A stretch of DNA of 64,000 nt from Cyanobium sp. CZS25K (lineage in GTDB: Bacteria; Cyanobacteriota; Cyanobacteriia; PCC-6307; Cyanobiaceae): assembly GCA_030373325.1 (NCBI GenBank), contig JAUCZB010000007.1:1-64000 (forward strand), in the 5' to 3' direction. Below, in pieces: positions 1 to 64,000 of this stretch (within the stretch, counting starts at the first letter, position 1; every line of letters begins with the position of its first letter). Both the position numbers and the translations under genes were made by a program. Below the pieces are notes generated by a model. That model did not search any database and was not told where the DNA came from. It worked only from the letters and a program-made list of their open reading frames with translations.

Positions 1-116
1 ACCGCGGCGGCCTGGGCATCGAGGCGATGCACGAGCGCAACGTGCACAACTTCCCCCTCGACCTGGCGGCCACCGCCAGCACCCCTGTGGCCCTCACCGC
101 TCCATCGATCGGTTAG
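1..116 (+). CDS. psbA: Photosystem II D1 protein, C-terminal end (partial)
   Basis: This is the last 37 codons of a D1 reaction-centre protein; the gene starts before the window. The frame ends in [14 protein letters not shown] followed by a short tail ending APSIG. The C-terminal ligands of the Mn4CaO5 cluster are all present by family numbering: His332, Glu333, His337, Asp342 and Ala344. The tail after Ala344 is the extension that CtpA removes during maturation. The residues just before His332 (GIEAM) differ from the common GMEVM form, so this may be one of several psbA paralogues. Because the ligands are kept, it is not a ligand-less 'rogue' D1 or a chlorophyll f synthase type. Confidence 0.95.
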
Positions 117-162
117 TGGGGCTTTGAACCCCGCCCAGCCGCCATCCGCCTGAGCACCTCCC

Positions 163-184
163 GGGCCCGGACTCCACCGGGCCC
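163..184 (+). terminator. Probable psbA terminator hairpin
   Basis: An 8-bp perfect GC stem (GGGCCCGG / CCGGGCCC) with a 6-base loop is followed at once by TTTC. It lies 47 bases after the psbA stop and before the next gene, as expected for an intrinsic terminator, although the T run is short. Confidence 0.6.
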
Positions 185-241
185 TTTCGCCGTTCCAGCC
201 CAAAAGCCTTGCCATCCCCCTCGCCCGGAGCCGCCCCAGCC

Positions 242-898
242 ATGGATCACCTGCTTCTGCCCCTGCGACGCCTGGCGCTGACCGCCCTCGCCTCCCTGGC
301 GATGCTGCTGCTCACCGCCGCCCCTCCGGGCGGCCTCGCCGCCGCCACCCCGGCAGCCCCGGCCCAGTCCCCGGTGGAGCCGGCCGTGCTGGCCAAAGCG
401 GTGCTGGAGATGGAGCAGCTGGATCGGCTGCGGGTGGGGCTGGCCTCCAGCCTGGAAGGCCGCAGCGAGGAGCCCACCCTGCAGACCATGAAGGAGGTCT
501 GCAAGCCGGTGGGCACCAAGGCCGCCGCCATCGGCAAGGAGAACGGCTGGCAGGTGCGCCAGGTGGCTGCCAAGTACCGCAACCCCGACCATGCCCCGGC
601 CAATGCCCAGGAGCGGGAGGTGATCGATCTGTTCCACCGCCAGCCGGCAATCACCGGCCTGTGGCAACCGGCCAGCGCCGAGCAAGGCGCCGGTGTGAAC
701 TACTACCGCCGGATCAACGTGGAGCCCAGCTGCCTGGCCTGCCATGGCACCAAAGCCAACCGTCCGGCCTTCGTGAAGGACAACTACCCGGACGACAAGG
801 CCTTTGATTTCCAGGTGGGCGATCTGCGCGGCATGTACGCCGTGTTCATTCCGGAGGTGCAGCAGGCTCGTGGCACCCTGCAAGAGACCCCCGGCTGA
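242..898 (+). CDS. Tll0287-like (DUF3365) c-type haem protein
   Basis: This 218-residue protein has an N-terminal hydrophobic signal (about residues 8-26) ending in an Ala/Pro-rich region, then a DUF3365/Tll0287-like domain. The c-type haem motif CLACH is visible in the C-terminal third. Family members such as Tll0287 are lumenal or periplasmic haem proteins thought to act in redox or oxygen sensing; their exact role is unsettled. I chose the ATG at 242 because it starts directly before the signal peptide; an in-frame ATG at 209 would add an unlikely Pro/Ser-rich leader. The gene ends 5 bases before a cytochrome b561-like gene, so the two probably form a redox pair. It lies right after psbA. 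Confidence 0.85.
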   Translation: MDHLLLPLRRLALTALASLAMLLLTAAPPGGLAAATPAAPAQSPVEPAVLAKAVLEMEQLDRLRVGLASSLEGRSEEPTLQTMKEVCKPVGTKAAAIGKENGWQVRQVAAKYRNPDHAPANAQEREVIDLFHRQPAITGLWQPASAEQGAGVNYYRRINVEPSCLACHGTKANRPAFVKDNYPDDKAFDFQVGDLRGMYAVFIPEVQQARGTLQETPG

Positions 899-903
899 GG
901 CCA

Positions 904-1434
904 ATGGCGCGCCCCTACCAACCCTCCCTCCTGCGGCTGCTGCATGGGGGCACGGCCCTGCTGGTGCTGGGCTGCTGGCTGAGCGGTCTGTTCGTGTACA
1001 GCCGCTACGACGGCCGCTGGGGGCGACTGCCCTTCGCCCCAGCCGGCGACTGGATCGACATCCATGGCCTGATCGGCGTGGGGCTGCTGGTGCTGGCCCT
1101 GCCCTTTGCGGCCTATGCCTTCAGCCTGGGCCGCGCGCGGCTGCGGCGGGCGACCAACAGCCTGACCCTGGTGGCCCTGGCCCTGGCGATGGGCAGTGGC
1201 AAGTTGATGGAGGAGGACTGGCTGAGGGAAGGCCAGCTGCACCATGCGGTGTATGGCCTGCACCTGCTGGGCTGGCTGCTGATCGGCCTGGCGGTGCTGG
1301 TGCACATCGGCGGCAGCCTGCGGTTGGGGGGCTGGCCGCTGCTGAGCTCGATGGCCAGCCCGGCCCTGAAAAAGGGCGACCTGCCGGGCGACTGGCCGGC
1401 CCAGGTGGGGCGGTTTCTGGGGCGGAGCCGATGA
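904..1434 (+). CDS. Cytochrome b561/b6-like membrane protein
   Basis: The 176-residue protein has four hydrophobic segments (roughly residues 10-30, 55-75, 90-105 and 120-142). His residues sit near the membrane faces (LLHGGT, DIHGLIG, GQLHHAVYGLHLLG, VLVHIGG), as in small b-type cytochromes that bind two haems. The likely role is electron transfer across the membrane. It starts 5 bases after the stop of the c-type haem gene, so the two are almost certainly co-transcribed and may work together. Family assignment rests on topology and His placement. Confidence 0.75.
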   Translation: MARPYQPSLLRLLHGGTALLVLGCWLSGLFVYSRYDGRWGRLPFAPAGDWIDIHGLIGVGLLVLALPFAAYAFSLGRARLRRATNSLTLVALALAMGSGKLMEEDWLREGQLHHAVYGLHLLGWLLIGLAVLVHIGGSLRLGGWPLLSSMASPALKKGDLPGDWPAQVGRFLGRSR

Positions 1435-1459
1435 ACCGCCTGGATGGCCTCCTCTTGTC

Positions 1460-1864
1460 TCACCGCTGCGGGGTGATCAGCTCCAGGCCCGGAAACGCCT
1501 CTCGATAGCGGCGAGCATCCCGCGTCAGCAAAGGAATCCGCTCCACCAGGGCATGGGCGCCGATGAGGAAATCAGGCAGGATCATCTGCCGTTGGCCGGC
1601 ACGCTGGCGGTAGGCGGCATGGGCACGGGCCGCCAGAAAGGCCGCTTCCCTCGGGATGGTGCGGTAGTGGTAGAGGTGGGCCGGCAGGATCTCATCCACC
1701 TCCTCGATCCGCTCGCAGGCAAACGCGATCTCGCCGTAGACGATCACGTTGATCACCACCGGCCCCGCATTCAGAGCCTCCTTCAAGTGCTGGCGGCTCC
1801 AGAGGCTCCAGTGCGGATCCTGCGTGGCCACATCCAGGATCACATTGGAATCCACCAGCACCAT
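1460..1864 (-). CDS. vapC: PIN-domain RNase toxin, VapC family
   Basis: This 134-residue protein starts with MVLVDSNVILDVA, the first acidic motif of PIN nucleases. Further acidic positions follow (GEIAFACERIEEVDE, ILPDFLIGAHAL, LLTRDARRY). The family cleaves RNA with Mg2+ and is held in check by the partner antitoxin. Its start overlaps the stop of the upstream AbrB-type antitoxin, so translation is coupled. The reading frame looks intact. A broken second copy of its 3' end lies near 5.3-5.5 kb. Confidence 0.9.
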   Translation of the reverse strand: MVLVDSNVILDVATQDPHWSLWSRQHLKEALNAGPVVINVIVYGEIAFACERIEEVDEILPAHLYHYRTIPREAAFLAARAHAAYRQRAGQRQMILPDFLIGAHALVERIPLLTRDARRYREAFPGLELITPQR

Positions 1865-2100
1865 CAGGGTTCGCTGCCGCGGCTGAGGGCCAGCAGCTCA
1901 TCGGTGCTCAGGCGCGTGCGCAGCCGTACCTTCTGCAGCCGTTGCACCCCTTCCTCCCCGCGGCTGGGTTGGCCCTCCAGCTTCTCGAGGATCACCCGTC
2001 CGCCCTCCTCCACGAAGCGCACCTCCGTGTGGGGCAGGAGGCCGCACCGCTCCCGCAGGCTCTGGGGAATCGTCACCTGCCCCTTGCTTGTGATCCGCAT
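1864..2100 (-). CDS. vapB: AbrB/MazE-type antitoxin for VapC
   Basis: The 78-residue protein has an N-terminal swapped-hairpin AbrB DNA-binding domain (MRITSKGQVTIPQSLRE) and a charged C-terminal tail likely to wrap the VapC toxin. It should bind its own promoter and neutralise the PIN toxin encoded directly after it, with which it overlaps by one base. A 15-bp palindrome lies about 20 bases upstream of its start codon and is a likely operator. Confidence 0.9.
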   Translation of the reverse strand: MRITSKGQVTIPQSLRERCGLLPHTEVRFVEEGGRVILEKLEGQPSRGEEGVQRLQKVRLRTRLSTDELLALSRGSEP

Positions 2101-2118
2101 GGCGCCAGGCCCGACAAC

Positions 2119-2133
2119 AGTAAGAATCTTACT
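2119..2133. promoter_or_regulatory. Palindromic operator candidate upstream of vapBC
   Basis: The 15-bp palindrome AGTAAGAATCTTACT lies about 20 bases upstream of the vapB start. AbrB-type antitoxins repress their own operons through such inverted repeats, so this is the probable autoregulatory site. The palindrome is seen directly; the function is inferred. Confidence 0.5.
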
Positions 2134-2174
2134 TCGGCTGTCGCTGCAGGAACGGGCCCTCCCAGACCACCGGG

Positions 2175-2856
2175 AATGACCATTGCCGCGTCGCAGTCAT
2201 TCAGCCGATGCGCAGCACGATCGCCGTCTTCCACGGCTTCGACGCCCCTCTGCTCACCGATCGCAGCCACGATCCGCCACTGGCGGGTGGTGGTGATCTG
2301 TCCGTCCCGTGCCCTCAACTTCGGTGATGCCCAGCCGGTGGCCGAATTCCTGCAGGAGCGGGTGCACTGGATCGAACTGCTGCCCGCCCTGCGGGATCCG
2401 GGAGCACCGCCACTGCTGCGAACGCTGGCCCTGCTGGTGCAGACAGAAGAGGACCTGCCGGCCACCACCGCCACCATCCGGGCCCAGGTGGCCGGCACGG
2501 CTCTGGAGGAGGAAATCGCCGATGGGATCGCCGCTATCCTGGTTTCACGGTTCAGCGGCCGGTCGATCCCGGAAATCTGCGCCATGGGCGGCATCACCCT
2601 GGAGGATTTCACCCAGAGCGTGGCCTATCGCGAGATCTATGGCCTGGGGCGGCAGGAAGGCCAGACGGAAGGCCGACGTCAGGGTGAACTCGAGATGACC
2701 CTGCGCCTGCTGCACCTCCGCTGCGGTCAGCTCTCCGCCGAGCAGGACGCCCGCATTCGCCAGCTGCCCCTCCAGCGGCTGGAAGCCCTCGCCGAAGCCC
2801 TGCTCGACTTCCAGGGCCCAGAGGATCTCGACGCCTGGCTGGCGGCTGGCCGCTGA
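2175..2856 (+). pseudogene. Remnant of an Rpn/DUF2887 nuclease-transposase family protein
   Basis: The frame from about 2275 to the stop matches the middle and C-terminal part of the cyanobacterial DUF2887 (Rpn, PD-(D/E)XK nuclease-like) family: a 'W-R-V-V-V-I-C-P-S-R' strand, a helical region, and a DUF4351-like tail (LRLLHLRCGQLS...RLEALAEALLDF). The usual N-terminus with the nuclease core strands is missing. The preceding in-frame residues are Ser/Ala/Pro-rich and look like noncoding sequence. I therefore call it a 5'-truncated relic; an expressed fragment cannot be excluded. Confidence 0.65.
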
Positions 2857-2976
2857 GGCTTCACCTCACGGCGGGGTGGGCCCGTCCGGGGAGTTGCGCA
2901 CCGGTTGATCTCAGCGGAGCCTGCGTCTGCATGGATCGGCGGGCTGAGCGGGCCGAAATCCACCGGGTCCGCGCAC

Positions 2977-4041
2977 TCAGGCGGCGATGATCCTGCGCAG
3001 GTCGTCGGCGAGGCTGCGGCCACGTGCATCGGCGGTGACGATCTCGATCTGATCGGGGCCGGCGGCCCCCAGGCCCAGGTCCACGGCCCTCCGGATCTGC
3101 TCCAGTTGCCAGAGCGGGCCGCGGGCCACCGCGTCGGTGGTGCCGAGCGAGCGCAGCAGGGCCACGGCCACCACGTCCACCGCCACCCGGTCGGTGCCCG
3201 CCAGGATCACCCCCGGGCGGACCTTGCGGCCGGATTCCGGCCCGCCGTCGACGAAGGCCTCCACCCCATCGAGCAGCACCAGGGCCGGGCGGTAGGCCTG
3301 ATTGATCTCGGCGATCATCAGCCGCTGGTGGGGGGAGCTGTGCAGATCGCCCATGTAGTTGTGGGGATCGCCGGGCACATGTTTGGCCACCAGCCCCACC
3401 GAGTTCTTCAGCGAGAGGGTGAAGTGCCCGCCGAAGCGATGGGTCTTGAGGCAGCAGGTGTTCACCACCGCACCGGCCTCCAGGGCCGGCCGGGCGAAGG
3501 CGAACCCCTTCGGCCAGTGGGTGCCCTCGGCGGCCACGTACTGCCAGCCGTCCCGGTCCAGCTCATCGAGCACCAGGGCCTGCAGGCCGAGGCGGTCGGC
3601 CAGGGCGAACACCCCCTTGGTCTCCATCGCCCGGCGGGTGTCGGCCATGCCGGAGCGATCCCCCACCGTGATGGCGCCGGCGCCGGCGTTGCGCAGTTCG
3701 GCCACCAGCGACTCCAGCAGCGGCGTGTCGGTGGCGGCCGGGGCCGGATCGGCGGTGTTGTAGTTGGGCTTGAGGAAGACCGAACGGCCCCTCAGGCCCG
3801 TGGGTTGCAGCAGGTCGATCGCCGCGCGGGTGCCGGCTACCCGGTCGTCGCTGCGGATCAGCACCACCCGGCTGACGCCGGCGGTGGGAGCCGATGCCGA
3901 GGCGGCCGTGGCGGCGGCCCGGGATCCGGGAGACGCCTTCGATCCGCAGGCCGCCGATAGGGCGGCGCTGCCCGCGGCCAGGCTCGCCAGCCGCAGCACC
4001 CGTCGCCGGCTGAGGCTCTGGCGGGGATCGGAACCGTCCAT
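2977..4041 (-). CDS. Tat-exported DUF362 protein
   Basis: The 354-residue protein begins MDGSDPRQSLSRRRVLRLAS, a twin-arginine signal (SRRRVLRLA) followed by a hydrophobic stretch ending AALSAACGSK, where the Cys could be lipidated. The rest fits DUF362, a family of unknown biochemical role sometimes fused to ferredoxin domains; no CxxC clusters are seen here. Recognisable blocks are FLKPNYN near the start, ITVGDRSG, and TCCLKTHRFGGHFTLSLKN. I chose the start at the Met in front of the Tat signal; an upstream in-frame start would give an unlikely leader. Protein export by Tat fits the tatA gene elsewhere in this window. Confidence 0.85.
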   Translation of the reverse strand: MDGSDPRQSLSRRRVLRLASLAAGSAALSAACGSKASPGSRAAATAASASAPTAGVSRVVLIRSDDRVAGTRAAIDLLQPTGLRGRSVFLKPNYNTADPAPAATDTPLLESLVAELRNAGAGAITVGDRSGMADTRRAMETKGVFALADRLGLQALVLDELDRDGWQYVAAEGTHWPKGFAFARPALEAGAVVNTCCLKTHRFGGHFTLSLKNSVGLVAKHVPGDPHNYMGDLHSSPHQRLMIAEINQAYRPALVLLDGVEAFVDGGPESGRKVRPGVILAGTDRVAVDVVAVALLRSLGTTDAVARGPLWQLEQIRRAVDLGLGAAGPDQIEIVTADARGRSLADDLRRIIAA

Positions 4042-4193
4042 GGGAGAGCGGCCGCGGTGCTTTTTCAAGCTATCGCCGGCCAACTGGCGATGTGCTGGCC
4101 TTGCGTAGCCCATCGCCGGCGGTGGGCTCCACCTGGATGCGCAGGGTCGGTGCCTCGACAGGTGCACTGATCATGAGATCGTCTCCCCACGCT

Positions 4194-4350
4194 TCAAGAG
4201 AGGCCGTCGTCAAGGGGCCATCCGGTCACCGAATCGATGAACGCCTGAATGTCGGCCTCTTCGGGACTCTGGGCCGCGGGCAGTGACTGCCGCCGCGCTT
4301 CCGCCTCGAACTCCTGGCCCGCCGGCGCTCGCGATGCTCCCGCACCTTGC
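4194..4350 (-). pseudogene. Broken MazE-like (DUF3018) antitoxin
   Basis: Two pieces of a DUF3018 antitoxin can be read in different frames. The first is KVREHRERR, the family's N-terminal DNA-binding start, at about 4320-4347. The second is [20 protein letters not shown] and the following helix, running to the stop at 4194. The family's middle segment between these blocks is missing. The most economical reading is an internal deletion with a frameshift. No MazF partner is visible next to it. Confidence 0.55.
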
Positions 4351-4466
4351 GGCGGGTGAAGACCAGGCGCTGTCGCAACGGCGATCCCCAGGCGGTGGCG
4401 ACCAACCACCGGACCAGAACGCCGCGGATGCATCAACATGCCTCGACACTCCAGGTGCCGGCCGCC

Positions 4467-4706
4467 GTGCGTCTCACCACCATGGATCGCATCGAAGGCA
4501 GGCCGATCCAGAACGTCTTCGGGGTGGTGCTTGGCGAGACGATCCTGGGCCTCGCCCTGTTCCGTGATCTGCTCGCCGGCATCCGCGACCTGATGGGCGG
4601 CCGGGCACGGGCCTACGAGACGGCACTCGAGCGGGCCCGGGAGATGGCCCTGGCGGAACTCCAGGAGCGGGCCATCGTTTCCAGCAGGGACTGCATGGAC
4701 TCGTAG
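4467..4706 (+). pseudogene. Truncated YbjQ (DUF74) protein
   Basis: From a GTG at 4467 the frame gives [14 protein letters not shown], then [17 protein letters not shown] and the [20 protein letters not shown] helix. This is the N-terminal two thirds of the YbjQ/DUF74 family, a small pentameric fold of unknown function. The conserved C-terminal strands (the family's NAVVGVDLDY...SASGTAV region) are gone. The frame runs instead into a few residues that overlap an antisense Phd-like fragment. This is a 3'-truncated relic created by a recombination junction near 4671. Confidence 0.65.
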
Positions 4707-4735
4707 TCGCTGAAATCCATCACATTCGAAGAGGG
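4671..4735 (-). pseudogene. Short Phd/YefM antitoxin fragment
   Basis: On the minus strand the residues [17 protein letters not shown] match the 'VV-S-DYE-LMETLYLL' block found in the middle of Phd/YefM antitoxins. Nothing recognisable is joined to either end. It meets the broken end of the YbjQ relic, so the two fragments mark a junction. The match is short, and the call depends on this one motif. Confidence 0.35.
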
Positions 4736-5145
4736 GAGTGGCTTGAGATGGCGGTACAGGAGGGCATGGCTCCAACACAATGACTTGCCAACCAGAAGCG
4801 TCTGTCGAGGACAACTGACCGGGCTGAACAGGATCCGCAAGCGGATGTCAGGACCCTCATCTCCGTCTCCTTGAAGATCCCCTGGACTCCTGAAGAAAAC
4901 CTATGGCGCGGCGCTCCGACAGGGACGGTCGCAAGTCGTACGGAACCCATGCGGGGAAACTGGCAGAACGAGGACTGCCAAGGGGGATCAGATCACTTCA
5001 GACCAGCCAGGCCCATGGCTGACATCCACAGAACTGCCGGTGTGGAGGTGGATGGGCTTTATTGGACAGACTGGGCCCCTCGCGGGCAGGTCCTGCCGGA
5101 CCGTGCGATTCACGGTACGGGCGAGAATCCTATGGGGCGAACGCC
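4736..5145. other. Gap with no recognisable gene
   Basis: About 410 bases lie between the Phd fragment and the next antitoxin relic. Short frames exist on both strands, but none carries a motif I recognise. It is probably decayed sequence within the TA graveyard. Confidence 0.5.
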
Positions 5146-5322
5146 ATGCAGGCCAGCTCCGCCAACGATCTCAAGACCCCCGGTGTCGGTGCTCTTGCCG
5201 AGGCGCTCCAGCAGCCAAGCGAGGTGGCCGTGAGTGTGCGCGGCGATCTTGCGGCCGGGCGGTTCGTGGCGAAATCGGTGGACGCCCGAATCGCCTTGCC
5301 TTCGCTCACCGCGCAGGGGTGA
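5146..5322 (+). pseudogene. Internally deleted Phd-type antitoxin
   Basis: The 58-codon frame starts MQASSANDLKTPGVGALAEA, the classic Phd/YefM opening, and continues to VAVSVRG. At this point the family normally continues with a strand like KTRYVVMDLE and a long helix. Here the frame jumps directly to DLAAGRFVAKSVDARI, which matches the far C-terminal end of such antitoxins. The middle third is therefore deleted in frame. The short product might still be made but probably cannot fold as a Phd domain. Its 3' end overlaps the vapBC relic on the other strand. Confidence 0.6.
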
Positions 5323-5520
5323 TCAGCGCCAGGCTCGGAAACGCCTGGCGACAGCGGCGGGCGTCTCTCGTCAGCAGCGGGATCCTCTGCCGTTGGCCGC
5401 CACGCTCGCGGGGTTCGGCATGGGCACGGGAGGGCCAGCAGCTCATCGGTGCTCGGGCGTGTGCGCAGCCGAACCTTCCGTGTGGGGCAGAAGCAGGCCA
5501 GAGCATCGCGGAAGAACCGT
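5306..5520 (-). pseudogene. Collapsed second copy of vapBC
   Basis: The DNA is a patchy copy of the vapBC locus at 1.46-2.1 kb. On the minus strand, the 3' end of vapC is clear (RIPLLTRDARRCRQAFPSLA, against RIPLLTRDARRYREAFPGLE in the intact gene). An upstream 'RAHAEPRERGGQRQ' piece is joined straight to it with the intervening residues missing. Further upstream, pieces of the vapB 3' end and of its 'tccgtgtggggcag' stretch remain. At least three deletions reduced about 640 bases to about 210. Confidence 0.7.
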
Positions 5521-5554
5521 GGATCGAGGCCCTGCGCTTTCGCTCGAGGACCAT

Positions 5555-5587
5555 CTGAATTACGATTGCCTAAATGCAGTAATTCAG
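5555..5587. promoter_or_regulatory. Two-arm operator candidate upstream of second vapBC
   Basis: A perfect 9-bp inverted repeat, CTGAATTAC and GTAATTCAG separated by 15 bases, ends 3 bases before the antitoxin ATG. The two half sites are one to two helical turns apart, as expected for an AbrB-type antitoxin that represses its own operon. Confidence 0.5.
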
Positions 5588-5590
5588 GCG

Positions 5591-5821
5591 ATGCGCAGCA
5601 CCATCACCGCCCGCGGCCAGACGGTGGTTCCGGCCCCGATCCGCGAACGCTTCCAGCTGGGTCCGTCCACGCGGTTGGAATGGATCGTGGAGGGCGATGG
5701 GACCATCCGCGTGGTTCCCGTTGCCCTGGATCCCATCACCGCCTTCCGGGGCTCCGGCGCCGGCGGCGCCACCACCCGTCTGCTCGCCGAACGTAGCCGC
5801 GACCGCCAGCAGGAGGCCTGA
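5591..5821 (+). CDS. vapB: AbrB/MazE-type antitoxin
   Basis: The 76-residue protein starts MRSTITARGQTVVPAPIRER, an AbrB-type swapped-hairpin domain, and ends in a charged helix (TRLLAERSRDRQQEA) likely to bind the toxin. Its TGA overlaps the ATG of the PIN toxin (ATGA). I chose the ATG at 5591 because it fits the domain start and lies just after the inverted repeat; a longer upstream frame reads into decayed sequence. Confidence 0.85.
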   Translation: MRSTITARGQTVVPAPIRERFQLGPSTRLEWIVEGDGTIRVVPVALDPITAFRGSGAGGATTRLLAERSRDRQQEA

Positions 5822-6222
5822 TGGCCGGCCGCTGGCTGCTCGACACCTCCGCCCTGCTGGCCCTGCGCGACAACGAAGCCGGCGCGGAGCGGGTCGCCGA
5901 ACTGCTGCAGCGCTCCCAGGCCCGCCAGGGCTGTTGCCTGGTGTGCTTCATGAGCCGCATGGAGTTGCTCTATCGGGTCTGGAAGGACGAGGGCGAGCGG
6001 ACCGCCCGCCTCGCCGACGCCCAGCTCCAGTCCCTGCCCCTGGATTGGGTGACGGCCAGTGATGCCCTGCTGGAGCGGGCGGCGGCCATCAAGGCCAGCC
6101 ATCCCCTCTCCGTGGCCGATGCCTGGATCGCCGCCGCCGCTGAGCAGGAGGGTGCGGTGCTGGTCCACAAGGATCCTGAATTCCGCTCCCTGGACCACCT
6201 CCCCCAGGACTGGCTGGGCTGA
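5821..6222 (+). CDS. vapC: PIN-domain RNase toxin, VapC family
   Basis: This 133-residue PIN protein starts MAGRWLLDTSALLALRDNE with the first acidic motif, and has FMSRMELLYRVWKDE and LSVADAWIAAAA as the central and third motifs. It is translationally coupled to the antitoxin by an ATGA overlap. It is only distantly like the VapC at 1.46 kb, so the two intact pairs are different lineages and not a recent duplication. Confidence 0.88.
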   Translation: MAGRWLLDTSALLALRDNEAGAERVAELLQRSQARQGCCLVCFMSRMELLYRVWKDEGERTARLADAQLQSLPLDWVTASDALLERAAAIKASHPLSVADAWIAAAAEQEGAVLVHKDPEFRSLDHLPQDWLG

Positions 6223-6241
6223 AGCCACCACGAAGGCCTGA

Positions 6242-6613
6242 TCAAAGCGGCTCACCCGGCAGGAAACGCCGGATGAACAGCGCCAGCGGCATCGGGCCGC
6301 AGCGGGGCTGCCAGCTGGCGCCCCCGGGGAGCCGCCGCCAGCACTGCACCTGCAGCTCGGCACGGACTCCAGCAAGCAACTGCACCCGGTAGCGGTACTC
6401 AGCATCGGCGGCCTGCACAGGGGCAGAGAGGTCTTCGGCGCCGGGCTGGCTGCTGCGGAAGGCGTCGAGAAAGGCGGCGGCCTCGGGGTTGTGGCGCAGG
6501 GCCGTGGCGAAGCGCCAGGCGGCTCCGGTGGGGTAGCCGTCGTGGTGGAGGTAAAGGTGGCGCTCCGGAACGCTGGGAAAGCCGGTGAACGAGTAGACGG
6601 CGCGGGTGGCCAA
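6242..6613 (-). CDS. Conserved hypothetical protein with DGYPTGAA motif
   Basis: The 123-residue protein begins MATRAVYSFTGFPSVPERHLYLHHDGYPTGAAW. Proteins with a similar 'Y.HHDGYP.GAA' opening are found in phages and mobile regions of many bacteria; their function is unknown to me. No signal peptide or membrane segment is visible. It converges on the vapC gene, with 19 bases between the stops. The surroundings are full of TA and restriction relics, so it is probably mobile accessory DNA. Confidence 0.55.
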   Translation of the reverse strand: MATRAVYSFTGFPSVPERHLYLHHDGYPTGAAWRFATALRHNPEAAAFLDAFRSSQPGAEDLSAPVQAADAEYRYRVQLLAGVRAELQVQCWRRLPGGASWQPRCGPMPLALFIRRFLPGEPL

Positions 6614-6758
6614 GGGGCTGGGGCGGCTGCACTTGGAAGTGCCACCGGCGTCTCACGCCCAGGCGGTGTTCAGCTCCCTGGCTGCTGCTGGCCTGCTGGC
6701 GCCAAAAACTTCCAGATAGTTTGAACGCGTAATGCCTGGCCCCACCTGGAGAGTTGCG

Positions 6759-7028
6759 ATGGAAGCCGCGGATGACGCCACCAGCTCGCTCACCAGCAAG
6801 GGGCAGGCGACCATCCCCAAGGCGTTGCGGCAGCAGTTCGGGCTTGCCAGGGGCAGCCGCGTCAGTTTCGCGTTGGTGGGGGATCACGCGGAGGACGCAG
6901 CCGATGCCCAGCACCATGCCAGCTGCCGCGGCTGCGCGTCGATGGCGTCGTTCGATGTTCGCGGCTTTGTGCGGCGGATCCGGCAGCTCAATCTCGCGCC
7001 ACGCCTCTTCGTTCCGGCTGGGACCTGA
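6759..7028 (+). pseudogene. Frameshifted AbrB-type antitoxin relic
   Basis: From the ATG at 6759 the frame gives a standard AbrB start, SSLTSKGQATIPKALRQQFGLARGSRVSFALVGDHAE, about the first 50 residues. It then changes to unrelated residues (DAADAQHHASCRG) to the stop at 7028. The DNA-binding part is present but the toxin-binding tail has been lost, probably by a frameshift or deletion near 6890. No toxin follows in frame. Confidence 0.5.
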
Positions 7029-7052
7029 GCAGGGCCAAGCAGCTGAGTGGCC

Positions 7053-7067
7053 GTACGTTGGACGTAC
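7053..7067. promoter_or_regulatory. Palindromic operator candidate of a TA relic
   Basis: The 15-bp palindrome GTACGTTGGACGTAC lies 14 bases before the ATG of the small antitoxin-like frame at 7082. Inverted repeats of this form commonly precede ribbon-helix-helix antitoxin genes. It supports reading the following sequence as the remains of a TA operon. Confidence 0.5.
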
Positions 7068-7081
7068 AAAGAGACTGGCCT

Positions 7082-7225
7082 ATGGACCGTGCCAGCACCC
7101 GCGCCCGTGATCGGCGCCTTGACCAGGAGGCACTCGACGCCTGGGAGCGAACCAACCAACGGCCGGCACTCTCCCTGAAGGGACTGCGCTCGCGGTTGGA
7201 TCGGCCTTCGCCGTTCCAGGACTGA
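7082..7225 (+). pseudogene. Possible C-terminal piece of a TacA-like (DUF1778) antitoxin
   Basis: The 47-codon frame reads LDQEALDAWERTNQRPALSL and ends LDRPSPFQD. This resembles the toxin-wrapping end of DUF1778/TacA antitoxins, which typically end with a run such as 'L-RPSPF'. The ribbon-helix-helix N-terminus is absent. Its position just before a GNAT toxin relic, and after a palindromic operator, agrees with a decayed TacAT operon. The sequence match is short and the assignment is tentative. Confidence 0.4.
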
Positions 7226-7239
7226 GCGCCGGCTACCTG

Positions 7240-7673
7240 CCGCCCAGGGTGCTGGCCTCCGCCGATCGCCTCGACGGTTTCGAATGCCGATCAGAAGAGC
7301 AGTCGCTTACGAGGCCTGGTGCATGGCCAGCCTCACCCCAATGCAGCCCGTGGCCCTGCTGGCCCGCCTCGGTGTCGACCTTCACCATGAAGGACGGGGC
7401 CTCGGTGCTGCTCTGCTGGCGGATGTGATCAGCCGCACGGCTCAGATCGGCTCCGAAGTCGGTTGCCGCGGGTTGCTCGTCCATGCCGAGAGCGCTTCGG
7501 CCCGTGCGTTCTGCCTGCACCTGATCCCGGAATTCGAGCCGTCCAGCGCCGATGCGTTGCACCTGGTGCGGGCTGATGAAGGAGATCCTCCGGACCCTGG
7601 GGTGAGATCCATACGCTGGGAGCGGGATCATCATTCGGCACGGTGGTCGCCATGGCGTGATTCTCTGCGGTGA
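7240..7673 (+). pseudogene. Broken TacT-like GNAT acetyltransferase toxin
   Basis: The frame from about 7310 reads VALLARLGVDLHHEGRGLGA, LLADVISRTAQIGSEVGCRG and LLVHAESASARAFC. This is the acetyl-CoA-binding half of TacT-type toxins, which acetylate aminoacyl-tRNA. In another frame just upstream (about 7250-7300), LASADRLDGFECRSEEQSL resembles the TacT N-terminus. The middle of the protein, including the catalytic start of the GNAT fold, is deleted, and the C-terminus after FEPSSADALHLV is also abnormal. It is a non-functional relic. Confidence 0.6.
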
Positions 7674-7714
7674 GAATGAAGGTGCTGAGCCGGAAACGGA
7701 GCCTTTCAAGCCCA

Positions 7715-7945
7715 TGGGATCGTGAGGCTTCGCGCCTGGCTGCCCGACGCAGGGCCCATGCCGCTGGCGCGCACGGTTTCCTTCACAGCCGCGCTGACAG
7801 CCTGGAACTGGTGGTAGCCGGCGGTGATCTTGTGCAGGGCGTCCGAGTCCGGGGCTTCCTCAAAGACGCTGAAGTGCTGCAGCAGAGCAAGGAACCGCTG
7901 CGGCGCGAACACGCCATGGATCAGATTTTCCAGATTTTTCAGCTG
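7715..7945 (-). pseudogene. Fragment of a type I restriction HsdR subunit
   Basis: On the minus strand the residues LENLIHGVFAPQRFLALLQHF, then VFEEAPDSDALHKITAGYHQFQAV and SAAVKETVRASG match the region just before the ATPase motor of HsdR. In intact HsdR the next motif is the QGSGKSLTM Walker A; here a scrambled SGSQARSLTIPW remains. Only about 75 of roughly 1000 codons are left, and no hsdM or hsdS is visible in the window. Confidence 0.65.
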
Positions 7946-8014
7946 CAGGGCTGTGGCTGTGACTGAAGCTCCCAAAAGACGTGCTAAGAATGATGGCAAT
8001 GCTGTCGTGTTGTG

Positions 8015-9634
8015 ATGAGAGTCCTACTCGTCTATCCCGAATTCCCGCGCACCTTCTGGAGTTGGGAAAAAATCCTGGAGCTAGTAGGGCGCAAGGTGGT
8101 TCTTCCACCCCTCGGACTGATCACCGTGGCGTCCCTGTTGCCGCAGGAGTGGGAGTTCCGCCTGGTGGATTGCAACATCCGCCCGGTGGCCGAGGAGGAA
8201 TGGCAGTGGGCGGATCTGGTGATCCTCTCGGCCATGATCGTGCAACGTTCTTCTCTGGAACAACAGATCGACCTGGCCAGGAGCCATGGTATTCCCGTAG
8301 CGGTGGGGGGTCCCTTTGCCAGTTCCACCCCAGGCGCTCCCGAACTGGATCGGGTGGATTACAAGATTCTCGACGAGGGGGAGATCACCCTTCCGTTGTT
8401 CGTGGCGGCCCTGGAGCGGGGGGAGCTGGGTGGGTGCTTCCGTGCCGGTGGGGAAAAGCCGGATATCACCCACACACCGATTCCTCGGTTCGATCTGCTT
8501 GAGTTGCACGCCTATGAATCGTTATCGGTTCAGTTCTCGCGCGGCTGCCCGTTCCAATGCGAGTTCTGCGACATCATCGTGCTCTACGGGCGCAAACCCC
8601 GCACCAAGACCCCAGAGCAGTTGCTGGCGGAACTGGAGGCCATCCATCAGCTGGGCTGGCGCCGATCGGTCTTCATCGTGGATGACAACTTCATCGGCAA
8701 CAAACGCAATGTGAAACTGCTGCTGCCCCAGTTGTTCCGGTGGCAGAAGCAGCGTGGCTTCCCGTTCCGCTTCATCACCGAGGCCTCGGTGGACCTGGCT
8801 GACGATCCCGAGCTGATGGCGGGCATGAGTCGGTGCCGATTCGAGAGTGTGTTTCTCGGGATCGAAACTCCCGATGAGGCCAGTCTGGCCACTGTTCGGA
8901 AGTTGCAGAACACCCGCAGCCCCCTGATCAGGGCGGTGGACACGATCAGCTCCTACGGCATCCGGGTGATGGCAGGCTTCATCATCGGTTTCGATGGGGA
9001 GCAGGCTGGAGCCGGGGAGCGGATCACCCGATTCGTTTCGGCAACGGGCATTCCCACGGCTTTCCTGGGCATGCTGCAGGCCTTGCCCAACACGGCCCTG
9101 TGGCATCGGTTGGAGCGGGAGGGCCGCCTGATCGCCGACCGCCATGAGGTGCGTGGCGTGAACAACACCAGCCTGATCAACTTCCGGCCCACCCGTCCGA
9201 TCGCCACGATCGCCGAGGAGTTCGCCGCCGCTTTCCGGGCGCTCTACGAACCCACGGCCTACATGGAGCGCGTCACGGATTACTGCAGCCGCAAGCTGGG
9301 TCGCCCCCAATGGCAGCGCCATGTGCCCAACCTGCTGGGGATCCCTCTGCTGCCCCCCAAACGCAGCGACCTCCGTGCCCTGCCGCGCATCGTGTGGCGG
9401 CAGGGAATCCGTCGCTCCACCCGCTGGCTGTTCTGGCGTTCTCTGTTGAGAGTGGCGCTGCAGCGACCTTATCTGCTGGAAGAGCTGTTGATCGAGCTCA
9501 GTCACAACGAGCATTTCATGGAATACCGCGCCTTGGTGAGCGCAGAGATCACCGCCCAGGTGAAGGCCCTTGGGCCTCTGGCCCATGCTGAGCTGGTGCC
9601 AGTGGTGGGAACGGTCGCTCCGACGTCGACCTGA
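8015..9634 (+). CDS. B12-binding-domain radical SAM protein (DUF4070 type)
   Basis: The 539-residue protein has an N-terminal cobalamin-binding-like Rossmann domain (residues 1-150, MRVLLVYPEFPRTFW start). The radical SAM motif CPFQCEFC follows, then YGRKPRTKTPEQLLAELEAI and the GIETP and GFIIGFD blocks. The C-terminal third (after about 360) fits DUF4070. Members use a [4Fe-4S] cluster and SAM for radical chemistry on unknown substrates. The ATG at 8015 is directly preceded by an in-frame GTG; I prefer the ATG. No obvious partner gene lies next to it, so the product cannot be inferred. Confidence 0.88.
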   Translation: MRVLLVYPEFPRTFWSWEKILELVGRKVVLPPLGLITVASLLPQEWEFRLVDCNIRPVAEEEWQWADLVILSAMIVQRSSLEQQIDLARSHGIPVAVGGPFASSTPGAPELDRVDYKILDEGEITLPLFVAALERGELGGCFRAGGEKPDITHTPIPRFDLLELHAYESLSVQFSRGCPFQCEFCDIIVLYGRKPRTKTPEQLLAELEAIHQLGWRRSVFIVDDNFIGNKRNVKLLLPQLFRWQKQRGFPFRFITEASVDLADDPELMAGMSRCRFESVFLGIETPDEASLATVRKLQNTRSPLIRAVDTISSYGIRVMAGFIIGFDGEQAGAGERITRFVSATGIPTAFLGMLQALPNTALWHRLEREGRLIADRHEVRGVNNTSLINFRPTRPIATIAEEFAAAFRALYEPTAYMERVTDYCSRKLGRPQWQRHVPNLLGIPLLPPKRSDLRALPRIVWRQGIRRSTRWLFWRSLLRVALQRPYLLEELLIELSHNEHFMEYRALVSAEITAQVKALGPLAHAELVPVVGTVAPTST

Positions 9635-9692
9635 GCGTGGCGGCGCCGGCCCTTGCGTGGGGCCCCAGTTTGCCGACCGCGAAGCGACCCGT

Positions 9693-10514
9693 TCAGTAGT
9701 CGATGAACACCGAATGGGCCGTACGCACGACCCGTGGATCGGGCTCACCGACGGTGTCGTGGTCCTTGTGCTCGTAATCCAGGGCGTGAAGGACGCTGCG
9801 GATGGCACCGAGTCGGGCGCGCCGCTTCTCGTTCGAATTGACGATCGTCCACGGCGCCACGAGGGTGTCGGTGGCCAGCAGCATCTCGTTGCGCGCCTGG
9901 GTGTACACGTCGTACTTCCCCATGCTGGCCTCGTCGATGGGGGACAGCTTCCACTGCTTGAGGGGATCCTCGCGGCGGGCGTCGAAACGCAGCTTCTGCC
10001 GGGCCTGCGACACGGTGAACCACATCTTGAACAGCAGGATCCCACTGCTGACCAGGGACTGCTCGAAGCCGGGAACCAGGCGCAGGAACAGCGCGTGCTC
10101 TTGCGGAGTGCAGAAGCCCATCACCTTCTCGACGCCGGCCCGGTTGTACCACGACCGGTCGAACATCGTGATGTCGCCGGCCGCCGGCAGGTGCGGGACG
10201 TAGCGCTGGAAGTACCACTGCGTCGCTTCGGCATCATTGGGCTTCGCCAGCGCCACATGTTCACTGCCGCGGGGGTTCAGGTGCTGGCGGAAGCGCTTGA
10301 TCGCTCCACCCTTGCCCGCCGCGTCGCGCCCCTCGAACAGGAGGACCAGGCGCTGCCCGACCGCCTTGATGTGACGCTGCGCCTTGAGCAGTTCGATCTG
10401 GAGCGCTTCGAGGTCGCGTTTGTAGTCCTTCTTGTCGATCGGTTCGTCGTAAGGCAGAGCGTTCTGCATCTCCTCGATCGTCTCGGCGGGCGATGGGCGT
10501 TGCTTCTTGCTCAT
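9693..10514 (-). CDS. ppk2: Polyphosphate kinase 2
   Basis: The 273-residue protein carries the PPK2 core: Walker A GRDAAGKGG, the FRQHLNPRG block, Walker B-like MFDRSWYNRAGVEKVMGF, and WKLSPIDEASMGKY. PPK2 enzymes use polyphosphate to phosphorylate AMP, ADP, GDP or related nucleotides, so this links the polyphosphate store to the nucleotide pool. I chose the ATG at 10514 (MSKKQRPSPAE); a longer frame upstream overlaps the membrane protein gene in the wrong frame. The following genes on the same strand are a YrhK-like protein and glutamate decarboxylase, upstream of it. Confidence 0.93.
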   Translation of the reverse strand: MSKKQRPSPAETIEEMQNALPYDEPIDKKDYKRDLEALQIELLKAQRHIKAVGQRLVLLFEGRDAAGKGGAIKRFRQHLNPRGSEHVALAKPNDAEATQWYFQRYVPHLPAAGDITMFDRSWYNRAGVEKVMGFCTPQEHALFLRLVPGFEQSLVSSGILLFKMWFTVSQARQKLRFDARREDPLKQWKLSPIDEASMGKYDVYTQARNEMLLATDTLVAPWTIVNSNEKRRARLGAIRSVLHALDYEHKDHDTVGEPDPRVVRTAHSVFIDY

Positions 10515-10609
10515 GGGAATGGCACTCGTCGCTCCAACACGACCACCTTGGCCTCCGAAGACCACGGCCGCAGGACGAACCGCTGCCGGAGGGCGACCGG
10601 CTGCCCCCT

Positions 10610-11485
10610 TCAGGAGGGCAGCACCGTTTCCGGCAGCATCAACAGCGAGCCGATCAGGAAACCCAGGGCCCCGAGGAGCGTGAACAGCAGCGAAACGCTG
10701 GGGAAGATGGGCCCCGGGCTGGCCGGCAGCACCAGGGCCGTGAGGGCGGAGCCCATGAAGCCGAAGCAGCCCAGCAGATTGAGGAAGGTGACCCACCACG
10801 ACAGGCTGCCCGGTTGCCACGCCCAGGGGGCATGGCAGGTTTCGAGGAAAGCCAGATAGCCGCTGGCCAGGAACAGAATCGAGCCCAGCAGGTTGGGAAT
10901 CCAGACCAGCCCGTCCTGGCCGAGCCAGTTGAGGTGGGCATCGAGGCCATCGAAGGTGTTGATGTTGAACAGGATCGTGCCCGGAAACTGCAGGGCACAG
11001 CTCAGCCAGCCGATCTCGCGGGGCGCCCAGCCGAACCAGTGGAGGCGGCGGCGGCGCTGTGGCTCGGCATCCCCGACGGCCAGGGGCGGCCCCGCATTGG
11101 CGGCCTGGAACAGTTGCAGATAGGCCGCCGTGGTGAACGGAATCGAACCCAGAAAGAACACCCCGCTGACGGCGGCGCTGTTCATCGAGAGATGCCTGGC
11201 CAGCGCTGGATTCAGGCTCAGCCAGCTGCCGATCAGGAACAGCAGCGAACCGAGGGCGAAGACGCTGCCGATCCACCAGTTCAGCTCCCGTGGCATCCAC
11301 AGGCACCGCAGCAGCTCCCTCTCGACCCTGAACACCGAGCCAGGTGGCCGCAGGGGGAGCCGCTTGCGGTGGTGGCGCGAACGCCACAGCAGCCGTTCAT
11401 GCTGCTCGAGCTGGTAAACCCGGCGGGTGGTGAACCCCCAGGGCCCGCTCGCCTCGATCAGTCGCGTGGCGATGGCGCCCGGCAT
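10610..11485 (-). CDS. YrhK-like multi-pass membrane protein
   Basis: The 291-residue protein has a hydrophilic N-terminus (1-65) followed by about eight hydrophobic segments. Repeated motifs of the YrhK-like domain are visible in two halves (ELNWWIGSVFALGSLLFLIG, and later GQDGLVWIPNLLGSILFLAS). The function of YrhK-like proteins is unknown. It starts 11 bases after the stop of glutamate decarboxylase on the same strand, so it is probably co-transcribed. A role in the acid-stress or GABA context can only be guessed. Confidence 0.75.
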   Translation of the reverse strand: MPGAIATRLIEASGPWGFTTRRVYQLEQHERLLWRSRHHRKRLPLRPPGSVFRVERELLRCLWMPRELNWWIGSVFALGSLLFLIGSWLSLNPALARHLSMNSAAVSGVFFLGSIPFTTAAYLQLFQAANAGPPLAVGDAEPQRRRRLHWFGWAPREIGWLSCALQFPGTILFNINTFDGLDAHLNWLGQDGLVWIPNLLGSILFLASGYLAFLETCHAPWAWQPGSLSWWVTFLNLLGCFGFMGSALTALVLPASPGPIFPSVSLLFTLLGALGFLIGSLLMLPETVLPS

Positions 11486-11496
11486 GGCGGTCGGCG

Positions 11497-12894
11497 TCAG
11501 TGATGGAAACCTGTGGCTTCTGCGCTGCTGAGCACCGCATGCTCGGGATGGCGTTCGAAATAGGCCAGGGCCTGGCGGATGTCGTCGAGCAGCAACTCGG
11601 CCAGATCACGGCTGACGCCATGGCGCACCAGAATCCTCTGCACCGACAGCTCCTGGCAGTGGGCAGGCAGGGTGTAGGCGGGAACCTGCCAGCCCCTGAC
11701 CCGCAGGCGATCGGCCAGGGAAAACAGGTTGAAATTGGCCGCAGATTCCTCCTTCATCTTCCAGCAGAGGGCCGGGATCCCCGAGGCCGGATCGCCCCCA
11801 TAGATCATCTCGAAGGGGCCAAGCTTGGCGATCTCCTTGGCCAGATACTGCGCCGTGGAATAGCAGGCGGCATGCACCTTGCGATACCCCTGCGCCCCCA
11901 GCCGCAGAAAATTGAAGTACTGGCACACGATCTGCCCCCCCGGGCGGGAGAAATTCAGGGTGATGTCGCGCATGTTGCCGCCCAGATAGTTGACCCAGAA
12001 CACCATCTCGTCCGGCAGATCGCTGCTCTCACGCCAGAGCACCCAGCCCACCCCCAGGGGAGCCAGACCGAACTTGTGCCCGGAGGCATTGATCGATTTG
12101 ACCCGCGGCAAACGGAAATCCCAGACCAGATCAGGGGCGCAGAAGGGGGCCAGGAAACCACCGCTGGCGGCATCCACATGGATGGGAATGTCAATCCCGG
12201 TGGCGGCCTGATAGGCATCGAGGGCCTCGGAGAGCTGCTGCACCGGCTCGTATTGACCGGTGAAGGTCACGCCCAGGGTGGGCACCACACCGATGGTGTT
12301 TTCATCGCAGTAGGGAAGGGCGGCCTCGGGAGTCATGATCAGCCGATCAGGGTCCATCGGAATCTCCCGATGTTCGATGTCCCAGTAACGGGTGAACTTG
12401 TGCCAGCAGATCTGCACAGGGCCCGTCACCAGATTGGGCTTCTCGGCAGACTTCCCGGCCTTTTTCCTGGCCGCCTCCCAGCGGCGCTTCATCGCCAGCC
12501 CTCCCAGCATCGCCGCCTCACTGGAGCCGGTGGTGGAGGCACCGATCGACGTCTCGATCGAGGGCGCATGCCAGAGGTCGGCCAGCATGTGGGTGCAGCG
12601 GGCCTCGATCTCGGCAGTCTGGGGGTATTCGTCCTTGTCCTCGATGTTTTTATCGACGCACAGATCCATCAGCTGGTGCACTTCCTCCTCCACCCATGTC
12701 TGACAGAAAGTGGCAAGGTTCTGACGCGAATTCCCATCCAGCATCAGTTCATCCCGCACTGCCGCGAAGGTCGCTCTCGGGTCGCGCTCTTCGGCCGGGA
12801 AACGCAGCTTCGGCAGGCCGCGGGACAGGTCCGCAGAGGCATAGATGTCATCTTCCGAAGGCACGTTCGCCTGAGGCTTGCTTTGGGGGGTCAT
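11497..12894 (-). CDS. gadB: Glutamate decarboxylase
   Basis: The 465-residue protein has the length and motifs of PLP-dependent Gad[31 protein letters not shown], and the PLP lysine in SGHKFGL (Lys274). It converts glutamate to GABA, consuming a proton. The C-terminus ends TGFHH; in E. coli GadB a His near the end closes the active site at neutral pH, so similar pH control is possible here. The gene is divergent from pdxH, which makes its cofactor PLP, across a short region holding a 15-bp palindrome. A YrhK-like gene follows directly. Confidence 0.95.
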
Positions 12895-12924
12895 GGATCA
12901 GGAAGACGGTGATGTTGTAACGCC

Positions 12925-12939
12925 AGCATGTTCCATGCT
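12925..12939. promoter_or_regulatory. Palindrome between gadB and pdxH
   Basis: The sequence AGCATGTTCCATGCT is a perfect inverted repeat (6-bp arms, 3-base centre) in the divergent promoter region. It could be an operator controlling gadB, pdxH or both. No regulator gene is nearby. Confidence 0.4.
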
Positions 12940-13002
12940 CGGAAACAGCTGACGTCGCGCAGAAATAGCCTAGGCGGCGTTTCAGCATCAATCACCACCC
13001 CC

Positions 13003-13674
13003 ATGCCGCCCCCCGATCCCGCCCAGCTGCGCCGCGACTACCGCCGGGAGGCCCTGCGGCGGGCCGATCTGGCGGCCGATCCGGTGGCGCAGTTCCGCCG
13101 CTGGTTCGAGCAGGCCGTGGCCGCCGAACTGAGCGAGCCGAACGCCATGGTGCTGGGCACCAGCGATGGCCGCCGTCCCAGCAGCCGCACCGTGCTGCTC
13201 AAGGCCTTCGATGAGCGGGGCTTCGTGTTCTTCACCCACTACGAAAGCCGCAAGGCCACCGAGATCGCCGCCCACCCGGAGGTGAGCCTGCTGTTCCCCT
13301 GGTATGGGCTCGAGCGCCAGGTGGCGATCCTGGGCCGGGCCGAGCGCATCGGCAGCGCCGAATCGCTGGCCTACTTCCTGTCGCGCCCGATCGGCAGCCG
13401 CCTGGGGGCCTGGGTGTCGCAGCAGAGCGCCGTGATCGGCTCCCGCTCGATCCTGGAGGCCCAGTGGGACGCCATGAAGCGCCGCTTCGCCGATGGCGAG
13501 GTGCCGCTGCCGCCCGCCTGGGGCGGTTTGCGGGTGGTGCCGTCGGAGTTCGAGTTCTGGCAGGGCCGGCAGAACCGTCTGCACGATCGCTTCCGCTACC
13601 GGCCCAGCGAGTCGGAGGGGGGCGGCAGCAGTGGCAGTGGCGGAGCCTGGAGCATCGAGCGGCTGGCGCCCTGA
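13003..13674 (+). CDS. pdxH: Pyridoxamine 5'-phosphate oxidase
   Basis: The 223-residue protein matches PdxH along its length. It starts with [19 protein letters not shown] and the [11 protein letters not shown] helix, then has the FMN-binding [24 protein letters not shown] region in the middle and a C-terminal [19 protein letters not shown] block. It oxidises PNP and PMP to PLP using FMN and oxygen. The usual C-terminal W-x-x-x-R-L-x-P end is present (WSIERLAP), after a short Gly/Ser-rich insertion. I chose the ATG at 13003 over an earlier start because it fits the family N-terminus. Confidence 0.95.
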
Positions 13675-13704
13675 GCAGGGCCTGACCATTCCGCCCATTA
13701 TGCG

Positions 13705-13718
13705 GCTATGCTCATAGC
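13705..13718. promoter_or_regulatory. Operator candidate for the persulfide operon
   Basis: The palindrome GCTATGCTCATAGC (6-bp arms, 2-base centre) lies 19 bases upstream of the preferred ATG. It covers an alternative upstream ATG at 13708, which argues against that start. Related operons elsewhere are controlled by ArsR-type sulfide sensors binding inverted repeats; no such regulator is seen here. Confidence 0.45.
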
Positions 13719-13737
13719 AGTTGATGCTTGGCTGCCC

Positions 13738-14859
13738 ATGTCCGTCGCTCCCGCGTCCTCCCTGTCCCTGGCCGCCGCCGCCGGGGGCGCCCCGTTGCTG
13801 TTCCGCCAGCTGTTCGATGCCGAGACCGGCACCTTCACCTATCTGCTGGCGGATGTGGCCAGTCGCCAGGCCCTGCTGATCGATTCGGTCTTTGAGCAGC
13901 ACGACCGCGACCTCTCGCTGATCCGTGAGCTGGGCCTCAATCTGGCGGCGTCGATCGACACCCACGCCCATGCCGACCACGTGACCGGCAGCTGGCTGAT
14001 GCACGAGGCCACCGGCTGTGCCATCGGCCTGGCCGCCGCGGCCGGTGCCGAGAACGTCACCCGACCCCTCAACCACGGGGATCGCGTGGTCTTCGGCGAC
14101 CGCCATGTTGAGGTGCGCGCCACCCCTGGCCACACCAATGGCTGCCTCACCTTCGTGCTCGACGACCATTCGATGGCCTTCACCGGAGATGCGCTGCTGG
14201 TGCGCGGCTGCGGCCGCTGCGACTTCCAGCAGGGCAATGCCCACACCCTCTGGACCTCGATCACCGAGCAGATCCTCAGCCTGCCCGATTCCTGCCTGCT
14301 CTACCCCGGCCACGACTACACCGGCCGCGGCGTCACTTCGGTCACCGAAGAGAGGGCCTTCAACGCCCGCCTCGGCGGCAACGCCAACGAACGGGACTTC
14401 GTGGGTCACATGGAGAACATGCGGCTGCCCCATCCCCGCAAGATCGCCGAGGCCCTTCCCGGCAACATGCGCTCCGGCAAGCCCCGCGAGGCGACCGGAG
14501 CACCGGCCTGGGCGCCCATGGCGCGCAGCTTTGCCGGACTGCCCGAACTCAGCCCGGCCTGGGTGGCCGCCCATCGCAGCGATGTCACCGTGCTCGATGT
14601 GCGCTCCGCCGAGGAATTCAACGGTCCCGACGGGCATGTGAGCGGCAGTGTGCTGATCCCCCTGCCGGAGCTGGAGAGCCGCGTCAGCGACATCCCCTCA
14701 GGTCGCCCGCTGGTGGTGGTCTGCCATTCGGGCAGCCGATCGGCCCTGGCCACCCAGCAGCTGCTCAAAGCCGGCCGGCAGCAGGTCGCCAACCTGCGCG
14801 GCGGGCTGAGCGGCTGGGCCGCCGAGGGCTACCCGCTCGAGGGCGTCGTCGAGGCCTGA
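13738..14859 (+). CDS. Persulfide dioxygenase-rhodanese fusion
   Basis: The 373-residue protein joins an ETHE1-like metallo-beta-lactamase domain (about 20-255) to a rhodanese domain (about 270-370). The iron-binding motif THAHADH starts near residue 75, followed by GHTNGCLTFVLDD, FTGDALLVRGCGR and LYPGHDYTG. The rhodanese active-site loop is CHSGSRS with Cys at 329. Fusions of this type oxidise glutathione persulfide to sulfite, and sulfite plus persulfide can then form thiosulfate. The next gene, 45 bases on, is a membrane rhodanese, so the two form a sulfide/persulfide detoxification operon. Confidence 0.9.
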   Translation: MSVAPASSLSLAAAAGGAPLLFRQLFDAETGTFTYLLADVASRQALLIDSVFEQHDRDLSLIRELGLNLAASIDTHAHADHVTGSWLMHEATGCAIGLAAAAGAENVTRPLNHGDRVVFGDRHVEVRATPGHTNGCLTFVLDDHSMAFTGDALLVRGCGRCDFQQGNAHTLWTSITEQILSLPDSCLLYPGHDYTGRGVTSVTEERAFNARLGGNANERDFVGHMENMRLPHPRKIAEALPGNMRSGKPREATGAPAWAPMARSFAGLPELSPAWVAAHRSDVTVLDVRSAEEFNGPDGHVSGSVLIPLPELESRVSDIPSGRPLVVVCHSGSRSALATQQLLKAGRQQVANLRGGLSGWAAEGYPLEGVVEA

Positions 14860-14904
14860 TTCGCTACCCAACCTTTTTCCTTTCGATCCCACCGCCTGAC
14901 AGCC

Positions 14905-15450
14905 ATGACCACCACCATCACCCCCTCCCGCCTCAGTGCCCACGACCTCGCCGACCAGCTGGCGGCAAGGGACGTCACCGTGATCGATGTGCGCGAGCCG
15001 ATGGAATACGCCACCGGCCACATCAGCGGCAGCCTCAACGTGCCCCTCTCGCGCCTCACCCAGGCCGATCTTCCCAGCGGGCCGCTGGTGCTGGTCTGCC
15101 AGAGCGGCAACCGCAGCAGCAAGGGCCTGGCCCAGCTGCTCCAGCAGGGCCATCCCCACCCCGTCGCCGACCTGCTCGGTGGCGTGCCCGCCTGGCAGCA
15201 GGCCGGCTTCCCGGTGCGCAAGCTCAAGGGGGCCCCGCTGCCGCTGATGCGCCAGGTCCAGATCGTCGCCGGCAGCCTGGTGCTGCTGGGGGTGATCCTC
15301 AGCCAGGTGGTGGCCCCGGGCTGGATCTGGCTGAGTGGCTTTGTGGGCGCCGGTCTCACCTTCGCGGGCGTCTCCGGCTTCTGCGGCATGGCCCGTCTGC
15401 TGGCCGCCATGCCCTGGAACCGGGTGACGATCGGATCAGCCAGGGGCTGA
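14905..15450 (+). CDS. Rhodanese with DUF2892 membrane domain (YgaP-like)
   Basis: The 181-residue protein has an N-terminal rhodanese domain (about 10-105; active loop CQSGNRSS with Cys65) and two C-terminal hydrophobic helices (about 120-140 and 143-160) typical of DUF2892/YgaP. YgaP-type proteins carry sulfane sulfur at the membrane. It directly follows the persulfide dioxygenase and is probably in the same operon. Its 3' end overlaps the convergent ICMT-like gene by 15 bases. Confidence 0.9.
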   Translation: MTTTITPSRLSAHDLADQLAARDVTVIDVREPMEYATGHISGSLNVPLSRLTQADLPSGPLVLVCQSGNRSSKGLAQLLQQGHPHPVADLLGGVPAWQQAGFPVRKLKGAPLPLMRQVQIVAGSLVLLGVILSQVVAPGWIWLSGFVGAGLTFAGVSGFCGMARLLAAMPWNRVTIGSARG

Positions 15451-15990
15451 GCACAGGCGCCAGTCGAGGCCGGGCAGCAGCGGAACAATCGCCGGCGTGG
15501 CCGTCATAGAGGCGGCGTAGCCACTGTGCTCGGCGCACAGACGCCGTTCCTCCCGTCGTGCCTTGAGGCTGAGCACGGTCGCCAGCGCCAGCAGCAGGCC
15601 GAGGTGCAGCAGGCTGCCGAGGGCCAGGGCCACCCCCAGGGAGCAGAGCAGCAACGCCTGATAAAGGGGATGGCGGCAACGGGCATAGGCCCCCTCGGTG
15701 ACCAGGGCCGCGCCGGGAATCGGTTCCGGCAGCGGGCTGAGGCTGTCGCCGAGGTTGAGGGCCCCCTGGCCACCGAGGATCAGCCCGATCAGGACGGTGA
15801 GCCCACCAAGCAGGCGCAGCGCCAGGGGCCAGTGAAGACCGAGCGCCGCGGGGGGAGGCGTCGGCGGCAGCCAGTGGGCGGCGATCAGGAGCATCTGCGC
15901 CACCACCCACCACTCACCGTGGCGGTTGTCCCGCAGACCCTCCCAGGAGAAGCCCCAGGTCCGCAGCCGTTCGCCCACGCGGCTCAACAT
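15436..15990 (-). CDS. Isoprenylcysteine/phospholipid methyltransferase-like membrane protein
   Basis: The 184-residue protein has four hydrophobic segments and a C-terminal GAYARCRHPLYQALLLCSLG block, the typical SAM-binding 'R-HP-Y' signature of the ICMT/phospholipid methyltransferase (PEMT) superfamily. The late KARREERRL is the usual following basic/acidic motif. The substrate in cyanobacteria is unknown. It overlaps the upstream TPMT-like gene by 7 bases on the same strand, so the two methyltransferases are translationally coupled. Confidence 0.8.
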   Translation of the reverse strand: MLSRVGERLRTWGFSWEGLRDNRHGEWWVVAQMLLIAAHWLPPTPPPAALGLHWPLALRLLGGLTVLIGLILGGQGALNLGDSLSPLPEPIPGAALVTEGAYARCRHPLYQALLLCSLGVALALGSLLHLGLLLALATVLSLKARREERRLCAEHSGYAASMTATPAIVPLLPGLDWRLCSAPG

Positions 15991-16655
15991 GATGGGAGGC
16001 CTCCAGATGGGCGGGGCGAGGCGGGCTGACGCCACAGGCCCAGCCATTCGTCGTGGCGCTGGTCCACCGACCCGCTGGCCGGCTCCCAGATCTCCGGCAC
16101 CAGGCCGGCCTGGCGCAGCTGGGCTTCCACCAGCTCCGGCTGGCTGCCCCAGGGCGGGCCGCCCGGCTTGCGGTGGCACCAGAACAGCCCCAGCAGCCAG
16201 CCGCCCGGTGCCAGCAAGCGACAGGCGGTGGCGATGTAGTCGTCGCGCCGGCGGGGATCGATGGCGCAGAAGCAGGTGTGCTCCACGATCCCGGTGAGGC
16301 TGCCTGGGGCGAGGCCAGCCGCCTCCAGGGCCTGGCGGTCGAACAGGTCGGCTTGGAGCCAGCGCAGGCTGGCCCTGTCGTGGCCGTGGCGGGCCCGCGC
16401 TTCGGCCAGGGCCTCAGCACTGAAATCCAGGCCGATGGCGGCGAAGCCGAGTGCTTCGAGCAGGGCCACCTCATGGCCGCGGCCGCAGCCCGGCACCAGG
16501 ACCTGGCCCGGCGGCCGGGGTGCCAGCGGATGGCGGCGCAGGAACTGGGCCAGCGGTGGCGCGGCCCGGCCCAGCTCCCAGCCGTCGGTGCCTTCTCGGT
16601 AGCGCTGGTCCCAGCGGCTGGACTCAGCGAGGCTGACCGGTTCGGAGCGGTTCAT
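15984..16655 (-). CDS. TPMT-family SAM methyltransferase
   Basis: The 223-residue soluble class I methyltransferase fits the thiopurine S-methyltransferase-like family: WDQRYREGTDGWELGRAAPP at the N-terminus, the SAM loop VLVPGCGRGHE, and the acidic GLDFSAEAL. A later IVEHTCFCAIDP block is typical of bacterial TPMT-like and halide/thiol methyltransferases. It may methylate thiols, halides or a metalloid; the exact substrate cannot be read from sequence. An in-frame GTG sits directly before the ATG at 16655; I used the ATG. Confidence 0.85.
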   Translation of the reverse strand: MNRSEPVSLAESSRWDQRYREGTDGWELGRAAPPLAQFLRRHPLAPRPPGQVLVPGCGRGHEVALLEALGFAAIGLDFSAEALAEARARHGHDRASLRWLQADLFDRQALEAAGLAPGSLTGIVEHTCFCAIDPRRRDDYIATACRLLAPGGWLLGLFWCHRKPGGPPWGSQPELVEAQLRQAGLVPEIWEPASGSVDQRHDEWLGLWRQPASPRPSGGLPSC

Positions 16656-17024
16656 CACTCCAGCATGCTCCAGTCAGCAAAAGTGCCTTTATGGGCATGG
16701 AGAAATTTGTGGGGTCAGGCCATCGCCGACCAGGGCTTCCAGGCCAGCGGGCCGCTTCTCGACCAGGCGCTGAGTGGAGCTGAATGGGTTCTCGCTCTCA
16801 ACGGGCAATGATCGCCCTGGCTGGTCGGAAAACGCTGCAGCTTCAACCCGAAGATGGCAATGGCGGGTTGTTCAGATAGGTGCAATTTTTTTATTGCTGA
16901 CAAGCAAGACTTCGGGCCACGTCTGGACGTAGTCATCCCCGCGTTAAAGCCGTGGCAGATGGATATTGCCTGGATTCAACGGCCCCATCCACACTGCGGG
17001 AAACGTGCCGCCACGCCGGTGAAC
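16656..17024. other. Upstream region of the pentapeptide operon
   Basis: About 370 bases separate the divergent TPMT-like gene from my preferred start of the pentapeptide protein. The open frame of that protein continues upstream to an ATG at 16854 (another at 16959), but the extra residues show no domain or signal and are likely not translated. No terminator or clear promoter was recognised. Confidence 0.4.
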
Positions 17025-19685
17025 ATGCTCACCGCCGACCGGGCCAGACAGGCCTATCAGTATCAGGTCTACTGGCGGGTTCTCACAGGCCCGGGGCGCT
17101 GGTCCGTGATCCTCCAGGCGCTTCTGTTGATCGCGCCACTGCTCACGGTGCAGAACCATGGATCACGGGACGGGAGCGATGCCGGTCTGCGCGAACTGGC
17201 AGACCTGGCGAAGTTCCAGCTGATCTGGTGCGCCTGGTGCGAGCAGCTGTACAGCCTGCGCAGACGCTTTCAGGCTTCGGACACCATGAACTGCTCACCG
17301 GTTCGAAGGCTCGTCCTTGATCTCTACGGGGGCTTCCTGTTCATGACGGTGCTCAGCCTGCTGGCCACCGTGAATCCCCTGCTGGGCATTGGAGCAATGT
17401 TCCTGCTGTTCACAAGCGTCGAGGCCCTGGATGTCTCCATGGAGAACCGCTCCACCCTGGGCGCTCTGGCCGGTGGCCTGGAGCGAAGTTTCCGCATGCT
17501 CAGTGCCGAACCCTGGCGCTTCCTCGGGCGGCTGCTGCTTCCGGGACTGGTGCTTTACGCCAGCGGCGTGGTGGTCGTGATCCTGCGGCAGTGGGCCGAA
17601 CAGCAGGACGACGTTGCGCTGCGGTTACTCGGCTGGCTGATCACCGGCACCGCGCTGGTGTTCTGGCTGGCGTTCTTCGCTCTGGCCCAGCTGAGAATCC
17701 AGATGCGGGCCATGGCGATGGATATCGATGACTTGCCCGCCATCGCAGCCAGTGCCACTGGTTCAGCCCAGACCCAGCCCAGGTCCAGGATCAGACTTCT
17801 GAAGCCATTGCGCCAGCTGGTGGCCGACTTCGACGGGCTGTGCAGCTGGATTGCCGCTGCCATCGGAATCCTGATCACCCTCTGGATCGTTTTGCAGCTG
17901 GGTCGCAATGGCTTATTCACCCTCCCCGCCCTCGTGCTGGCCTTCCAGGCGGTGGTGGTTCTGGTCACCTCCATCGTGCAGGCCTTTCTCGATCTGCTGC
18001 TGAAAATTGGCTTCCTGGCCCTGGTGCTGGGCGCAGTCGTCGGTGGCGTCGTGGTGGTGATCGGAATAGGCCGGCGACGGCTGCGAAGCCTGCTGCAGGA
18101 GATGGCCCAGGCCCTGCGATCCGGTATCGGCGCTTTCGGGGATTTCCTGGCCAGGGACCTGCGGCTGTCCAGCGCCACCCTGGGGATCGGAACCCTGCTC
18201 ACGGCGTTGGGCACGGTGGCGATGCAGACCTATGCCCGGGTGCAGGAGGGTCAGCTGCAGCAGCGCCAGCAGGAACAGGCCCAGGAACTGCGCAGGCAGG
18301 AAGAGCAAGCGGTGAGCCAGGAGCACAACATGCGCATCGACGGACTGGAGAAGCAACTCAACGAGCGATTGGCCACCTACATATCCGCTAAAAACAGCGC
18401 CGATCCCGATAAACGTGCCGTGATGGTGGCGGATCTGCGGGGTCTGCTGCAGCAATTGCACCCCCCTAGCGGGGTGGTTGATGGCGATCGCAAGGGCAAG
18501 CTGCTGCGTAATCTGTACGAGTCAGGCATGCTTTTGACAAGCAATTCCGACCCAAAGTGTAATTCCACAAATCTCGAAGCAGTGTTGCAGTCGAAGCTAC
18601 GCGGCGAAGCACAAAGAGATGCCGAAGCCGAGATCAACAAAAAAGCCCCTGGATGCCTTCCCAGGATATTTTTGGACAGCATGAACTTCAGTGGCGCCAA
18701 TTTGGAAGGCGCCTACCTCGCAAAGGCCTTTATACCCTATATCGATCTGCGCAATGCCAATCTGCGTGGCGCCAATCTTCAGGGAGCGGATTTGAGCCAT
18801 GCACTTCTGGAAGCCGCAGACCTCAGCGGCGCGGATCTGAAAGGCACCATTCTGAAGGGGGGCAATGTGGTGGGTGCCGACCTCACGGGAGTGACCATCG
18901 ATTGCCTCACCAAGCTCGATGACTTGGTGGCGTTTTTTGCCCACTTTTCCACTTCAACGAGGCAGGCCATTCACAAGTGCGCAGAAGAAAAGAATTCGCC
19001 CAAGAGGGACCCGGTCGTCTCCTGGGAGCTGCTGAAGGAAGCTCCAGGCAGAGAGCATGGAAGGAATGGCCTCCTCCGCTCAGACACCTGGACCTTCTGC
19101 CCACTGGACCCGGAAAGCGAACGTTCGGTACCCACAATGATCCAGGCGGGAGCAAAATGCGCGAACCGGCAGTTCATGGGAGGGAAGGCACCTGGGAACG
19201 GCCCTCGAAGCCATCCTCTGGCATATCGAAATCAAAACTGGTCAGGAGGTCTGTTCACGAAAGCCCGCTTCGAGAGCCTCACCCTCAAGGATGTGCAGCT
19301 CGTAGGTGCGGATCTAAAGGATGCTCGGTTCACAAATGTGCGTCTGCACAATGTTGACTTTTGGGGCGCCGACCTGAAGGGTGCGGTCATCACTGACAGC
19401 ACCTTGGAGAATGTCGACTTCACAGGTGCCGATCTGCGCGGTCTGCGATTCGAGCGGGTCCGAGCCAGGAACGTCCAGTTCCGTGGCATTCTGCTGGACA
19501 AGTCGCTCAACCTGGGTGCCTTCAATGAGGCCCAGCTACACCGAGGTGCACTGACAAGCGAAGAGTTCGACCAACGGATCCAGGACCAGCCGGCAACCTT
19601 TCGGCAGGATCTGATGGCTCCCGTGCTGTTCGCACCGCTGCCGCTGAGGCCCCTGCATCTTCTGTACTGGATGGTGACAGGATGA
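17025..19685 (+). CDS. Membrane-embedded pentapeptide-repeat protein
   Basis: With this start the protein has 886 residues. The N-terminal half is hydrophobic, with about seven membrane segments, including a long one around nt 17900-18080. A Gln/Glu-rich coiled coil follows (nt 18240-18380), then two pentapeptide-repeat blocks (nt 18681-18904 and 19287-19540) with A(D/N)LxG units such as GANLRGANLQGADLSHA. Between the blocks lies a Cys-containing, Lys/Arg-rich insertion. Pentapeptide repeats form right-handed quadrilateral beta-helices, often binding-scaffold surfaces. No enzyme motif is seen. Earlier in-frame ATGs at 16854 and 16959 are possible. Its stop overlaps the start of a second pentapeptide gene (ATGA), which implies a joint function. 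Confidence 0.75.
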   Translation: MLTADRARQAYQYQVYWRVLTGPGRWSVILQALLLIAPLLTVQNHGSRDGSDAGLRELADLAKFQLIWCAWCEQLYSLRRRFQASDTMNCSPVRRLVLDLYGGFLFMTVLSLLATVNPLLGIGAMFLLFTSVEALDVSMENRSTLGALAGGLERSFRMLSAEPWRFLGRLLLPGLVLYASGVVVVILRQWAEQQDDVALRLLGWLITGTALVFWLAFFALAQLRIQMRAMAMDIDDLPAIAASATGSAQTQPRSRIRLLKPLRQLVADFDGLCSWIAAAIGILITLWIVLQLGRNGLFTLPALVLAFQAVVVLVTSIVQAFLDLLLKIGFLALVLGAVVGGVVVVIGIGRRRLRSLLQEMAQALRSGIGAFGDFLARDLRLSSATLGIGTLLTALGTVAMQTYARVQEGQLQQRQQEQAQELRRQEEQAVSQEHNMRIDGLEKQLNERLATYISAKNSADPDKRAVMVADLRGLLQQLHPPSGVVDGDRKGKLLRNLYESGMLLTSNSDPKCNSTNLEAVLQSKLRGEAQRDAEAEINKKAPGCLPRIFLDSMNFSGANLEGAYLAKAFIPYIDLRNANLRGANLQGADLSHALLEAADLSGADLKGTILKGGNVVGADLTGVTIDCLTKLDDLVAFFAHFSTSTRQAIHKCAEEKNSPKRDPVVSWELLKEAPGREHGRNGLLRSDTWTFCPLDPESERSVPTMIQAGAKCANRQFMGGKAPGNGPRSHPLAYRNQNWSGGLFTKARFESLTLKDVQLVGADLKDARFTNVRLHNVDFWGADLKGAVITDSTLENVDFTGADLRGLRFERVRARNVQFRGILLDKSLNLGAFNEAQLHRGALTSEEFDQRIQDQPATFRQDLMAPVLFAPLPLRPLHLLYWMVTG

Positions 19686-20773
19686 AGGGATTCCGAGGCG
19701 TAGGCCACGCCGTTCTGCTGACACTGATCGGCACCCTGGCCATCTTCATCAATGCCAGCTCCGAGGAACGACCGCTGGGACGCCACGACAACGCTCTGTT
19801 GCCGCTGATCCGTAACAACCAACCCTATCTGCTCAAGGGTCTGGATCTGAGTCCTGAGGGGATCGGCCCCAGGCTGCCCCCGATCAGCCTGCAGGGACAG
19901 GATCTCTCGGGCATGGATCTGCGGGAAGCCCGGTTCACACCACGTCGATTGCGGGGCATCAGACTTCGGGGGGCCCATATGGCCCGGGCCGACTTCAGCT
20001 GCGCCGGCCTCGAGGACGTTGATTTCTCAGGTGCCGATCTGAGCGAGGCCCGCTTCGATTTCAGCGACTGTGGTGCGTCGAAACAATCTCGCGAATGCAG
20101 CGATAGCGATGAGGTAAAGATAGATTCCTGCTCGCTCCTCCAGGTCAATCTCAAGGGCGCGAACCTCTCGAGGTCTCTGCTGCAGGGAAAGATGGGAGGT
20201 ACCGCTGAAAGTAATTTTCCGGAATCCTCGCAGTTTTGCAAGCACTGGCTGGTGATCAAAGGAGATCTTGCTGGCGCCCGGTTCTCCGACGCAACGCTCC
20301 GCTGCGTGCTGCTGATCAACGACATGTCCGAGACATCCGCGATTTCCTCACGAGAGGATCAGCAGGCCGTCAACGCGCCAGCTTCTCCAGACTATGCTGG
20401 CATCAGCTTCGTGCACAGCACCCTGGAGAACGTGATTCTCGGTAGGGGCAATTTCGTGTTTTCCGAATTCTGGCAGGCACGGGTGGTGCGGATGTGGGTC
20501 AATCTGCCTTCGGTGGATCTGCGCTTCACCTCCCTGGCGAAACTTCAATGCCCGCCCGAAGGGTGCGAGCTCCTGATCCCATCGCTCCCGGCCGACAACA
20601 ATCTGTCGCTCAGTGTCAGGGGGAGCCACATCCGCTCCAACATGTGGCTCAGCAACTCCACCCGAGGCTGGCCCGCTCTGCTGTGCGACAGAGAAACCAA
20701 ATGGATTCAGATGATCGAGCCCAAAGGTGAAGTTCTTTGCAATACAGTCTCCGGGCTACTGGTGCAGCGGTGA
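19682..20773 (+). CDS. Pentapeptide-repeat protein with N-terminal membrane anchor
   Basis: The 363-residue protein has one N-terminal hydrophobic segment (about 8-25), then a soluble part with pentapeptide repeats (SLQGQDLSGMDLREARF, then DFSGADLSEARFDFSDC). Two Cys-bearing insertions interrupt the helix (CGASKQSREC and the CPPEGC region), suggesting disulfides and an extracytoplasmic location. It is translationally coupled to the larger membrane pentapeptide gene by an ATGA overlap. The partner's last residues are themselves hydrophobic. I know of no described function for such a pair. Confidence 0.75.
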   Translation: MKGFRGVGHAVLLTLIGTLAIFINASSEERPLGRHDNALLPLIRNNQPYLLKGLDLSPEGIGPRLPPISLQGQDLSGMDLREARFTPRRLRGIRLRGAHMARADFSCAGLEDVDFSGADLSEARFDFSDCGASKQSRECSDSDEVKIDSCSLLQVNLKGANLSRSLLQGKMGGTAESNFPESSQFCKHWLVIKGDLAGARFSDATLRCVLLINDMSETSAISSREDQQAVNAPASPDYAGISFVHSTLENVILGRGNFVFSEFWQARVVRMWVNLPSVDLRFTSLAKLQCPPEGCELLIPSLPADNNLSLSVRGSHIRSNMWLSNSTRGWPALLCDRETKWIQMIEPKGEVLCNTVSGLLVQR

Positions 20774-20904
20774 CGGCCAGGAAGATGACGCCTCTGCATC
20801 CCGACCACTTCAACCACCAGGTGGCCCGATGGAATCGATCGATGCGTCCTTGCAGCGAGGCCGTCTAGCCACAGGCTTCTGTGTAGCAGTGGGCTGATGT
20901 CCGC

Positions 20905-20999
20905 CGGCAGATGGGGCCTCCCTTCGCCAGAGAGTCACGGAGATCGCCCAGGAGCTTGGCATCCACGTGATCACGGTCTTCAAGTGGCGCGAGCCCTGA
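20905..20999 (+). pseudogene. Transposase N-terminal fragment
   Basis: A short frame reads LRQRVTEIAQELGIHVITVF KWREP, in other words a helix-turn-helix like that at the start of IS3/IS630-style transposases, then stops. The rest of the transposase is missing. It lies just after the pentapeptide operon and is the only insertion-sequence trace I noticed in the window. Confidence 0.4.
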
Positions 21000-21016
21000 T
21001 CGCTGCGCCGTGGCGC

Positions 21017-21499
21017 CTACCCCATGGCGTGGAGCGTCATCGCCTGGTCTGGCGTCAGGTCGAAGCCCAGGACGCCATCGCCTGTGGGCACCGCCAGGTG
21101 CAGGGGAAGCGCTTCACTGGGCCGGGGCATCAAGGCGTCAAGGTCGAACTGGGCCGATCCAGCTGGAAGGGGCAAGCCCGCCCCTTTCTTGACCATTTCC
21201 TCGCTGCGATTGGGCAAGCTCCACTCCTGGCCAGCAGAGTCGCTCAACACAAGTTGCTCCTTGTGGTCCAGCGTGGAGTTGGTCTCCAGCGCATTGAGGC
21301 GGATTCGCAGACCTGAGGGATACTCCGGGAACGGCTGCTCGAAGACCCTGGCGTTGAGCCGATGACCCGCCCCATCACTGAGCGACCAGCTTTCGGCCGC
21401 AAAGGCAGGCACGGCTCCCAGAAGTAAAGCCAACAGGAAGGGAAGGACGGCAAGGACGGATCTGCTCAGAAAAGCCGATCGACAGACGGGACGCTTCAT
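21017..21499 (-). CDS. Exported DUF3122 protein
   Basis: The 160-residue protein starts with a signal peptide (MKRPVCRSAF, hydrophobic core VLAVLPFLLALLLGAVPAFA, cleavage after AFA). The mature part matches cyanobacterial DUF3122: SLSDGAGHRLNARVFEQPFP, LRIRLNALE, NRSEEMV and the closing LDLDALMPRPSEALPLHL-like block. The function is unknown. I chose the ATG at 21499, which begins the signal peptide; the open frame continues upstream without support. Confidence 0.8.
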   Translation of the reverse strand: MKRPVCRSAFLSRSVLAVLPFLLALLLGAVPAFAAESWSLSDGAGHRLNARVFEQPFPEYPSGLRIRLNALETNSTLDHKEQLVLSDSAGQEWSLPNRSEEMVKKGAGLPLPAGSAQFDLDALMPRPSEALPLHLAVPTGDGVLGFDLTPDQAMTLHAMG

Positions 21500-21874
21500 G
21501 GCGCAGGACTGGCATTGGCCATACAACACTAACGCGATAAAGGCATTACCGGGCTTCCTGGCGCATCGATGCCCTTCCGTCCTGCGCTCACCGATGGCGG
21601 GATGGGCCTGCACCCTGGCTTCCAGCATGGTCCTGAGGCATTCATTGGCGAGGCGAAACAGCAGGGTGGACTCGCCGCCGCTGTCGTGGACGGTGGCCCA
21701 CCTTCAGAACAGCATCCGCGCGGTCGAGCGGGAAAAGCAACGGCAGGCCATTCCACTCATCAGGGCGATCACGATCAAGCCCAGCAGGGATTCGACGGTG
21801 ACGATGCCACCGTGCTTCTGGAGCCCTGAGCCCTGAGCCCAGCGTCCCGGCCCGTTCCTCCGTAGCTTGGCCCC
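21500..21874. other. Gap with a prepilin-like relic
   Basis: About 375 bases lie between DUF3122 and sbcD. On the minus strand near 21700-21815 a frame reads GGIVTVESLLGLIVIALMSGMA and stops soon after ARMLF. A Gly followed by a hydrophobic helix with Glu at +5 is the hallmark of type IV prepilins, but there is no start codon nearby and no pilin body. It may be decayed or coincidental. Confidence 0.25.
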
Positions 21875-23038
21875 ATGCGCCTGCTGCACACCTCCGACTG
21901 GCATCTGGGCCGCAGCTTTCACGGGGTCTCGCTGCTGGACGAGCAGGCGGCGGCGATTGAGCGGATCGCCGCACTGGCGCGCGAGCACGCCGTTGATGCG
22001 GTGCTGATCGCCGGCGACCTCTACGACCGGGCCATCCCGCCGGCCGAGGCGGTGGCCCTGTTCAACGACGCCCTGGCCCGGCTCAGCGCCGGCGGCACCG
22101 CCGTGATCGCCATCGCCGGCAACCACGATTCCCATGTGCGGGTCTCGGTCTACGACCCGCTGCTCTCGGCCTTCCAGGTGACGATCCGCGGCGACGTGGG
22201 CCGCGCCCACGAGCCGGTGCTGGTGACGCCCCGGGCCGGAGGGGCCGCGGTGGCCATCTATCCCCTGCCCTACCTGGAGCCAGCGGTGGTTGGGCCGGCC
22301 CTCGCCGGCGAACCGGTGCGACTGCGCCACCAGGACGTGACCCGGCTGGCCATCGCGCGGATCCGCGCCGATCTGCTGGAGCGGCCAGGGCACCGCTCGG
22401 TGCTGGTGGCCCACACCTTCGTGGCAGGCGGGGAAACGTCGGAATCGGAGCGGGAGCTCACCATCGGCAACGTCGACCGGGTGAGCGTGGACAGCTTCGC
22501 CGGCTTCGACTACGTGGCCCTGGGCCATCTGCACGGCTCCCAGCAGCTGGACGGTCCCCGGGTGGCGTATTCAGGCACCCCCCTGGCCTACTCCTTCTCC
22601 GAGCAGCACCACACGAAATCGGTGCGGATCGTGGAGCTGGCCGAGGACGGCACCCCCTCGGTGCAGGTGGTGCCCCTGGGGGTGGGCCGGCCCCTGTGCA
22701 CCCTGCGGGGCCCCATTGATGAGCTCTGCGGCGACCCCCGCCACACCGCCGCCACCGGCGCCCGGGTGCGGGCGATCCTCACCGACGACACCCTGCCCCT
22801 GCAGGCCATGGCCCGCCTGCGGGCCCGCTTCCCCCACATCGCCGAGCTGCGCCACGAGCCCCCCGAGGTGTCCCGCTCCAGTGGCGTCGAGCGGCACCGG
22901 CAGGTGAGGCAGGCCAGCTCCCCGCTGGAGCTGGCCACGGCCTTCTTCACCGACCAGCAGGGCCGGGCCGCCACGACGGCGGAGGCCGGGCTGCTGGAGG
23001 CCGCCCTGGCCGCGGCGGAACGGGGAGGGGAGCGGTGA
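21875..23038 (+). CDS. sbcD: SbcD nuclease subunit (Mre11-like)
   Basis: The 387-residue protein shows all phosphoesterase motifs of SbcD/Mre11: TSDWHLGRSFHG, AGDLYDRAIPP, AGNHDSHVR, VAHTFVAGGE and GHLHGSQ. With SbcC it forms the nuclease that opens hairpins and trims DNA ends during replication and repair. Its stop overlaps the GTG start of sbcC, so the pair is translationally coupled. Confidence 0.96.
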   Translation: MRLLHTSDWHLGRSFHGVSLLDEQAAAIERIAALAREHAVDAVLIAGDLYDRAIPPAEAVALFNDALARLSAGGTAVIAIAGNHDSHVRVSVYDPLLSAFQVTIRGDVGRAHEPVLVTPRAGGAAVAIYPLPYLEPAVVGPALAGEPVRLRHQDVTRLAIARIRADLLERPGHRSVLVAHTFVAGGETSESERELTIGNVDRVSVDSFAGFDYVALGHLHGSQQLDGPRVAYSGTPLAYSFSEQHHTKSVRIVELAEDGTPSVQVVPLGVGRPLCTLRGPIDELCGDPRHTAATGARVRAILTDDTLPLQAMARLRARFPHIAELRHEPPEVSRSSGVERHRQVRQASSPLELATAFFTDQQGRAATTAEAGLLEAALAAAERGGER

Positions 23039-26000
23039 AGCCGCACCGGCTCACAATCGAGGCCTTCGGGCCCTACGCCGATCCGGTGGCGATCGACTTC
23101 GACGAGCTGGCCACCGAGGGGCTGTTCCTGATCCACGGCACCACCGGCGCCGGCAAGACCTTCCTGCTCGATGCCCTCTGCTTCGCCCTCTACGGCGAAG
23201 TGTCGGGCGACCGCAGCGTCAAGGGACTGCGCTCCGACCACGCCGACCCGGGGGCGGTGCCCCGGGTGAGCCTGGAGTTTTCCTGCGGCGACGCCCGCTA
23301 CCGGGTGGAGCGCAGCCCCGCCCACACCGCCGTGAAGGCCCGCGGCCAGGGCACCACCGAGAAAGCGCCCCAGGCGGTCCTGTTCCGGCTGATCGCCGGC
23401 GAGCCGGAGCGGCCCGTGGCGGCCAAGACCACCGAGGTGACCCGGGAGGTGGAAAACCTGGTGGGTCTCAGCGCGGCCCAGTTCCGCCAGGTGATCCTGC
23501 TGCCCCAGGGGCGTTTCGCCGAGGTGCTGCGGGCCAAGGCCGAGGAGCGCGAAGCCCTGCTCAAGACCCTCTTCGACACCGGGATCTACGAACGGGCCGG
23601 CTGGTGGCTCGAAGACCAGGCCAAGGCGGCCCGCGTCGCCAGAGACAAGCGGGTGGAGGCCCAGGGGGTGCTGCGAGTCCAGGCCGCCCACGCCTGGGCC
23701 CCCCACGCTCCGGAGCCGCCGCAGGTGTCCGAGCCGCCCCAGGCACCGCCACCACCGCCCGCCGACCAGGCCGGCCTCGATCAGCTGGTGGAGCGGATCG
23801 CCGCGGTGGTGCAGGGCACCGAGGCTGCCCTGGGGGAGGCCAGCGCCAGCCTGCAGAGCGCCCAGCGCAGCCAGGCCGCCCTCGGGGCGTTGGCGGACCG
23901 CTGGGACCGGCGCGCCGCCGCCGCCGCCCGGCTGACGGAACTGGAGGGGAAGCGGGACACGGTGGAGGCCTACCGCCAGCGCCTCAGCCGGGCGGAGCGG
24001 GCCGAAGGACTGCGGCCAAGCCTGCTGGCCGAGCAGGCGGCCCGCACCGAGCTGGGCCTGGTGGAGCAGGGCCTGCAGCAGCAGTTGCGTGCCGCCGTCC
24101 GTTGCCGCGATGGGGCCAGTGCGTTGCCGCCGTCGGTGGTGCTGCTCGACCTGATGGCCCTGCCTTCCCCCGAGGCCCTGGCCACAGCCACCGCCGACCT
24201 GGCCGCCCGGGGCGCCGAGGTGAGGGAGCTGGCGAAGAAGGCCGCCGAGGCCGCCGAGGCCAGGGGCCGGGCCGCCGCCGCCCACCAGCGTGCCGCCGAT
24301 GCGGAGACCTTGCGCACCAAGTCCGTCGCCCAGCAGGCACAACTCCACGCTGAACAGGAGCGCGACCTGACGGCCCTCGGCCGGGCCCGCAGCGCCCGCG
24401 ACCAGCTGGAGGGCTTGCAGCACGCCGCCCATGAGGCCAGCGCCCGCGCCGAGGCCGCCGAGGCCATCGCCCCCGCCCTGGAGCGGCGGAGCAGGGCCGA
24501 GGCCGCCAGGAACGGGGCGGATCGTCGGGTCAACGAAGAGACCGCCGCCCTCAACGACCTGCGCCGTCGCCAGATCGAGGGCATGGCCGCCCGGCTGGCC
24601 GGGGGCCTGGCCGCCGGCGCCCCCTGCCCGGTGTGCGGCTCCACGGCCCATCCGGCCCCGGCCCGACCCTCGGCTGACGCGGTCGACGACGGGGCCATCG
24701 CCGCCGTCGAGCAGTCCCTGGCTGCCGCCACGGGGGCGGCGAAGGACGCGGCGGTGGCGATGGCCCATGCCGAGGCCGCCCTGCTGGCCGTGCGGCAGAA
24801 GGCGGATGCCAACCTCGATCCGCTCGCCGCCCGCCGGGCCGCCCTGGTGGCCGCGGAGGGCCTGGCCGCGGCCCAGACCCTGGCCGCCGCCGTGACGCCC
24901 CTGGAGGAACGGACCAGCGAGCAGGACCGGCAACGCCAACGCCTGGAGCGCAGCCTGCAGCAGGCCGCCACGGCAATCGCGCTGGAGACCCGGGCCGGGG
25001 CCGAGGAAAGCCAGCGGGCCCAGCTCCTGGCGGCCCAGGTGGCCGCTGAACTGGGGGCAGAGCTGGTTCCTGGCCAGGTGCTGCAGGCCTTCGGCCCCCT
25101 GGAGGCCGCCCTCAGGGCCCTGGTGAGCGCCGGTGCCGCCCACACCCGGGCCACCAGCCAGTTGGAGCAGGCCGCCCAACGGTTGGCCAGGGAGCTGGCC
25201 GCCTCCCCCTTCCCCAACGCCGCTGCCGCGGCCGCGGAACTCCAGGAGGAACCCTGGCGCCAGGACGTGAAGCGACGGATCGAGAACTACGAAAAGGACG
25301 TCATCGAGCTGCGGGGGATCCTGGCCGCCCCCGATCTGGCCGACCTGCCGCCGCAACGGCCCGACACCGCCGCGGCCCTGGAGGCCGTGGGCCGTGCCGA
25401 CGCCGCCCGCACCCGGGCGGTGGAACGCCACAGCGAAGCCCGGGGCGCCCAGCGGGAGATCGGTCGGCTGGCCGCGGAACACCGCGCTGGCGAAGCCGAC
25501 CTGGCGGAACAGCAGCAGCGGGCCGAGCGTCTCAGCGCCGTGGCCAACCGCTGCCAGGGCAAGGCGGCGCCGTTCATCTCCCTGCAGCGATGGGTGCTGT
25601 CGGCCTGCCTGGCCGACATCTGCGGCTACGCCAACCAGCGGCTCGCCCTGATGACCTCCGGCCGCTACCGGCTGCGGCTCACCGACGAGGGGGGCCACGG
25701 CGGCCGCAACGCCGGCCTGGGCCTGCGGGTGCTGGACGCCTACACCGGCGAGGAGCGGGAGGTGAGCAGCCTCTCGGGCGGCGAAACCTTCCAGGCCTCG
25801 CTGGCCCTGGCCCTGGGTGTGGCCGACACGGTGCAGGCCCACGCCGGTGGCGTGCCGCTTGAGGCCCTGTTCATCGACGAGGGCTTCGGCAGCCTCGATC
25901 CCGACAACCTGCAGCTGGCGATGGACGAACTCGACCGGCTACGGGAGGGGGGCCGCATGATCGGCCTGATCAGCCACGTGGGCGCCCTGCGGGAGCGCAT

Positions 26001-26067
26001 CCGCGGCGGCATCGAGGTGATCGCCGGCGATCGCGGCTCCCGCCTGCGGGTGGGCAGCACCGCCTAA
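23035..26067 (+). CDS. sbcC: SbcC ATPase subunit (Rad50-like)
   Basis: The 1010-residue SMC-like protein has Walker A GTTGAGKT at 35-42, two long Ala/Arg/Glu-rich coiled coils, the zinc-hook CPVC near 531, the ABC signature LSGGE at about 913 and Walker B LFIDEG at about 945. It is the ATPase partner of SbcD. The start is GTG, overlapping the sbcD stop. Its 3' end overlaps the convergent mnhB gene by 4 bases. Confidence 0.96.
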   Translation: MKPHRLTIEAFGPYADPVAIDFDELATEGLFLIHGTTGAGKTFLLDALCFALYGEVSGDRSVKGLRSDHADPGAVPRVSLEFSCGDARYRVERSPAHTAVKARGQGTTEKAPQAVLFRLIAGEPERPVAAKTTEVTREVENLVGLSAAQFRQVILLPQGRFAEVLRAKAEEREALLKTLFDTGIYERAGWWLEDQAKAARVARDKRVEAQGVLRVQAAHAWAPHAPEPPQVSEPPQAPPPPPADQAGLDQLVERIAAVVQGTEAALGEASASLQSAQRSQAALGALADRWDRRAAAAARLTELEGKRDTVEAYRQRLSRAERAEGLRPSLLAEQAARTELGLVEQGLQQQLRAAVRCRDGASALPPSVVLLDLMALPSPEALATATADLAARGAEVRELAKKAAEAAEARGRAAAAHQRAADAETLRTKSVAQQAQLHAEQERDLTALGRARSARDQLEGLQHAAHEASARAEAAEAIAPALERRSRAEAARNGADRRVNEETAALNDLRRRQIEGMAARLAGGLAAGAPCPVCGSTAHPAPARPSADAVDDGAIAAVEQSLAAATGAAKDAAVAMAHAEAALLAVRQKADANLDPLAARRAALVAAEGLAAAQTLAAAVTPLEERTSEQDRQRQRLERSLQQAATAIALETRAGAEESQRAQLLAAQVAAELGAELVPGQVLQAFGPLEAALRALVSAGAAHTRATSQLEQAAQRLARELAASPFPNAAAAAAELQEEPWRQDVKRRIENYEKDVIELRGILAAPDLADLPPQRPDTAAALEAVGRADAARTRAVERHSEARGAQREIGRLAAEHRAGEADLAEQQQRAERLSAVANRCQGKAAPFISLQRWVLSACLADICGYANQRLALMTSGRYRLRLTDEGGHGGRNAGLGLRVLDAYTGEEREVSSLSGGETFQASLALALGVADTVQAHAGGVPLEALFIDEGFGSLDPDNLQLAMDELDRLREGGRMIGLISHVGALRERIRGGIEVIAGDRGSRLRVGSTA

Positions 26068-26723
26068 AGCAGACCCCGGTGGCGCACGAACTGCTGCACC
26101 ATCGCCCAGGAGCCCAGGGTCACCTTGAGGGCCACCAGCAGGTTGAGCAGGGGGATCCAGCCACCCGAAGCCAGGCTGCCGAAGGCCCCACCCGGCAGGG
26201 GGATGCCCTCCAGGGCCAGGGCCGAGAGGAGCACGAAGGCGACCACCGCAGCCTTCTCCCAGAGATCGGCCCGGTAGCGGCGGTAGAGCTGCTCAGAGAG
26301 CCGGGCCGAGCCGCTGATCAGCACCAGGCCGATGGCCGTGCCGCCGGCGACGCCCGCCGCAAAACCGCCCCCCGGCGACAGGTGGCCCCGCAGGGCCAGC
26401 TCCACCCCGATCAGGGCGGCGATGGTCGCCCCGAGCTGGCAGAGCACCACCGAAGGAGCGTCATCGATGGCGCGGATGCTCGTTTTGGTGGGCTCGCCGG
26501 CCAGCAGGAAGCGCACGCCGATGGAGGCCAGGGTGAACACCACCACTTCGGCGATCGTGTCGTAGAGGCGGGTGTGGAGGATCACCCCCGACACCAGATT
26601 GGGCACGTCGGTCGTCTCGGCGAGGGCGGCGATCACCGGGCCGATGGCGGGGGCCGGAGGCAGGCCGGCCCCCAGCGGGGCCAGGCAGAGGGCGGCGGCG
26701 GCGAGCAGGTAGAGCCAGGTCAT
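26064..26723 (-). CDS. mnhB: Mrp/Mnh antiporter subunit B
   Basis: The 219-residue protein matches MnhB: an N-terminal hydrophobic segment, the DTIAEVVVFTLASIGVRFLL block, and then helices with GHLSPGGGFAAGVAGG, which is diagnostic. The extension before the core is longer than in stand-alone MnhB and resembles the last part of MnhA. It is the last gene of an operon encoding an Mrp-type Na+(or K+)/H+ antiporter complex in the membrane, and overlaps the preceding gene by 4 bases. Confidence 0.9.
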   Translation of the reverse strand: MTWLYLLAAAALCLAPLGAGLPPAPAIGPVIAALAETTDVPNLVSGVILHTRLYDTIAEVVVFTLASIGVRFLLAGEPTKTSIRAIDDAPSVVLCQLGATIAALIGVELALRGHLSPGGGFAAGVAGGTAIGLVLISGSARLSEQLYRRYRADLWEKAAVVAFVLLSALALEGIPLPGGAFGSLASGGWIPLLNLLVALKVTLGSWAMVQQFVRHRGLL

Positions 26724-27244
26724 GGGAGCTCCCGCAGCACCAGTTCGCCGCCGCTCTGCTGCCAGCGACGAAAGCCCTCCAGGGCCTGCAGCCGCTGCAC
26801 CAGGGTGGGGTTGACCAGCTCCAGCCGCGGCCCGGGCCCCAGACGACCGTGGCAGGTGCCGGACGCAGCCTCCGCGTTCGGCTCCGGCGGCAGCAGCCGC
26901 AGCCGCAGCGACAGCGGCTCCAGCCAGGCGCGCAGCTGCTGCTGGCAGGCCTCGCTGGGGGGCTCCGTGGCCGGAAACGACAGCCGCAGCGTCATCGAGG
27001 AGCGCAGCGCCACTGCATAGAGGGTGGTGGAGAGCAGGGTGCCCACCAAGGCCTCGGTGATCGCCACGTCCGGGGCCCCCAGCAGGGCATAGAGCAGGGT
27101 GGACACCGAGCCCAGGATCCCCCGCAGCACCAGAGTCTGGTAAGGGTTCGACTGGCTCACCAGCAGCACGGCGGTGAGCGGCAGCAGGGCGGTGATGGGC
27201 AGGAGCAGATCCAGCTCCCCCGCCAGGGACAGCGACCCGCTCAT
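26720..27244 (-). CDS. DUF4040 (MnhA C-terminal/MbhD-like) subunit
   Basis: The 174-residue protein contains the DUF4040 helices (LLPLTAVLLVSQSNPYQTLVLRG, ALLGAPDVAITEALVGTLLS) found at the C-terminal end of MrpA and in MbhD of membrane-bound hydrogenases. A hydrophilic tail of about 75 residues follows. The large N-terminal antiporter part of MrpA is not present in this operon, so this is the split-off 'A-tail' subunit. It overlaps both neighbours by 4 bases. The start at 27244 is the Met at the beginning of the first helix. Confidence 0.85.
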   Translation of the reverse strand: MSGSLSLAGELDLLLPITALLPLTAVLLVSQSNPYQTLVLRGILGSVSTLLYALLGAPDVAITEALVGTLLSTTLYAVALRSSMTLRLSFPATEPPSEACQQQLRAWLEPLSLRLRLLPPEPNAEAASGTCHGRLGPGPRLELVNPTLVQRLQALEGFRRWQQSGGELVLRELP

Positions 27245-27552
27245 GGCGGCGGCTCCCGCCGGACCGGCAGCCGGGAGGCCAGCGAGCAGTTGGCCAGCAC
27301 GTAGCCGAAGATCGTGTTCCACAGGATCAGGGCCACCAGGGCCAGCACCAGCAGGGGCCACTGCCCGGGGATCCGCAGCAGCAGGCCCAGCAGCATCAGC
27401 GCCGAGCCGAGGGTGTCGGCCACCGAGAGCGCGTGCAGCTTGCTGAGGTAGCTGCGGCTCTCCAGCAGGGGCCAGGTGCCCCAGAACCAGAACACCAGTC
27501 CCGCCCCCAGCAGCAGCAGGCTGGCGTGGTCGGCCAGGGCCGCGAGGCTCAT
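27241..27552 (-). CDS. mnhG: Mrp/Mnh antiporter subunit G
   Basis: This 103-residue protein has three hydrophobic segments and the MnhG pattern (LGAGLVFWFWGTWPLLES, SKLHALSVADTLGSALMLLG). It is a small structural subunit of the Mrp complex, in the expected F-G order, overlapping both neighbours by 4 bases. Confidence 0.9.
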   Translation of the reverse strand: MSLAALADHASLLLLGAGLVFWFWGTWPLLESRSYLSKLHALSVADTLGSALMLLGLLLRIPGQWPLLVLALVALILWNTIFGYVLANCSLASRLPVRREPPP

Positions 27553-27797
27553 CGCTCCGCCCCCCGCAGCAGGTTGGCCAGCAGCAGCAGCCCGGCGTTG
27601 CCGGCGCTGAGGACGATCACGCCGGCCAGCCCCAGCATCCGGTCGCCCCGCACCGCCGACACCACCAGGATGATCAGGGCCACCTTGGTGGCGACGCTGG
27701 CGAACGCCGCCAGACGGTGCCAGACGTCGGAGGGGCGACAGGCCACGGCGATCGGGATCAGCAGGGCCAGCACCATCCCCCAGAGCAGCAGCGTCAT
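27549..27797 (-). CDS. mnhF: Mrp/Mnh antiporter subunit F
   Basis: The 82-residue protein has three membrane helices and an MnhF-like central block (RPSDVWHRLAAFASVATKVAL, then DRMLGLAGVIVLSAGNAGLL). It lies between mnhE and mnhG with 4-base overlaps, as in other Mrp operons. Confidence 0.9.
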   Translation of the reverse strand: MTLLLWGMVLALLIPIAVACRPSDVWHRLAAFASVATKVALIILVVSAVRGDRMLGLAGVIVLSAGNAGLLLLANLLRGAER

Positions 27798-28213
27798 GGG
27801 GTCAGACCTCCGTGGCGGGGGCCAGGCTTCAGCGCATGGATCCGGTAGCGGCGGCCGCCGTCCTCCAGGCCGAGCACGATCGTGAAGGGGGTGAGGGTGA
27901 TGCGGAACACATCCAGGAACACCAGCAGGGGGATGGCCCCGTCGGTGGTGGCTTCGCTGATCTCGGCCTCCACCGGCTCACGGCCGACCATCAGGCGCAG
28001 CGCTTCCAGGTAGGCCTGGGGAACGGCCAGCAGGCTGCGCCCCAGGGCCCGCAGCAGTTCGCCCAAGGGCAGGGGCCTCGAGCGAGCCCGGGGCAGCAGC
28101 AGGGCCACCACCAGCCCGATCCACAGGTTGAGACGGCTCAGGTCGGCGGTGAGCAGGCACCACACCGCCAGCCGGAAGGCGATGGTCAGCAGCAGGGGCA
28201 GCAGGCGCCTCAT
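27794..28213 (-). CDS. mnhE: Mrp/Mnh antiporter subunit E
   Basis: The 139-residue protein has an N-terminal pair of hydrophobic helices and a soluble C-terminal part with LRLMVGREPVEAEISEATTD and FRITLTPFTIVLGLED, typical of MnhE. I chose the ATG at 28213 (MRRLLPLLLTIAFRLAVW), which overlaps the mnhD stop by 4 bases and begins the first helix. Confidence 0.88.
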   Translation of the reverse strand: MRRLLPLLLTIAFRLAVWCLLTADLSRLNLWIGLVVALLLPRARSRPLPLGELLRALGRSLLAVPQAYLEALRLMVGREPVEAEISEATTDGAIPLLVFLDVFRITLTPFTIVLGLEDGGRRYRIHALKPGPRHGGLTP

Positions 28214-29688
28214 CGGACCCACACCAGCAGGCCGGCCCCCACCACACCGATGCCGCCGACAAGATCGGGGAAACCCTCCAGGTCGGGCAGACGCAACCAG
28301 GCGACCCGCCGCAGGGGCTGCAGCAAGCGATGCAGCCCCACCCCGACCGCCAGCACCAGCGCAGCCTTGGCGGCCGCCGGCGCCAGGGCTGGACTCCATT
28401 GGCGGAAAGCCTCACCAACGCCCAGCAGCACCAGGGCCGCCAGCAACAGCAGCACCCCTGGCGACCAGGCCGGTTCGGGCTCCGCCGCGGCCCCCGGCTG
28501 CGGAGTCGCCCGCCGCAAGGGCGCTCCCCAGAGGCGCGCATACACCGCTGTGGTGCCCACGGCGAGCAGGCTGACCAGCCAGGCCGTGGGTCCCGGCAGA
28601 GCCTTCTCGAGGCCAGATTTGGCAAAGAAGCCCAGCAGCGGCGGCACCCCCACGATCGACAGGGAGCCGATCCACAGGGTCCCCCACACGCCGGCGGGCA
28701 GGGGGCGGCCCGCCCAGCCGGCCAGGTCGCGGCCGGGGAAGCGGCGGGCCACCAGGAACAGGGCGGCCTTGGCCAGGCCGTGGCCGAGGGCGTAAAGGCC
28801 TCCGGCGGCCGGCGCCAGCACCACCAGGCCCATCTGGGAGAGGGTGCTCCAGGCCAGCAGCCGTTTGGCATCCGCCTCAAGGAGGGCGAAGAGCAGGCCC
28901 AGGCCGGCACTGGCCACCCCGATCAGCGGCAGCACGTCGGCCAGGGCGGGCGAGACGGCCGCGAGTCGCAGCAGGGGAACGACCCCGGCGGCGACCACCA
29001 CACCCGAAAGCAGGGCGGAGACCTCCGCCGGCGCCTCGGCGTGGGTGCGGGGCAACCACAGGCCAGAAAGGAACAGACCCGCCTTGGTGAGCAGGCCCAC
29101 CAGCAACAGGGCCAGGGCGGCAGCGCCGGCGGCAGCGGCGGCCTCCAGCCGGAAGCTGCCCTGCTCCAGATAGACCACGGCGGCACCGATCAGGTAAAGC
29201 GTCATCACCGTGTTGCCGATCAGCAGGTAGCGCAGCGCCAGCCACAGGGAGCGGTCCGACCGGGTGATCAGGATCAGCAGGAAGGCGCTGATGCCCACCA
29301 CCTCCAGCGTCACGTAAAGGCTGATCAGATCCACCGCCACGAAGGCGGAGGCCAGGCCGCCGTGCAGCACCATCAGCAGCAGCAGGAAAGGGCCGGGCAT
29401 CGGGCGGCGCCAACCATCCAGGACCACGGCGCCGCACACCAGGGCATTGAGGAGCAGGAACGGGGCCGCCAGGGCGTCGGGCTGCAGCACCACCCCGTAG
29501 GGTCCCAGCAGGTGAAGGCTGGCCGGCAGGGCGCCGGCGTGGATCCCGCCGGCCACGGCCCCGGTGGCCAGGCAGCAGGCCAGGGCCAGCCAGCGGGCCA
29601 GGGGGGGCAGCAGGGCCGCCAGGAAGGCCGAAATGAAGGGCAGCAGCAGCCAGCCGATGAGAAGGGTCTGGCCGGAAAGGGGCGGCAT
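28210..29688 (-). CDS. mnhD: Mrp/Mnh antiporter subunit D (NuoL/M/N-like)
   Basis: The 492-residue protein has about 14 membrane segments and belongs to the proton-translocating NuoL/M/N-MrpD family. Typical elements are VDLISLYVTLEVVGISAFLL, a Lys-bearing helix (GLLTKAGLFLSGLWLPRTHAEAP) and FALLEADAKRLLAWSTLSQMG. It is the only large antiporter-like subunit seen in this operon; many Mrp systems have two. It abuts mnhC with a one-base stop/start overlap. Confidence 0.92.
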   Translation of the reverse strand: MPPLSGQTLLIGWLLLPFISAFLAALLPPLARWLALACCLATGAVAGGIHAGALPASLHLLGPYGVVLQPDALAAPFLLLNALVCGAVVLDGWRRPMPGPFLLLLMVLHGGLASAFVAVDLISLYVTLEVVGISAFLLILITRSDRSLWLALRYLLIGNTVMTLYLIGAAVVYLEQGSFRLEAAAAAGAAALALLLVGLLTKAGLFLSGLWLPRTHAEAPAEVSALLSGVVVAAGVVPLLRLAAVSPALADVLPLIGVASAGLGLLFALLEADAKRLLAWSTLSQMGLVVLAPAAGGLYALGHGLAKAALFLVARRFPGRDLAGWAGRPLPAGVWGTLWIGSLSIVGVPPLLGFFAKSGLEKALPGPTAWLVSLLAVGTTAVYARLWGAPLRRATPQPGAAAEPEPAWSPGVLLLLAALVLLGVGEAFRQWSPALAPAAAKAALVLAVGVGLHRLLQPLRRVAWLRLPDLEGFPDLVGGIGVVGAGLLVWVR

Positions 29689-30089
29689 CAGCGCCGACCT
29701 CCGGCTTCGAGGCTGCCCCTCTGGAGGCCGCCCCTCTCGAAGCTGCCCAGATCGAGGCTGGGGTCAACGCGCGACAGACGGGTGATCACCACCAGCAGCA
29801 GCGCCTGGATGGAGAGGCCGATCACGATCGCCGTGAGGATCACCGCCTGGGGGATGGGATCGGCCACCGCCACGAAGGCCGTGCCTGTCCCCGCCGCGGG
29901 GCGGGCCGTCAGGATCGGGCTCTGCAGGCCGGAGCGAGCGGCCACCAGCACGAACAGGGCCACCACCGCCGACCCCATCACGTCCATGGCCAGCACCTTG
30001 AGGAACAGGTTGCGGCGCAGCAGCAGCCCGACAAACCCCACCAGCACCGCCACCAGGATCAGAAGCTCGAGCAGCCGGAAGGCATCCAT
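29688..30089 (-). CDS. mnhC: Mrp/Mnh antiporter subunit C (NuoK-like)
   Basis: The 133-residue protein has three membrane helices in the NuoK/MrpC pattern (LLRRNLFLKVLAMDVMGSAV, then ADPIPQAVILTAIVIGLSIQ, which is diagnostic). The C-terminal tail is longer than usual and carries Gly/Ser/Arg-rich repeats (SFERGGLQRGSLEAGGRR). It is the first gene of the mrp operon. I chose the ATG at 30089, which begins the first helix. Confidence 0.9.
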   Translation of the reverse strand: MDAFRLLELLILVAVLVGFVGLLLRRNLFLKVLAMDVMGSAVVALFVLVAARSGLQSPILTARPAAGTGTAFVAVADPIPQAVILTAIVIGLSIQALLLVVITRLSRVDPSLDLGSFERGGLQRGSLEAGGRR

Positions 30090-30173
30090 GGGGCGATGTG
30101 GCTCGGAGGACGGCCGGGCCACGGAGCGGGATGGTAGCCGTTGCCTCCAGAAGCCGACGGCCGCGGCGGGCCC

Positions 30174-30761
30174 TCAGACGGACGGGCGGAACTGCTCGGC
30201 CAGCAGCCGGCGCTGGTATTCCAGCGACAGGGCTTCCAGATGCGAGCGGGCCTGCTCCTGAAGGCCGGGATCCAGCTGATCGAGCACCAGGCCCTGGGGC
30301 ACCCGCATCCGCAGCACCAGCGCCAGGGCATCGAAGAGCCGCACCTGGTCGCCCTGCCATCCCTGGTACTCGGCGGCGAGCGCCATCAGGGTCTCGCCAG
30401 GCACCTGGCCGTCGATGACGCGGGGGCGCAGCTCCTGAACCTGGGCGAGCCGGGCCGAACTCACCAGGGCATGGGCCGCGCCCAGGGCCGCCAGGGAGTC
30501 GGCAGCTTCCCGCTTGAGCACGGTCATGTCCCTGGCGAGCACGGCCGCCTCCACCGACAGCGGCTCCCGCACCCCGGGGCAGAGCGCGGCGGTCCGGTCG
30601 ATCGGCACGGCCGATGGAGACGTCGGCGTCGCTGGAGCTGGTGGTGTCCTCGAGGTCTGCGGTGGACCCACCAGCGGAGGCGACTCCGGCCAGAGCGCCG
30701 CGGCCAGGGAGCGCAGGCGTTGCGCGACCCATTGCCTGACTCTCTGGACGGGGCGCGACAT
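30174..30761 (-). CDS. Hypothetical protein with proline-rich linker
   Basis: This 195-residue protein has a basic N-terminal helix (MSRPVQRVRQWVAQRLRSL), a Pro/Thr-rich linker (about 35-60) and a helical C-terminal domain rich in Ala, Leu and Glu. I do not recognise a family; similar proteins may be limited to cyanobacteria. No signal peptide or membrane segment is present. It precedes the mrp operon on the same strand, 84 bases upstream of mnhC, so co-transcription is possible. The start at 30761 was chosen over a longer, low-complexity leader. Confidence 0.5.
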   Translation of the reverse strand: MSRPVQRVRQWVAQRLRSLAAALWPESPPLVGPPQTSRTPPAPATPTSPSAVPIDRTAALCPGVREPLSVEAAVLARDMTVLKREAADSLAALGAAHALVSSARLAQVQELRPRVIDGQVPGETLMALAAEYQGWQGDQVRLFDALALVLRMRVPQGLVLDQLDPGLQEQARSHLEALSLEYQRRLLAEQFRPSV

Positions 30762-30883
30762 GTCGGGGAGGGAAATCTTCGCTTCACTCTGCCCCGCCCG
30801 GCCCTGGTGGAGGTGGTGGGAATCGCGCCCGACGCTCGGCGGATATCCGGCCCGGGCCTGGGCCTGGGGAACCACAGCCCGAA

Positions 30884-31103
30884 CGGATAGGTGTCCGGCA
30901 TCCCCTTCGGTTCCTCCGTCAGCAACGGCGTGAGGGCCCGGGTGCGGTCGAACCAGATCTACTCGTCCCAGATCTACTCGTCGAACTGGCGTGGCAGCAC
31001 CGCCTGGAAATAGTGGCTCTGCAGCTCGGTCTCAGGGCGTTAGATCACGCCGATCGCCCGCTCGAGCCGCGGCGGCCCCAGGTGACGGTGGCCATAGGTC
31101 GGA
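30884..31103 (-). pseudogene. C-terminal relic of an erythromycin esterase-family protein
   Basis: On the minus strand a frame reads TYGHRHLGPPRLERAIGVI, stop, RPETELQSHYFQAVLPRQFD, then two stops within a duplicated stretch, and IWFDRTRALTPLLTEEPKG and PDTYPFGL. This is the C-terminal end of erythromycin esterase-family proteins, where 'YRPETE-QSHYF' and 'IW-DRT-AL' are conserved. The first stop is TAA where a Tyr codon is expected; the other two (TAG) sit in the two copies of a 15-bp tandem duplication. The rest of the gene is gone. It lies directly upstream of the divergent protease gene. Confidence 0.65.
30953..30982. repeat. 15-bp tandem duplication in the esterase relic
   Basis: The unit CCAGATCTACTCGTC occurs twice in direct succession. 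Each copy contributes one in-frame stop to the esterase relic on the opposite strand. It is a simple local duplication inside decaying sequence. Confidence 0.85.
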
Positions 31104-31136
31104 TGAAGACCACCTTCCAAACCAGGAGCAGGGGAG

Positions 31137-32249
31137 ATGTCGACGGGCCGGAGCAAGGACGACCGCAACCAGGACGACTGCAGCCAGGACGAGGCCCCCC
31201 TCACGCACGAGCAAGCCCGCGCACGCTTCTGCCGGGAGGCGGAGGGCGAGATTCCCGCCGATCTGCGTAAATTGCTGCTGCACGAGCTGAAGCCCTACCA
31301 GCTGCAGCCGATCGACGCCCGCGAGGAGCAGTTCGACAACCGGCGCCTCGATCCGATGATGCCGAAGTTGTTCGGGATGGCCAGCCAGCCGCGCAAAGCC
31401 CGCCTGCCCCGCAGGCCCCGGGTGCTGATGAACGGACGCGACCTGAATCCACTCACGGTGTTCGCGCCGGAGGACCGCCGCACCTACAACGACATCCGCT
31501 ACCGGTGGGGCACGATCTGCCGGGTGATCACGGCGGCCGGTGCGGGTTCGGGGGTGATCGTGGGACCGCGGCATGTGCTGACGGCCAGCCACGTGGTCGA
31601 CTGGGCCGGTAACAGCGGCGGCACGGTGGAAGTGCACCGGGTGGCCGGATCGGTGCGGGCCAGCAAGAGCATCACGAAGGTCTTGTACTACACCCAGGTG
31701 ACCGGCAGCGTCGACTGGTTCGAGAACGACGAGGACTATGCGCTGCTGATCACGGCAAACCGGATCGGGGACCTGTTCGGCTGGATGGGCACCCGCACCT
31801 ACGACAGTTCCTGGGATGGGGAGCCCTGGTGGTGGAACATCGGCTATCCGGGCAGCATCGCCAATGGCCTGCGGCCCACGTTCCAGAACCGCAAGGAACT
31901 CGATGAGCCCTGGCACGACCTCGGCCCGGCCCGTTCGATGAACACCGACGCCGATCTGACCCCCGGCAACAGCGGTGGCCCCATGTTCGCCTTCTGGAGC
32001 GACGGTCCCTATGTGGTCTCGGTCGTGTCGAGCGAGGAGAGCGACGCCAACTGGTGCTCCGGCGGTTCCTGGCTCACCAACCTGGTGCGCCACCGCCGCG
32101 AGGCCGATATCGGGGCCGTCAGCTCAGCGAGTGGGGATCCCAGCCTTCCGGCCCGATCACGAACAGGATGTCTTCCGCCTCCAGCCCGGTGGCCCCGCGG
32201 GGATCGGCGATCGTCGCGCCATCCGCCCGGGTCACCGCCAGCACGGTGA
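31137..32249 (+). CDS. Trypsin-like serine protease
   Basis: The 370-residue protein carries a chymotrypsin-fold catalytic triad: His152 in VLTASHVVDW, Asp200 in NDEDYALL and Ser279 in TPGNSGGP. The layout resembles the glutamyl endopeptidase-like S1B group. Residues 1-110 are hydrophilic, with a charged start and no signal peptide, so it may act inside the cell or be exported by an unusual route. The last roughly 43 residues are encoded antisense to the end of the CPA2 antiporter gene and look like random Ser/Pro/Arg sequence, so the natural C-terminus was probably altered by rearrangement. Confidence 0.85.
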   Translation: MSTGRSKDDRNQDDCSQDEAPLTHEQARARFCREAEGEIPADLRKLLLHELKPYQLQPIDAREEQFDNRRLDPMMPKLFGMASQPRKARLPRRPRVLMNGRDLNPLTVFAPEDRRTYNDIRYRWGTICRVITAAGAGSGVIVGPRHVLTASHVVDWAGNSGGTVEVHRVAGSVRASKSITKVLYYTQVTGSVDWFENDEDYALLITANRIGDLFGWMGTRTYDSSWDGEPWWWNIGYPGSIANGLRPTFQNRKELDEPWHDLGPARSMNTDADLTPGNSGGPMFAFWSDGPYVVSVVSSEESDANWCSGGSWLTNLVRHRREADIGAVSSASGDPSLPARSRTGCLPPPARWPRGDRRSSRHPPGSPPAR

Positions 32250-34185
32250 CGCCATGCTCCAGCCGCAGACCGCTGGCCGCGATCGTGGTGCCCACAAGGG
32301 GGGAGTGGGGCTTCAGGCGCAGGGTGTGGGTGGCCAGATGGGGCAACGCCACTTTCAGGTCCGCCACCGAGGTGGCGGAGGCCGCCAGGGTGCGGGCCAT
32401 CTGGCGCCAGTGGCCGCGCACGTCGCCGATCAGCCGCTGGATGTCCTCGCGGGGCACCAGCATCCGCGCCATCACCCGCGAGAACACCTCGATCGACACC
32501 TCCAGTTCATCGGCGATCACCTCATCGGCCCCCAGGGCCATCAGGGGTTCCACTTCCCGCAGGTAGCGGCTGCGCACCAGGATGTAGGCCTCCGGCGCGA
32601 CACGGCGGGCGATCTCCACGATGCGGCGGGCGGCGCCGGGATCGTCGATGACGACCACGATGGCGCGGGCCCCTTCGGCATGCACCAGCGCCAGGATCGG
32701 GGCATGGGTGGCATCGCCGTAGCGGATCGGCTCGCCCGCCTCGCTGGCCCGCCGCACGATGGCGCCATTCAGTTCCACCACCGCATAGGGCACGCCGCAG
32801 CGGCGGGCGCAGCGGGCCACGTTCCGCCCGGTGACACCGAAACCGATGATCAGCACGTGGCCGCTGCGGGGCAGCTCCCCCTCCAGCTCCTGCGCCGCGG
32901 AGGGGCCCACCGCCTGGGACTGGAGGTGGATCAGCCCGGTGCCGCACAGCCTTTCGGAGAGGGGAGCCGACGCCGCCACCAGCAGGGGGGTGGCCATCAT
33001 GCTGAGCACCGCCACGTCCAGCACCGACTGGAAAACGTCCGGCGTCAGCAGGCCCACCGCCACCGCCGCCTGGGTGGCCACCAGGGAGAATTCGCCCACC
33101 TGGCCCAGGGGCAGGCCGGCCAGCACGGCGCTGCGCAGGGGCAAGCCGGTGACCAGGGCGGCCGCCGCGGCGATCAGGGGTTTGACGAGCAGGACGGCCA
33201 GGGTCAGCAGGGCGATCCGGGCCGGATGGGCCAGCAGGAACGGGATGTCGAGCAGCATCCCCACCGAGATGAAGAACAGGCTCATCAGCACGTCGCGGAA
33301 CGGCAGCATCACCGCCACGGCCTGGTGGGAATACCTCGATTCGGAAAGGATGAAGCCGGCCAGAAAGGCACCCAGCGCCAGGGACAGGCCCAACGACTGG
33401 GTGATCAGGGCGATGCCCACGCAGAGCATGAAGACGCCCAGCAGAAAGGCCTCCGAACTGCGGGTGCGGATGATGTGCTCCAGCACCCAGGGCACGATCC
33501 AGCGGTAGGCCAGCAGAGCCAGGGCCGCCACCACCACCACCTTGAGCACCAGCCCCGAGAGCGCCGGCAGCAGGGAGGCCTGCCCGAGCCCGGCCAGCAG
33601 GGGGGCGGTGAGCATCACCGGCACCACCGCGATGTCCTGGTAGATGAGGGTGGAGAGGATGGCGCGGCCATGGGGCGTTTCGATCTCGGCCCGCTCCTGC
33701 AGCATGCGCAGCACCACGGCCGTGCTGGAGAGGGCCACCACGCAGCCGACATACCCGGCCTGGGGAAGATTCATCCCCATCGGCAACAGGGCCAGGGCGC
33801 TCACAGCGGCGGTTCCGAAGAACTGAAGCGAGCCGCCGATGATGAATTCCCGACGCAGGCGACTCACATCGGCCACGGAGATCTCCAGCCCCACGACAAA
33901 CAACAACAGCACCACACCGACTTCCGCCAGCAACTCGATGTCGTGGGGACTCCGCACCAGGGCAAGGGCATCGGGCCCGGCCAATACCCCAGCGAGCAGC
34001 AAGCCGATCGACGTGGGGATCCGCAGCCGATGGCACAGGATCGCCGCCACCACGGACAGGCCGAAAATGACAACGAGATCGAGCAGAAGAACCTGCACGT
34101 TGCCGATGATCGCCGTGAAGGTCGATCCTATGCCGGCCGAGCTCTGCCAGAGAAAGTGGCGCCAAAAAGTGCCGATTCGCCCCAT
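32119..34185 (-). CDS. CPA2-family cation/proton antiporter with RCK domains
   Basis: The 688-residue protein has 12-13 membrane helices of the CPA2 (KefB/RosB-like) family, including VVLLLFVVGLEIS and VALSSTAVVLRML. A TrkA-N/RCK domain follows (HVLIIGFGVTGRNVARCARR, NAD-binding), then a TrkA-C domain (LKPHSPLVGTTIAASGLR). It probably exchanges K+ or Na+ for H+ and is gated by nucleotide. The start at 34185 (MGRIGTFWRHFLW) was chosen near the first helix. It is divergent from an MscS channel, suggesting an ion/osmotic stress locus together with the nearby mrp operon. Confidence 0.9.
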   Translation of the reverse strand: MGRIGTFWRHFLWQSSAGIGSTFTAIIGNVQVLLLDLVVIFGLSVVAAILCHRLRIPTSIGLLLAGVLAGPDALALVRSPHDIELLAEVGVVLLLFVVGLEISVADVSRLRREFIIGGSLQFFGTAAVSALALLPMGMNLPQAGYVGCVVALSSTAVVLRMLQERAEIETPHGRAILSTLIYQDIAVVPVMLTAPLLAGLGQASLLPALSGLVLKVVVVAALALLAYRWIVPWVLEHIIRTRSSEAFLLGVFMLCVGIALITQSLGLSLALGAFLAGFILSESRYSHQAVAVMLPFRDVLMSLFFISVGMLLDIPFLLAHPARIALLTLAVLLVKPLIAAAAALVTGLPLRSAVLAGLPLGQVGEFSLVATQAAVAVGLLTPDVFQSVLDVAVLSMMATPLLVAASAPLSERLCGTGLIHLQSQAVGPSAAQELEGELPRSGHVLIIGFGVTGRNVARCARRCGVPYAVVELNGAIVRRASEAGEPIRYGDATHAPILALVHAEGARAIVVVIDDPGAARRIVEIARRVAPEAYILVRSRYLREVEPLMALGADEVIADELEVSIEVFSRVMARMLVPREDIQRLIGDVRGHWRQMARTLAASATSVADLKVALPHLATHTLRLKPHSPLVGTTIAASGLRLEHGVTVLAVTRADGATIADPRGATGLEAEDILFVIGPEGWDPHSLS

Positions 34186-34303
34186 CTCCTGGCTATGGAG
34201 ATGAGGCGCCAGCCACCGGGAGGGCTGGTGGGGGTACCCCGGGCGGACAGCCCATCCAGCTGGCAGCATCCGGAGCGACAGCCCCACGCCCCTGGAGACG
34301 CCG

Positions 34304-36037
34304 ATGGCCCCACGACAGCCACGCAGGCTGCGGTCGGCCCTGGCCCTGCTTCTGGCCCTGACGCTCGCCCTCGGCATGGCGGCTTTCCAGGCGGCCCCGA
34401 CGGCCGCAGCGACAGCGGCTGCTGAGCCCCCCGCCCCGGGCGGCACTGCCCCCTCCCGGGCCGAGCCGGCCAGTGCCGGCAGCTTTCGGCTTGGCACGGT
34501 GCGGATCCTGGGCGTTCCGGTGCTCACCGTGGCCTCCCCGGCGGTGGCCTCAGGCAGCCCATCCGGGCCGGATGCCGCCGAGCGTGCCCGGGTGATCGAG
34601 GGCAACCTGGCCCTGCTGTACGAGCCCCGCAATCCCTGCACACCGGGGGAGCGCGTCGGAGAGGCGCTGCTGGATCGCCTCAGCCTGGAGGAGTCGAAGG
34701 CCGCCTGCGACCCCAACCATCTGGGCCTGCAGGGGGCACCGGAGGCGTTGCGGGTGGTGGTGGAGCGGCAACCGGATGGGGGCCAGCGGCTGGTGGCCGT
34801 GGTGCCGGGCCGGTCCAGCCCCTTCCCCCTGCTCACGGTCACGGCTCAGGACGCCCAGTACAGCGGCCTGCCCCTCGACGAGCTGGCGGCACAGTGGCGC
34901 GTCCTGCTGGAACGCCGGCTGCGCAACGCCCGCAGGGTGTTCGGCCAGGCCCAGATGAACCGCCGCCTGCGAACCGCGCTGGAGTCCGTGGCGGTCCTGG
35001 CCCTGCTGATGGCCCTGGTGGTGGGGCTCTGGCACCTCAGCCAGCGGCTGGTGCCCCGGTTGCAACGCCGCTGCACGGAGCGGTCGGGACGCTTCGATCC
35101 GCTGCTGGTCCAACTCACCCAGTTCTTCAGCCGGGTGCTGACGGCTCTGGTGCTGTTGCTGGGGGTGGCGATGGGCGCCGTGCTGCTGCTGGTCTCGCCA
35201 GGCCAGATCCCGGCGGCGGTCGATGTGCTGCTGCAGCCCTTGGTGGTGCTGATGAAGGCGCTGCTGCTGCTGGCTCTCGCCGTGGTGCTGCGGGGTCTGG
35301 TGGGGTTGCTGCTGGCCCAGTGGGCCAGCCATCTGGCCGTGAGCGTCGACCACCGGGCCCGCCGCAAGCAGCGCTATTTCAGCCTGCTGCGGGTGCTGCG
35401 CCGGCTGGTGAACCTGGCCTGCCTGCTGCTGTTCGCGATCTGGACGGTGCTCGGCATTCCCGTGCTGCGGGACCTCTCCAGCAATGCCGTCCTGGCCAGT
35501 GGCGCCGTGCTCGGCGCCCTGGCGCTGGTGTTCCAGGGCTTGCTGCGGGACTTCGTCGCCGGGCTGGTGCTGCTGCTCGACGACCGCTACGCCATCGGGG
35601 ATGTGGTGGAGATCGGCGGGCACATGGGCGAGGTGATGGACGTGGGGGTGCTGAGCACCGAACTGCGCGGCGACGACCAACGGGTGGTGGTGGTGCCCAA
35701 CAGCCATTGCGAGCAGGTGGTGAACCACACCAAGCTGCGCTCGGGGGCGGAAGTCACCGTGCTGCTGCCGCGCACCATCCCCGATCTGTCCGGCGCCCTG
35801 GGCACGATCGCCGGCGAGCTGGCCGCCTTCGGCTCCGACCCCCACTGGGCCCCGAAGCTGCTGGAGCCGCCGCGGCTGCTCGGGGTGGACGCCATGACCG
35901 ACGCAAGCCTCCTCGTGAAGACCCTGCTGATCACCGAGGCGGGGTGGCAGGGCGAAGCCCGACGGGAACTGCTGGCCCGGCTGGTACAGAGGCTCCAGCT
36001 GGAGGAGGCCAGGAAAGCGGACGGAAAGCCTACCTAG
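34304..36037 (+). CDS. MscS-family mechanosensitive channel
   Basis: The 577-residue protein has a signal peptide (about 1-37), a long periplasmic domain (about 40-220), several membrane helices (about 228-420) and the MscS core: the pore helix ASGAVLGALALVFQGLLRDFVAG, then DRYAIGDVVEIGGHMGEVMD and TELRGDDQRVVVVPNSH. It releases solutes when membrane tension rises. A short charged tail ends the protein. The start lies at the signal peptide Met; a dienelactone hydrolase follows 41 bases after the stop. Confidence 0.92.
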   Translation: MAPRQPRRLRSALALLLALTLALGMAAFQAAPTAAATAAAEPPAPGGTAPSRAEPASAGSFRLGTVRILGVPVLTVASPAVASGSPSGPDAAERARVIEGNLALLYEPRNPCTPGERVGEALLDRLSLEESKAACDPNHLGLQGAPEALRVVVERQPDGGQRLVAVVPGRSSPFPLLTVTAQDAQYSGLPLDELAAQWRVLLERRLRNARRVFGQAQMNRRLRTALESVAVLALLMALVVGLWHLSQRLVPRLQRRCTERSGRFDPLLVQLTQFFSRVLTALVLLLGVAMGAVLLLVSPGQIPAAVDVLLQPLVVLMKALLLLALAVVLRGLVGLLLAQWASHLAVSVDHRARRKQRYFSLLRVLRRLVNLACLLLFAIWTVLGIPVLRDLSSNAVLASGAVLGALALVFQGLLRDFVAGLVLLLDDRYAIGDVVEIGGHMGEVMDVGVLSTELRGDDQRVVVVPNSHCEQVVNHTKLRSGAEVTVLLPRTIPDLSGALGTIAGELAAFGSDPHWAPKLLEPPRLLGVDAMTDASLLVKTLLITEAGWQGEARRELLARLVQRLQLEEARKADGKPT

Positions 36038-36078
36038 TATCGGCGCCGCTTTTTCGGCCCGATCGGGTCCCTGTGCCG

Positions 36079-36939
36079 ATGGCCCCGTTCTCCTCCCCTC
36101 CCGGCAGGGAGCTGCGTCTCGGTCGCCGCGAGCTGCTGCTGGGGACCATGGCGGCAGGCTTCGCCCTGGTGGTGCGCCCGGTGTCCGCCTCCACGATCAC
36201 CACCTCCGCCGAGGGGCTCACGGCCGGCTGGGTGTCGCTGCCGGCGGCGGATGGCGCCGTGAGGGCCTACCGGGCCCGCCCCGCCAAAGGCGCCGGCTTC
36301 CCGGTGGTGCTGGTGGTGCAGGAGATCTTCGGGGTGCATGCCCACATTCAGGACGTCTGCCGGCGGCTGGCGCGGCTGGGCTACCTGGCCATCGCCCCGA
36401 GCCTGTTCGACCGCCAGGGGGATGTGACCCGGCTGCCCGACATCGCCGCGATCCTGCCGCTGGTGATGACGGTGCCGGATGCCCAGGTGATGGCAGACCT
36501 GGATGCCGCCGCGGCCTGGGCGGCCGCCAGCGGGGAAGGGGATGGGTCGCGGCTGGGGATCACCGGCTTCTGCTGGGGCGGGCGGATCACCTGGCTCTAT
36601 GCCGCCCATAACCCGAAGCTGAAGGCCGGAGTGGCCTGGTACGGCCGGCTGGAGGGGACGGCCAGCGAACGGCAGCCCCTGTTCCCGATCGATCTGGTGA
36701 CCCGGCTCAAGGCGCCGGTGCTGGGGCTCTATGCCGGCCAGGACGACAGCATTCCGAACGAGTCGGTGCAGCGGATGCAGCGGGCCCTGAAGGCGGCCGG
36801 CAGCCCCAGCCGGATCGAGGTGTTCCCCGGTGCCCCCCATGGCTTCCATGCCGACTACCGGCCCAGCTACCGCGCCGCCGCTGCAGCGGCGGGCTGGGCG
36901 CAGATGCGGGCCTGGTTCCGCACCAACGGCGTGGTGTAA
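36079..36939 (+). CDS. Dienelactone hydrolase-family protein
   Basis: The 286-residue protein has an N-terminal RRELLLGTMAAGFALVVRP stretch that could be a Tat-type or Sec export signal, then a dienelactone hydrolase domain: VVQEIFGVHAHIQDVCRRL, the nucleophile in GFCWGG (Cys), Asp in LYAGQDDSI and His in APHGFH. The Cys-Asp-His triad is complete. Family members hydrolyse lactones and esters; the physiological substrate is not known. An in-frame GTG lies just upstream of the chosen ATG. Confidence 0.88.
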   Translation: MAPFSSPPGRELRLGRRELLLGTMAAGFALVVRPVSASTITTSAEGLTAGWVSLPAADGAVRAYRARPAKGAGFPVVLVVQEIFGVHAHIQDVCRRLARLGYLAIAPSLFDRQGDVTRLPDIAAILPLVMTVPDAQVMADLDAAAAWAAASGEGDGSRLGITGFCWGGRITWLYAAHNPKLKAGVAWYGRLEGTASERQPLFPIDLVTRLKAPVLGLYAGQDDSIPNESVQRMQRALKAAGSPSRIEVFPGAPHGFHADYRPSYRAAAAAAGWAQMRAWFRTNGVV

Positions 36940-36957
36940 GAAGGGACCGGCGACACC

Positions 36958-38358
36958 TCAGGCCCAGTTGAGGTGCCGTTCCGCCGCGGCCGCCAGCAGG
37001 TCGGTCCAGTGGTCCACCTGGGACTGCTCGGCGGCCTCCACCATCACCCGCAGCAGGGGCTCGGTGCCGCTGGCCCGCACCAGCACCCGGCCATGGCCGG
37101 CCATGGCCGCCTCCGCTTCCGCCACCGCCAGGCGCAGGGGTTCGCACGCCTCCCACTGCTGGCGCCGCTGCCGGTCGGGCACGGTCACGTTCACCAGCCG
37201 CTGGGGGTAGGGCTGGAAGCTGCCATCCATCCATTCGGCCAGCTTCAGCCCACCGCCATGGATCAGGGTGGCCACCTGCAGGGCGGTGAGCAGGCCGTCG
37301 CCGCTCAGGCCATGGCGGGCCGAGAGGATGTGCCCCGACTGCTCACCCCCAAGGCCGGCCCCAAGGGCCTCCATGGCGGCGTGCACATGCTGATCGCCCA
37401 CGGCGGTGCGCTCCAGCACCCCGCCGCAGGCCTGCCAGGCCCGCTCGAAACCCAGGTTCGACATCACCGTGGCCACCAGTCGGTCGTCGGGGAGCTGCCC
37501 CTCATGGCGCAGGGCCGAGCCCCACAGGTACAGGGTGTGATCCCCGTCCACCACCCGGCCGCGGCCATCCACCGCCAGCATCCGGTCGGCGTCGCCGTCG
37601 AAGGCGAAGCCCATGTCGGCGCCGCTCTCCAGCACCGCCCGCTTCAGGGGCTCCAGGTGGGTGCTGCCGCAGCCCTGGTTGATGCGCTCGCCGTCCGGTT
37701 CGCCGTGAAGCACCAGCACCTCGGCCCCCAGGGAGCGGAACAGCTCCTCGCCGCAGGCGGTGGCCGATCCCCAGCAGAGGTCGAGCACGACGCGGCAGCC
37801 GTCGAGGCGCTGGCCGGCGGCGCTGGCCCGCAGGGAATCGGCATAGGCCGCCAGCAGATCGGGCCGCAGCACCAGCCGGCCGCTGCCCGCCAGTGGCGGC
37901 GGGGCGGTGTGGCCCTGGAGCCCCGCCTCGATCGCCTGCTGGCGCGCGGCCACGAGCTTGGCGCCGGTGGCGCCGAACACCTTCAGGCCGTTGTCGTGGG
38001 GCGGGTTGTGGCTGGCCGACACCATCAGACCGCCGGCCGCCCCTTGGCGCCGGATCGTGCCCGGCACCGCCGGCGTGGGGCACAGCCCCAGCTGCCACAC
38101 CTCCCGCCCGGCGGCCATCAGGCCGGCACTGAGCGCCGCCACCAGCATCGGCCCGCTGCGGCGGGAGTCGGTGCCGATCACCACCGGCCCATCGGCCTGG
38201 AGCACCACGCCGGTCCAGTAGCCCACCTGCAGGGCCAGGGCCGGGGTGACGCTGGTGCCGACGCGGCCGCGGATGCCGTCGGTGCCGAAGCGGGCCAACC
38301 CATCGCCCAGGGGCGCCCCGAGGGGGGAGACCGCCGGATGCGAAGCCGCTTCTCCCAT
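36958..38358 (-). CDS. glmM: Phosphoglucosamine mutase
   Basis: The 466-residue protein shows the phosphohexomutase motifs: RFGTDGIRGRVG at the start, the phosphoserine loop SASHNPP (Ser116), the metal-binding DGDADRM, the sugar-binding GEQSGH and the phosphate-binding RASGTEPLLRVM. It interconverts glucosamine-6-P and glucosamine-1-P for peptidoglycan and lipopolysaccharide synthesis. It is convergent with the hydrolase gene, with about 18 bases between stops. Confidence 0.96.
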   Translation of the reverse strand: MGEAASHPAVSPLGAPLGDGLARFGTDGIRGRVGTSVTPALALQVGYWTGVVLQADGPVVIGTDSRRSGPMLVAALSAGLMAAGREVWQLGLCPTPAVPGTIRRQGAAGGLMVSASHNPPHDNGLKVFGATGAKLVAARQQAIEAGLQGHTAPPPLAGSGRLVLRPDLLAAYADSLRASAAGQRLDGCRVVLDLCWGSATACGEELFRSLGAEVLVLHGEPDGERINQGCGSTHLEPLKRAVLESGADMGFAFDGDADRMLAVDGRGRVVDGDHTLYLWGSALRHEGQLPDDRLVATVMSNLGFERAWQACGGVLERTAVGDQHVHAAMEALGAGLGGEQSGHILSARHGLSGDGLLTALQVATLIHGGGLKLAEWMDGSFQPYPQRLVNVTVPDRQRRQQWEACEPLRLAVAEAEAAMAGHGRVLVRASGTEPLLRVMVEAAEQSQVDHWTDLLAAAAERHLNWA

Positions 38359-38403
38359 GCCGCTGCCATGACTGGAGAGCAGGCTACGTGTCGTGGCAGG
38401 GGC

Positions 38404-38682
38404 TCAGCGCCAGCGGGGCGGCCACCAGCGCCAGCGCAGCAGTTCCAGCGTGGCCCAGAGCAGCAGCAGGCCCACGCACCAGCCCGGCAGCAGACGCAGG
38501 GGCCAGAGCGGCCGGAGCAGCAGGGTGAGCACGGCCGCCGCGCTCACCGCCACGGCGCGGCGACGCTGGGCCGCACCGGGCAGGTGGGCGAACAGCGGCG
38601 GCAGGGCGGGGAGGGAGGGCAATCGCACCGGGTGCGGCGCAGGCGGATGCCCAGAATGCCCCGGACGCCGTCCCCCGGCCAT
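38404..38682 (-). CDS. Small hypothetical membrane protein
   Basis: The 92-residue frame has a Pro/Arg-rich start and two hydrophobic helices (about 45-60 and 65-82) separated by a short basic loop, ending with Trp/Arg residues. I do not recognise the family. It lies 45 bases upstream of glmM on the same strand, so it could be co-transcribed. Its ATG overlaps the TTG start proposed for the divergent transglycosylase. One of the two starts may be wrong, or this may not be a gene. Confidence 0.45.
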   Translation of the reverse strand: MAGGRRPGHSGHPPAPHPVRLPSLPALPPLFAHLPGAAQRRRAVAVSAAAVLTLLLRPLWPLRLLPGWCVGLLLLWATLELLRWRWWPPRWR

Positions 38683-40721
38683 TGGCCCGACTCCCCCTGC
38701 TGCTGTCCCTCTCCTGCCTGGGCACCGGCCTGGCGCTGGTGGGAGGCCGGGCCCTGCTGGCGCGCCAGCCGGCGCTCACCCCGGCCACCCCCACGGACCG
38801 GCTGGAATGGCTGCAGCGGTGGGATCCCGATGCCTGGCGGCGCCGCGACGCGAGCCTGCTGCTGGCGGCCCGCAGCGACCAGCCCCAGGAGCAGCGCCAG
38901 TGGCTGCGCAGCCAGGGCTGGGGGCCCGATCCCCTGGCCGCCCTGGTGCTGAAGCAGGACGCCCTTGCCGCCGCGGCCCTCGGCCGTCCGGAGAAGGCCC
39001 AGCCCCTGTGGCGCCAACTGGGGCACCGCTTCCCGCTCGATCCGGCCAGCGCCGATGCCCTCTACGCCCTCGGGGGCGAGGATCCCGACCAGCGCCGGCA
39101 GCTGCTGCAGCGCTTCCCGGCCCATCCCGCCGCCCTGGCGGCCGCCCTGGGCGCCGGCTCTGAGGCCGCCGACCGCCGACGGGGCGCGCTGCACCTGGCC
39201 CGCTGGGGCGCCCGCTGGCCCGGCGCCGAAGCCCGCCTGCGGCAGGTCTGCCGGGAGGACGCCGCCGTCCTTTCGGCCCCCCAGAGGGCCCAGCTGGCCG
39301 AGGGCCTGGCGGAGCTCGGCGATGCCGCTGGCGCCCTGCGCTGCCTGGGTCCGACGCTCTCCGGGATGGGAGCCAGCGGCCGGCTGAGCCTGGGCCGGGC
39401 CCTGCTGGCGGGGGACACCCAGCAGCAACGCCAGGCGGAGCGGCTGCTGCTGGATCTGGTCCGCAGCGCCCCCACCGCCCCGGAGGCCGAGGCGGCCGTG
39501 CGCCTGCTGGCCCAGCAGGGCAGCCCGGCCGCCGCCGCCGCCCTGGCCCAGTTGCCGCCTCGCTGGCGCGACAGTGCCCCGGTGCTGGCCCGGCGGATCC
39601 TGGAGGCCGAGCCCAAGGGGGACGGGCCCCATCCCGCCACCGACAAGGCCGCCCTGGCCCTGCTGCGCCGCTGGCCCCTCGACCCCGCCAGCCGCACGCT
39701 GCAGTGGGATCTCGTCCGGGAGCGCCTGCTGGCCGGCCGCTGGCGGGCGGCCATGAGCCTGCTGGAGGCCATCCCCACCGATCAGCTGCCACCTCCCCTG
39801 GCCGCTCGCCAGAGCTTCTGGATCGGCTTCGTGCAGCAGCAGCTCGGCCAGAACGCGGCGGCCCGGAGCACCTGGGAGACGCTGCGGCAGCGCCATCCCG
39901 GCGGCTACTACGGCTGGCGCGCCGCGGTGCGGCTGGGCCAGGGGGATCTGCAGCTGAGCGCCGGCCCCCACCTGCCCGGCCGCAAGGACAGCAGCGACGG
40001 CCGCGCCGACTGGTGGCCCCTGGCCAGTGGCGACGGCAGCCTCGATCGGCTGTGGCGCCTGGATCAGCGCACCGAGGCCTGGGAGACCTGGCGGCACCGC
40101 CGCGGGCGCCGCGCCCCCCAGGGCAGCCGGGAGCTGCTGCTGGAGGGGCGGCTGCGCCAGGGCGTCGGCGACGACTGGACCGCCTTCGGCCTGCTGGAGC
40201 AGGCCAGCCTGCGGCTGGATGGCCTCCAGTGCGACCTGGAGCGGGACCTGGAGCGCAGCCTCCATCCCCTGCGTTTCGAGGCGGCCTTCACGGCGGCCTC
40301 GAGACAGGCCGGCCTGCCGATGGAACTGCTGCTGGGGGTGGCCAAGCAGGAGTCGCGCTTCACCCCGGCCGTGCGCTCGCCGGTGGGGGCCACGGGCCTG
40401 ATGCAGCTGATGCCGGGCACCGCCGCCGAGCTGGCCGGAGGACCGGTGCCGGAGAAGCTGCTGGAGGACCCGGCAGAGAACGCGAGCCTCGGCGGCCGCT
40501 ACCTGGCCCTGATGCTGCGCCAGTGGAACGGGGATCCGCTGCTGGCGGTGGCCAGCTACAACGCCGGGCCCGGAGCCGTGGCCGGCTGGCTGGGTCCGCG
40601 TCTGCGCAGCGACCCGGAGTTGTGGGTGGAGGCGATTCCCTACCCCGAAACACGCCTGTACGTGAAGAAGGTGCTGGGCAACGTCTGGAGTTACCAGCAG
40701 GGCAGCGAACCGGGCTGCTGA
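38682..40721 (+). CDS. Soluble-lytic-transglycosylase-like protein (Slt family)
   Basis: The 679-residue protein has an N-terminal hydrophobic signal or anchor (about 3-25), a long Ala/Leu/Arg-rich alpha-superhelical region (about 35-520) with TPR-like repeats, and a C-terminal SLT domain. In the latter, the catalytic Glu557 lies in GVAKQESRF, followed by GATGLMQLMPGTA and AVASYNAGPGAV. It cleaves peptidoglycan glycan strands to anhydro ends in the periplasm. The only start fitting the signal is a TTG at 38682; the first in-frame ATG is far inside. Confidence 0.9.
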   Translation: MARLPLLLSLSCLGTGLALVGGRALLARQPALTPATPTDRLEWLQRWDPDAWRRRDASLLLAARSDQPQEQRQWLRSQGWGPDPLAALVLKQDALAAAALGRPEKAQPLWRQLGHRFPLDPASADALYALGGEDPDQRRQLLQRFPAHPAALAAALGAGSEAADRRRGALHLARWGARWPGAEARLRQVCREDAAVLSAPQRAQLAEGLAELGDAAGALRCLGPTLSGMGASGRLSLGRALLAGDTQQQRQAERLLLDLVRSAPTAPEAEAAVRLLAQQGSPAAAAALAQLPPRWRDSAPVLARRILEAEPKGDGPHPATDKAALALLRRWPLDPASRTLQWDLVRERLLAGRWRAAMSLLEAIPTDQLPPPLAARQSFWIGFVQQQLGQNAAARSTWETLRQRHPGGYYGWRAAVRLGQGDLQLSAGPHLPGRKDSSDGRADWWPLASGDGSLDRLWRLDQRTEAWETWRHRRGRRAPQGSRELLLEGRLRQGVGDDWTAFGLLEQASLRLDGLQCDLERDLERSLHPLRFEAAFTAASRQAGLPMELLLGVAKQESRFTPAVRSPVGATGLMQLMPGTAAELAGGPVPEKLLEDPAENASLGGRYLALMLRQWNGDPLLAVASYNAGPGAVAGWLGPRLRSDPELWVEAIPYPETRLYVKKVLGNVWSYQQGSEPGC

Positions 40722-40722
40722 A

Positions 40723-41190
40723 TCAGCGCACCAGCATCCGGCCGAAGTTGGCCCCCCCGAGCACCAGCAGAGTGAGCACCCCGGCCAGCACCAGCGGCGG
40801 CGGCACCACCCGCACCCGCAGCAGGTCGAGCCGGGCCAGCAGCACCGCCGAGCCCATGATCAGCACGTTGGCCAGCACGTTGAGGTGCAGCAGGTAGAGG
40901 CCGCCGACGGTGACCAGCAGCAGGGTGACCACCAGGCTCACCACCCGGCTGGCAGCCATCAGCATCGACACCTGGCGCAGCACCAGGTCGGGCATGGTGC
41001 AGACGAACACGATCAACATCGCCTGCAGGCACTCGGCCGACCAGACCAGGGTGGTGAGTTCCTGCATCCGGGTGTCGCCGCTCTCGAGGGCATGGCTCCA
41101 GTGCATGCCCATGTAGGTGCTCACCCCCATCAGCACCAGCAGCATCGGCGCCTGAATCGGCAGCAACATCAGCCGGAAGACGTCTTTCAT
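40723..41190 (-). CDS. Conserved hypothetical membrane protein
   Basis: The 155-residue protein has four hydrophobic segments (about 5-22, 42-60, 72-95 and 100-145) and a His-containing amphipathic N-terminal part. I do not recognise a family. Its start overlaps the stop of the NIL-ferredoxin gene by 4 bases on the same strand, so they are co-translated and may form a membrane redox unit. The 3' end faces the transglycosylase, with one base between the stops. Confidence 0.6.
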   Translation of the reverse strand: MKDVFRLMLLPIQAPMLLVLMGVSTYMGMHWSHALESGDTRMQELTTLVWSAECLQAMLIVFVCTMPDLVLRQVSMLMAASRVVSLVVTLLLVTVGGLYLLHLNVLANVLIMGSAVLLARLDLLRVRVVPPPLVLAGVLTLLVLGGANFGRMLVR

Positions 41191-41597
41191 GGTTCCAGCA
41201 CCAGGGTGATGGCCTCCAGCGGACAGCTGGGGATGCACTGCTCGCAGACCAGGCAGCGGGAGGTCTCGAAATGGAGCCGCTGGCTGGCCGGGGTGTAGTG
41301 GAGAGCGCCGCTGGGGCAGACGCTGGAGCAGATGCCGCAGTCGACGCAGAACAGCGGATCGATGCGAATCTCACCGGGGGCGCGGTTGAGCCCCAGCCCC
41401 TGACCCTCCAGCCAGTCCTCCGCCGCATCGAGCTCGTCGATGTCGCCGGAGAGCTCCACCACCATGGTGCCGCTCTGGTTGGGCGCGATCTGGGCCCGCA
41501 GGATCTTGGCGGCGATGTCGAAATCGACCGCGAGGCGATAGGTGATCGGCTGGTGCACCGCCTCGGAGGGGAAATGGAGAGTGAGGCGCCGTTTCAC
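41187..41597 (-). CDS. NIL-domain 4Fe-4S ferredoxin
   Basis: The 136-residue protein has an N-terminal NIL domain (about 1-75) and two classical [4Fe-4S] cluster motifs, CVDCGICSSVCP and CLVCEQCIPSCP. NIL-ferredoxins are widespread in cyanobacteria; NIL domains in transporters bind methionine or related ligands. It likely passes electrons in sulfur or amino-acid metabolism, but its partner is unknown. It is coupled by overlap with the following membrane protein and divergent from txlA. Confidence 0.9.
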   Translation of the reverse strand: MKRRLTLHFPSEAVHQPITYRLAVDFDIAAKILRAQIAPNQSGTMVVELSGDIDELDAAEDWLEGQGLGLNRAPGEIRIDPLFCVDCGICSSVCPSGALHYTPASQRLHFETSRCLVCEQCIPSCPLEAITLVLEP

Positions 41598-41716
41598 CGC
41601 TCCGAGCCAGGAAAACTGACGCTAGCAACGATGTCCGGAGCCAGCCCCTGCCCGCAGGCGCCCGACGGGTGGGGCGACGCTGCCAGAGTGGGCGCCGTTC
41701 CGTGTCGCCGCCGCCC

Positions 41717-42298
41717 ATGGCCCCGTCGGGCAGTTCCCCCCCCTCCACCCTCGGCCGCACCGAGCGCATGGTGCTGGCGGCCGTGGCGGCCGTGCTGGTG
41801 GTGCTGATGGCGTGGCTGCGGGGCGGCCTGCATCCGGAAGCGCCCCTGGAGCGCCTGGCCCGCCAGTCGCCCGAGTTCACGGTGGCCCTGGCCGACGGGC
41901 GGCCCACCCTGGTGGAGTTCTACGCCGACTGGTGCGAGGCCTGCCGGACCATGGCGCCGGCGATGGAGCGGATCGAGCGCCAGCAGCGGGGCCGGATGGA
42001 TGTGGTGCTGCTCAATGTCGACAACCCCCGCTGGCAGCCGGAGCTGGAGCGCTACGACGTCAACGGCATCCCCCAGCTGGAGTTCTTCGACGCCGCCGGC
42101 GGCTCCGTGGGCCGCTCGATCGGCGCCCGCAGCGGTGCCGAACTGGAGGCCCTCACCGCCGCCCTGGTCGACGGCACGCCCCTGCCCCAGCTGGCGGGCG
42201 TGGGGGCCGTGAGCAGCCTGCCGGAAGCGGCCGGGCCGGAGGGCGGCGCTCCCGCGGCCGCCCTGCCCACCCAGGCCGGCCCCCGCAGCCACGGCTGA
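41717..42298 (+). CDS. txlA: Membrane-anchored thioredoxin-like protein, TxlA type
   Basis: The 193-residue protein has an N-terminal membrane anchor (about 17-35) and a thioredoxin-like domain with active site WCEAC and VNGIPQLEFFD (cis-Pro). A Pro/Ala/Gly-rich tail ends it. TxlA in cyanobacteria is a thiol-disulfide factor that influences photosynthetic electron transport. The start at 41717 was chosen at the anchor; an upstream Met gives an Arg-rich leader. It lies 52 bases before thyX. Confidence 0.85.
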   Translation: MAPSGSSPPSTLGRTERMVLAAVAAVLVVLMAWLRGGLHPEAPLERLARQSPEFTVALADGRPTLVEFYADWCEACRTMAPAMERIERQQRGRMDVVLLNVDNPRWQPELERYDVNGIPQLEFFDAAGGSVGRSIGARSGAELEALTAALVDGTPLPQLAGVGAVSSLPEAAGPEGGAPAAALPTQAGPRSHG

Positions 42299-42350
42299 GC
42301 CGGGCCCACCGTCACCCGCCGCCACGCTCCTCTCCTCCGCACCCCCGCCC

Positions 42351-44441
42351 ATGGATCCCCGCTTCCGGGTCGAGCTGATCGCCGCCACGCCGAACCCGCA
42401 GCTGTGCGTCTACGCCGGGATGCACCAGGACTACAGCGAGGGCTTCGTGGCCGCCGACCGGGCCGACTGGCCCGACGAGCGCAAGGCCGGGGAGATCTGC
42501 GTCAAGCGGCTGCTGGCCGGCGAGCGCGGCCACTACGGCCCCCTGGAGCACGCCCAGATCGTGCTCAACGTGGGCTGGTTCCCCCACTCGGTCATGCAGC
42601 AGGCCCGCACCCACCGGGTGGGGGTGAGCTTCGATGTGCAATGCCTCGCCGGGGACACCGAGATCACCTTCCTGCAGGCCGGAGGGAGCCTGCGGAAGAT
42701 CAAGATCGCTGAACTGCACGATCTCTGGACTAACGGAGAACGAGCGATCCGACACCGGCAGATCGGTGACCGTCAAGGCGAAGCCCCCGGAACATACCGA
42801 CACGATTGCCGCAAGCGGCTGCAGAAGATGCGGTTGCGGGTGCTGAACGAAGACACGAACGTCTTTGAAACGAGCCATCTCACAGATGTGATCTGCAGTG
42901 GGCTGCAACCGGTCTATCGGCTGACCATGGAGGACGGCCGCACACTCGACTGCACCGCCAACCATCGTTTGCTCACGCCGGATGGTTGGCAGACCATGGG
43001 AGACGCCCTGTCCCTGAGGGTGCACAGGGATGGCTCCGTGCGTAGCTTCCGGCGCACGGCACAGGTGCTGGCGAACGGAAACGTGGCGGTGGGCAGCGGG
43101 TCCTACCGCGACAGACACTGGCTGCAGCAACAGGTCGATGCCGGGGCAACCCCGGGCGAGATGGCGGAACGGGCAGGCTGCTCGATCACCACGATCCGGG
43201 ACTGGGCCCGTCGGCATCAGATCCGCTTGGCGGAGAGCAACAGGCGCTTTCAGGCGGGAAACAAGCCCTGGAACCACAACCCTTCAGCTCTTTATCGTCA
43301 GCAACAATGGCTGCAGCAACGGCTTGAGGACGGGCTCAATGCCGACGAGATGGCTGAACTTGCTGGCTGCTCCGTTGAAGCCATCAAGAAGTGGGTCTAT
43401 CACTTCGGACTGACTCTCAATCGACGCCCATTCGGCTTCCAGGCGGGCATGCGGCCCTGGAACAAAGCGCGAAGTGGTTACCGCCTGCAGCTGTCGGAAG
43501 CGTCGCGCGAGGCGTGGCGCGCCCATGGTCGGCGGATCACCCGTCGAGGCTCAGCGTCACACTTCTGGAAAGGAGGCACATCGTCTGAGCGCGTGTTGAT
43601 CGGTGCCTGGACTCGGCAGATCGCTCCCCAGGTTCATCAACGTTTCGATCACACCTGCCAGCGTTGTGGATTGCGAGGAAGCGCGCAACAACTGCATGCC
43701 CACCACTTGGTCCCCGTCTATGCGGATCCAAGCCTGGGCTACGAGATCGAGAATCTCGTCAAACTTTGTCAACCCTGTCACGCCTTCATTCACAAACACC
43801 ACCAGGAGGCCGACTTTGCCGCGGCGTTCCGTCTGCTGAAGCCGAGCCATACCTGGCCCGAGATGCCCCGCCCCCGGGGTCGGAGGCTGATGGCCCATCC
43901 GCTCACCGTGGCCCGGGTGGAGTTTCTGGGCTCTCGGATGACCTACGACCTTGAGGTGGCCAATCCATGGCACAACTTCGTGGCCAATGGCATCGTGGTT
44001 CACAACTCCATGCGCTACACGGGCGATCGCATCCGCCGGGCCGCCAATGGTGAACTGGAGTTGGAGGAAGTGTTCTACCTGCGCCCGGTGGGCCCCTACA
44101 GCGACCGCCAGGGCAAGAAGTACCTCTACGACGAGGGGCAGCGGGGCATTGATCTGGAACTCTGCCGGGTGGCGGCTGAACGCTACCGAGACCTGCTCGA
44201 TGCCGGCTACGCCGAGGAGCACGCCCGCGGCATCCTGCCGTTCGACTACCGCCAGCACTTCGTGGTGAGCTTCACCCTGCGGGCGTTCCTGCACTTCCTC
44301 GACCTGCGGGCCAAGCTCGATGCTCAGCAGGAGATCCGCGAGCTGTGCGATCTGATGTGGCCCCACCTGCAGCAGTGGGTGCCCCAGTTCGCTGATTGGT
44401 ACGAAAAGAGCCGGCTGCACCGGGCGCGGCTGGCGCCCTGA
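42351..44441 (+). CDS. thyX: Flavin-dependent thymidylate synthase with intein
   Basis: The 696-residue precursor is ThyX interrupted by an intein. The N-extein (1-97) contains the ThyX signature region RTHRVGVSFDVQ. The C-extein resumes as SMRYTGDRIRR, so the two join to make the conserved ThyX motif exactly. After splicing the enzyme is about 241 residues, normal for ThyX, which makes dTMP from dUMP using FAD and NADPH. The intein insertion sits inside the active-site motif, so unspliced protein should be inactive. The gene follows txlA; dcd, which supplies dUTP, lies beyond the accessory island. Confidence 0.95.
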   Translation: MDPRFRVELIAATPNPQLCVYAGMHQDYSEGFVAADRADWPDERKAGEICVKRLLAGERGHYGPLEHAQIVLNVGWFPHSVMQQARTHRVGVSFDVQCLAGDTEITFLQAGGSLRKIKIAELHDLWTNGERAIRHRQIGDRQGEAPGTYRHDCRKRLQKMRLRVLNEDTNVFETSHLTDVICSGLQPVYRLTMEDGRTLDCTANHRLLTPDGWQTMGDALSLRVHRDGSVRSFRRTAQVLANGNVAVGSGSYRDRHWLQQQVDAGATPGEMAERAGCSITTIRDWARRHQIRLAESNRRFQAGNKPWNHNPSALYRQQQWLQQRLEDGLNADEMAELAGCSVEAIKKWVYHFGLTLNRRPFGFQAGMRPWNKARSGYRLQLSEASREAWRAHGRRITRRGSASHFWKGGTSSERVLIGAWTRQIAPQVHQRFDHTCQRCGLRGSAQQLHAHHLVPVYADPSLGYEIENLVKLCQPCHAFIHKHHQEADFAAAFRLLKPSHTWPEMPRPRGRRLMAHPLTVARVEFLGSRMTYDLEVANPWHNFVANGIVVHNSMRYTGDRIRRAANGELELEEVFYLRPVGPYSDRQGKKYLYDEGQRGIDLELCRVAAERYRDLLDAGYAEEHARGILPFDYRQHFVVSFTLRAFLHFLDLRAKLDAQQEIRELCDLMWPHLQQWVPQFADWYEKSRLHRARLAP
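42642..44006 (+). mobile_element. ThyX intein with HNH homing endonuclease
   Basis: This 455-residue intein starts with Cys (CLAGDTEITF, block A) and ends VVHN before the +1 Ser of the C-extein. A block-B-like region (DGRTLDCTANHRLLTPDGW) has the TxxH pattern, and block F/G features are seen in YDLEVANPWHNFVANGIVVHN. Between them is an HNH endonuclease, with two zinc-type Cys pairs (HTCQRCGLR and VKLCQPCHAFIH) flanking LHAHHLVPVYA. Before it lie two similar helix-turn-helix-like units (SYRDRHWLQQQVDAG and YRQQQWLQQRLEDGLN types) that probably help bind DNA. All splicing residues are present, so it looks active. Confidence 0.92.
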
Positions 44442-44468
44442 GCATCACCGGCCTGGGGCCGGTGATGC
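44442..44468. terminator. Hairpin after thyX
   Basis: A perfect 12-bp stem (GCATCACCGGCC / GGCCGGTGATGC) with a 3-base loop begins one base after the thyX stop. It also lies after the convergent HPF-like gene, so it could end transcription in both directions. There is no T run, so efficiency is uncertain. Confidence 0.6.
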
Positions 44469-44471
44469 CGC

Positions 44472-44795
44472 TCACTGGCGCGTGTCCAGGCGCCCGATCG
44501 TGCTGTCGAGGGCATGCTTCAGCTTCACGGCGGCGCCGTCGACGGCTAACTCCATCATCACCGCCTGATCGCTCACGGAGATCGGCTGATGGCCGGAGGG
44601 ACGCGCCTCAAGCAGGCAGCGTTTGTCCTTGCTGCCGGACTTCTGGTCGCTGTTCTGGTCGCTGAGATGGACCTCCACCCGAGTGAGCCAGGACGTGAGA
44701 TGCCCCAGGGTGCCCCTCACCGCCGCGTCCACCTCTGCGGTCAGCCGATCATCGGCCTCGATGTTGTGATCGGTGTTGATCTGAATCTGCATCAA
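44472..44795 (-). CDS. HPF/RaiA-like ribosome-associated protein
   Basis: The 107-residue protein fits the short HPF/RaiA family: MQIQINTDHNIEADDRL at the start, HLTSWLTRVEVHLSDQNSD in the middle, and KDKRCLLEARPSGHQPISVS. Family members bind the 30S decoding region and silence ribosomes in slow growth or darkness. The C-terminal domain of long-form HPF is absent. A second in-frame Met follows the first directly. It is the first gene of the accessory island and faces thyX across a hairpin. Confidence 0.75.
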   Translation of the reverse strand: MMQIQINTDHNIEADDRLTAEVDAAVRGTLGHLTSWLTRVEVHLSDQNSDQKSGSKDKRCLLEARPSGHQPISVSDQAVMMELAVDGAAVKLKHALDSTIGRLDTRQ

Positions 44796-44950
44796 TCCGC
44801 CCTCTTCTGATTCCCTTCAGGCAAACTCTATGCCCGCTGGGGGGCAGCCATTCCGGCGTTTGTTGGCATCCGTTGGACAGGGGCAACCCCGACGCCTGAC
44901 GCGAAGGTTCTGCAGCTCATTCCATGCAGCACCACTCAATACAGAACCAC

Positions 44951-45649
44951 TCAAGACAGCACCGCCGTGGGAAGCGCTGTCCACCAGCGTTCCACCTCCT
45001 CGGGGCTGCCGTACCAGCGGGCCCCGAAGGCGCCGCCATGGGCCACCCCCTGCAGCACCAGGGGGGTGGAGCCCTCCAGCAGGGCCGAGGCGACCGGCAC
45101 CAGGCCGTCGCCCCGGTCGTGAGCGTCGTCGGTGCTGTTGCGGTAGGCGGTGGGGGCGAGGCGCCGGGCCATCGGGCTGGCCGCGGCCAGATCCAGATCC
45201 CCCGCCACCGACACGTAGCGCACCCGGTCGGCGAAGGGCGCTCCCGGCAGGCGCTGCGCCACCATCTGGCGCAACACCGTGGCCTTCAGGGCGGTGTGGG
45301 GGCTGCCCAGCATCACCAGGGTGTCAGCGAGGGCTTTGCCGTCGTAGCGGCGGCCCTGGAACGGGGCCTCATCCAGGAACAGCCGCAGCATGATGCCGCC
45401 GGAGCTGTGGCCGATCAGCGTCACCTTGCCGGTGGGGGAATGGCGGGCCAGATCCTGTGCCGTGGTGGCGACCCGATCGAGGATGCGCGCCCAGGCGAAG
45501 GCGAACACGGTGAGCAGCCATTCGGCCTTGCCCACCGGTACCAGCCGCACCGGCTGGCCGCTGAGTAGCTCGAGCCGGCGGACCATCGGTGCATAGGCCT
45601 CCGGACTGATCAGGAAACCCCCGAGGATCACGATCGGTTGGCGGGGCAT
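44951..45649 (-). CDS. Alpha/beta hydrolase, lipase-like
   Basis: The 232-residue protein starts PRQPIVILGGFLISPEAY, followed by a nucleophile elbow GHSSGG (Ser in the classic GxSxG), a MLGSPHTA oxyanion-type motif, and a late HGGAFG and DGLVPV (acid and His region). It resembles PGAP1/lipase-like hydrolases that are common in cyanobacteria. It probably cleaves lipids or esters; no signal peptide is seen. The start at 45649 was preferred to one 11 codons upstream. Confidence 0.8.
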   Translation of the reverse strand: MPRQPIVILGGFLISPEAYAPMVRRLELLSGQPVRLVPVGKAEWLLTVFAFAWARILDRVATTAQDLARHSPTGKVTLIGHSSGGIMLRLFLDEAPFQGRRYDGKALADTLVMLGSPHTALKATVLRQMVAQRLPGAPFADRVRYVSVAGDLDLAAASPMARRLAPTAYRNSTDDAHDRGDGLVPVASALLEGSTPLVLQGVAHGGAFGARWYGSPEEVERWWTALPTAVLS

Positions 45650-45691
45650 GGGCAGGAGTTCAGCGACGGGCCAGACCCGCAACGACGCGGG

Positions 45692-45853
45692 CTAACGCAA
45701 CAGTGAGGTAACCCACTCCCGGCGAAAGCCCAGGATCGCCGTCTTGATGGCAAGACGATTGTAATCGTCGCCTGTGGGAGCCCCTTGGTGCGGAAGCAAA
45801 GGGTACAGACCAAAGCCTATAGAACCAAAGAAAAAGGCCATGCCAGCCGCCAT
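45692..45853 (-). CDS. Possible small protein (53 residues)
   Basis: A short frame reads MAAGMAFFFGSIGFGLYPLL, then PHQGAPTGDDYNRLAIKTAI, ending FRREWVTSLLR. It has a hydrophobic start and a plausible amphipathic end. I do not recognise it. It and the frame at 45875 could be small membrane proteins or the pieces of one decayed membrane gene. Confidence 0.25.
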   Translation of the reverse strand: MAAGMAFFFGSIGFGLYPLLPHQGAPTGDDYNRLAIKTAILGFRREWVTSLLR

Positions 45854-45874
45854 GGCCAGATTGGCCACATGGTC

Positions 45875-45994
45875 TTAAAGGGATGGCCTTTGAACAGACC
45901 CGCCAAGCCCACCCAACACCAGCAGAGACAACACCACAACCGCAGCGCTGACAGCTGCCGTACACAGCCAGATGAAGACCAAGACAATTCCCAT
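45875..45994 (-). CDS. Possible one-helix small membrane protein (39 residues)
   Basis: The frame reads MGIVLVFIWLCTAAVSAAVV, continuing as a hydrophobic helix and ending SVQRPSL. It would be a single-pass membrane peptide. It precedes another small frame (45853 to 45692) in the same direction. No family is recognised, and the gap from 45650 to 46139 otherwise holds nothing I can identify. Confidence 0.3.
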   Translation of the reverse strand: MGIVLVFIWLCTAAVSAAVVVLSLLVLGGLGGSVQRPSL

Positions 45995-46139
45995 GAAAGC
46001 GGCTGGCAGGATGTCTTGCTGAGTCCTGATTGGGTCCTGATTGCGCCGTGATCAGAGTTGCATTGAATCAAAGCGGCAGCCATCCGCGAGGCTCCTGATC
46101 AGCCAAGGTCCATCAGGGAAACTCCGCAGAAAGCCAGAT

Positions 46140-46655
46140 CTATTTCTGAAAGTACTGCTCCTGAAGAATATACATCCGCTTCACGTCCTGATAGTGACCG
46201 CCACTGAAGAACTCCTTGACGAAATGCCCTTCTTCCGTAAATCCGCAACGCTCATAGAGATGCAGTGCCTTGGCATTCTCAATCGCCACGACCAGGTAGA
46301 CCTTGTGGAGATTCATGATATTGAAGGCATAATCCAACGCCTTGCCGATGAGCTCCCTGGCAAACCCCTTGCCCTGATGGACCGGGTCAATGATGATCTG
46401 GAACTCTGTTCTGCGGTGAATGTAGTCGATTTCGATGAGCTCCACCAAGCCGATGAGCTGCCTCTGGCTGTCCTCAGCGATGAAGCGACGCTCAGCATTG
46501 TCGTGAATATGCCTGTTGTAGAGCTCTTCCAGTTCATCAAAGGATTCGTAGGGCTCTTCGAACCAATACGACATGATATTGCGGTTGTTGTTCAAATGAT
46601 GAACAAAGCGAAGATCAGTTCGCTCCAGTGCTCGAAGACAGAGGTTGTTGTTCAA
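46140..46655 (-). CDS. speG: SpeG-like spermidine N-acetyltransferase
   Basis: The 171-residue GNAT protein closely follows SpeG: LRALERTDLRFVHHLNNNRN, SYWFEEPYESFDELEELYN, HIHDNAERRFIAEDS, then FQIIIDPVHQGKGFARELIG (acetyl-CoA loop) and EFFSGGHYQDVKRMYILQ. The resemblance to the E. coli enzyme runs over almost the whole length. It would acetylate spermidine or spermine. Its codon use is clearly more AT-rich than its neighbours, and I infer recent gain by transfer. It stands alone, with no polyamine genes nearby. Confidence 0.85.
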   Translation of the reverse strand: MNNNLCLRALERTDLRFVHHLNNNRNIMSYWFEEPYESFDELEELYNRHIHDNAERRFIAEDSQRQLIGLVELIEIDYIHRRTEFQIIIDPVHQGKGFARELIGKALDYAFNIMNLHKVYLVVAIENAKALHLYERCGFTEEGHFVKEFFSGGHYQDVKRMYILQEQYFQK

Positions 46656-46670
46656 ACGAAAGATGTCCGC

Positions 46671-47030
46671 TCAACCCAGAAAGCCTAACGGCCCCCTCAG
46701 CCTCAGCCCCCCAACACCAGCGCGAGCACCGAAACCTCCCCACACCGTGACGTCGCCATCGCTGGGCAGGAGCCCGGAGAAGCGGTTGCCGGCCACGCTG
46801 CCGCTGAACATGGCGGTGTCGGTCCCGGCCGCCATCACGTTGAAGTCGTTCTGGAGATTGGAACCCTGGAGCTCCACCGTCAGGGTCTGGCCGGCACCGG
46901 CCGCGAAGCTGACCCTGCGGCTCTCGATCGCGGCCTGGGCCGGGGCCGCCCCCGCCGGCAGGGTGAGCGCCAGCAGTCCGGCCGTGAGCCAGGCGAGGGG
47001 TGCACGCCTCGGATCCTTGGGGCTGGGCAG
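46671..47030 (-). pseudogene. Broken exported protein
   Basis: A frame reads APLAWLTAGLLALTLPAGAAP (signal-like), then FAAGAGQTLTVELQGSNLQN, FNVMAAGTDTAMFSGSVAGN and RFSGLLPSDGDVTV. This matches a family of small secreted proteins, in which the next residues normally include a conserved MRSAARRNE-like block; here the frame changes to a Gly/Arg-rich tail. A stop codon lies just before the signal and no start codon is available. Both ends are damaged, so this is probably a pseudogene. Confidence 0.5.
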
Positions 47031-47066
47031 ACAAAAAACCTACGCCACCCGGTCCCATCCCCAGCC

Positions 47067-47573
47067 TCAGCGGGCAGCGCCGGCGGCCGGTTCGAGCACG
47101 GTGATCGGCTTCCCCTTCACCCCCGCGTAGACCACCACGATCTCGGCGGGTTCGCTGCCGTTGTTGGTGCCGTAGTGGGGCTGGTTCACCATCTCGATCA
47201 GCCCGTCCCCCGCCTTCAGTTGCTTGCTGGGGCCCGCCGCGCTGATCACCAGCAGCTGGCCGCGGATCAGCATGCCGGCGTTGATCACCGGGTGAATGTG
47301 CATGGGCAGCTTCACCCCCGGCGGGATGGTGATGTGCAGCACGGTGACTTCCGGCTCACCGCTGGGATAGGCGGGCAGGGGCGTGCCGTTCCATGCCTCT
47401 GTGGATGTCACCAGCGTCTGCACCCTGACGCTGGCGGGTTCCCCATCGGCCAGCACCGGCGGGCCGGCCAACAGCAGGCTGCCGCCGAGCAGCAGCGGGG
47501 TCAGCCTGCGCTGGCGGGGCTGGCGCTTCGCCGGTGTCTTCACCTGGGACGTGGACGGGCAACGAACGGGCAT
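47067..47573 (-). CDS. Exported cupin-domain protein
   Basis: The 168-residue protein has a signal peptide (basic start, hydrophobic LTPLLLGGSLLLAGPPVLA, cleavage after VLA) and a single cupin domain with LPMHIHPVINAGMLIRGQL and QPHYGTNNGSEPAEIVVVYA. The His residues of the first cupin motif are present, so it may bind a metal. Function is unknown. It lies among several small secreted proteins in the island. Confidence 0.8.
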   Translation of the reverse strand: MPVRCPSTSQVKTPAKRQPRQRRLTPLLLGGSLLLAGPPVLADGEPASVRVQTLVTSTEAWNGTPLPAYPSGEPEVTVLHITIPPGVKLPMHIHPVINAGMLIRGQLLVISAAGPSKQLKAGDGLIEMVNQPHYGTNNGSEPAEIVVVYAGVKGKPITVLEPAAGAAR

Positions 47574-47750
47574 GGGGTGAGATGCGATGGGGCTGAAGTC
47601 CTGCCATGCCGCTGCAGACCATCAAGACCGAGATCCTGAGAGGGTTGTGACAGCGACGCCATGGCCATCACAGTGGAGGTCGTCAGCATCGGCTCAGTAA
47701 CGACGTTTCCCTGTCCGATGGGTGCCCTCAGGAGAGTACCCACCCCGCCG

Positions 47751-48253
47751 ATGCGCCGACTTCCGATCCTTGCCGCCTCCCTGCTGGGCCTGGCCTCCGT
47801 GGTGGCGACGGCGCCGGCGCTGGCCGACACCGTGCAGGCCCGCTGCGATGTCTTCCCCGCCGGGGACGACAAGGCCACCTCCTCCGGGCTGTGCACCTTC
47901 TCGCAGCGGCAAGGATTCGTGGCCATCCAACTCAAGGGCGGCCTAACGATCGAGCTCAAGCCCCACGAGAGCACCCCCAACGCCTACTTCGATGGGCGCG
48001 GGGCCCCGGCCAAGCGGGAGATCCTCGACGCCAACCGCGGCCAGGTGTACCGGCTGGAGAACCAGTCGATCTTCGTCCTCTGGGATCCCGCCCCCTACGG
48101 CAAGGAAGCCAGCAGGTGAACTTCGCGGGCGCCTGCCGGGTCAACTTCAACAAGGCCGGCAAGACTTTCAGCAAAACCTCCGCCTGCAACCCGGCCCTGG
48201 TGACCCAGGCCGAGGACGCCATGCAGCGCTTCTTCCGGGAACAGGGCCTCTGA
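47751..48253 (+). pseudogene. Exported protein with probable frameshift
   Basis: From the ATG at 47751 the frame has a signal peptide (MRRLPILAASLLGLASVVAT) and a mature part CDVFPAGDDKATSSGLCTFS..RQGFVAIQL, ending at a stop at 48119. The next frame, overlapping at about 48105, continues as QVNFAGACRVNFNKAGKTFS, with a late Cys pair, and stops at 48253. The second piece lacks its own start and looks like the natural C-terminal half. A one-base frameshift around 48105-48115 would join them. Family and function are unknown to me. Confidence 0.5.
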
Positions 48254-48273
48254 GGCCCTCCCCGGAAGGCGGA

Positions 48274-48723
48274 TCACTGACGACGGATCGGGCCCGTGGT
48301 CTTTGCGTCGGTATCGAACCAGCTGCTCTCGTTGGTGATACGCGGGTCGCCCTGGATCGTGTAGGTGATGAAGCCGGACTTGAACACCAGGGCGCCATCG
48401 GAGAGCTTGCTGGCCACGGGCTTGCCGTTCACCAGCACCTTGTTCTTGGCATCGATCCGGATGGTGGAGACGGTGCGGCCGTCCACATTCCTGGCGACCC
48501 ACTGGCCGGCATAGGGGGACACGGCTGTGCCCGCCGTACCGAATCCGGCCTTGGCGTTCTGCTCTTTGGTCTTGTTGATGTCGCAGCCCTGCAGTTCGGT
48601 GACCTGGGTGCAGCCAGACTTCTCAAGCTTTTTGGCATAGGCCGGATCAATCGCGTGGGCGGCGATCGGCAAGGAGAGGCCGATCGCGGCGGCCGTGGCG
48701 AGGATGGTGTTGCCTGATTTCAT
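48274..48723 (-). CDS. Hypothetical exported protein
   Basis: The 149-residue protein starts with a signal peptide (MKSGNTILATAAAIGLSLPI, cleavage after AHA). The mature part has two Cys (SGCTQVTELQGCDINKTKEQ) and a beta-rich remainder (VARNVDGRTVSTIRIDAKNK). No known family is recognised. I chose the ATG at 48723, which begins the signal. It converges with the frameshifted secreted protein. Confidence 0.6.
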   Translation of the reverse strand: MKSGNTILATAAAIGLSLPIAAHAIDPAYAKKLEKSGCTQVTELQGCDINKTKEQNAKAGFGTAGTAVSPYAGQWVARNVDGRTVSTIRIDAKNKVLVNGKPVASKLSDGALVFKSGFITYTIQGDPRITNESSWFDTDAKTTGPIRRQ

Positions 48724-48797
48724 GCGGAAAACCCCTGCGGGCAACTCTGCACTTCTACCACGGCCGCTCCCGCTCCGGCAGCGTCTCTCCGGCGGGT

Positions 48798-49127
48798 TCA
48801 GCGGCCCTGGCGCAGGGCGGCCTCCAGCAGGCGGCGGGCCACCCCTGAGCGCCGGGCTTCGGGCCGCACGAACAGGTCGTTGAGGATGAAGATCGGCGCC
48901 ATCGACACCGAAGAGAACGACGGATAGAGCTGGGTGAAACCCACCGCCCGGCCATCGGCTTCGGCGATGAACAGCACCGAATCGCCCTGCGTCAGCCGCT
49001 CGCTCAGAAATTCGCGGACCCTATCCAGTTCACATGGCTGCCCGTAGAACTGCCGGTAGCCGTCGAACAGCGAAACGAGGGTCTCGAGGTCGGCGGAGCT
49101 GGCTTGGCGGACGGATGCGGGTTGCAC
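48798..49127 (-). pseudogene. C-terminally truncated GNAT acetyltransferase
   Basis: The 109-codon frame from a GTG at 49127 gives VRQASSADLETLVSLFDGYR, then VLFIAEADGRAVGFTQLYPS and LNDLFVRPEARRSGVARRLL, a normal GNAT N-terminus through the acetyl-CoA loop. It stops after EAALRQGR. The last strands and helix of the fold, about 35-40 residues, are missing, so the protein is probably non-functional. Confidence 0.55.
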
Positions 49128-49388
49128 AGGGCCGATGGGGGAAACGATCAGGAGGAGGGTGGGGCCGAAGTCTGCACGCGGGTGACCTGGCCGGCGATGA
49201 CCTGCCAGGCGCCACTGGCATGGCGTTGCTGAATTGAAAGCGTGCGTGGCCTCTCTGAGATGTTCTTCGAGCGTGCCGATCTCGTGTTCCACGTGGCATG
49301 CATCAGTGAGTGCGTGTCCATCGGCCGCTTCTACGAGAGGCCGACTTGGGCCGGCCATCATCGTGAAGGATGAACGGGAGCGGCCGCT

Positions 49389-49781
49389 TCAGCCGCGAGC
49401 ATCCTGCAGAGGGCAGCCGTAGGCGGTGAACGCCGCGTCAGCGCTGAGCAGGGTGAGGGGGCCGGTGATGGCCTGGGCAACGAGGAGACGATCGAACGGA
49501 TCGCGGTGGTGCAGGGGCATCCGTTCCAGTGCCAGCAGATGGGGGAGGTCGATGGGGAGGAGCTCAATGCCGGATGGCTCCGCCCAGGCGATGGCCTCGC
49601 GAGCCGATAGGGGCATGTCGCCGCGGGCCAGGGTGTGCTTGATGGCGATCTCCCAGAGCGACACTTGGCTGAGAAACACCGCGCTGGCCTGGTTGGTGAT
49701 CAGGTCCCGACTGAGGGGCCCCAGCTTCGGGTCATCGGTGATGGCCCAGAGAAACGTGTGGGTGTCGAGCAGCAGGCGCAT
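49389..49781 (-). CDS. vapC: PIN-domain RNase toxin, VapC family
   Basis: The 130-residue protein starts MRLLLDTHTFLWAITDDPKL and has FLSQVSLWEIAIKHTLARGD and MPLHHRDPFDRLLVAQAI, the 'D-THxxLW ... E ... RDPFDR-L-AQA' pattern of one VapC branch. It is paired with the Phd-type antitoxin upstream by an ATGA-like overlap. The frame is intact. Confidence 0.9.
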   Translation of the reverse strand: MRLLLDTHTFLWAITDDPKLGPLSRDLITNQASAVFLSQVSLWEIAIKHTLARGDMPLSAREAIAWAEPSGIELLPIDLPHLLALERMPLHHRDPFDRLLVAQAITGPLTLLSADAAFTAYGCPLQDARG

Positions 49782-50035
49782 CAGCCCTGCTCGAACAGAT
49801 CGGCGATCAGGGGATTGGCAGCATCGATCGACTCGGGCACCACGAACTGGCCGCGGGCGATGCCCAGTCGGCGGGGGCGTTCAGGCGCCTGCAGGCTGGT
49901 GAGCCGCGCCACGGGCCGGCCGTTGCGAGCGATCACCACCTCGGCCTCGGCGCCGGTTTCGATCGCCTCCACCAGGCGTGAGAGGTGGGTCTTCGCTTCA
50001 AGCATGTTCACCACCCGGCTGGGACGGGACACCAT
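49781..50035 (-). CDS. Phd/YefM-type antitoxin
   Basis: The 84-residue protein has a Phd/YefM start (VVNMLEAKTHLSRLVEAIE, then VVIARNGRPVARLTSL) and a C-terminal tail (FVVPESIDAANPLIADLFEQ) typical of antitoxins that pair with this kind of PIN toxin. It neutralises the VapC encoded directly after it and probably represses the operon. Confidence 0.88.
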   Translation of the reverse strand: MVSRPSRVVNMLEAKTHLSRLVEAIETGAEAEVVIARNGRPVARLTSLQAPERPRRLGIARGQFVVPESIDAANPLIADLFEQG

Positions 50036-50089
50036 GGCGGCGCAAAACTGAACCAGACCAGACTAGACCAGCAATGGCCACCCGGACGG

Positions 50090-50446
50090 TCAGGCAGGGA
50101 AGGCTGGCGGATCCGAGCGTTGGTACAGCAGCACGCCGGCCCGTTGGATGTGGTCCAGAAGGGCGGGATGGCTGATGGCGGCGAGTGCGGAAAGATCGAT
50201 CACCCAGGGCAGGAGCAGATCATCGAGATCGGCGTCGATGCGGGCCAGGGTGGCGTTGCTGATGGCGGGGCCCGTCAGGGTGAGATCAATATCGGAGGCG
50301 GGGCGGTGGCGGCCAAGGGCTCTGGAGCCGTAGAGGATCGCGGCCTCCACCTCGGGATAGGTGGCGAGCACCATCTGGATGGCGGCCATGGCCGCTTCCG
50401 GCAGGCCTGTGGCCTGGGCTGACGCCAGCGATGCGCTGCTGATCAT
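50090..50446 (-). CDS. mntA: MNT-domain nucleotidyltransferase (antitoxin of a HEPN-MNT pair)
   Basis: The 118-residue protein has the minimal nucleotidyltransferase motif GSRALGRHRPASDIDL. In HEPN-MNT pairs this enzyme AMPylates a Tyr of the HEPN toxin and inactivates it. It overlaps the preceding HEPN gene by 4 bases. Confidence 0.85.
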   Translation of the reverse strand: MISSASLASAQATGLPEAAMAAIQMVLATYPEVEAAILYGSRALGRHRPASDIDLTLTGPAISNATLARIDADLDDLLLPWVIDLSALAAISHPALLDHIQRAGVLLYQRSDPPAFPA

Positions 50447-50865
50447 GGCCGGGGATCGCTGAGAGCCGCGAAGTGATCACGCAGGGCGTCGAACAGCGGC
50501 GCGAAGCAATCGATCACGTCGTGGGCGATCGCCTTGGCCTGCTCGAGGTTGTAGGTATGCGATGACTGATTGCGGGCCTTGATCATCGCCATCCAGCCCT
50601 CACCATCAACGATAAGACCACTTTGGAAGGCCAGGCGAGTGGCATCGCGTGATCCAATGATGCCCTCGATGCCCTGATATTGCAGATAGTCCTTGAGCAG
50701 ATTCCAGGCGAGTTCATGGGTGAACTCGAATCCCTGAATCAGCCCCTGCTGTTCCAGCTCGCTCAGCGGGCGCTGCTGCGCCAGCGCAACACCGCGTGCC
50801 AGCACCTGCAAGGCCCGCTCGAAATTGTCAAACCGCTGGCGCCAGCGGAGATCTGCGTCTGCCAT
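50443..50865 (-). CDS. hepT: HEPN-type toxin (HI0074-like nucleotidyltransferase partner)
   Basis: The 140-residue helical protein begins MADADLRWRQRFDNFERALQ and has GFEFTHELAWNLLKDYLQYQ, then MIKARNQSSHTYNLEQAKAI with the R-N-x-x-x-H RNase motif plus the following Tyr (RNQSSHTY). That arrangement fits HEPN/HepT-like toxins whose Tyr is AMPylated by MntA. The start at 50865 was chosen at the family N-terminus; an upstream extension overlaps decayed DNA. Confidence 0.85.
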   Translation of the reverse strand: MADADLRWRQRFDNFERALQVLARGVALAQQRPLSELEQQGLIQGFEFTHELAWNLLKDYLQYQGIEGIIGSRDATRLAFQSGLIVDGEGWMAMIKARNQSSHTYNLEQAKAIAHDVIDCFAPLFDALRDHFAALSDPRP

Positions 50866-50893
50866 GGCTCTCAGCGTAAGGAACGGGGCCCGT

Positions 50894-51256
50894 TCATGCC
50901 CTCGGCACCACGATCCAGCCCGTCTGCGGCTCTCCGTAGTGCACGCGCCCGCCACCGGCGGCGGCGATCTGGGCCGTAAGGGCACAGAGGACGGCATCGA
51001 TCCAGTCGATGCTGGCGAGCGGTGCCTACACCACAGAGCGGCACCAGTGGGCGAGTTCCTGCCCATCGCTGGTGGCCAAATGCCCCGCGAAGGTGCCGCC
51101 AACATCGATGCCAACGGTGGTACGGCCGAAGGCCTTGGTGAAGGGCGGGGCGAATGGGGCTCGGGGCCTAGTCAAATCGTTGAAGCCTAGGGAGACTCTG
51201 CCCGCCTGGGCCCTCGCGACTAGCAACCCAGCCTCTCTATGCCGCAGAACGCTCAA
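50894..51256 (-). pseudogene. Decayed DUF429 protein
   Basis: On the minus strand the frame gives TTVGIDVGGTFAGHLATSDG, an N-terminal DUF429-like start. A TAG stop follows at about 51026, then ASIDWIDAVLCALTAQIAAA and TGWIVVP, a DUF429-like C-terminal end. About 150 central residues are missing and an in-frame stop separates the pieces. It is a relic. Confidence 0.5.
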
Positions 51257-51332
51257 GATCAGAAGCGGGCCATGACTGTTTCATAGGCGACATCATTCGC
51301 TCCAACTTCTGAATCTTGATGCTAGGCCCCTT

Positions 51333-51613
51333 CTAATCGCCAGTGGAGTGAGCTTCGACATATTCCTTAAGCACAACATCCATACGGGCTTGCCAACCAG
51401 CTCCTGAAGCTCTGAAAAAGTCATTAACCTCAGGACTATATCGGATTGAAACCAACTTCTTTTTATTCGCCAACTTTGGACGACCGCGCGGCACCCGAAT
51501 GGGGACCATCGTGCTCGTCTGCTCGTCTGCTCGTCTGTAAGCGGAAGGACATCAGGTTCAGGTTCAGATTCCGCTGCCGCTGTAATCAACTGATCAGCCT
51601 CAAGTGTCGGCAT
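51333..51613 (-). pseudogene. brnA: Frameshifted BrnA-type antitoxin
   Basis: The first part reads MPTLEADQLITAAAESEPEP and DVLPLTDEQ, then leaves the frame inside an 8-bp repeat. In another frame, from an ATG at 51509 to the stop at 51333, it continues MVPIRVPRGRPKLANKKK, then VSIRYSPEVNDFFRASGAGW and DVVLKEYVEAHSTGD, the DNA-binding half of BrnA. Three copies of the 8-bp unit are present; two copies would restore one continuous frame. A 58-residue product could also be made from the inner ATG. Confidence 0.65.
51512..51535. repeat. 8-bp tandem repeat inside brnA
   Basis: The unit TGCTCGTC occurs three times in direct succession, in the part of brnA between its N- and C-terminal halves. Because 8 is not a multiple of 3, a change of copy number shifts the frame. 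With two or five copies the halves would be in frame; with three they are not. Confidence 0.85.
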
Positions 51614-51616
51614 CTT

Positions 51617-51897
51617 CAGGCTGATCTTTTTAATGGCATTGACATAGTGACTGACCTCACGGCGATTGGCTCTGCGTAGACTAATAATTCTCCTTGTCGG
51701 CTCGCGATCTATAAAGGCTAAAAAAAGAGCATGTCTCCAAATGGAGCCACGGAAACCATCCTTACTTCACCATAGTCAGCCGGATGATCAACTCAGACGA
51801 GTGCTGCATCCCAGCTGAGCTCAGCTGCGGCCTCTAAGGAGAGGCCGTGCTTGCTCGGTTTGGTCGCGTCCTTACCAGGGTCGAAATCAAACTGCAC
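51617..51897 (-). pseudogene. brnT: Broken BrnT-type RNase toxin
   Basis: From a GTG at 51897 the frame reads VQFDFDPGKDATKPSKHGLS, LEAAAELSWDAALV, an in-frame TGA at 51793-51795, then PADYGEVRMVSVAPFGDMLF and FSLYRSRAD. A shift of frame follows to RIISLRRANRREVSHYVNAI. This is the full order of BrnT motifs, including the conserved 'RIISLRRAN-RE' end. One nonsense codon and one frameshift inactivate it. It leads directly into the brnA relic, as in intact brnTA operons. Confidence 0.7.
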
Positions 51898-52173
51898 GCT
51901 TGACCGCAGCTACCAAAAGACACCCCGCCAACTTCGTCTCATCAAGCAGCCTTCAGGTGGGCCTAACGATTATCGGTGGTTCCGATGACCACCCCCATGC
52001 CAAGTCCTCAGCCGCATAAACCCGCGGGCTTGACCGAGCCATTCGGCAAAACGCCTCGCCGCAGCCGATTAGCCCAAGGGCTCTGATCCAGCGGGCAACT
52101 TGAGACGGACCCGATAACCACCTGTTCGTTTCGCCACATCTTCCCCATCCCTCCCCTATCTGTTCCATCCCCC
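51898..52173. other. Right edge of the accessory island
   Basis: About 275 bases without a recognisable gene separate brnT from dcd. A short minus-strand frame spans it but has no motif. No tRNA, direct repeat or integrase was recognised that would explain how the island arrived. Confidence 0.4.
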
Positions 52174-52767
52174 TCAAACCTTCGCCAGCGTCACCCGCTC
52201 CGGCTGGTGCTGATACTTTCCCTGGCGGTCGTTGTAGGTGGTGGCGCAGGGATCGCCCTCAAAGAACAAGAGCTGGCAGATGCCTTCGCTGGCGTAGATG
52301 CGGCAGTCGGCGCCGGAGGAATTACTGAACTCCAGGGTGAGGTGGCCCTCCCAGCCCGCTTCGGCCGGGGTGGTGTTCACGATGATGCCCAGCCGCGCAT
52401 AGGTGCTCTTGCCCAGGCAGATCACGGTGATGTTGGTCGGCACCCGCATCCTCTCCAGCGCCACCCCCAGCCCGTAGGAATGGGCCGGCAGGATAAAGTA
52501 ATCGCCGTCCTCATCGCTGTGCATCGGCGCCGGCTCCAGGTTCGCCGGGTTGAACCGCTTCGGGTTCATCACCGTGCCCGGCACATGGCGGAAGATCAGG
52601 AACTCCTTCGGCGACAGCCGCAGGTCGTACCCATACGAAGAACACCCGAAGCTCAGCACCGGCCCCGTCCGGCCTTCCGGATCCAGGTGGCGCACCAGCG
52701 TCGGCTGGAACGGCTCCAGCATCCCGGCCGCGGCCTGTTCGTTGATCCAGTGGTCGTTCTTGAGCAT
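52174..52767 (-). CDS. dcd: dCTP deaminase
   Basis: The 197-residue protein shows Dcd/DUT-family features: GCSSYGYDLRLSPKEFLIFR, the ERMRVPTNITVICLGKSTYARLG core and TTPAEAGWEGHLTLEFSNSS, which carries the catalytic Glu region. It converts dCTP to dUTP, the precursor of the dUMP used by ThyX. It overlaps no neighbour; a CobO-like gene precedes it by 4 bases on the same strand. Confidence 0.95.
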   Translation of the reverse strand: MLKNDHWINEQAAAGMLEPFQPTLVRHLDPEGRTGPVLSFGCSSYGYDLRLSPKEFLIFRHVPGTVMNPKRFNPANLEPAPMHSDEDGDYFILPAHSYGLGVALERMRVPTNITVICLGKSTYARLGIIVNTTPAEAGWEGHLTLEFSNSSGADCRIYASEGICQLLFFEGDPCATTYNDRQGKYQHQPERVTLAKV

Positions 52768-52771
52768 GGCG

Positions 52772-53368
52772 TCAGCCGCCGCGGCGCAACTGGGTGACCT
52801 GATCGGCCATCTCCATCAGGCTGGCCGGCATCGAGGGGCCCGTCAGGATGACATCCAGATGGGCCGGCCGCTGCTCGAGTGCCGCGATCACCGCCTCGGC
52901 GCTCAGGTAGCCCAGGGCGATCGCCAGCCCCAGCTCATCGAGCACCAGCAGATCCAGATCACCGGCCAGCAGCCGCTGGCGGCTCACTTCCCACACCTCC
53001 GACACCGCTTCAAGCGCCTGCTCCGCCGTGGCCCCCTGCGGCCCCTGGGAACCCGGGGGCCCATCGAGGCAGTGGGGCGTGCCCGGCCGCAGCCACTCCA
53101 GCCGGCCGCACAGCCGCAGGCTGCCCGCCGGCCCCTGCTCCACGCCCCCCTTGAGGAACTGGCTCACCAGCACCCGGCTGCCGAGCCCGGCGCTGCGCAG
53201 GGCCTGGCTGAACACCGCCGCGAAGCTGCCCCTGAACGGCGCCGTGTGGATCTGCAGCAGCCCCTCGGGCTGGCTCACCAGCCGCAGGGGCGGCACCAGC
53301 GCCAGGGGCTCGGGCCGGGCCACGGCGGAGCGGTGGGGGTGGCCGGGGTCGACGAGGCTGGCGGTCAT
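52772..53368 (-). CDS. CobO/BtuR-like P-loop protein
   Basis: The 198-residue protein resembles the cobalamin adenosyltransferase CobO/BtuR family: QIHTAPFRGSFAAVFSQAL, RVLVSQFLKGGVEQG, then LLVLDELGLAIALGYLS (Walker B) and HLDVILTGPSMP. The P-loop is atypical: the position of the usual GKT is replaced by RGSF, so ATP binding may differ. Either it is a modified adenosyltransferase or a related protein of other function. It is transcribed toward dcd. Confidence 0.75.
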   Translation of the reverse strand: MTASLVDPGHPHRSAVARPEPLALVPPLRLVSQPEGLLQIHTAPFRGSFAAVFSQALRSAGLGSRVLVSQFLKGGVEQGPAGSLRLCGRLEWLRPGTPHCLDGPPGSQGPQGATAEQALEAVSEVWEVSRQRLLAGDLDLLVLDELGLAIALGYLSAEAVIAALEQRPAHLDVILTGPSMPASLMEMADQVTQLRRGG

Positions 53369-53528
53369 GGACACCCCATGGAAGCGTTGGGCGAATGGGC
53401 AGGGGGAATCACCCCAGCCCCTCACCACCCGAATGTAGCGGTCCCGGCCGGGTCGGCACACCATCCGTAGTGGAAACAGGCGTACCACTGTCCCCGCCTA
53501 CGCTGACCCTTTCCCGCCCCAGGTCCGC

Positions 53529-54305
53529 GTGTCCAGCCCCCACAGCGCCCTGCGCAACGACGGCCGCCGCGCCGACGCTCTGCGCTCCGTGGGCGTCGAA
53601 TGGGATCCGATGGGTTTCGCGCTGAGCTCGGTGCTGTTCGCCGCCGGCCGCACCCGCGTGCTCTGCAGCGTCTGCCTGGATCCCGAGGTGCCCCGCTGGC
53701 GGCGGGGCTCCGGCAGCGGTTGGCTCAGCGCCGAATACCGCCTGCTGCCGGCCTCCACCCCCAGCCGCCAGGGCCGCGAACTGATGAAGCTCTCCGGGCG
53801 CACCCAGGAGATCCAGCGGCTGATCGGCCGCAGCCTGCGGGCCGCCCTCGATCTGGAGGCCCTCGGCGAGCGCACCCTCCTGATCGACTGCGACGTGCTC
53901 CAGGCCGATGCCGGCACCCGCACCGCCTCGATCACCGGCGCCTGGGTGGCCCTGGCCGCCGCCCTGGAGCGCCTCCAGCAGCAAGGCGTGCTGAGCAGCC
54001 CCCCCCTGCGCCAGCAGGTGTCGGCCGTGTCGGTGGGCCTGGTGGACGGCCAGGCCCTGCTGGATCTGGATTATTCAGAGGATTCCCGCGCCGAGGTCGA
54101 CCTCAACGTGGTGATGGACGAGCAGGGCCGGCTGCTGGAGATCCAGGGCACCGCCGAGGGCGCCCCCTTCTCCCGCTCCCGCCTCGATGCCCTGCTGGAT
54201 CTGGCCGAACCCGGCCTGCGCGCCCTGCAGGAGGCCCAGCGCCAGGCCCTGGCCCAGGTCCCACCTGGCCCCGCCGTTGTGGCGCCCACCACCACGACCG
54301 GCTAA
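53529..54305 (+). CDS. rph: Ribonuclease PH
   Basis: The 258-residue protein matches RNase [13 protein letters not shown] at the start, [20 protein letters not shown], the phosphate-binding [20 protein letters not shown], and [19 protein letters not shown]. It trims tRNA 3' ends with phosphate. The start is GTG at 53529. The C-terminal tail is Ala/Pro/Thr-rich. ntcA follows on the same strand. Confidence 0.95.
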
Positions 54306-54308
54306 AGA

Positions 54309-54350
54309 GTGTCATTCGCTACATGGTTCGCCCATGGCGATCCATAGGTT
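54309..54350 (+). promoter_or_regulatory. NtcA-activated promoter candidate of ntcA
   Basis: An NtcA-box-like element GTG-N8-TAC lies at 54309-54322 (consensus GTA-N8-TAC, one mismatch). Exactly 22 bases later TAGGTT at 54345-54350 fits the TA-N3-T -10 box. This spacing is that of class II NtcA-dependent cyanobacterial promoters. It precedes the ntcA start at 54373, which agrees with the known autoregulation of ntcA. Confidence 0.6.
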
Positions 54351-54372
54351 CCTTACCATTCGCCACGCCTCG

Positions 54373-55113
54373 ATGGTCGGCGCCACGCGTGGCTTCAGCC
54401 GCTACCCCAGCACTCCATCCAGCGGATCCCCCGGCGCGGTGACCCCCATGGGCGCCACCGGCACCACGGCCGTCACCCTGCTGGAAGTGATCCGCGCCCT
54501 GGCGGGCAGCAGCGTCGAAACCATTGAGCGCGGCAAGACGATCTTCTTCCCCGGCGATCCCGCCGAACGCGTCTACCTGCTGCGCCGCGGTGCGGTGCGC
54601 CTCTCGCGAGTGTACGAGTCGGGGGAGGAGATCACCGTGGCGCTGCTGCGCGAAAACAGCCTCTTCGGGGTGCTTTCCCTGCTCACCGGCCAGCGCTCCG
54701 ACCGCTTCTATCACGCCATCGCCTTCACACGGGTGGAGATGGTCACCGCCCCGGCCACCTCCGTGCGGCGGGCGATCGAGCAGGACGCCAGCGTCGGCCT
54801 GCTGCTGCTCCAGGGCCTCTCCTCCCGCATCCTCCAGACCGAAACCATGATCGAAACCCTCACCCACCGGGACATGTCCTCCCGGCTGGTGAGTTTTCTG
54901 CTCGTCCTCTGCCGCGATTTCGGCGTTCCCGGCGCCGAGGGCATCACCATCGACCTGCGCCTCTCCCACCAGGCCATCGCCGAGGCGATCGGCTCCACGC
55001 GGGTCACCATCACCCGCCTGCTGGGCGATCTGCGCAACGACGGCCTGGTCCAGATCGACCGCAAGAAGATCACCGTCTTCGACCCCATCGCCCTGGCCAA
55101 GCGGTTCAGCTGA
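54373..55113 (+). CDS. ntcA: Global nitrogen regulator NtcA
   Basis: The 246-residue CRP-family protein is highly typical of picocyanobacterial NtcA. It has the effector domain block [32 protein letters not shown], then [20 protein letters not shown], and the helix-turn-helix [20 protein letters not shown]. It senses 2-oxoglutarate (nitrogen shortage) and activates nitrogen genes. The start at 54373 fits the family ([11 protein letters not shown]). A candidate NtcA promoter lies directly upstream. Confidence 0.97.
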
Positions 55114-55199
55114 GATTCAGCGGATCGGCTGGCCCCGGCCGGGTGCCGGGTGGCCGCCGGCAGGGATACTTGGGGCACCGCGGAACCGAGGCGCAGAAG

Positions 55200-56447
55200 G
55201 TGTCGGGCTGGCTGCTGATCCTCGCGCTCCTGGTGCTCGGCGGAGTGCTCTCCACCCTGGGCGACCGGCTCGGCAGCCGCGTCGGCAAGGCGCGCCTCAG
55301 CCTGTTCAACCTGCGGCCCCGCAAGACCGCCGTGGTGATCACGGTGCTCACCGGCAGCCTGATCAGCGCCGTCTCGCTGGCCCTGATGCTGCTGGTGAGC
55401 GAGCGGCTGCGGGTGGGGCTCTTCCAGCTCGATCAGATCCAGGACCGCCTGCGAGACAGCCGCGCCGCCCTGCAGCGCAACAAGGGGGAACTGGCCCGCA
55501 CCCGGGGCGAGCTGGAACGCAGCCGCCTCGATCTCACCACCGCTGAACGGCGCCGCGACCAGGCCCTGGCCAGTCAGCGCCGGGCGCGGGACCAGCTGGT
55601 GGCCGCCGAACGGCGGGTGGACTCCCTGCGCCAGGAGCTGCAACCCCTGCAGGCCGAGCGCCGCCGCCTGGAGGCCGAGCGGGCCCGGCTCAACCGGGAG
55701 GTGCAGGGCCGGGACGCGGAGATCCGCCGCACCGAGGCCGAACTGGCCAGTGTGCGCCGCCGCATCGCGGCGGGGGAGAAGGAACTCAAGGATCTCGAAA
55801 CCAACGTCATCGCCCTGCGCCGCGGCGATGTGGTGATCGCCAGCGGCCAGCCTCTGGCCACCGCCAAGGTGCAGCTGCAGCGCCCCGACCAGGCCAAGCA
55901 GGTGATCGACGCCCTGCTGCAGGAGTCCAACCGGGCGGCGTTCCAGCTGCTGCTGCCCGGCCAGCCCCCCAACCGCCAGATCCTGCTGGTGCCCCGCAGC
56001 GACATCACCCGGCTCGAATCCCTGCTCGCCACCCCGGGCACCTGGGTGGTCAGCATCCGCTCGGCCGCCAACGTGCTGCGCGGCGAGGCCCAGGTGCTGG
56101 CCTTCCCCGACCTGCGCCCCAACCGCCAGGTGGTGGAGCAGGGCGAGGTGCTCTCCCGCACCGCCCTCGAACCCGACGTGCGCGAGCTCGATGCCGTGCG
56201 CAGCCGCCTCAACCTGCTGCTGGCCGCCGCCTTCGCCAAGGTCCAGCGCCAGGGCACCCTCGCCAACGGCCTCCAGTTCGATACCGCCAGCCTCAACGCC
56301 CTGGCCCGCGAACTCAGCGAGCGGCCCGCCGGTGTCACCGCCAATCTGGAGGCGGTGGCCACCCAGAACGCCGACACGCCGGACCCGATCACGGTGGATC
56401 TGCGCTGGGTTCGCAGAGACCTTGGACCGCGGACCCTGCGGCCATGA
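55200..56447 (+). CDS. DUF3084 membrane/coiled-coil protein
   Basis: The 415-residue protein has two N-terminal helices (about 3-20 and 44-70), a long Arg/Glu/Leu-rich coiled coil (about 75-205) and a C-terminal soluble domain with VIALRRGDVVIASGQPLAT, typical of DUF3084. Its role is unknown. I chose GTG at 55200, which starts the first helix, over an earlier GTG at 55143 in low-complexity sequence. The 3' end overlaps the RuvX-like gene by 4 bases. Confidence 0.85.
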   Translation: MSGWLLILALLVLGGVLSTLGDRLGSRVGKARLSLFNLRPRKTAVVITVLTGSLISAVSLALMLLVSERLRVGLFQLDQIQDRLRDSRAALQRNKGELARTRGELERSRLDLTTAERRRDQALASQRRARDQLVAAERRVDSLRQELQPLQAERRRLEAERARLNREVQGRDAEIRRTEAELASVRRRIAAGEKELKDLETNVIALRRGDVVIASGQPLATAKVQLQRPDQAKQVIDALLQESNRAAFQLLLPGQPPNRQILLVPRSDITRLESLLATPGTWVVSIRSAANVLRGEAQVLAFPDLRPNRQVVEQGEVLSRTALEPDVRELDAVRSRLNLLLAAAFAKVQRQGTLANGLQFDTASLNALARELSERPAGVTANLEAVATQNADTPDPITVDLRWVRRDLGPRTLRP

Positions 56448-56872
56448 CCGCCGGGCCCCTGGCCGGCCTCGATCCCGGCCGCAGCAAGTGCGGCCTGGTG
56501 CTCACCGACCCCGGTCGCCTGGAGATCCGCCAGGCCCTGGTGCTGCCCCCCGAGGCGGTCTGGCAGCAGCTGCAGGACTGGCACCGGCAGGAGGCCCTGG
56601 CGGCCGTGGTGGTCGGCGACGGCACCGGCAGCGGCACCTGGCGGCGGCGCCTTGAGCCCCTGCTGCCGGTGGAGCTGGTCGACGAACGCGGCACCACCCT
56701 GGCAGCGCGGCGGCGCTACTGGGAGCTGTTCCCGGCCAGGGGCTGGCGGCGGCTGTTGCCCCTGGGGCTGCGCCTGCCGCCGCGGGACTTTGACGACGTG
56801 GTGGCCCAGCTGCTGCTGGAGCGCCGGCTCGGGCGGGATCTGCCGCGGCACGGGGCGGCCGGCGGTCCCTGA
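56444..56872 (+). CDS. RuvX/YqgF-like Holliday junction resolvase family protein
   Basis: The 142-residue protein has an RNase H-like fold start, LAGLDPGRSKCGLVLTDPGR, followed by VVVGDGTGSGTWRRRL and ELVDERGTTLAARRRYWELF. That is the order of YqgF-family motifs. In cyanobacteria this short form follows the DUF3084 gene, with which it overlaps by 4 bases. It may act in RNA or DNA processing; the role is not settled. Confidence 0.8.
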   Translation: MTAGPLAGLDPGRSKCGLVLTDPGRLEIRQALVLPPEAVWQQLQDWHRQEALAAVVVGDGTGSGTWRRRLEPLLPVELVDERGTTLAARRRYWELFPARGWRRLLPLGLRLPPRDFDDVVAQLLLERRLGRDLPRHGAAGGP

Positions 56873-56890
56873 TCCGTTGTTCGGCGTCGA

Positions 56891-57148
56891 TCAGAACGAG
56901 GCCCGCACCGTGAAGACGTAGTCGCCACCGGGTTCCAGCTGGTAGTCAGCCTTGAGCAGGAAACGCAGCAGGGCGTCCTGGATCAGGGCGCGCCCCAGCG
57001 AGGGCTCCACCTGGAGCTCGCCGCGGTCGAAGGCCCAACGGAAACTCCACTGGAACGTGCCCGCCGTGATCTCGCCCTCCAGCAGGCAGGGGCTGAAGCT
57101 CTGGCGCAGCACCCGCAGCTGAGCGTTGGTGGCGGGAAGTCGACTCAA
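56891..57148 (-). CDS. DUF3146 protein
   Basis: The 85-residue protein fits the cyanobacterial DUF3146 family: ITAGTFQWSFRWAFDRGELQ, then FLLKADYQLEPGGDYVFTVRA. No function is known. It converges on the RuvX-like gene. It lies between that gene and pth, an order typical of picocyanobacteria. Confidence 0.85.
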   Translation of the reverse strand: MSRLPATNAQLRVLRQSFSPCLLEGEITAGTFQWSFRWAFDRGELQVEPSLGRALIQDALLRFLLKADYQLEPGGDYVFTVRASF

Positions 57149-57191
57149 GGGAATCGGGAGGCAGGACAGCCGGCGGTGTCGGTCGATGCTC

Positions 57192-57800
57192 TCAGGATGG
57201 CGGCGGATCGGGGCGAAAACTGTTCAGACGGTTGGCGGCCCGCTCCAGACCAACCCGGCGGATCAGGTCGATGCCGGCCTCCACCTCCTCCAGCACCTTC
57301 TCCAGCACCGGCTGGTCGGTGGCCGAAAAACGCCCCAGCACGTGGGATACCGTACGGGCCCGGCGCTCCTCGCGCGTCTCGCCGGGGGCCCCGATGCCGA
57401 TGCGCAGCCGCGCGAAGGACTCGCTGCCGAGGTGAGCGATCGTGCTGCGCAGGCCGTTGTGGCCGCCGGCGCCACCCGCGGCCCGCACCCGCAGACGCCC
57501 CAGGGGCAGGTCCATGTCGTCCACCAGCACGAGCATCTGGGCAGGCTCGAGCCGGAACCAGTCGAGGGCCGCCCGGATCGAGCGACCGCTGTCGTTCATG
57601 AAGGTCTGGGGCATCAGCAGCCGCAGCCGCTTGTCCCCCTGGCCGGTCTCGGCCAGCAGCCCATGCAGGCGGCTCTGGTTGCGGAAGCTGGCGCCCTCGC
57701 CCCGGGCCAGCCGCTCCAGCACCATGAAACCGACGTTGTGGCGGGTGTCGGCATAGCGGGCGCCAGGATTGCCCAGGCCCACCAGCAGTTGCAGATCCAA
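57192..57800 (-). CDS. pth: Peptidyl-tRNA hydrolase
   Basis: The 202-residue protein shows the Pth motifs: LLVGLGNPGARYADTRHNVGF with the catalytic His, LLMPQTFMNDSGRSI, DDMDLPLGRLRVR and GGAGGHNGLRSTIAHLG. It frees tRNA from peptidyl-tRNA that drops off ribosomes. The frame has no ATG near the family N-terminus; the likely start is TTG at 57800 (LDLQLLVGLGNP), 13 bases after the tatA stop. Confidence 0.95.
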   Translation of the reverse strand: MDLQLLVGLGNPGARYADTRHNVGFMVLERLARGEGASFRNQSRLHGLLAETGQGDKRLRLLMPQTFMNDSGRSIRAALDWFRLEPAQMLVLVDDMDLPLGRLRVRAAGGAGGHNGLRSTIAHLGSESFARLRIGIGAPGETREERRARTVSHVLGRFSATDQPVLEKVLEEVEAGIDLIRRVGLERAANRLNSFRPDPPPS

Positions 57801-57813
57801 CGGCCGGCCACCC

Positions 57814-58083
57814 TCAGCTGGACGGGCCGCCGCTCTCCTCGACCGCCGCCGCCGGGGCCGGCGGGATAGCGGCAGGGGGAGCGGGGGTGGCCACGTCGAC
57901 GGCCTGGTCGCTGCCCACGGCGGTGCGGAACTCCTTCTCGAATTCCTGCGAGGCCGACTGGAAGCCACGCAGGGTGCGGCCCAGGGTCTTGCCGAGCTCG
58001 GGCAGGCGCTTGGGTCCGAAGACCAGCAGTCCGATGGCGGCGATGACCGCCATCTCGGGCAGACCGATGCCGAAGATGTTCAT
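57814..58083 (-). CDS. tatA: Twin-arginine translocase subunit TatA
   Basis: The 89-residue protein has an N-terminal membrane helix with MNIFGIGLPEMAVIAAIGLL, the FGPKRLPELGKTLGRTLRGF amphipathic helix, and a Pro/Ala-rich tail, all typical of TatA/E. It forms the pore-like part of the Tat export system. It lies between psbH and pth on the same strand; a Tat substrate (DUF362) is at the left of the window. Confidence 0.95.
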   Translation of the reverse strand: MNIFGIGLPEMAVIAAIGLLVFGPKRLPELGKTLGRTLRGFQSASQEFEKEFRTAVGSDQAVDVATPAPPAAIPPAPAAAVEESGGPSS

Positions 58084-58102
58084 GGACAGGGGGCGAAAGG
58101 AA

Positions 58103-58303
58103 TCAGCCGACGCCGTTCCAGTTGACGTTGATGCCCTCGAGCAGAAGGGACTTGTTGTACAGCTGCAGGATCACCAGCAGGAACACCAGGAACAGCAGCA
58201 TGAACACGCCCATCACGGGGGTGGTACCCCAGCCGGGCACCACTTTTCCGTACTCGGAATTCAGGGGGCGCAGCAGGTTTCCCAGACGGGTGCGTTGGGC
58301 CAT
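58103..58303 (-). CDS. psbH: Photosystem II protein PsbH
   Basis: The 66-residue single-helix protein reads [20 protein letters not shown], then [20 protein letters not shown] and ends [12 protein letters not shown], fully typical of cyanobacterial PsbH. It stabilises QB binding and PSII assembly. It is transcribed opposite to psbN, the arrangement usual in cyanobacteria. Confidence 0.97.
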
Positions 58304-58437
58304 GGCAGCTCGAACCTCTCAGGCACGGGATCGCGGTGATTACTGTAAGGGTCTTGCCGGCCGCACCGAGTTGGGCTGTCGAGAGTTGTGACGGAAGATC
58401 CGCACCCCCTCCCCAGCCCGCCAGCCAACCCACCCCC

Positions 58438-58584
58438 ATGGAACCCGCCAGCACCTCCCCCGCCCTCTCCGTGGCCCTCGCGGTGCTCGCCGTGCTGCTG
58501 GCCCTCACCGGTTTCGGGGTCTACACCGCCTTCGGCCCCCCCTCCAAGGGCCTCACCGATCCCTTCGACGATCACGACGACTGA
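58438..58584 (+). CDS. psbN: PsbN, photosystem II assembly factor
   Basis: The 48-residue protein reads [20 protein letters not shown], a single helix, then [20 protein letters not shown] and an acidic end. This matches PsbN, needed for PSII repair and assembly. It is divergent from psbH. Its 3' end overlaps the convergent GH38 gene by 13 bases. Confidence 0.95.
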
Positions 58585-61553
58585 GCCGGAGCGCTCCTCT
58601 GCGGCCCGCGGCACCGCAGCCGCCAGTGTCCCAGCTGCCATGGGCCCAGCCGCAGCGGCTGCTCAGCGCCGACTTCCGCCAGCCCCCGGCCCAGAGCGTC
58701 GCAGCACTCCAGCAACTCCCAGCCTGGGCCCGTTGAGAAACGGCGCCGGCAGGGCCCCAGGTTCTGCACGCTGAGCAGCACCTCGCCGCCGCGGCCCTCA
58801 CCGCTCTCCAGCGGCAGGGGGCCCAGGGCCACCAGCTGCAGATCGTCCCCGAGGGACGGGAAGAGGGGTTCGGCCACCGCCGACGACGTGCCGGCGGCTC
58901 CCGCTGCGCCGAGCGGCCGGCACCAGAGCGGCTCCCGCAGCCGGGTGGCCTGCTGGGGCGCTGCGGCGGCCCGCCACCCCCCGGGACAGGGCAGCAGGGC
59001 CAGCCGCTGACGCTGCCAGCCGTTGTCGGCGCCGGGATCGGGCCAGGTCGGCCCGCGCAGCAGCGACACCCCCAGCGCTTCCGCCGTTGCCGACACCCCC
59101 TGGGGGCCATCCAGCAGCACCGCCAGGCCGTCGCCGCGGCCCTCCCCCACCGAGGCCATCCAGCTGATGGCGCTCACCTCCCAGCGGGCCCGCTCCCGGG
59201 CGGAGCGGGCCGTGGCCGGCCGCTCGATCACCCCGCCGGAGGTGTCGGCCGCCCAGCGGCACGCCGGGGCGGCCAGGGGGATCTCCAGCCGCAGCAGCTC
59301 GTGGCGCTGCCGCCACTGGGTGCTGAGCACCAGCTCCAGCCAGGGACTGCCCGCCAGCAGGCGGCCGTCGAGCCGCACCGGACTCTCGCCGCAGCGGCCG
59401 CGCCACAGGAAGCGGGCGCACAGCGGCCCCGCCTCCAGCCATTGCGGCGCCCCCTGCCAGGGCCAGCTCAGGGGGTGCTGGCGGTAGTCGGCGGCCAGGT
59501 CCCAGGCATCCCAGAACTCCCCCCGGTCGCCCCAGCGGCACCAGGCCAGCGGCCCAGCCAGCTGGGGAGTGCCGGCCCCATCGAAGAGCTGCTCCACCCC
59601 CCTGGGGCCGATCAGCACCGAGAGCAGGCCGTTGCCGAGGCGCCAGTGGTCCGGCCCCAGCTCGTCAGCCCGCTCCAGGCGCACCGCCCCTTCCACGGAC
59701 CCCTCCACGGCCCCCCTCACCGGGCTGGTGCCGGACACGGCAGCCGCAGGTGCCGATTGCCGCCGCAGGCGCCGCACCCCCACACCCCCGATCCCGGGCA
59801 GCTGCAGCCACTGGCCGCCCCCGGGGGCCGGCTGCCCCGGCAGCCGCCGCTCACCGGCCTCCCCCTGCAGCCACCAGTCGCCCGCCGGCAGCCGCAGGGT
59901 GCGGGGCTGGGCCGGCAGCGGCTGGAGCTGCACGGCGCACCACCCGTCCGGGCCCCCGGCCGCCAGGCCCCGCCGCAGGGCCCGGTCGCGCCGGCGGGCG
60001 GCCCGGCGCCGGGCGCCCCGCCACTGGGGCTCGGCCTGCTCGAACACCTCCGGGATCGAGGTGCCCGGCAGGATGTCGTGGAACTGCTGGAACAGCAGCG
60101 TGCGCCAGTCGTCCTCGCTGGCCGGCGCCGGCAGCCCGAACAGCGCGGCGGCCAGATCGGCCTCCCGCAGCAGCCGCTCCAGGGTGCGGTTGTGGCGTTT
60201 CTGGTCCGGACGGCTGGTGGCGCAGCCGCGGTGCAGCTCCAGGTAGAGCTCATCGCGCCAGACCGGCAGCTGCCCCGCCAGGGGCTCCAGGGGAGCCAGG
60301 TAGTCCCGCAGCGTGCCGTGCCGCTGGCCTGCGGCCACCGGCTGCCCCTGCCACAGCGCCAGTTGCTCCAGCATCTCGGCGGTCGGCCCGCCGCCATGGT
60401 CCCCCACCCCCGGCAGCCAGAGGGCGTCGGTGCAGCCACTGGCCCGCTGCCACTGCAGCCGGTAGCGCTCCATCGCCACCGGGTCGCCGTCGGTGCCGAT
60501 CGGCGCCGTCATCAGGGCCAGCACCTCGGCGCCGCAGCGGCTGCGCCAGCGGAACAGCCGATGGGGGAACGGGTTGATGGCGTTCCAGGCCAGTTTGTGG
60601 GTGCAGAACCAGCGCACCCCGGTGGCCGCCGCCAGCGCCGGCAGACCGGCGGCGAAGCCGAAGCTGTCCGGCAGCCAGGCCAGCCGGTGGCTCCACTCCG
60701 GGAACGTGCGCTGGCTGTAGTGCTGGCCCTCCTGGAACTGGCGCAGCAGCGAAGTGGTCGACAGCAGCACGCAGTCGCTCTCCACCCAGGGACCGTTGAG
60801 CGGCTCGAAGCGACCCTCCCGCATGGCCTGGCGCAGGCGGGTGAACAGGGCCGGCCGGTGCCGCTCCAGCCAGGCGTAGAGGGCCGGGGTGGAGTGGCCG
60901 AAATGGAGCGACCCGAAGCGCTCCATCAGATCCAGGGCGGAGGCGAAGGTGCGCTCCGCCGCCTGCCAGGTGTCGGCCACGGGCCACAGCCAGGCCAGGT
61001 CGAGATGGGCATGGCCCAGCACCTGCAGCACCCCCTCCCCCGGGCCCTCCCCGTGGTGATGCTCGCGGCGCAGGGCGCGCAGCTCCGCGGCGGTGGCCTC
61101 CACCAGACCCAGGGGATCGGCAGGATCCAGCGGCTCGAGCTCGATCCGGCTGGCAATCAGGGCACCGTCATCGTGCAGCGGGCTGCGCAGCCGCAACGCC
61201 AGATCGAGGGCCTCCCCCTGCCACCAGCGCTCGGGCAGGGGCCAGCGGCAGGCGGTGTCGAACAGATCGCCGCTGTGGATGTGCTGCCCATCCACCCCCA
61301 GCTCCGCCCGGTCGGCCCACCAGCGCAGCACCAGCCGGGCCCGGGCGCCCTCGGCCAGGGGGGCCCAGGCTTCCGGGCAGGGCAGCCGCAGGCGCAGATG
61401 GCACCACTGGCCGCCCCGCGGCCAGATGATCAGGCCCCGCTCCGCCCAGTCGGGGCGGTGGAGGCGCCCCCACTCCCCCCCCAGGGCCGCACCGCTGCCT
61501 CCGCCGGGCTGCACGCCCTGCCAGAGGGGTTGGAGATCCAGGGGCCGCAGCAT
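58572..61553 (-). CDS. GH38 alpha-mannosidase
   Basis: The 993-residue protein is a family 38 glycoside hydrolase. The zinc motif GHAHLDLAW is at 180-188 (His181, His183, Asp185). The catalytic nucleophile Asp296 lies in WLPDSFGF, with [20 protein letters not shown] just before it and a late VPGTS-like [14 protein letters not shown]. The N-terminal 150 residues and the C-terminal beta domain are both present. It removes alpha-mannose from glycans; no signal peptide is seen. It lies between psbN and psbI, both PSII genes. A 12-bp LacI-type palindrome lies 12 bases upstream of the ATG. Confidence 0.9.
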
Positions 61554-61565
61554 GGGGAACGTGAC

Positions 61566-61577
61566 TGAAACGTTTCA
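61566..61577. promoter_or_regulatory. LacI-type operator candidate upstream of GH38
   Basis: TGAAACGTTTCA is a perfect 12-bp palindrome with the central CG pair and TGAAA/TTTCA arms characteristic of LacI-family operators. It ends 12 bases before the alpha-mannosidase start on the minus strand, where a repressor could block transcription or translation. No LacI-family gene is in the window. Confidence 0.55.
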
Positions 61578-61715
61578 ATCGGAGCCGGTTGCCCCCGCCA
61601 AACGGCATCGGACAGGCTGGATGGCCAACCACCACCCATAAGATGATGCGGCTGCCGAGGGGTCATCGAGACCCGTACCGGCGCCTGTCACTCCCTGTCA
61701 CCCGCCGGACAGACC

Positions 61716-61835
61716 ATGCTCGCTCTCAAGATCTCGGTTTACTCGGTCGTCTTCTTCTTCATCGGGATCTTCGTCTTCGGCTTCCTGGCCAGCGATCCCA
61801 CCCGCTCCCCCAGCCGCAAGGACCTGGAGGACTGA
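61716..61835 (+). CDS. psbI: Photosystem II reaction-centre protein PsbI
   Basis: The 39-residue protein reads [20 protein letters not shown] and [19 protein letters not shown]. It is the canonical PsbI sequence, with one membrane helix. PsbI binds the D1-D2 core early in PSII assembly. It stands between the GH38 gene (divergent) and the DUF3769 gene (same strand). Confidence 0.96.
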
Positions 61836-61967
61836 ATCCCCTCCGCCCCCTGACCCTCCCACCGGCGGCGTCACCCTTCACCCGTCCCGACAACCGGTCC
61901 GCCGCGGGGGAAGCGCCCGAACTCCCATGGCAGGATCAGCCGCGTTCTCGCTGCTCAGCCGCTGCCT

Positions 61968-64000
61968 GTGGTGCTCCATCCCCGCACGGGACGTCGGCAG
62001 GCCCCTGAAGGCCTGAGCGCTGGCCTGGCCCTGGGCCTTGGTCTCTGCGGCGTGCTGGCGGTGACGGCCTCCCCGGCCAGAGCTCGGCCGGAACCACCCT
62101 CCAGGCTCCAGTCCGCCCAGCCACCTGCGCCCGAGCCCGTACCGGCATCGGCGACGGAAAATTCGGTCACCCCCAACCCCTTCGACGACCCGCCGCAAGC
62201 CGATGCGGCGCCGACGCCCCCCCCGGCCCTCCCTGCCGCCGAGGCCGCCCCGGCATCAGCAGGCCCGCCCATCACCACTGGCGAACCCGGGCCCGCCGGC
62301 GAATCGGTGCCCCTGGAGCTCGAGCTCACCGCCAACCAGCAGGGCTACGACAGCCAGCTGCAGCGCTTCGTGGCCACAGGCAGCGTCATGGCCCGGCTCG
62401 CCGGTGGCCGTCTGCTGGCGGATCGGCTCGAATTCGAGGCCAGCACCCGCACGCTCTACGCGGTGGGCAACGTGCGCTTTCAGCGCGGCCAGCAGTATCT
62501 GCAGGCCAGCCGGCTCCGCTATGCGTTGCTGGAAGGGGTGGGGCAGATCGACGACGTCTACGGCGTCATCGATCTCGACTCCACCAAGGAGGACTTCAAC
62601 CTCGAGCAGGAGGCCTCCGTTCCCCTGCCACCAGCGGAGCCGATCAGCTGCACGCCGTCGTACCCCGCCTTGCCCCAGTGGCAGCCCTACCCCTGGGCCG
62701 TCACCGCCTGGGCAGGCCAGATGTATGCCGGTGAGTTCGGCGACACCTTCACCTTCAGCGGCCGCTTCCGGCCCGAGTACCTGGGCGGCGTCGGCATGCA
62801 GCGCCGCCTGTTCCAGGCAGGCCCGCTGTCGCTGGAGTTCGATGCCAACCTGCTGGGGCACCGGGCGAGTGCCCAGCCGGGGGGAGGATTCAACCAGCTC
62901 ATCCCCTTCTCCGACACCCCCGCCCAGAACTTCGGCGAGTTCACCAGCGGTCTCGGCCTGCGCCTATGGCTGCGGCCCTGGCTCAACCTCTTCTTCGTGG
63001 AAGGTCTGAGCGTCACCACGGCCAAGAGCAACTACGAGCAGACCTTCCGTCCGAACTCGGCGCGCCTGCTCAACTACCTGGCCTTCGAGGTGGAGGCGCT
63101 GGTCACCCCCCGCTGGTCGGCGGTGGGCCGGATCCATCACCGCTCCGGGGCCTATGGCACCTTCAGCGGCGTCAGCGAGGGCAGCAACGCCTATCTGCTG
63201 GGTCTTCGCTACCGCTTCGGCACCGACAAACTCGCCAGCGAGCCGATGCCGGTGCCGCCCGCCCAGGGCTGCCCCGGCGCCCCACCCCTGGCCAGCGAGC
63301 AGCCCGATGGGCTGGCCCAGCAGCTCGAGCAGGTGACGATGGGACCCGGCTGGACCGGCACCAGCGGCCAGCCCGCCCCGCCGCCACCGGTCGAGGCCGC
63401 CCCCCCGGCCCGGGGTGGTGTGTGGCGCAACGCCCGGGAGCAGGAACGGCGGCGGCGCGAGGCCATCGCCAAAATTCCCCAGCGGGTCGAAAACGTCACC
63501 TTCGAGCGCAGTCTCACGGCGGAGCGTCGCTTCGGCTTCCCCCGCGACTACGTCACGCCGGATGTCGCCAACGATTTCGGCACCACCCGCCCCGAGCAGC
63601 TCAAGGACCAGACCACCACGGGCAACCAGGAACTGATCAAGGGCACCGTGAGCCGCTGGCGCATCCAGGCCAAGCGCCTGAAGATCACTCCCAACACCCT
63701 CTCCGGCGACCGGGTGGGCTTCACCAACGACCCGTTCACGCCCGCCCAGTCATGGATGGATTCGGAGCAGGTCGTCATCACCCTGATGCCCAACGGCGAC
63801 ACCCTGGTGAAGGCCCGCCGCAACACGCTGCGGCTGGAGGATCGCCTGCCGATTCGGGTCGCGCGCCAGCGTCGTATCGAGAAAAAGGAGGAGGTCAGCA
63901 ATCCGCTGGTGCTGGGCAACGACCGGGAAGACCGGGACGGCTTCTTCCTCGGCTACAACGTGCCGATCAAGATCGGGGAGAAGGCACTCCTCAACCTGCA
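61968..64000 (+). CDS. DUF3769 (OstA/LptD-like) outer-membrane-associated protein, partial
   Basis: The frame runs off the window, giving at least 677 residues. A signal peptide is visible (hydrophobic LGLGLCGVLAVTASPARA), followed by a Pro/Ala-rich linker, then an OstA-like section (ATGSVMARLAGGRLLADRLE and YAVGNVRFQRGQQYLQASRL). Next comes the large DUF3769 part with many beta-strands (e.g. FTFSGRFRPEYLGGVGMQRR), likely an outer-membrane barrel or LPS-transport component. Start codon is probably GTG at 61968 (a GTG also follows at 61971). Its position after psbI is typical of picocyanobacteria. Confidence 0.8.
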   Translation, partial: MVLHPRTGRRQAPEGLSAGLALGLGLCGVLAVTASPARARPEPPSRLQSAQPPAPEPVPASATENSVTPNPFDDPPQADAAPTPPPALPAAEAAPASAGPPITTGEPGPAGESVPLELELTANQQGYDSQLQRFVATGSVMARLAGGRLLADRLEFEASTRTLYAVGNVRFQRGQQYLQASRLRYALLEGVGQIDDVYGVIDLDSTKEDFNLEQEASVPLPPAEPISCTPSYPALPQWQPYPWAVTAWAGQMYAGEFGDTFTFSGRFRPEYLGGVGMQRRLFQAGPLSLEFDANLLGHRASAQPGGGFNQLIPFSDTPAQNFGEFTSGLGLRLWLRPWLNLFFVEGLSVTTAKSNYEQTFRPNSARLLNYLAFEVEALVTPRWSAVGRIHHRSGAYGTFSGVSEGSNAYLLGLRYRFGTDKLASEPMPVPPAQGCPGAPPLASEQPDGLAQQLEQVTMGPGWTGTSGQPAPPPPVEAAPPARGGVWRNAREQERRRREAIAKIPQRVENVTFERSLTAERRFGFPRDYVTPDVANDFGTTRPEQLKDQTTTGNQELIKGTVSRWRIQAKRLKITPNTLSGDRVGFTNDPFTPAQSWMDSEQVVITLMPNGDTLVKARRNTLRLEDRLPIRVARQRRIEKKEEVSNPLVLGNDREDRDGFFLGYNVPIKIGEKALLNL

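Follow-up and report, generated by a model that had tools for sequence, protein, structure and literature searches.

The intein in ThyX of Trichodesmium erythraeum (Ter ThyX) splices in model fusions in its natural form as well as in mini- and split forms (PMC3620165), and ThyX inteins have also been listed in mycobacteriophages (PMC5050341). For the intein in the dCTP deaminase of cyanophage CL131, self-excision has been shown (PMC6293099). We analysed the thyX gene of Cyanobium sp. CZS25K in a stretch of 64,000 nt (contig JAUCZB010000007.1, positions 1 to 64,000), referred to as the window. We regard it as very probable that its insert is a homing intein at a fixed ThyX site, which splices itself out, spreads and decays, and for which no regulatory role is needed.

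The thyX gene (42,351–44,441, + strand) encodes flavin-dependent thymidylate synthase with an in-frame intein, starts with ATG and specifies a precursor of 696 aa. Residues 98–552 of the translation represent the insert, i.e. an intein of 455 aa delimited by profiles and alignment (42,642–44,006, + strand; CLAGDTEITF...GIVVHN, then SMRY), which begins with Cys1, ends with His-Asn and is followed by a +1 Ser. Its excision yields a ThyX of 241 aa. The N-extein comprises 97 aa ending with RTHRVGVSFDVQ (42,351–42,641, + strand). The first residue of the C-extein (44,007–44,441, + strand), i.e. the +1 Ser of the intein, corresponds in the alignment to the second, conserved Ser of the ThyX motif (the Ser of SMR), and the insertion point, site 'b', lies directly ahead of it. 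Joining the exteins raises the NCBIfam thyX score from 162.6 to 186.5 bits. All coordinates and structural features given in the initial annotation were confirmed; it had described a complete 455-residue intein within the ThyX signature and had proposed comparisons with intein profiles and with other cyanobacterial thyX genes.

The splicing profiles of Pfam and NCBIfam matched the intein above their cut-offs, i.e. Intein_splicing (PF14890) with 38.2–39.8 bits (cut-off 35.8), TIGR01445 with 27.3 (cut-off 24.5), and TIGR01443 with 27.6 (cut-off 15.6). The first two define the N-terminal splicing domain with blocks A and B, including the TANH motif (42,642–43,091, + strand), and TIGR01443 together with the alignment defines the C-terminal splicing domain with blocks F and G, ending with WHNFVANGIVVHN (43,881–44,006, + strand). 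All 31 distinct inteins of the alignment share Cys1, His454-Asn455, and Ser+1. In a fold of the full intein, pLDDT values are mostly 75–95 for the N-terminal splicing domain, weaker at residues 30–60, and about 90 or more for the last 35 residues; this fold did not resolve the nuclease, and the endonuclease part was modelled better alone with 25 sequences. No second copy of the intein was found in the genome. We classify the insert as a full-length class-1 homing intein, i.e. a standard type rather than a new device. GC3 is 73% for the intein versus 91% for the ThyX extein, with the lowest value, 69%, in the part containing the helix-turn-helix (HTH) units and the HNH nuclease; the low GC3 of the intein is consistent with a foreign origin.

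The core of the HNH nuclease (43,644–43,796, + strand; intein residues 335–385), with the pattern CxxC, HH, N, CxxCH, H, was delimited by PF01844, the alignment and a model. PF01844 matched residues 339–381 with 30–31 bits (cut-off 21.4), and both Cys pairs, C339/C342 and C376/C379, are present, in line with the earlier description of an HNH endonuclease with two Cys pairs. H354, H355, N371, H380, H384, C339, C342, and C376 are invariant in 14 full-length inteins. With 25 sequences, AlphaFold2 modelled the HNH part as beta-beta-alpha with pLDDT values of about 80–90. The structural neighbours are HNH nucleases (McrA with Z 6.8, Gme HNH with 6.2, and GVE2 HNH) and common HTH proteins, with moderate Z values that are not decisive alone, and a Foldseek search with the endonuclease arm against the PDB retrieved nothing under E 0.001. 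The endonuclease region has a dN/dS of about 0.2 against the nearest relatives and is under purifying constraint.

Two HTH units precede the nuclease core. Unit A (43,104–43,274, + strand; intein residues 155–211) has three helices and a basic/PWN tail, and unit B (43,293–43,463, + strand; residues 218–274) is a repeat of unit A. They were delimited by matches to the MerR and HTH_28 profiles, respectively, and by AlphaFold2 models; the profile matches cover residues 170–194 and 221–252, with scores that are near and mostly just under the Pfam cut-offs. The spacing of the units is 189 nt (63 codons), and they are 44% identical over 57 aa and 74–79% identical at the DNA level in two stretches, confirming the earlier statement that two similar HTH-like units lie about 60 codons apart. 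The repeat is far beyond chance, with an alignment score of 136 versus a mean of 22 and a maximum of 42 in 2000 shuffles. AlphaFold2 with 25 sequences predicted three helices for each unit (pLDDT about 90); in the model of the endonuclease arm the units are confident and their mutual arrangement is unreliable (pTM 0.36). The structural similarity of unit A to HTH proteins reaches a Z of 6.7. Recognition of the target site by the doubled unit is plausible.

A single branch (95/94; 99% of the bootstrap trees) separates the A units from the B units. Because this split holds even when the viral copy described below is included, the doubling is ancient, i.e. ancestral within this intein family. The special status at which the initial annotation had hinted for the duplicated unit is thus not upheld, and tandem HTH-HNH proteins also exist elsewhere. 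In this family, the FQAG.xPWN tail of unit B (43,435–43,463) resembles that of unit A (43,246–43,274) and is missing from unit B of distant relatives; the shared tails suggest a partial conversion between the units.

Among other cyanobacterial thyX genes, the same site is either empty or filled with an intein. A thyX match was found in 38 of the 42 genomes of the genus, five of which bear an intein while 33 have an uninterrupted ThyX. Uninterrupted loci of the genus uniformly read RTHRVGVSFDVQ directly followed by SMRYTG, with a gap of 0 (30 of 30). ThyA was found in none of the 42 genomes, including that of the window, the assembly of which is 88.5% complete, and no second ThyX or ThyA that could serve as a bypass was found in the latter. 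Because the intein interrupts the active-site motif and ThyA is absent from the 42 genomes, ThyX of this strain should depend on splicing, as had been proposed from the sequence of the window. The locus L037 stems from a record named Microcystis elabens FACHB-917, and its thyX groups within the Cyanobium-like genus of the window, away from Microcystis, so that the organism name looks misleading. A gene for a thioredoxin-domain protein (41,669–42,298) immediately precedes thyX on the same strand, and it lies beside thyX in nearly all members of the genus with or without the intein. A functional tie of this gene to the intein was considered and rejected, since its location next to thyX is independent of the intein.

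Across cyanobacteria, 39 loci with 31 distinct inteins share the insertion site together with Cys1 and the HN-Ser ends, and the lengths of these inteins range from 167 to 456 aa. Forms with two HTH units have 444–456 aa, those that have partly or wholly lost one HTH unit have 420, 401, 384, and 353 aa, and mini-inteins have 242 to 167 aa. In the compact form L010 the tail of unit A abuts unit B; because this tail remains, we interpret L010 as a deletion of unit A. L011 is a fusion of A and B, L052 keeps unit A but is missing one HNH His as well as the first half of B, L037 lacks one Cys, and the single HTH unit of L017 and L018 groups with unit B. According to the Goddard-Burt cycle, homing inteins are expected to pass through decay stages, and the shortened or mutated forms at this site correspond to these expected stages.

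In a thyX tree of 12 intein-bearing and 30 empty rows, the presence of the intein requires eight changes, at least five of which are forced by the starred branches. The exteins favour a grouping of L036 with L038, and this pairing is strongly rejected by the intein data (lnL difference 236, p-AU 0.004). For L003 and L037, the exteins are 93.6% and the inteins 84.7% identical, with a marginal AU test (p 0.042). The other AU tests on the extein side were weak or not significant, and the extein trees, being short, offer weak resolution. No sign of co-conversion was seen in the flanking thyX DNA, as intein-bearing strains were not unusually similar to each other around the site (173 of 500 label shuffles were as high). 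Sporadic presence and discordance between intein and host ThyX, the two hallmarks of a homing element, were both found, as expected for invasion and loss.

Viral contigs, all metagenomic, were scanned for carriers; a query with a single sequence found nothing, and an alignment-based query retrieved them. The viral locus L089 contains an intein at the identical ThyX site, which has two HTH units and HNH and is 47% identical to that of the window. Its branch lengths are 2.6 for ThyX versus 0.33 for the intein, and the contig (G728) also encodes head and replication proteins. Because a highly divergent ThyX carries a closely related intein, the intein has moved between phage-type and cyanobacterial thyX, in a direction that we infer. 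Two further viral contigs (L091 and L092) contain a mini-intein-bearing ThyX that is close in the tree to a cyanobacterial one. Named phage genomes yielded no close full-length relative, the best full-span matches being about 29–32% identical, and among plasmids the sole matches were weak ones to HNH or HTH-HNH in those of haloarchaea. On the contig of L089, a ribonucleotide reductase (L102, 674–5035) appears from its translation to hold three inteins, so that two enzymes of the dNTP pathway of one phage, ThyX and ribonucleotide reductase, appear to be intein-bearing.

Inteins also occur at other points of the ThyX motif. In a cyanobacterial genome (G131), locus L023 (1501–2421) contains an intein five residues upstream of the site of the window (RTHRVGM^SFDVQ). 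This intein combines an HNH_3 nuclease with a NUMOD4 motif, and its splicing domain is related to that of the window (33% identity). The mycobacteriophage inteins L084–L086 are also inserted five residues upstream. The upstream site is likewise used in L090 (3001–4260, on a viral contig of 212 kb), which has an extra HTH-like segment within the N-terminal splicing domain (residues about 48–81) and another one in the endonuclease part, and the HTH-HNH part of which is 40% identical to that of the window. In a virus of Methanomassiliicoccales (L088, 1102–1842), the intein occupies a third point between the other two (RHRLASY^SQQSQRY). With three or more insertion points, the active-site motif of ThyX is a hotspot for inteins. 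A tentative proposal, which we regard as unlikely, is that a single lineage of ThyX inteins moves back and forth between phages and cyanobacteria and now occupies two sites five residues apart, the target site being set by an HTH array of none to two units, to which L090 adds the HTH in its splicing domain. If this were true, changes in the number of HTH units would track changes of the target.

The preferred reading combines two levels. Judging from conservation, the HINT domain would excise itself from the protein via Cys1, the block-B His, the terminal Asn, and Ser+1, resulting in the ThyX of 241 aa. At the DNA level, HNH, guided by the two trihelical HTH units, would cleave thyX genes lacking the intein within a stretch that spans the conserved motif, and repair of the cut gene would copy the intein in. 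Comparison of the loci shows that the element spreads from one cyanobacterial species to another, as well as between thyX genes of phage type and those of cyanobacteria, and that it later decays as HTH units are lost, HNH is mutated and mini-inteins arise. Such a selfish element would persist because clean loss from an essential active site is rare.

The initial annotation had also suggested that dTMP supply might become sensitive to redox or stress. The intein would then be a post-translational switch, with ThyX splicing tuned by redox, metals or DNA damage. ThyX is apparently the sole thymidylate synthase and is interrupted in its active-site motif, full-length forms show complete or nearly complete conservation of Cys1, Cys85, and Cys104, and conditional splicing has been published for other inteins, e.g. 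mycobacterial DnaB (PMC6195587). However, 33 of the 38 thyX-bearing genomes of the genus manage without the intein, the junctions contain no extein Cys, the +1 residue is Ser, and the neighbouring thioredoxin-like gene is also present where the intein is absent. In addition, the Ter ThyX mini-intein splices to about 100% in E. coli (PMC3620165). No feature of sequence or context was found to speak for a switch, which we consider very improbable.

Within the homing reading, the state of the nuclease arm has to be weighed. Several same-site relatives are degenerate, and the divergence of the inteins of the genus implies that the last transfer was not very recent, which would be compatible with an inactive HNH-HTH part and an intein that, in this strain, is by now inherited only vertically. 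We think this somewhat unlikely, since in the copy of the window both HTH units are intact and no HNH or Cys residue is missing, and its endonuclease is under purifying constraint against the nearest relatives. A similarly low probability is assigned to the possibility that DNA is read by unit B alone, unit A being vestigial or serving as a spacer. Across relatives, conservation is higher for unit B (mean identity of 61% versus 51% for unit A), L010 retains B alone, and the single unit of L017 and L018 groups with B; L052, which retains A, lacks half of B together with an HNH His. In contrast, the helix pattern of unit A is kept in all full-length forms and over a long divergence that includes the viral copy.

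At one site in one cyanobacterial family, there are alleles that are empty, full, degenerate or reduced to a mini-intein, and viral carriers exist as well, so that both the homing cycle and the spread of inteins by phages can be tested directly. ThyX inteins also have practical uses, as the Ter ThyX mini-intein splices nearly quantitatively, and the family offers natural mini-inteins of 167–242 aa.

Ter ThyX, identified by name, resembles the intein of the window in being a cyanobacterial ThyX intein. The mycobacteriophage inteins of Colt, Norm, and StAugustine share the ThyX host, HNH, Cys1, and the HN-Ser ends at about 30% identity, but they lie five residues upstream (before SYNEES) and have about 253–257 aa, and the one that was scanned had no HTH profile match, unlike that of the window. 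The CL131 intein is also an HNH intein in an enzyme of the dTMP pathway carried by a cyanobacterial virus, but it differs in host protein and in its HNH_3-type nuclease. A literature search for tandem-HTH HNH homing nucleases turned up no specific precedent. Tandem HTH units followed by HNH occur in the haloviral proteins HCTV-5 gp111 (two units) and HJTV-4 ORF23 (four units), which are, however, free-standing genes without an intein and about 25% identical. In comparison with these systems, the intein of the window is best described as an ordinary member of a family present at one site in many cyanobacteria and some phages, with a doubled HTH that is real and not unique.
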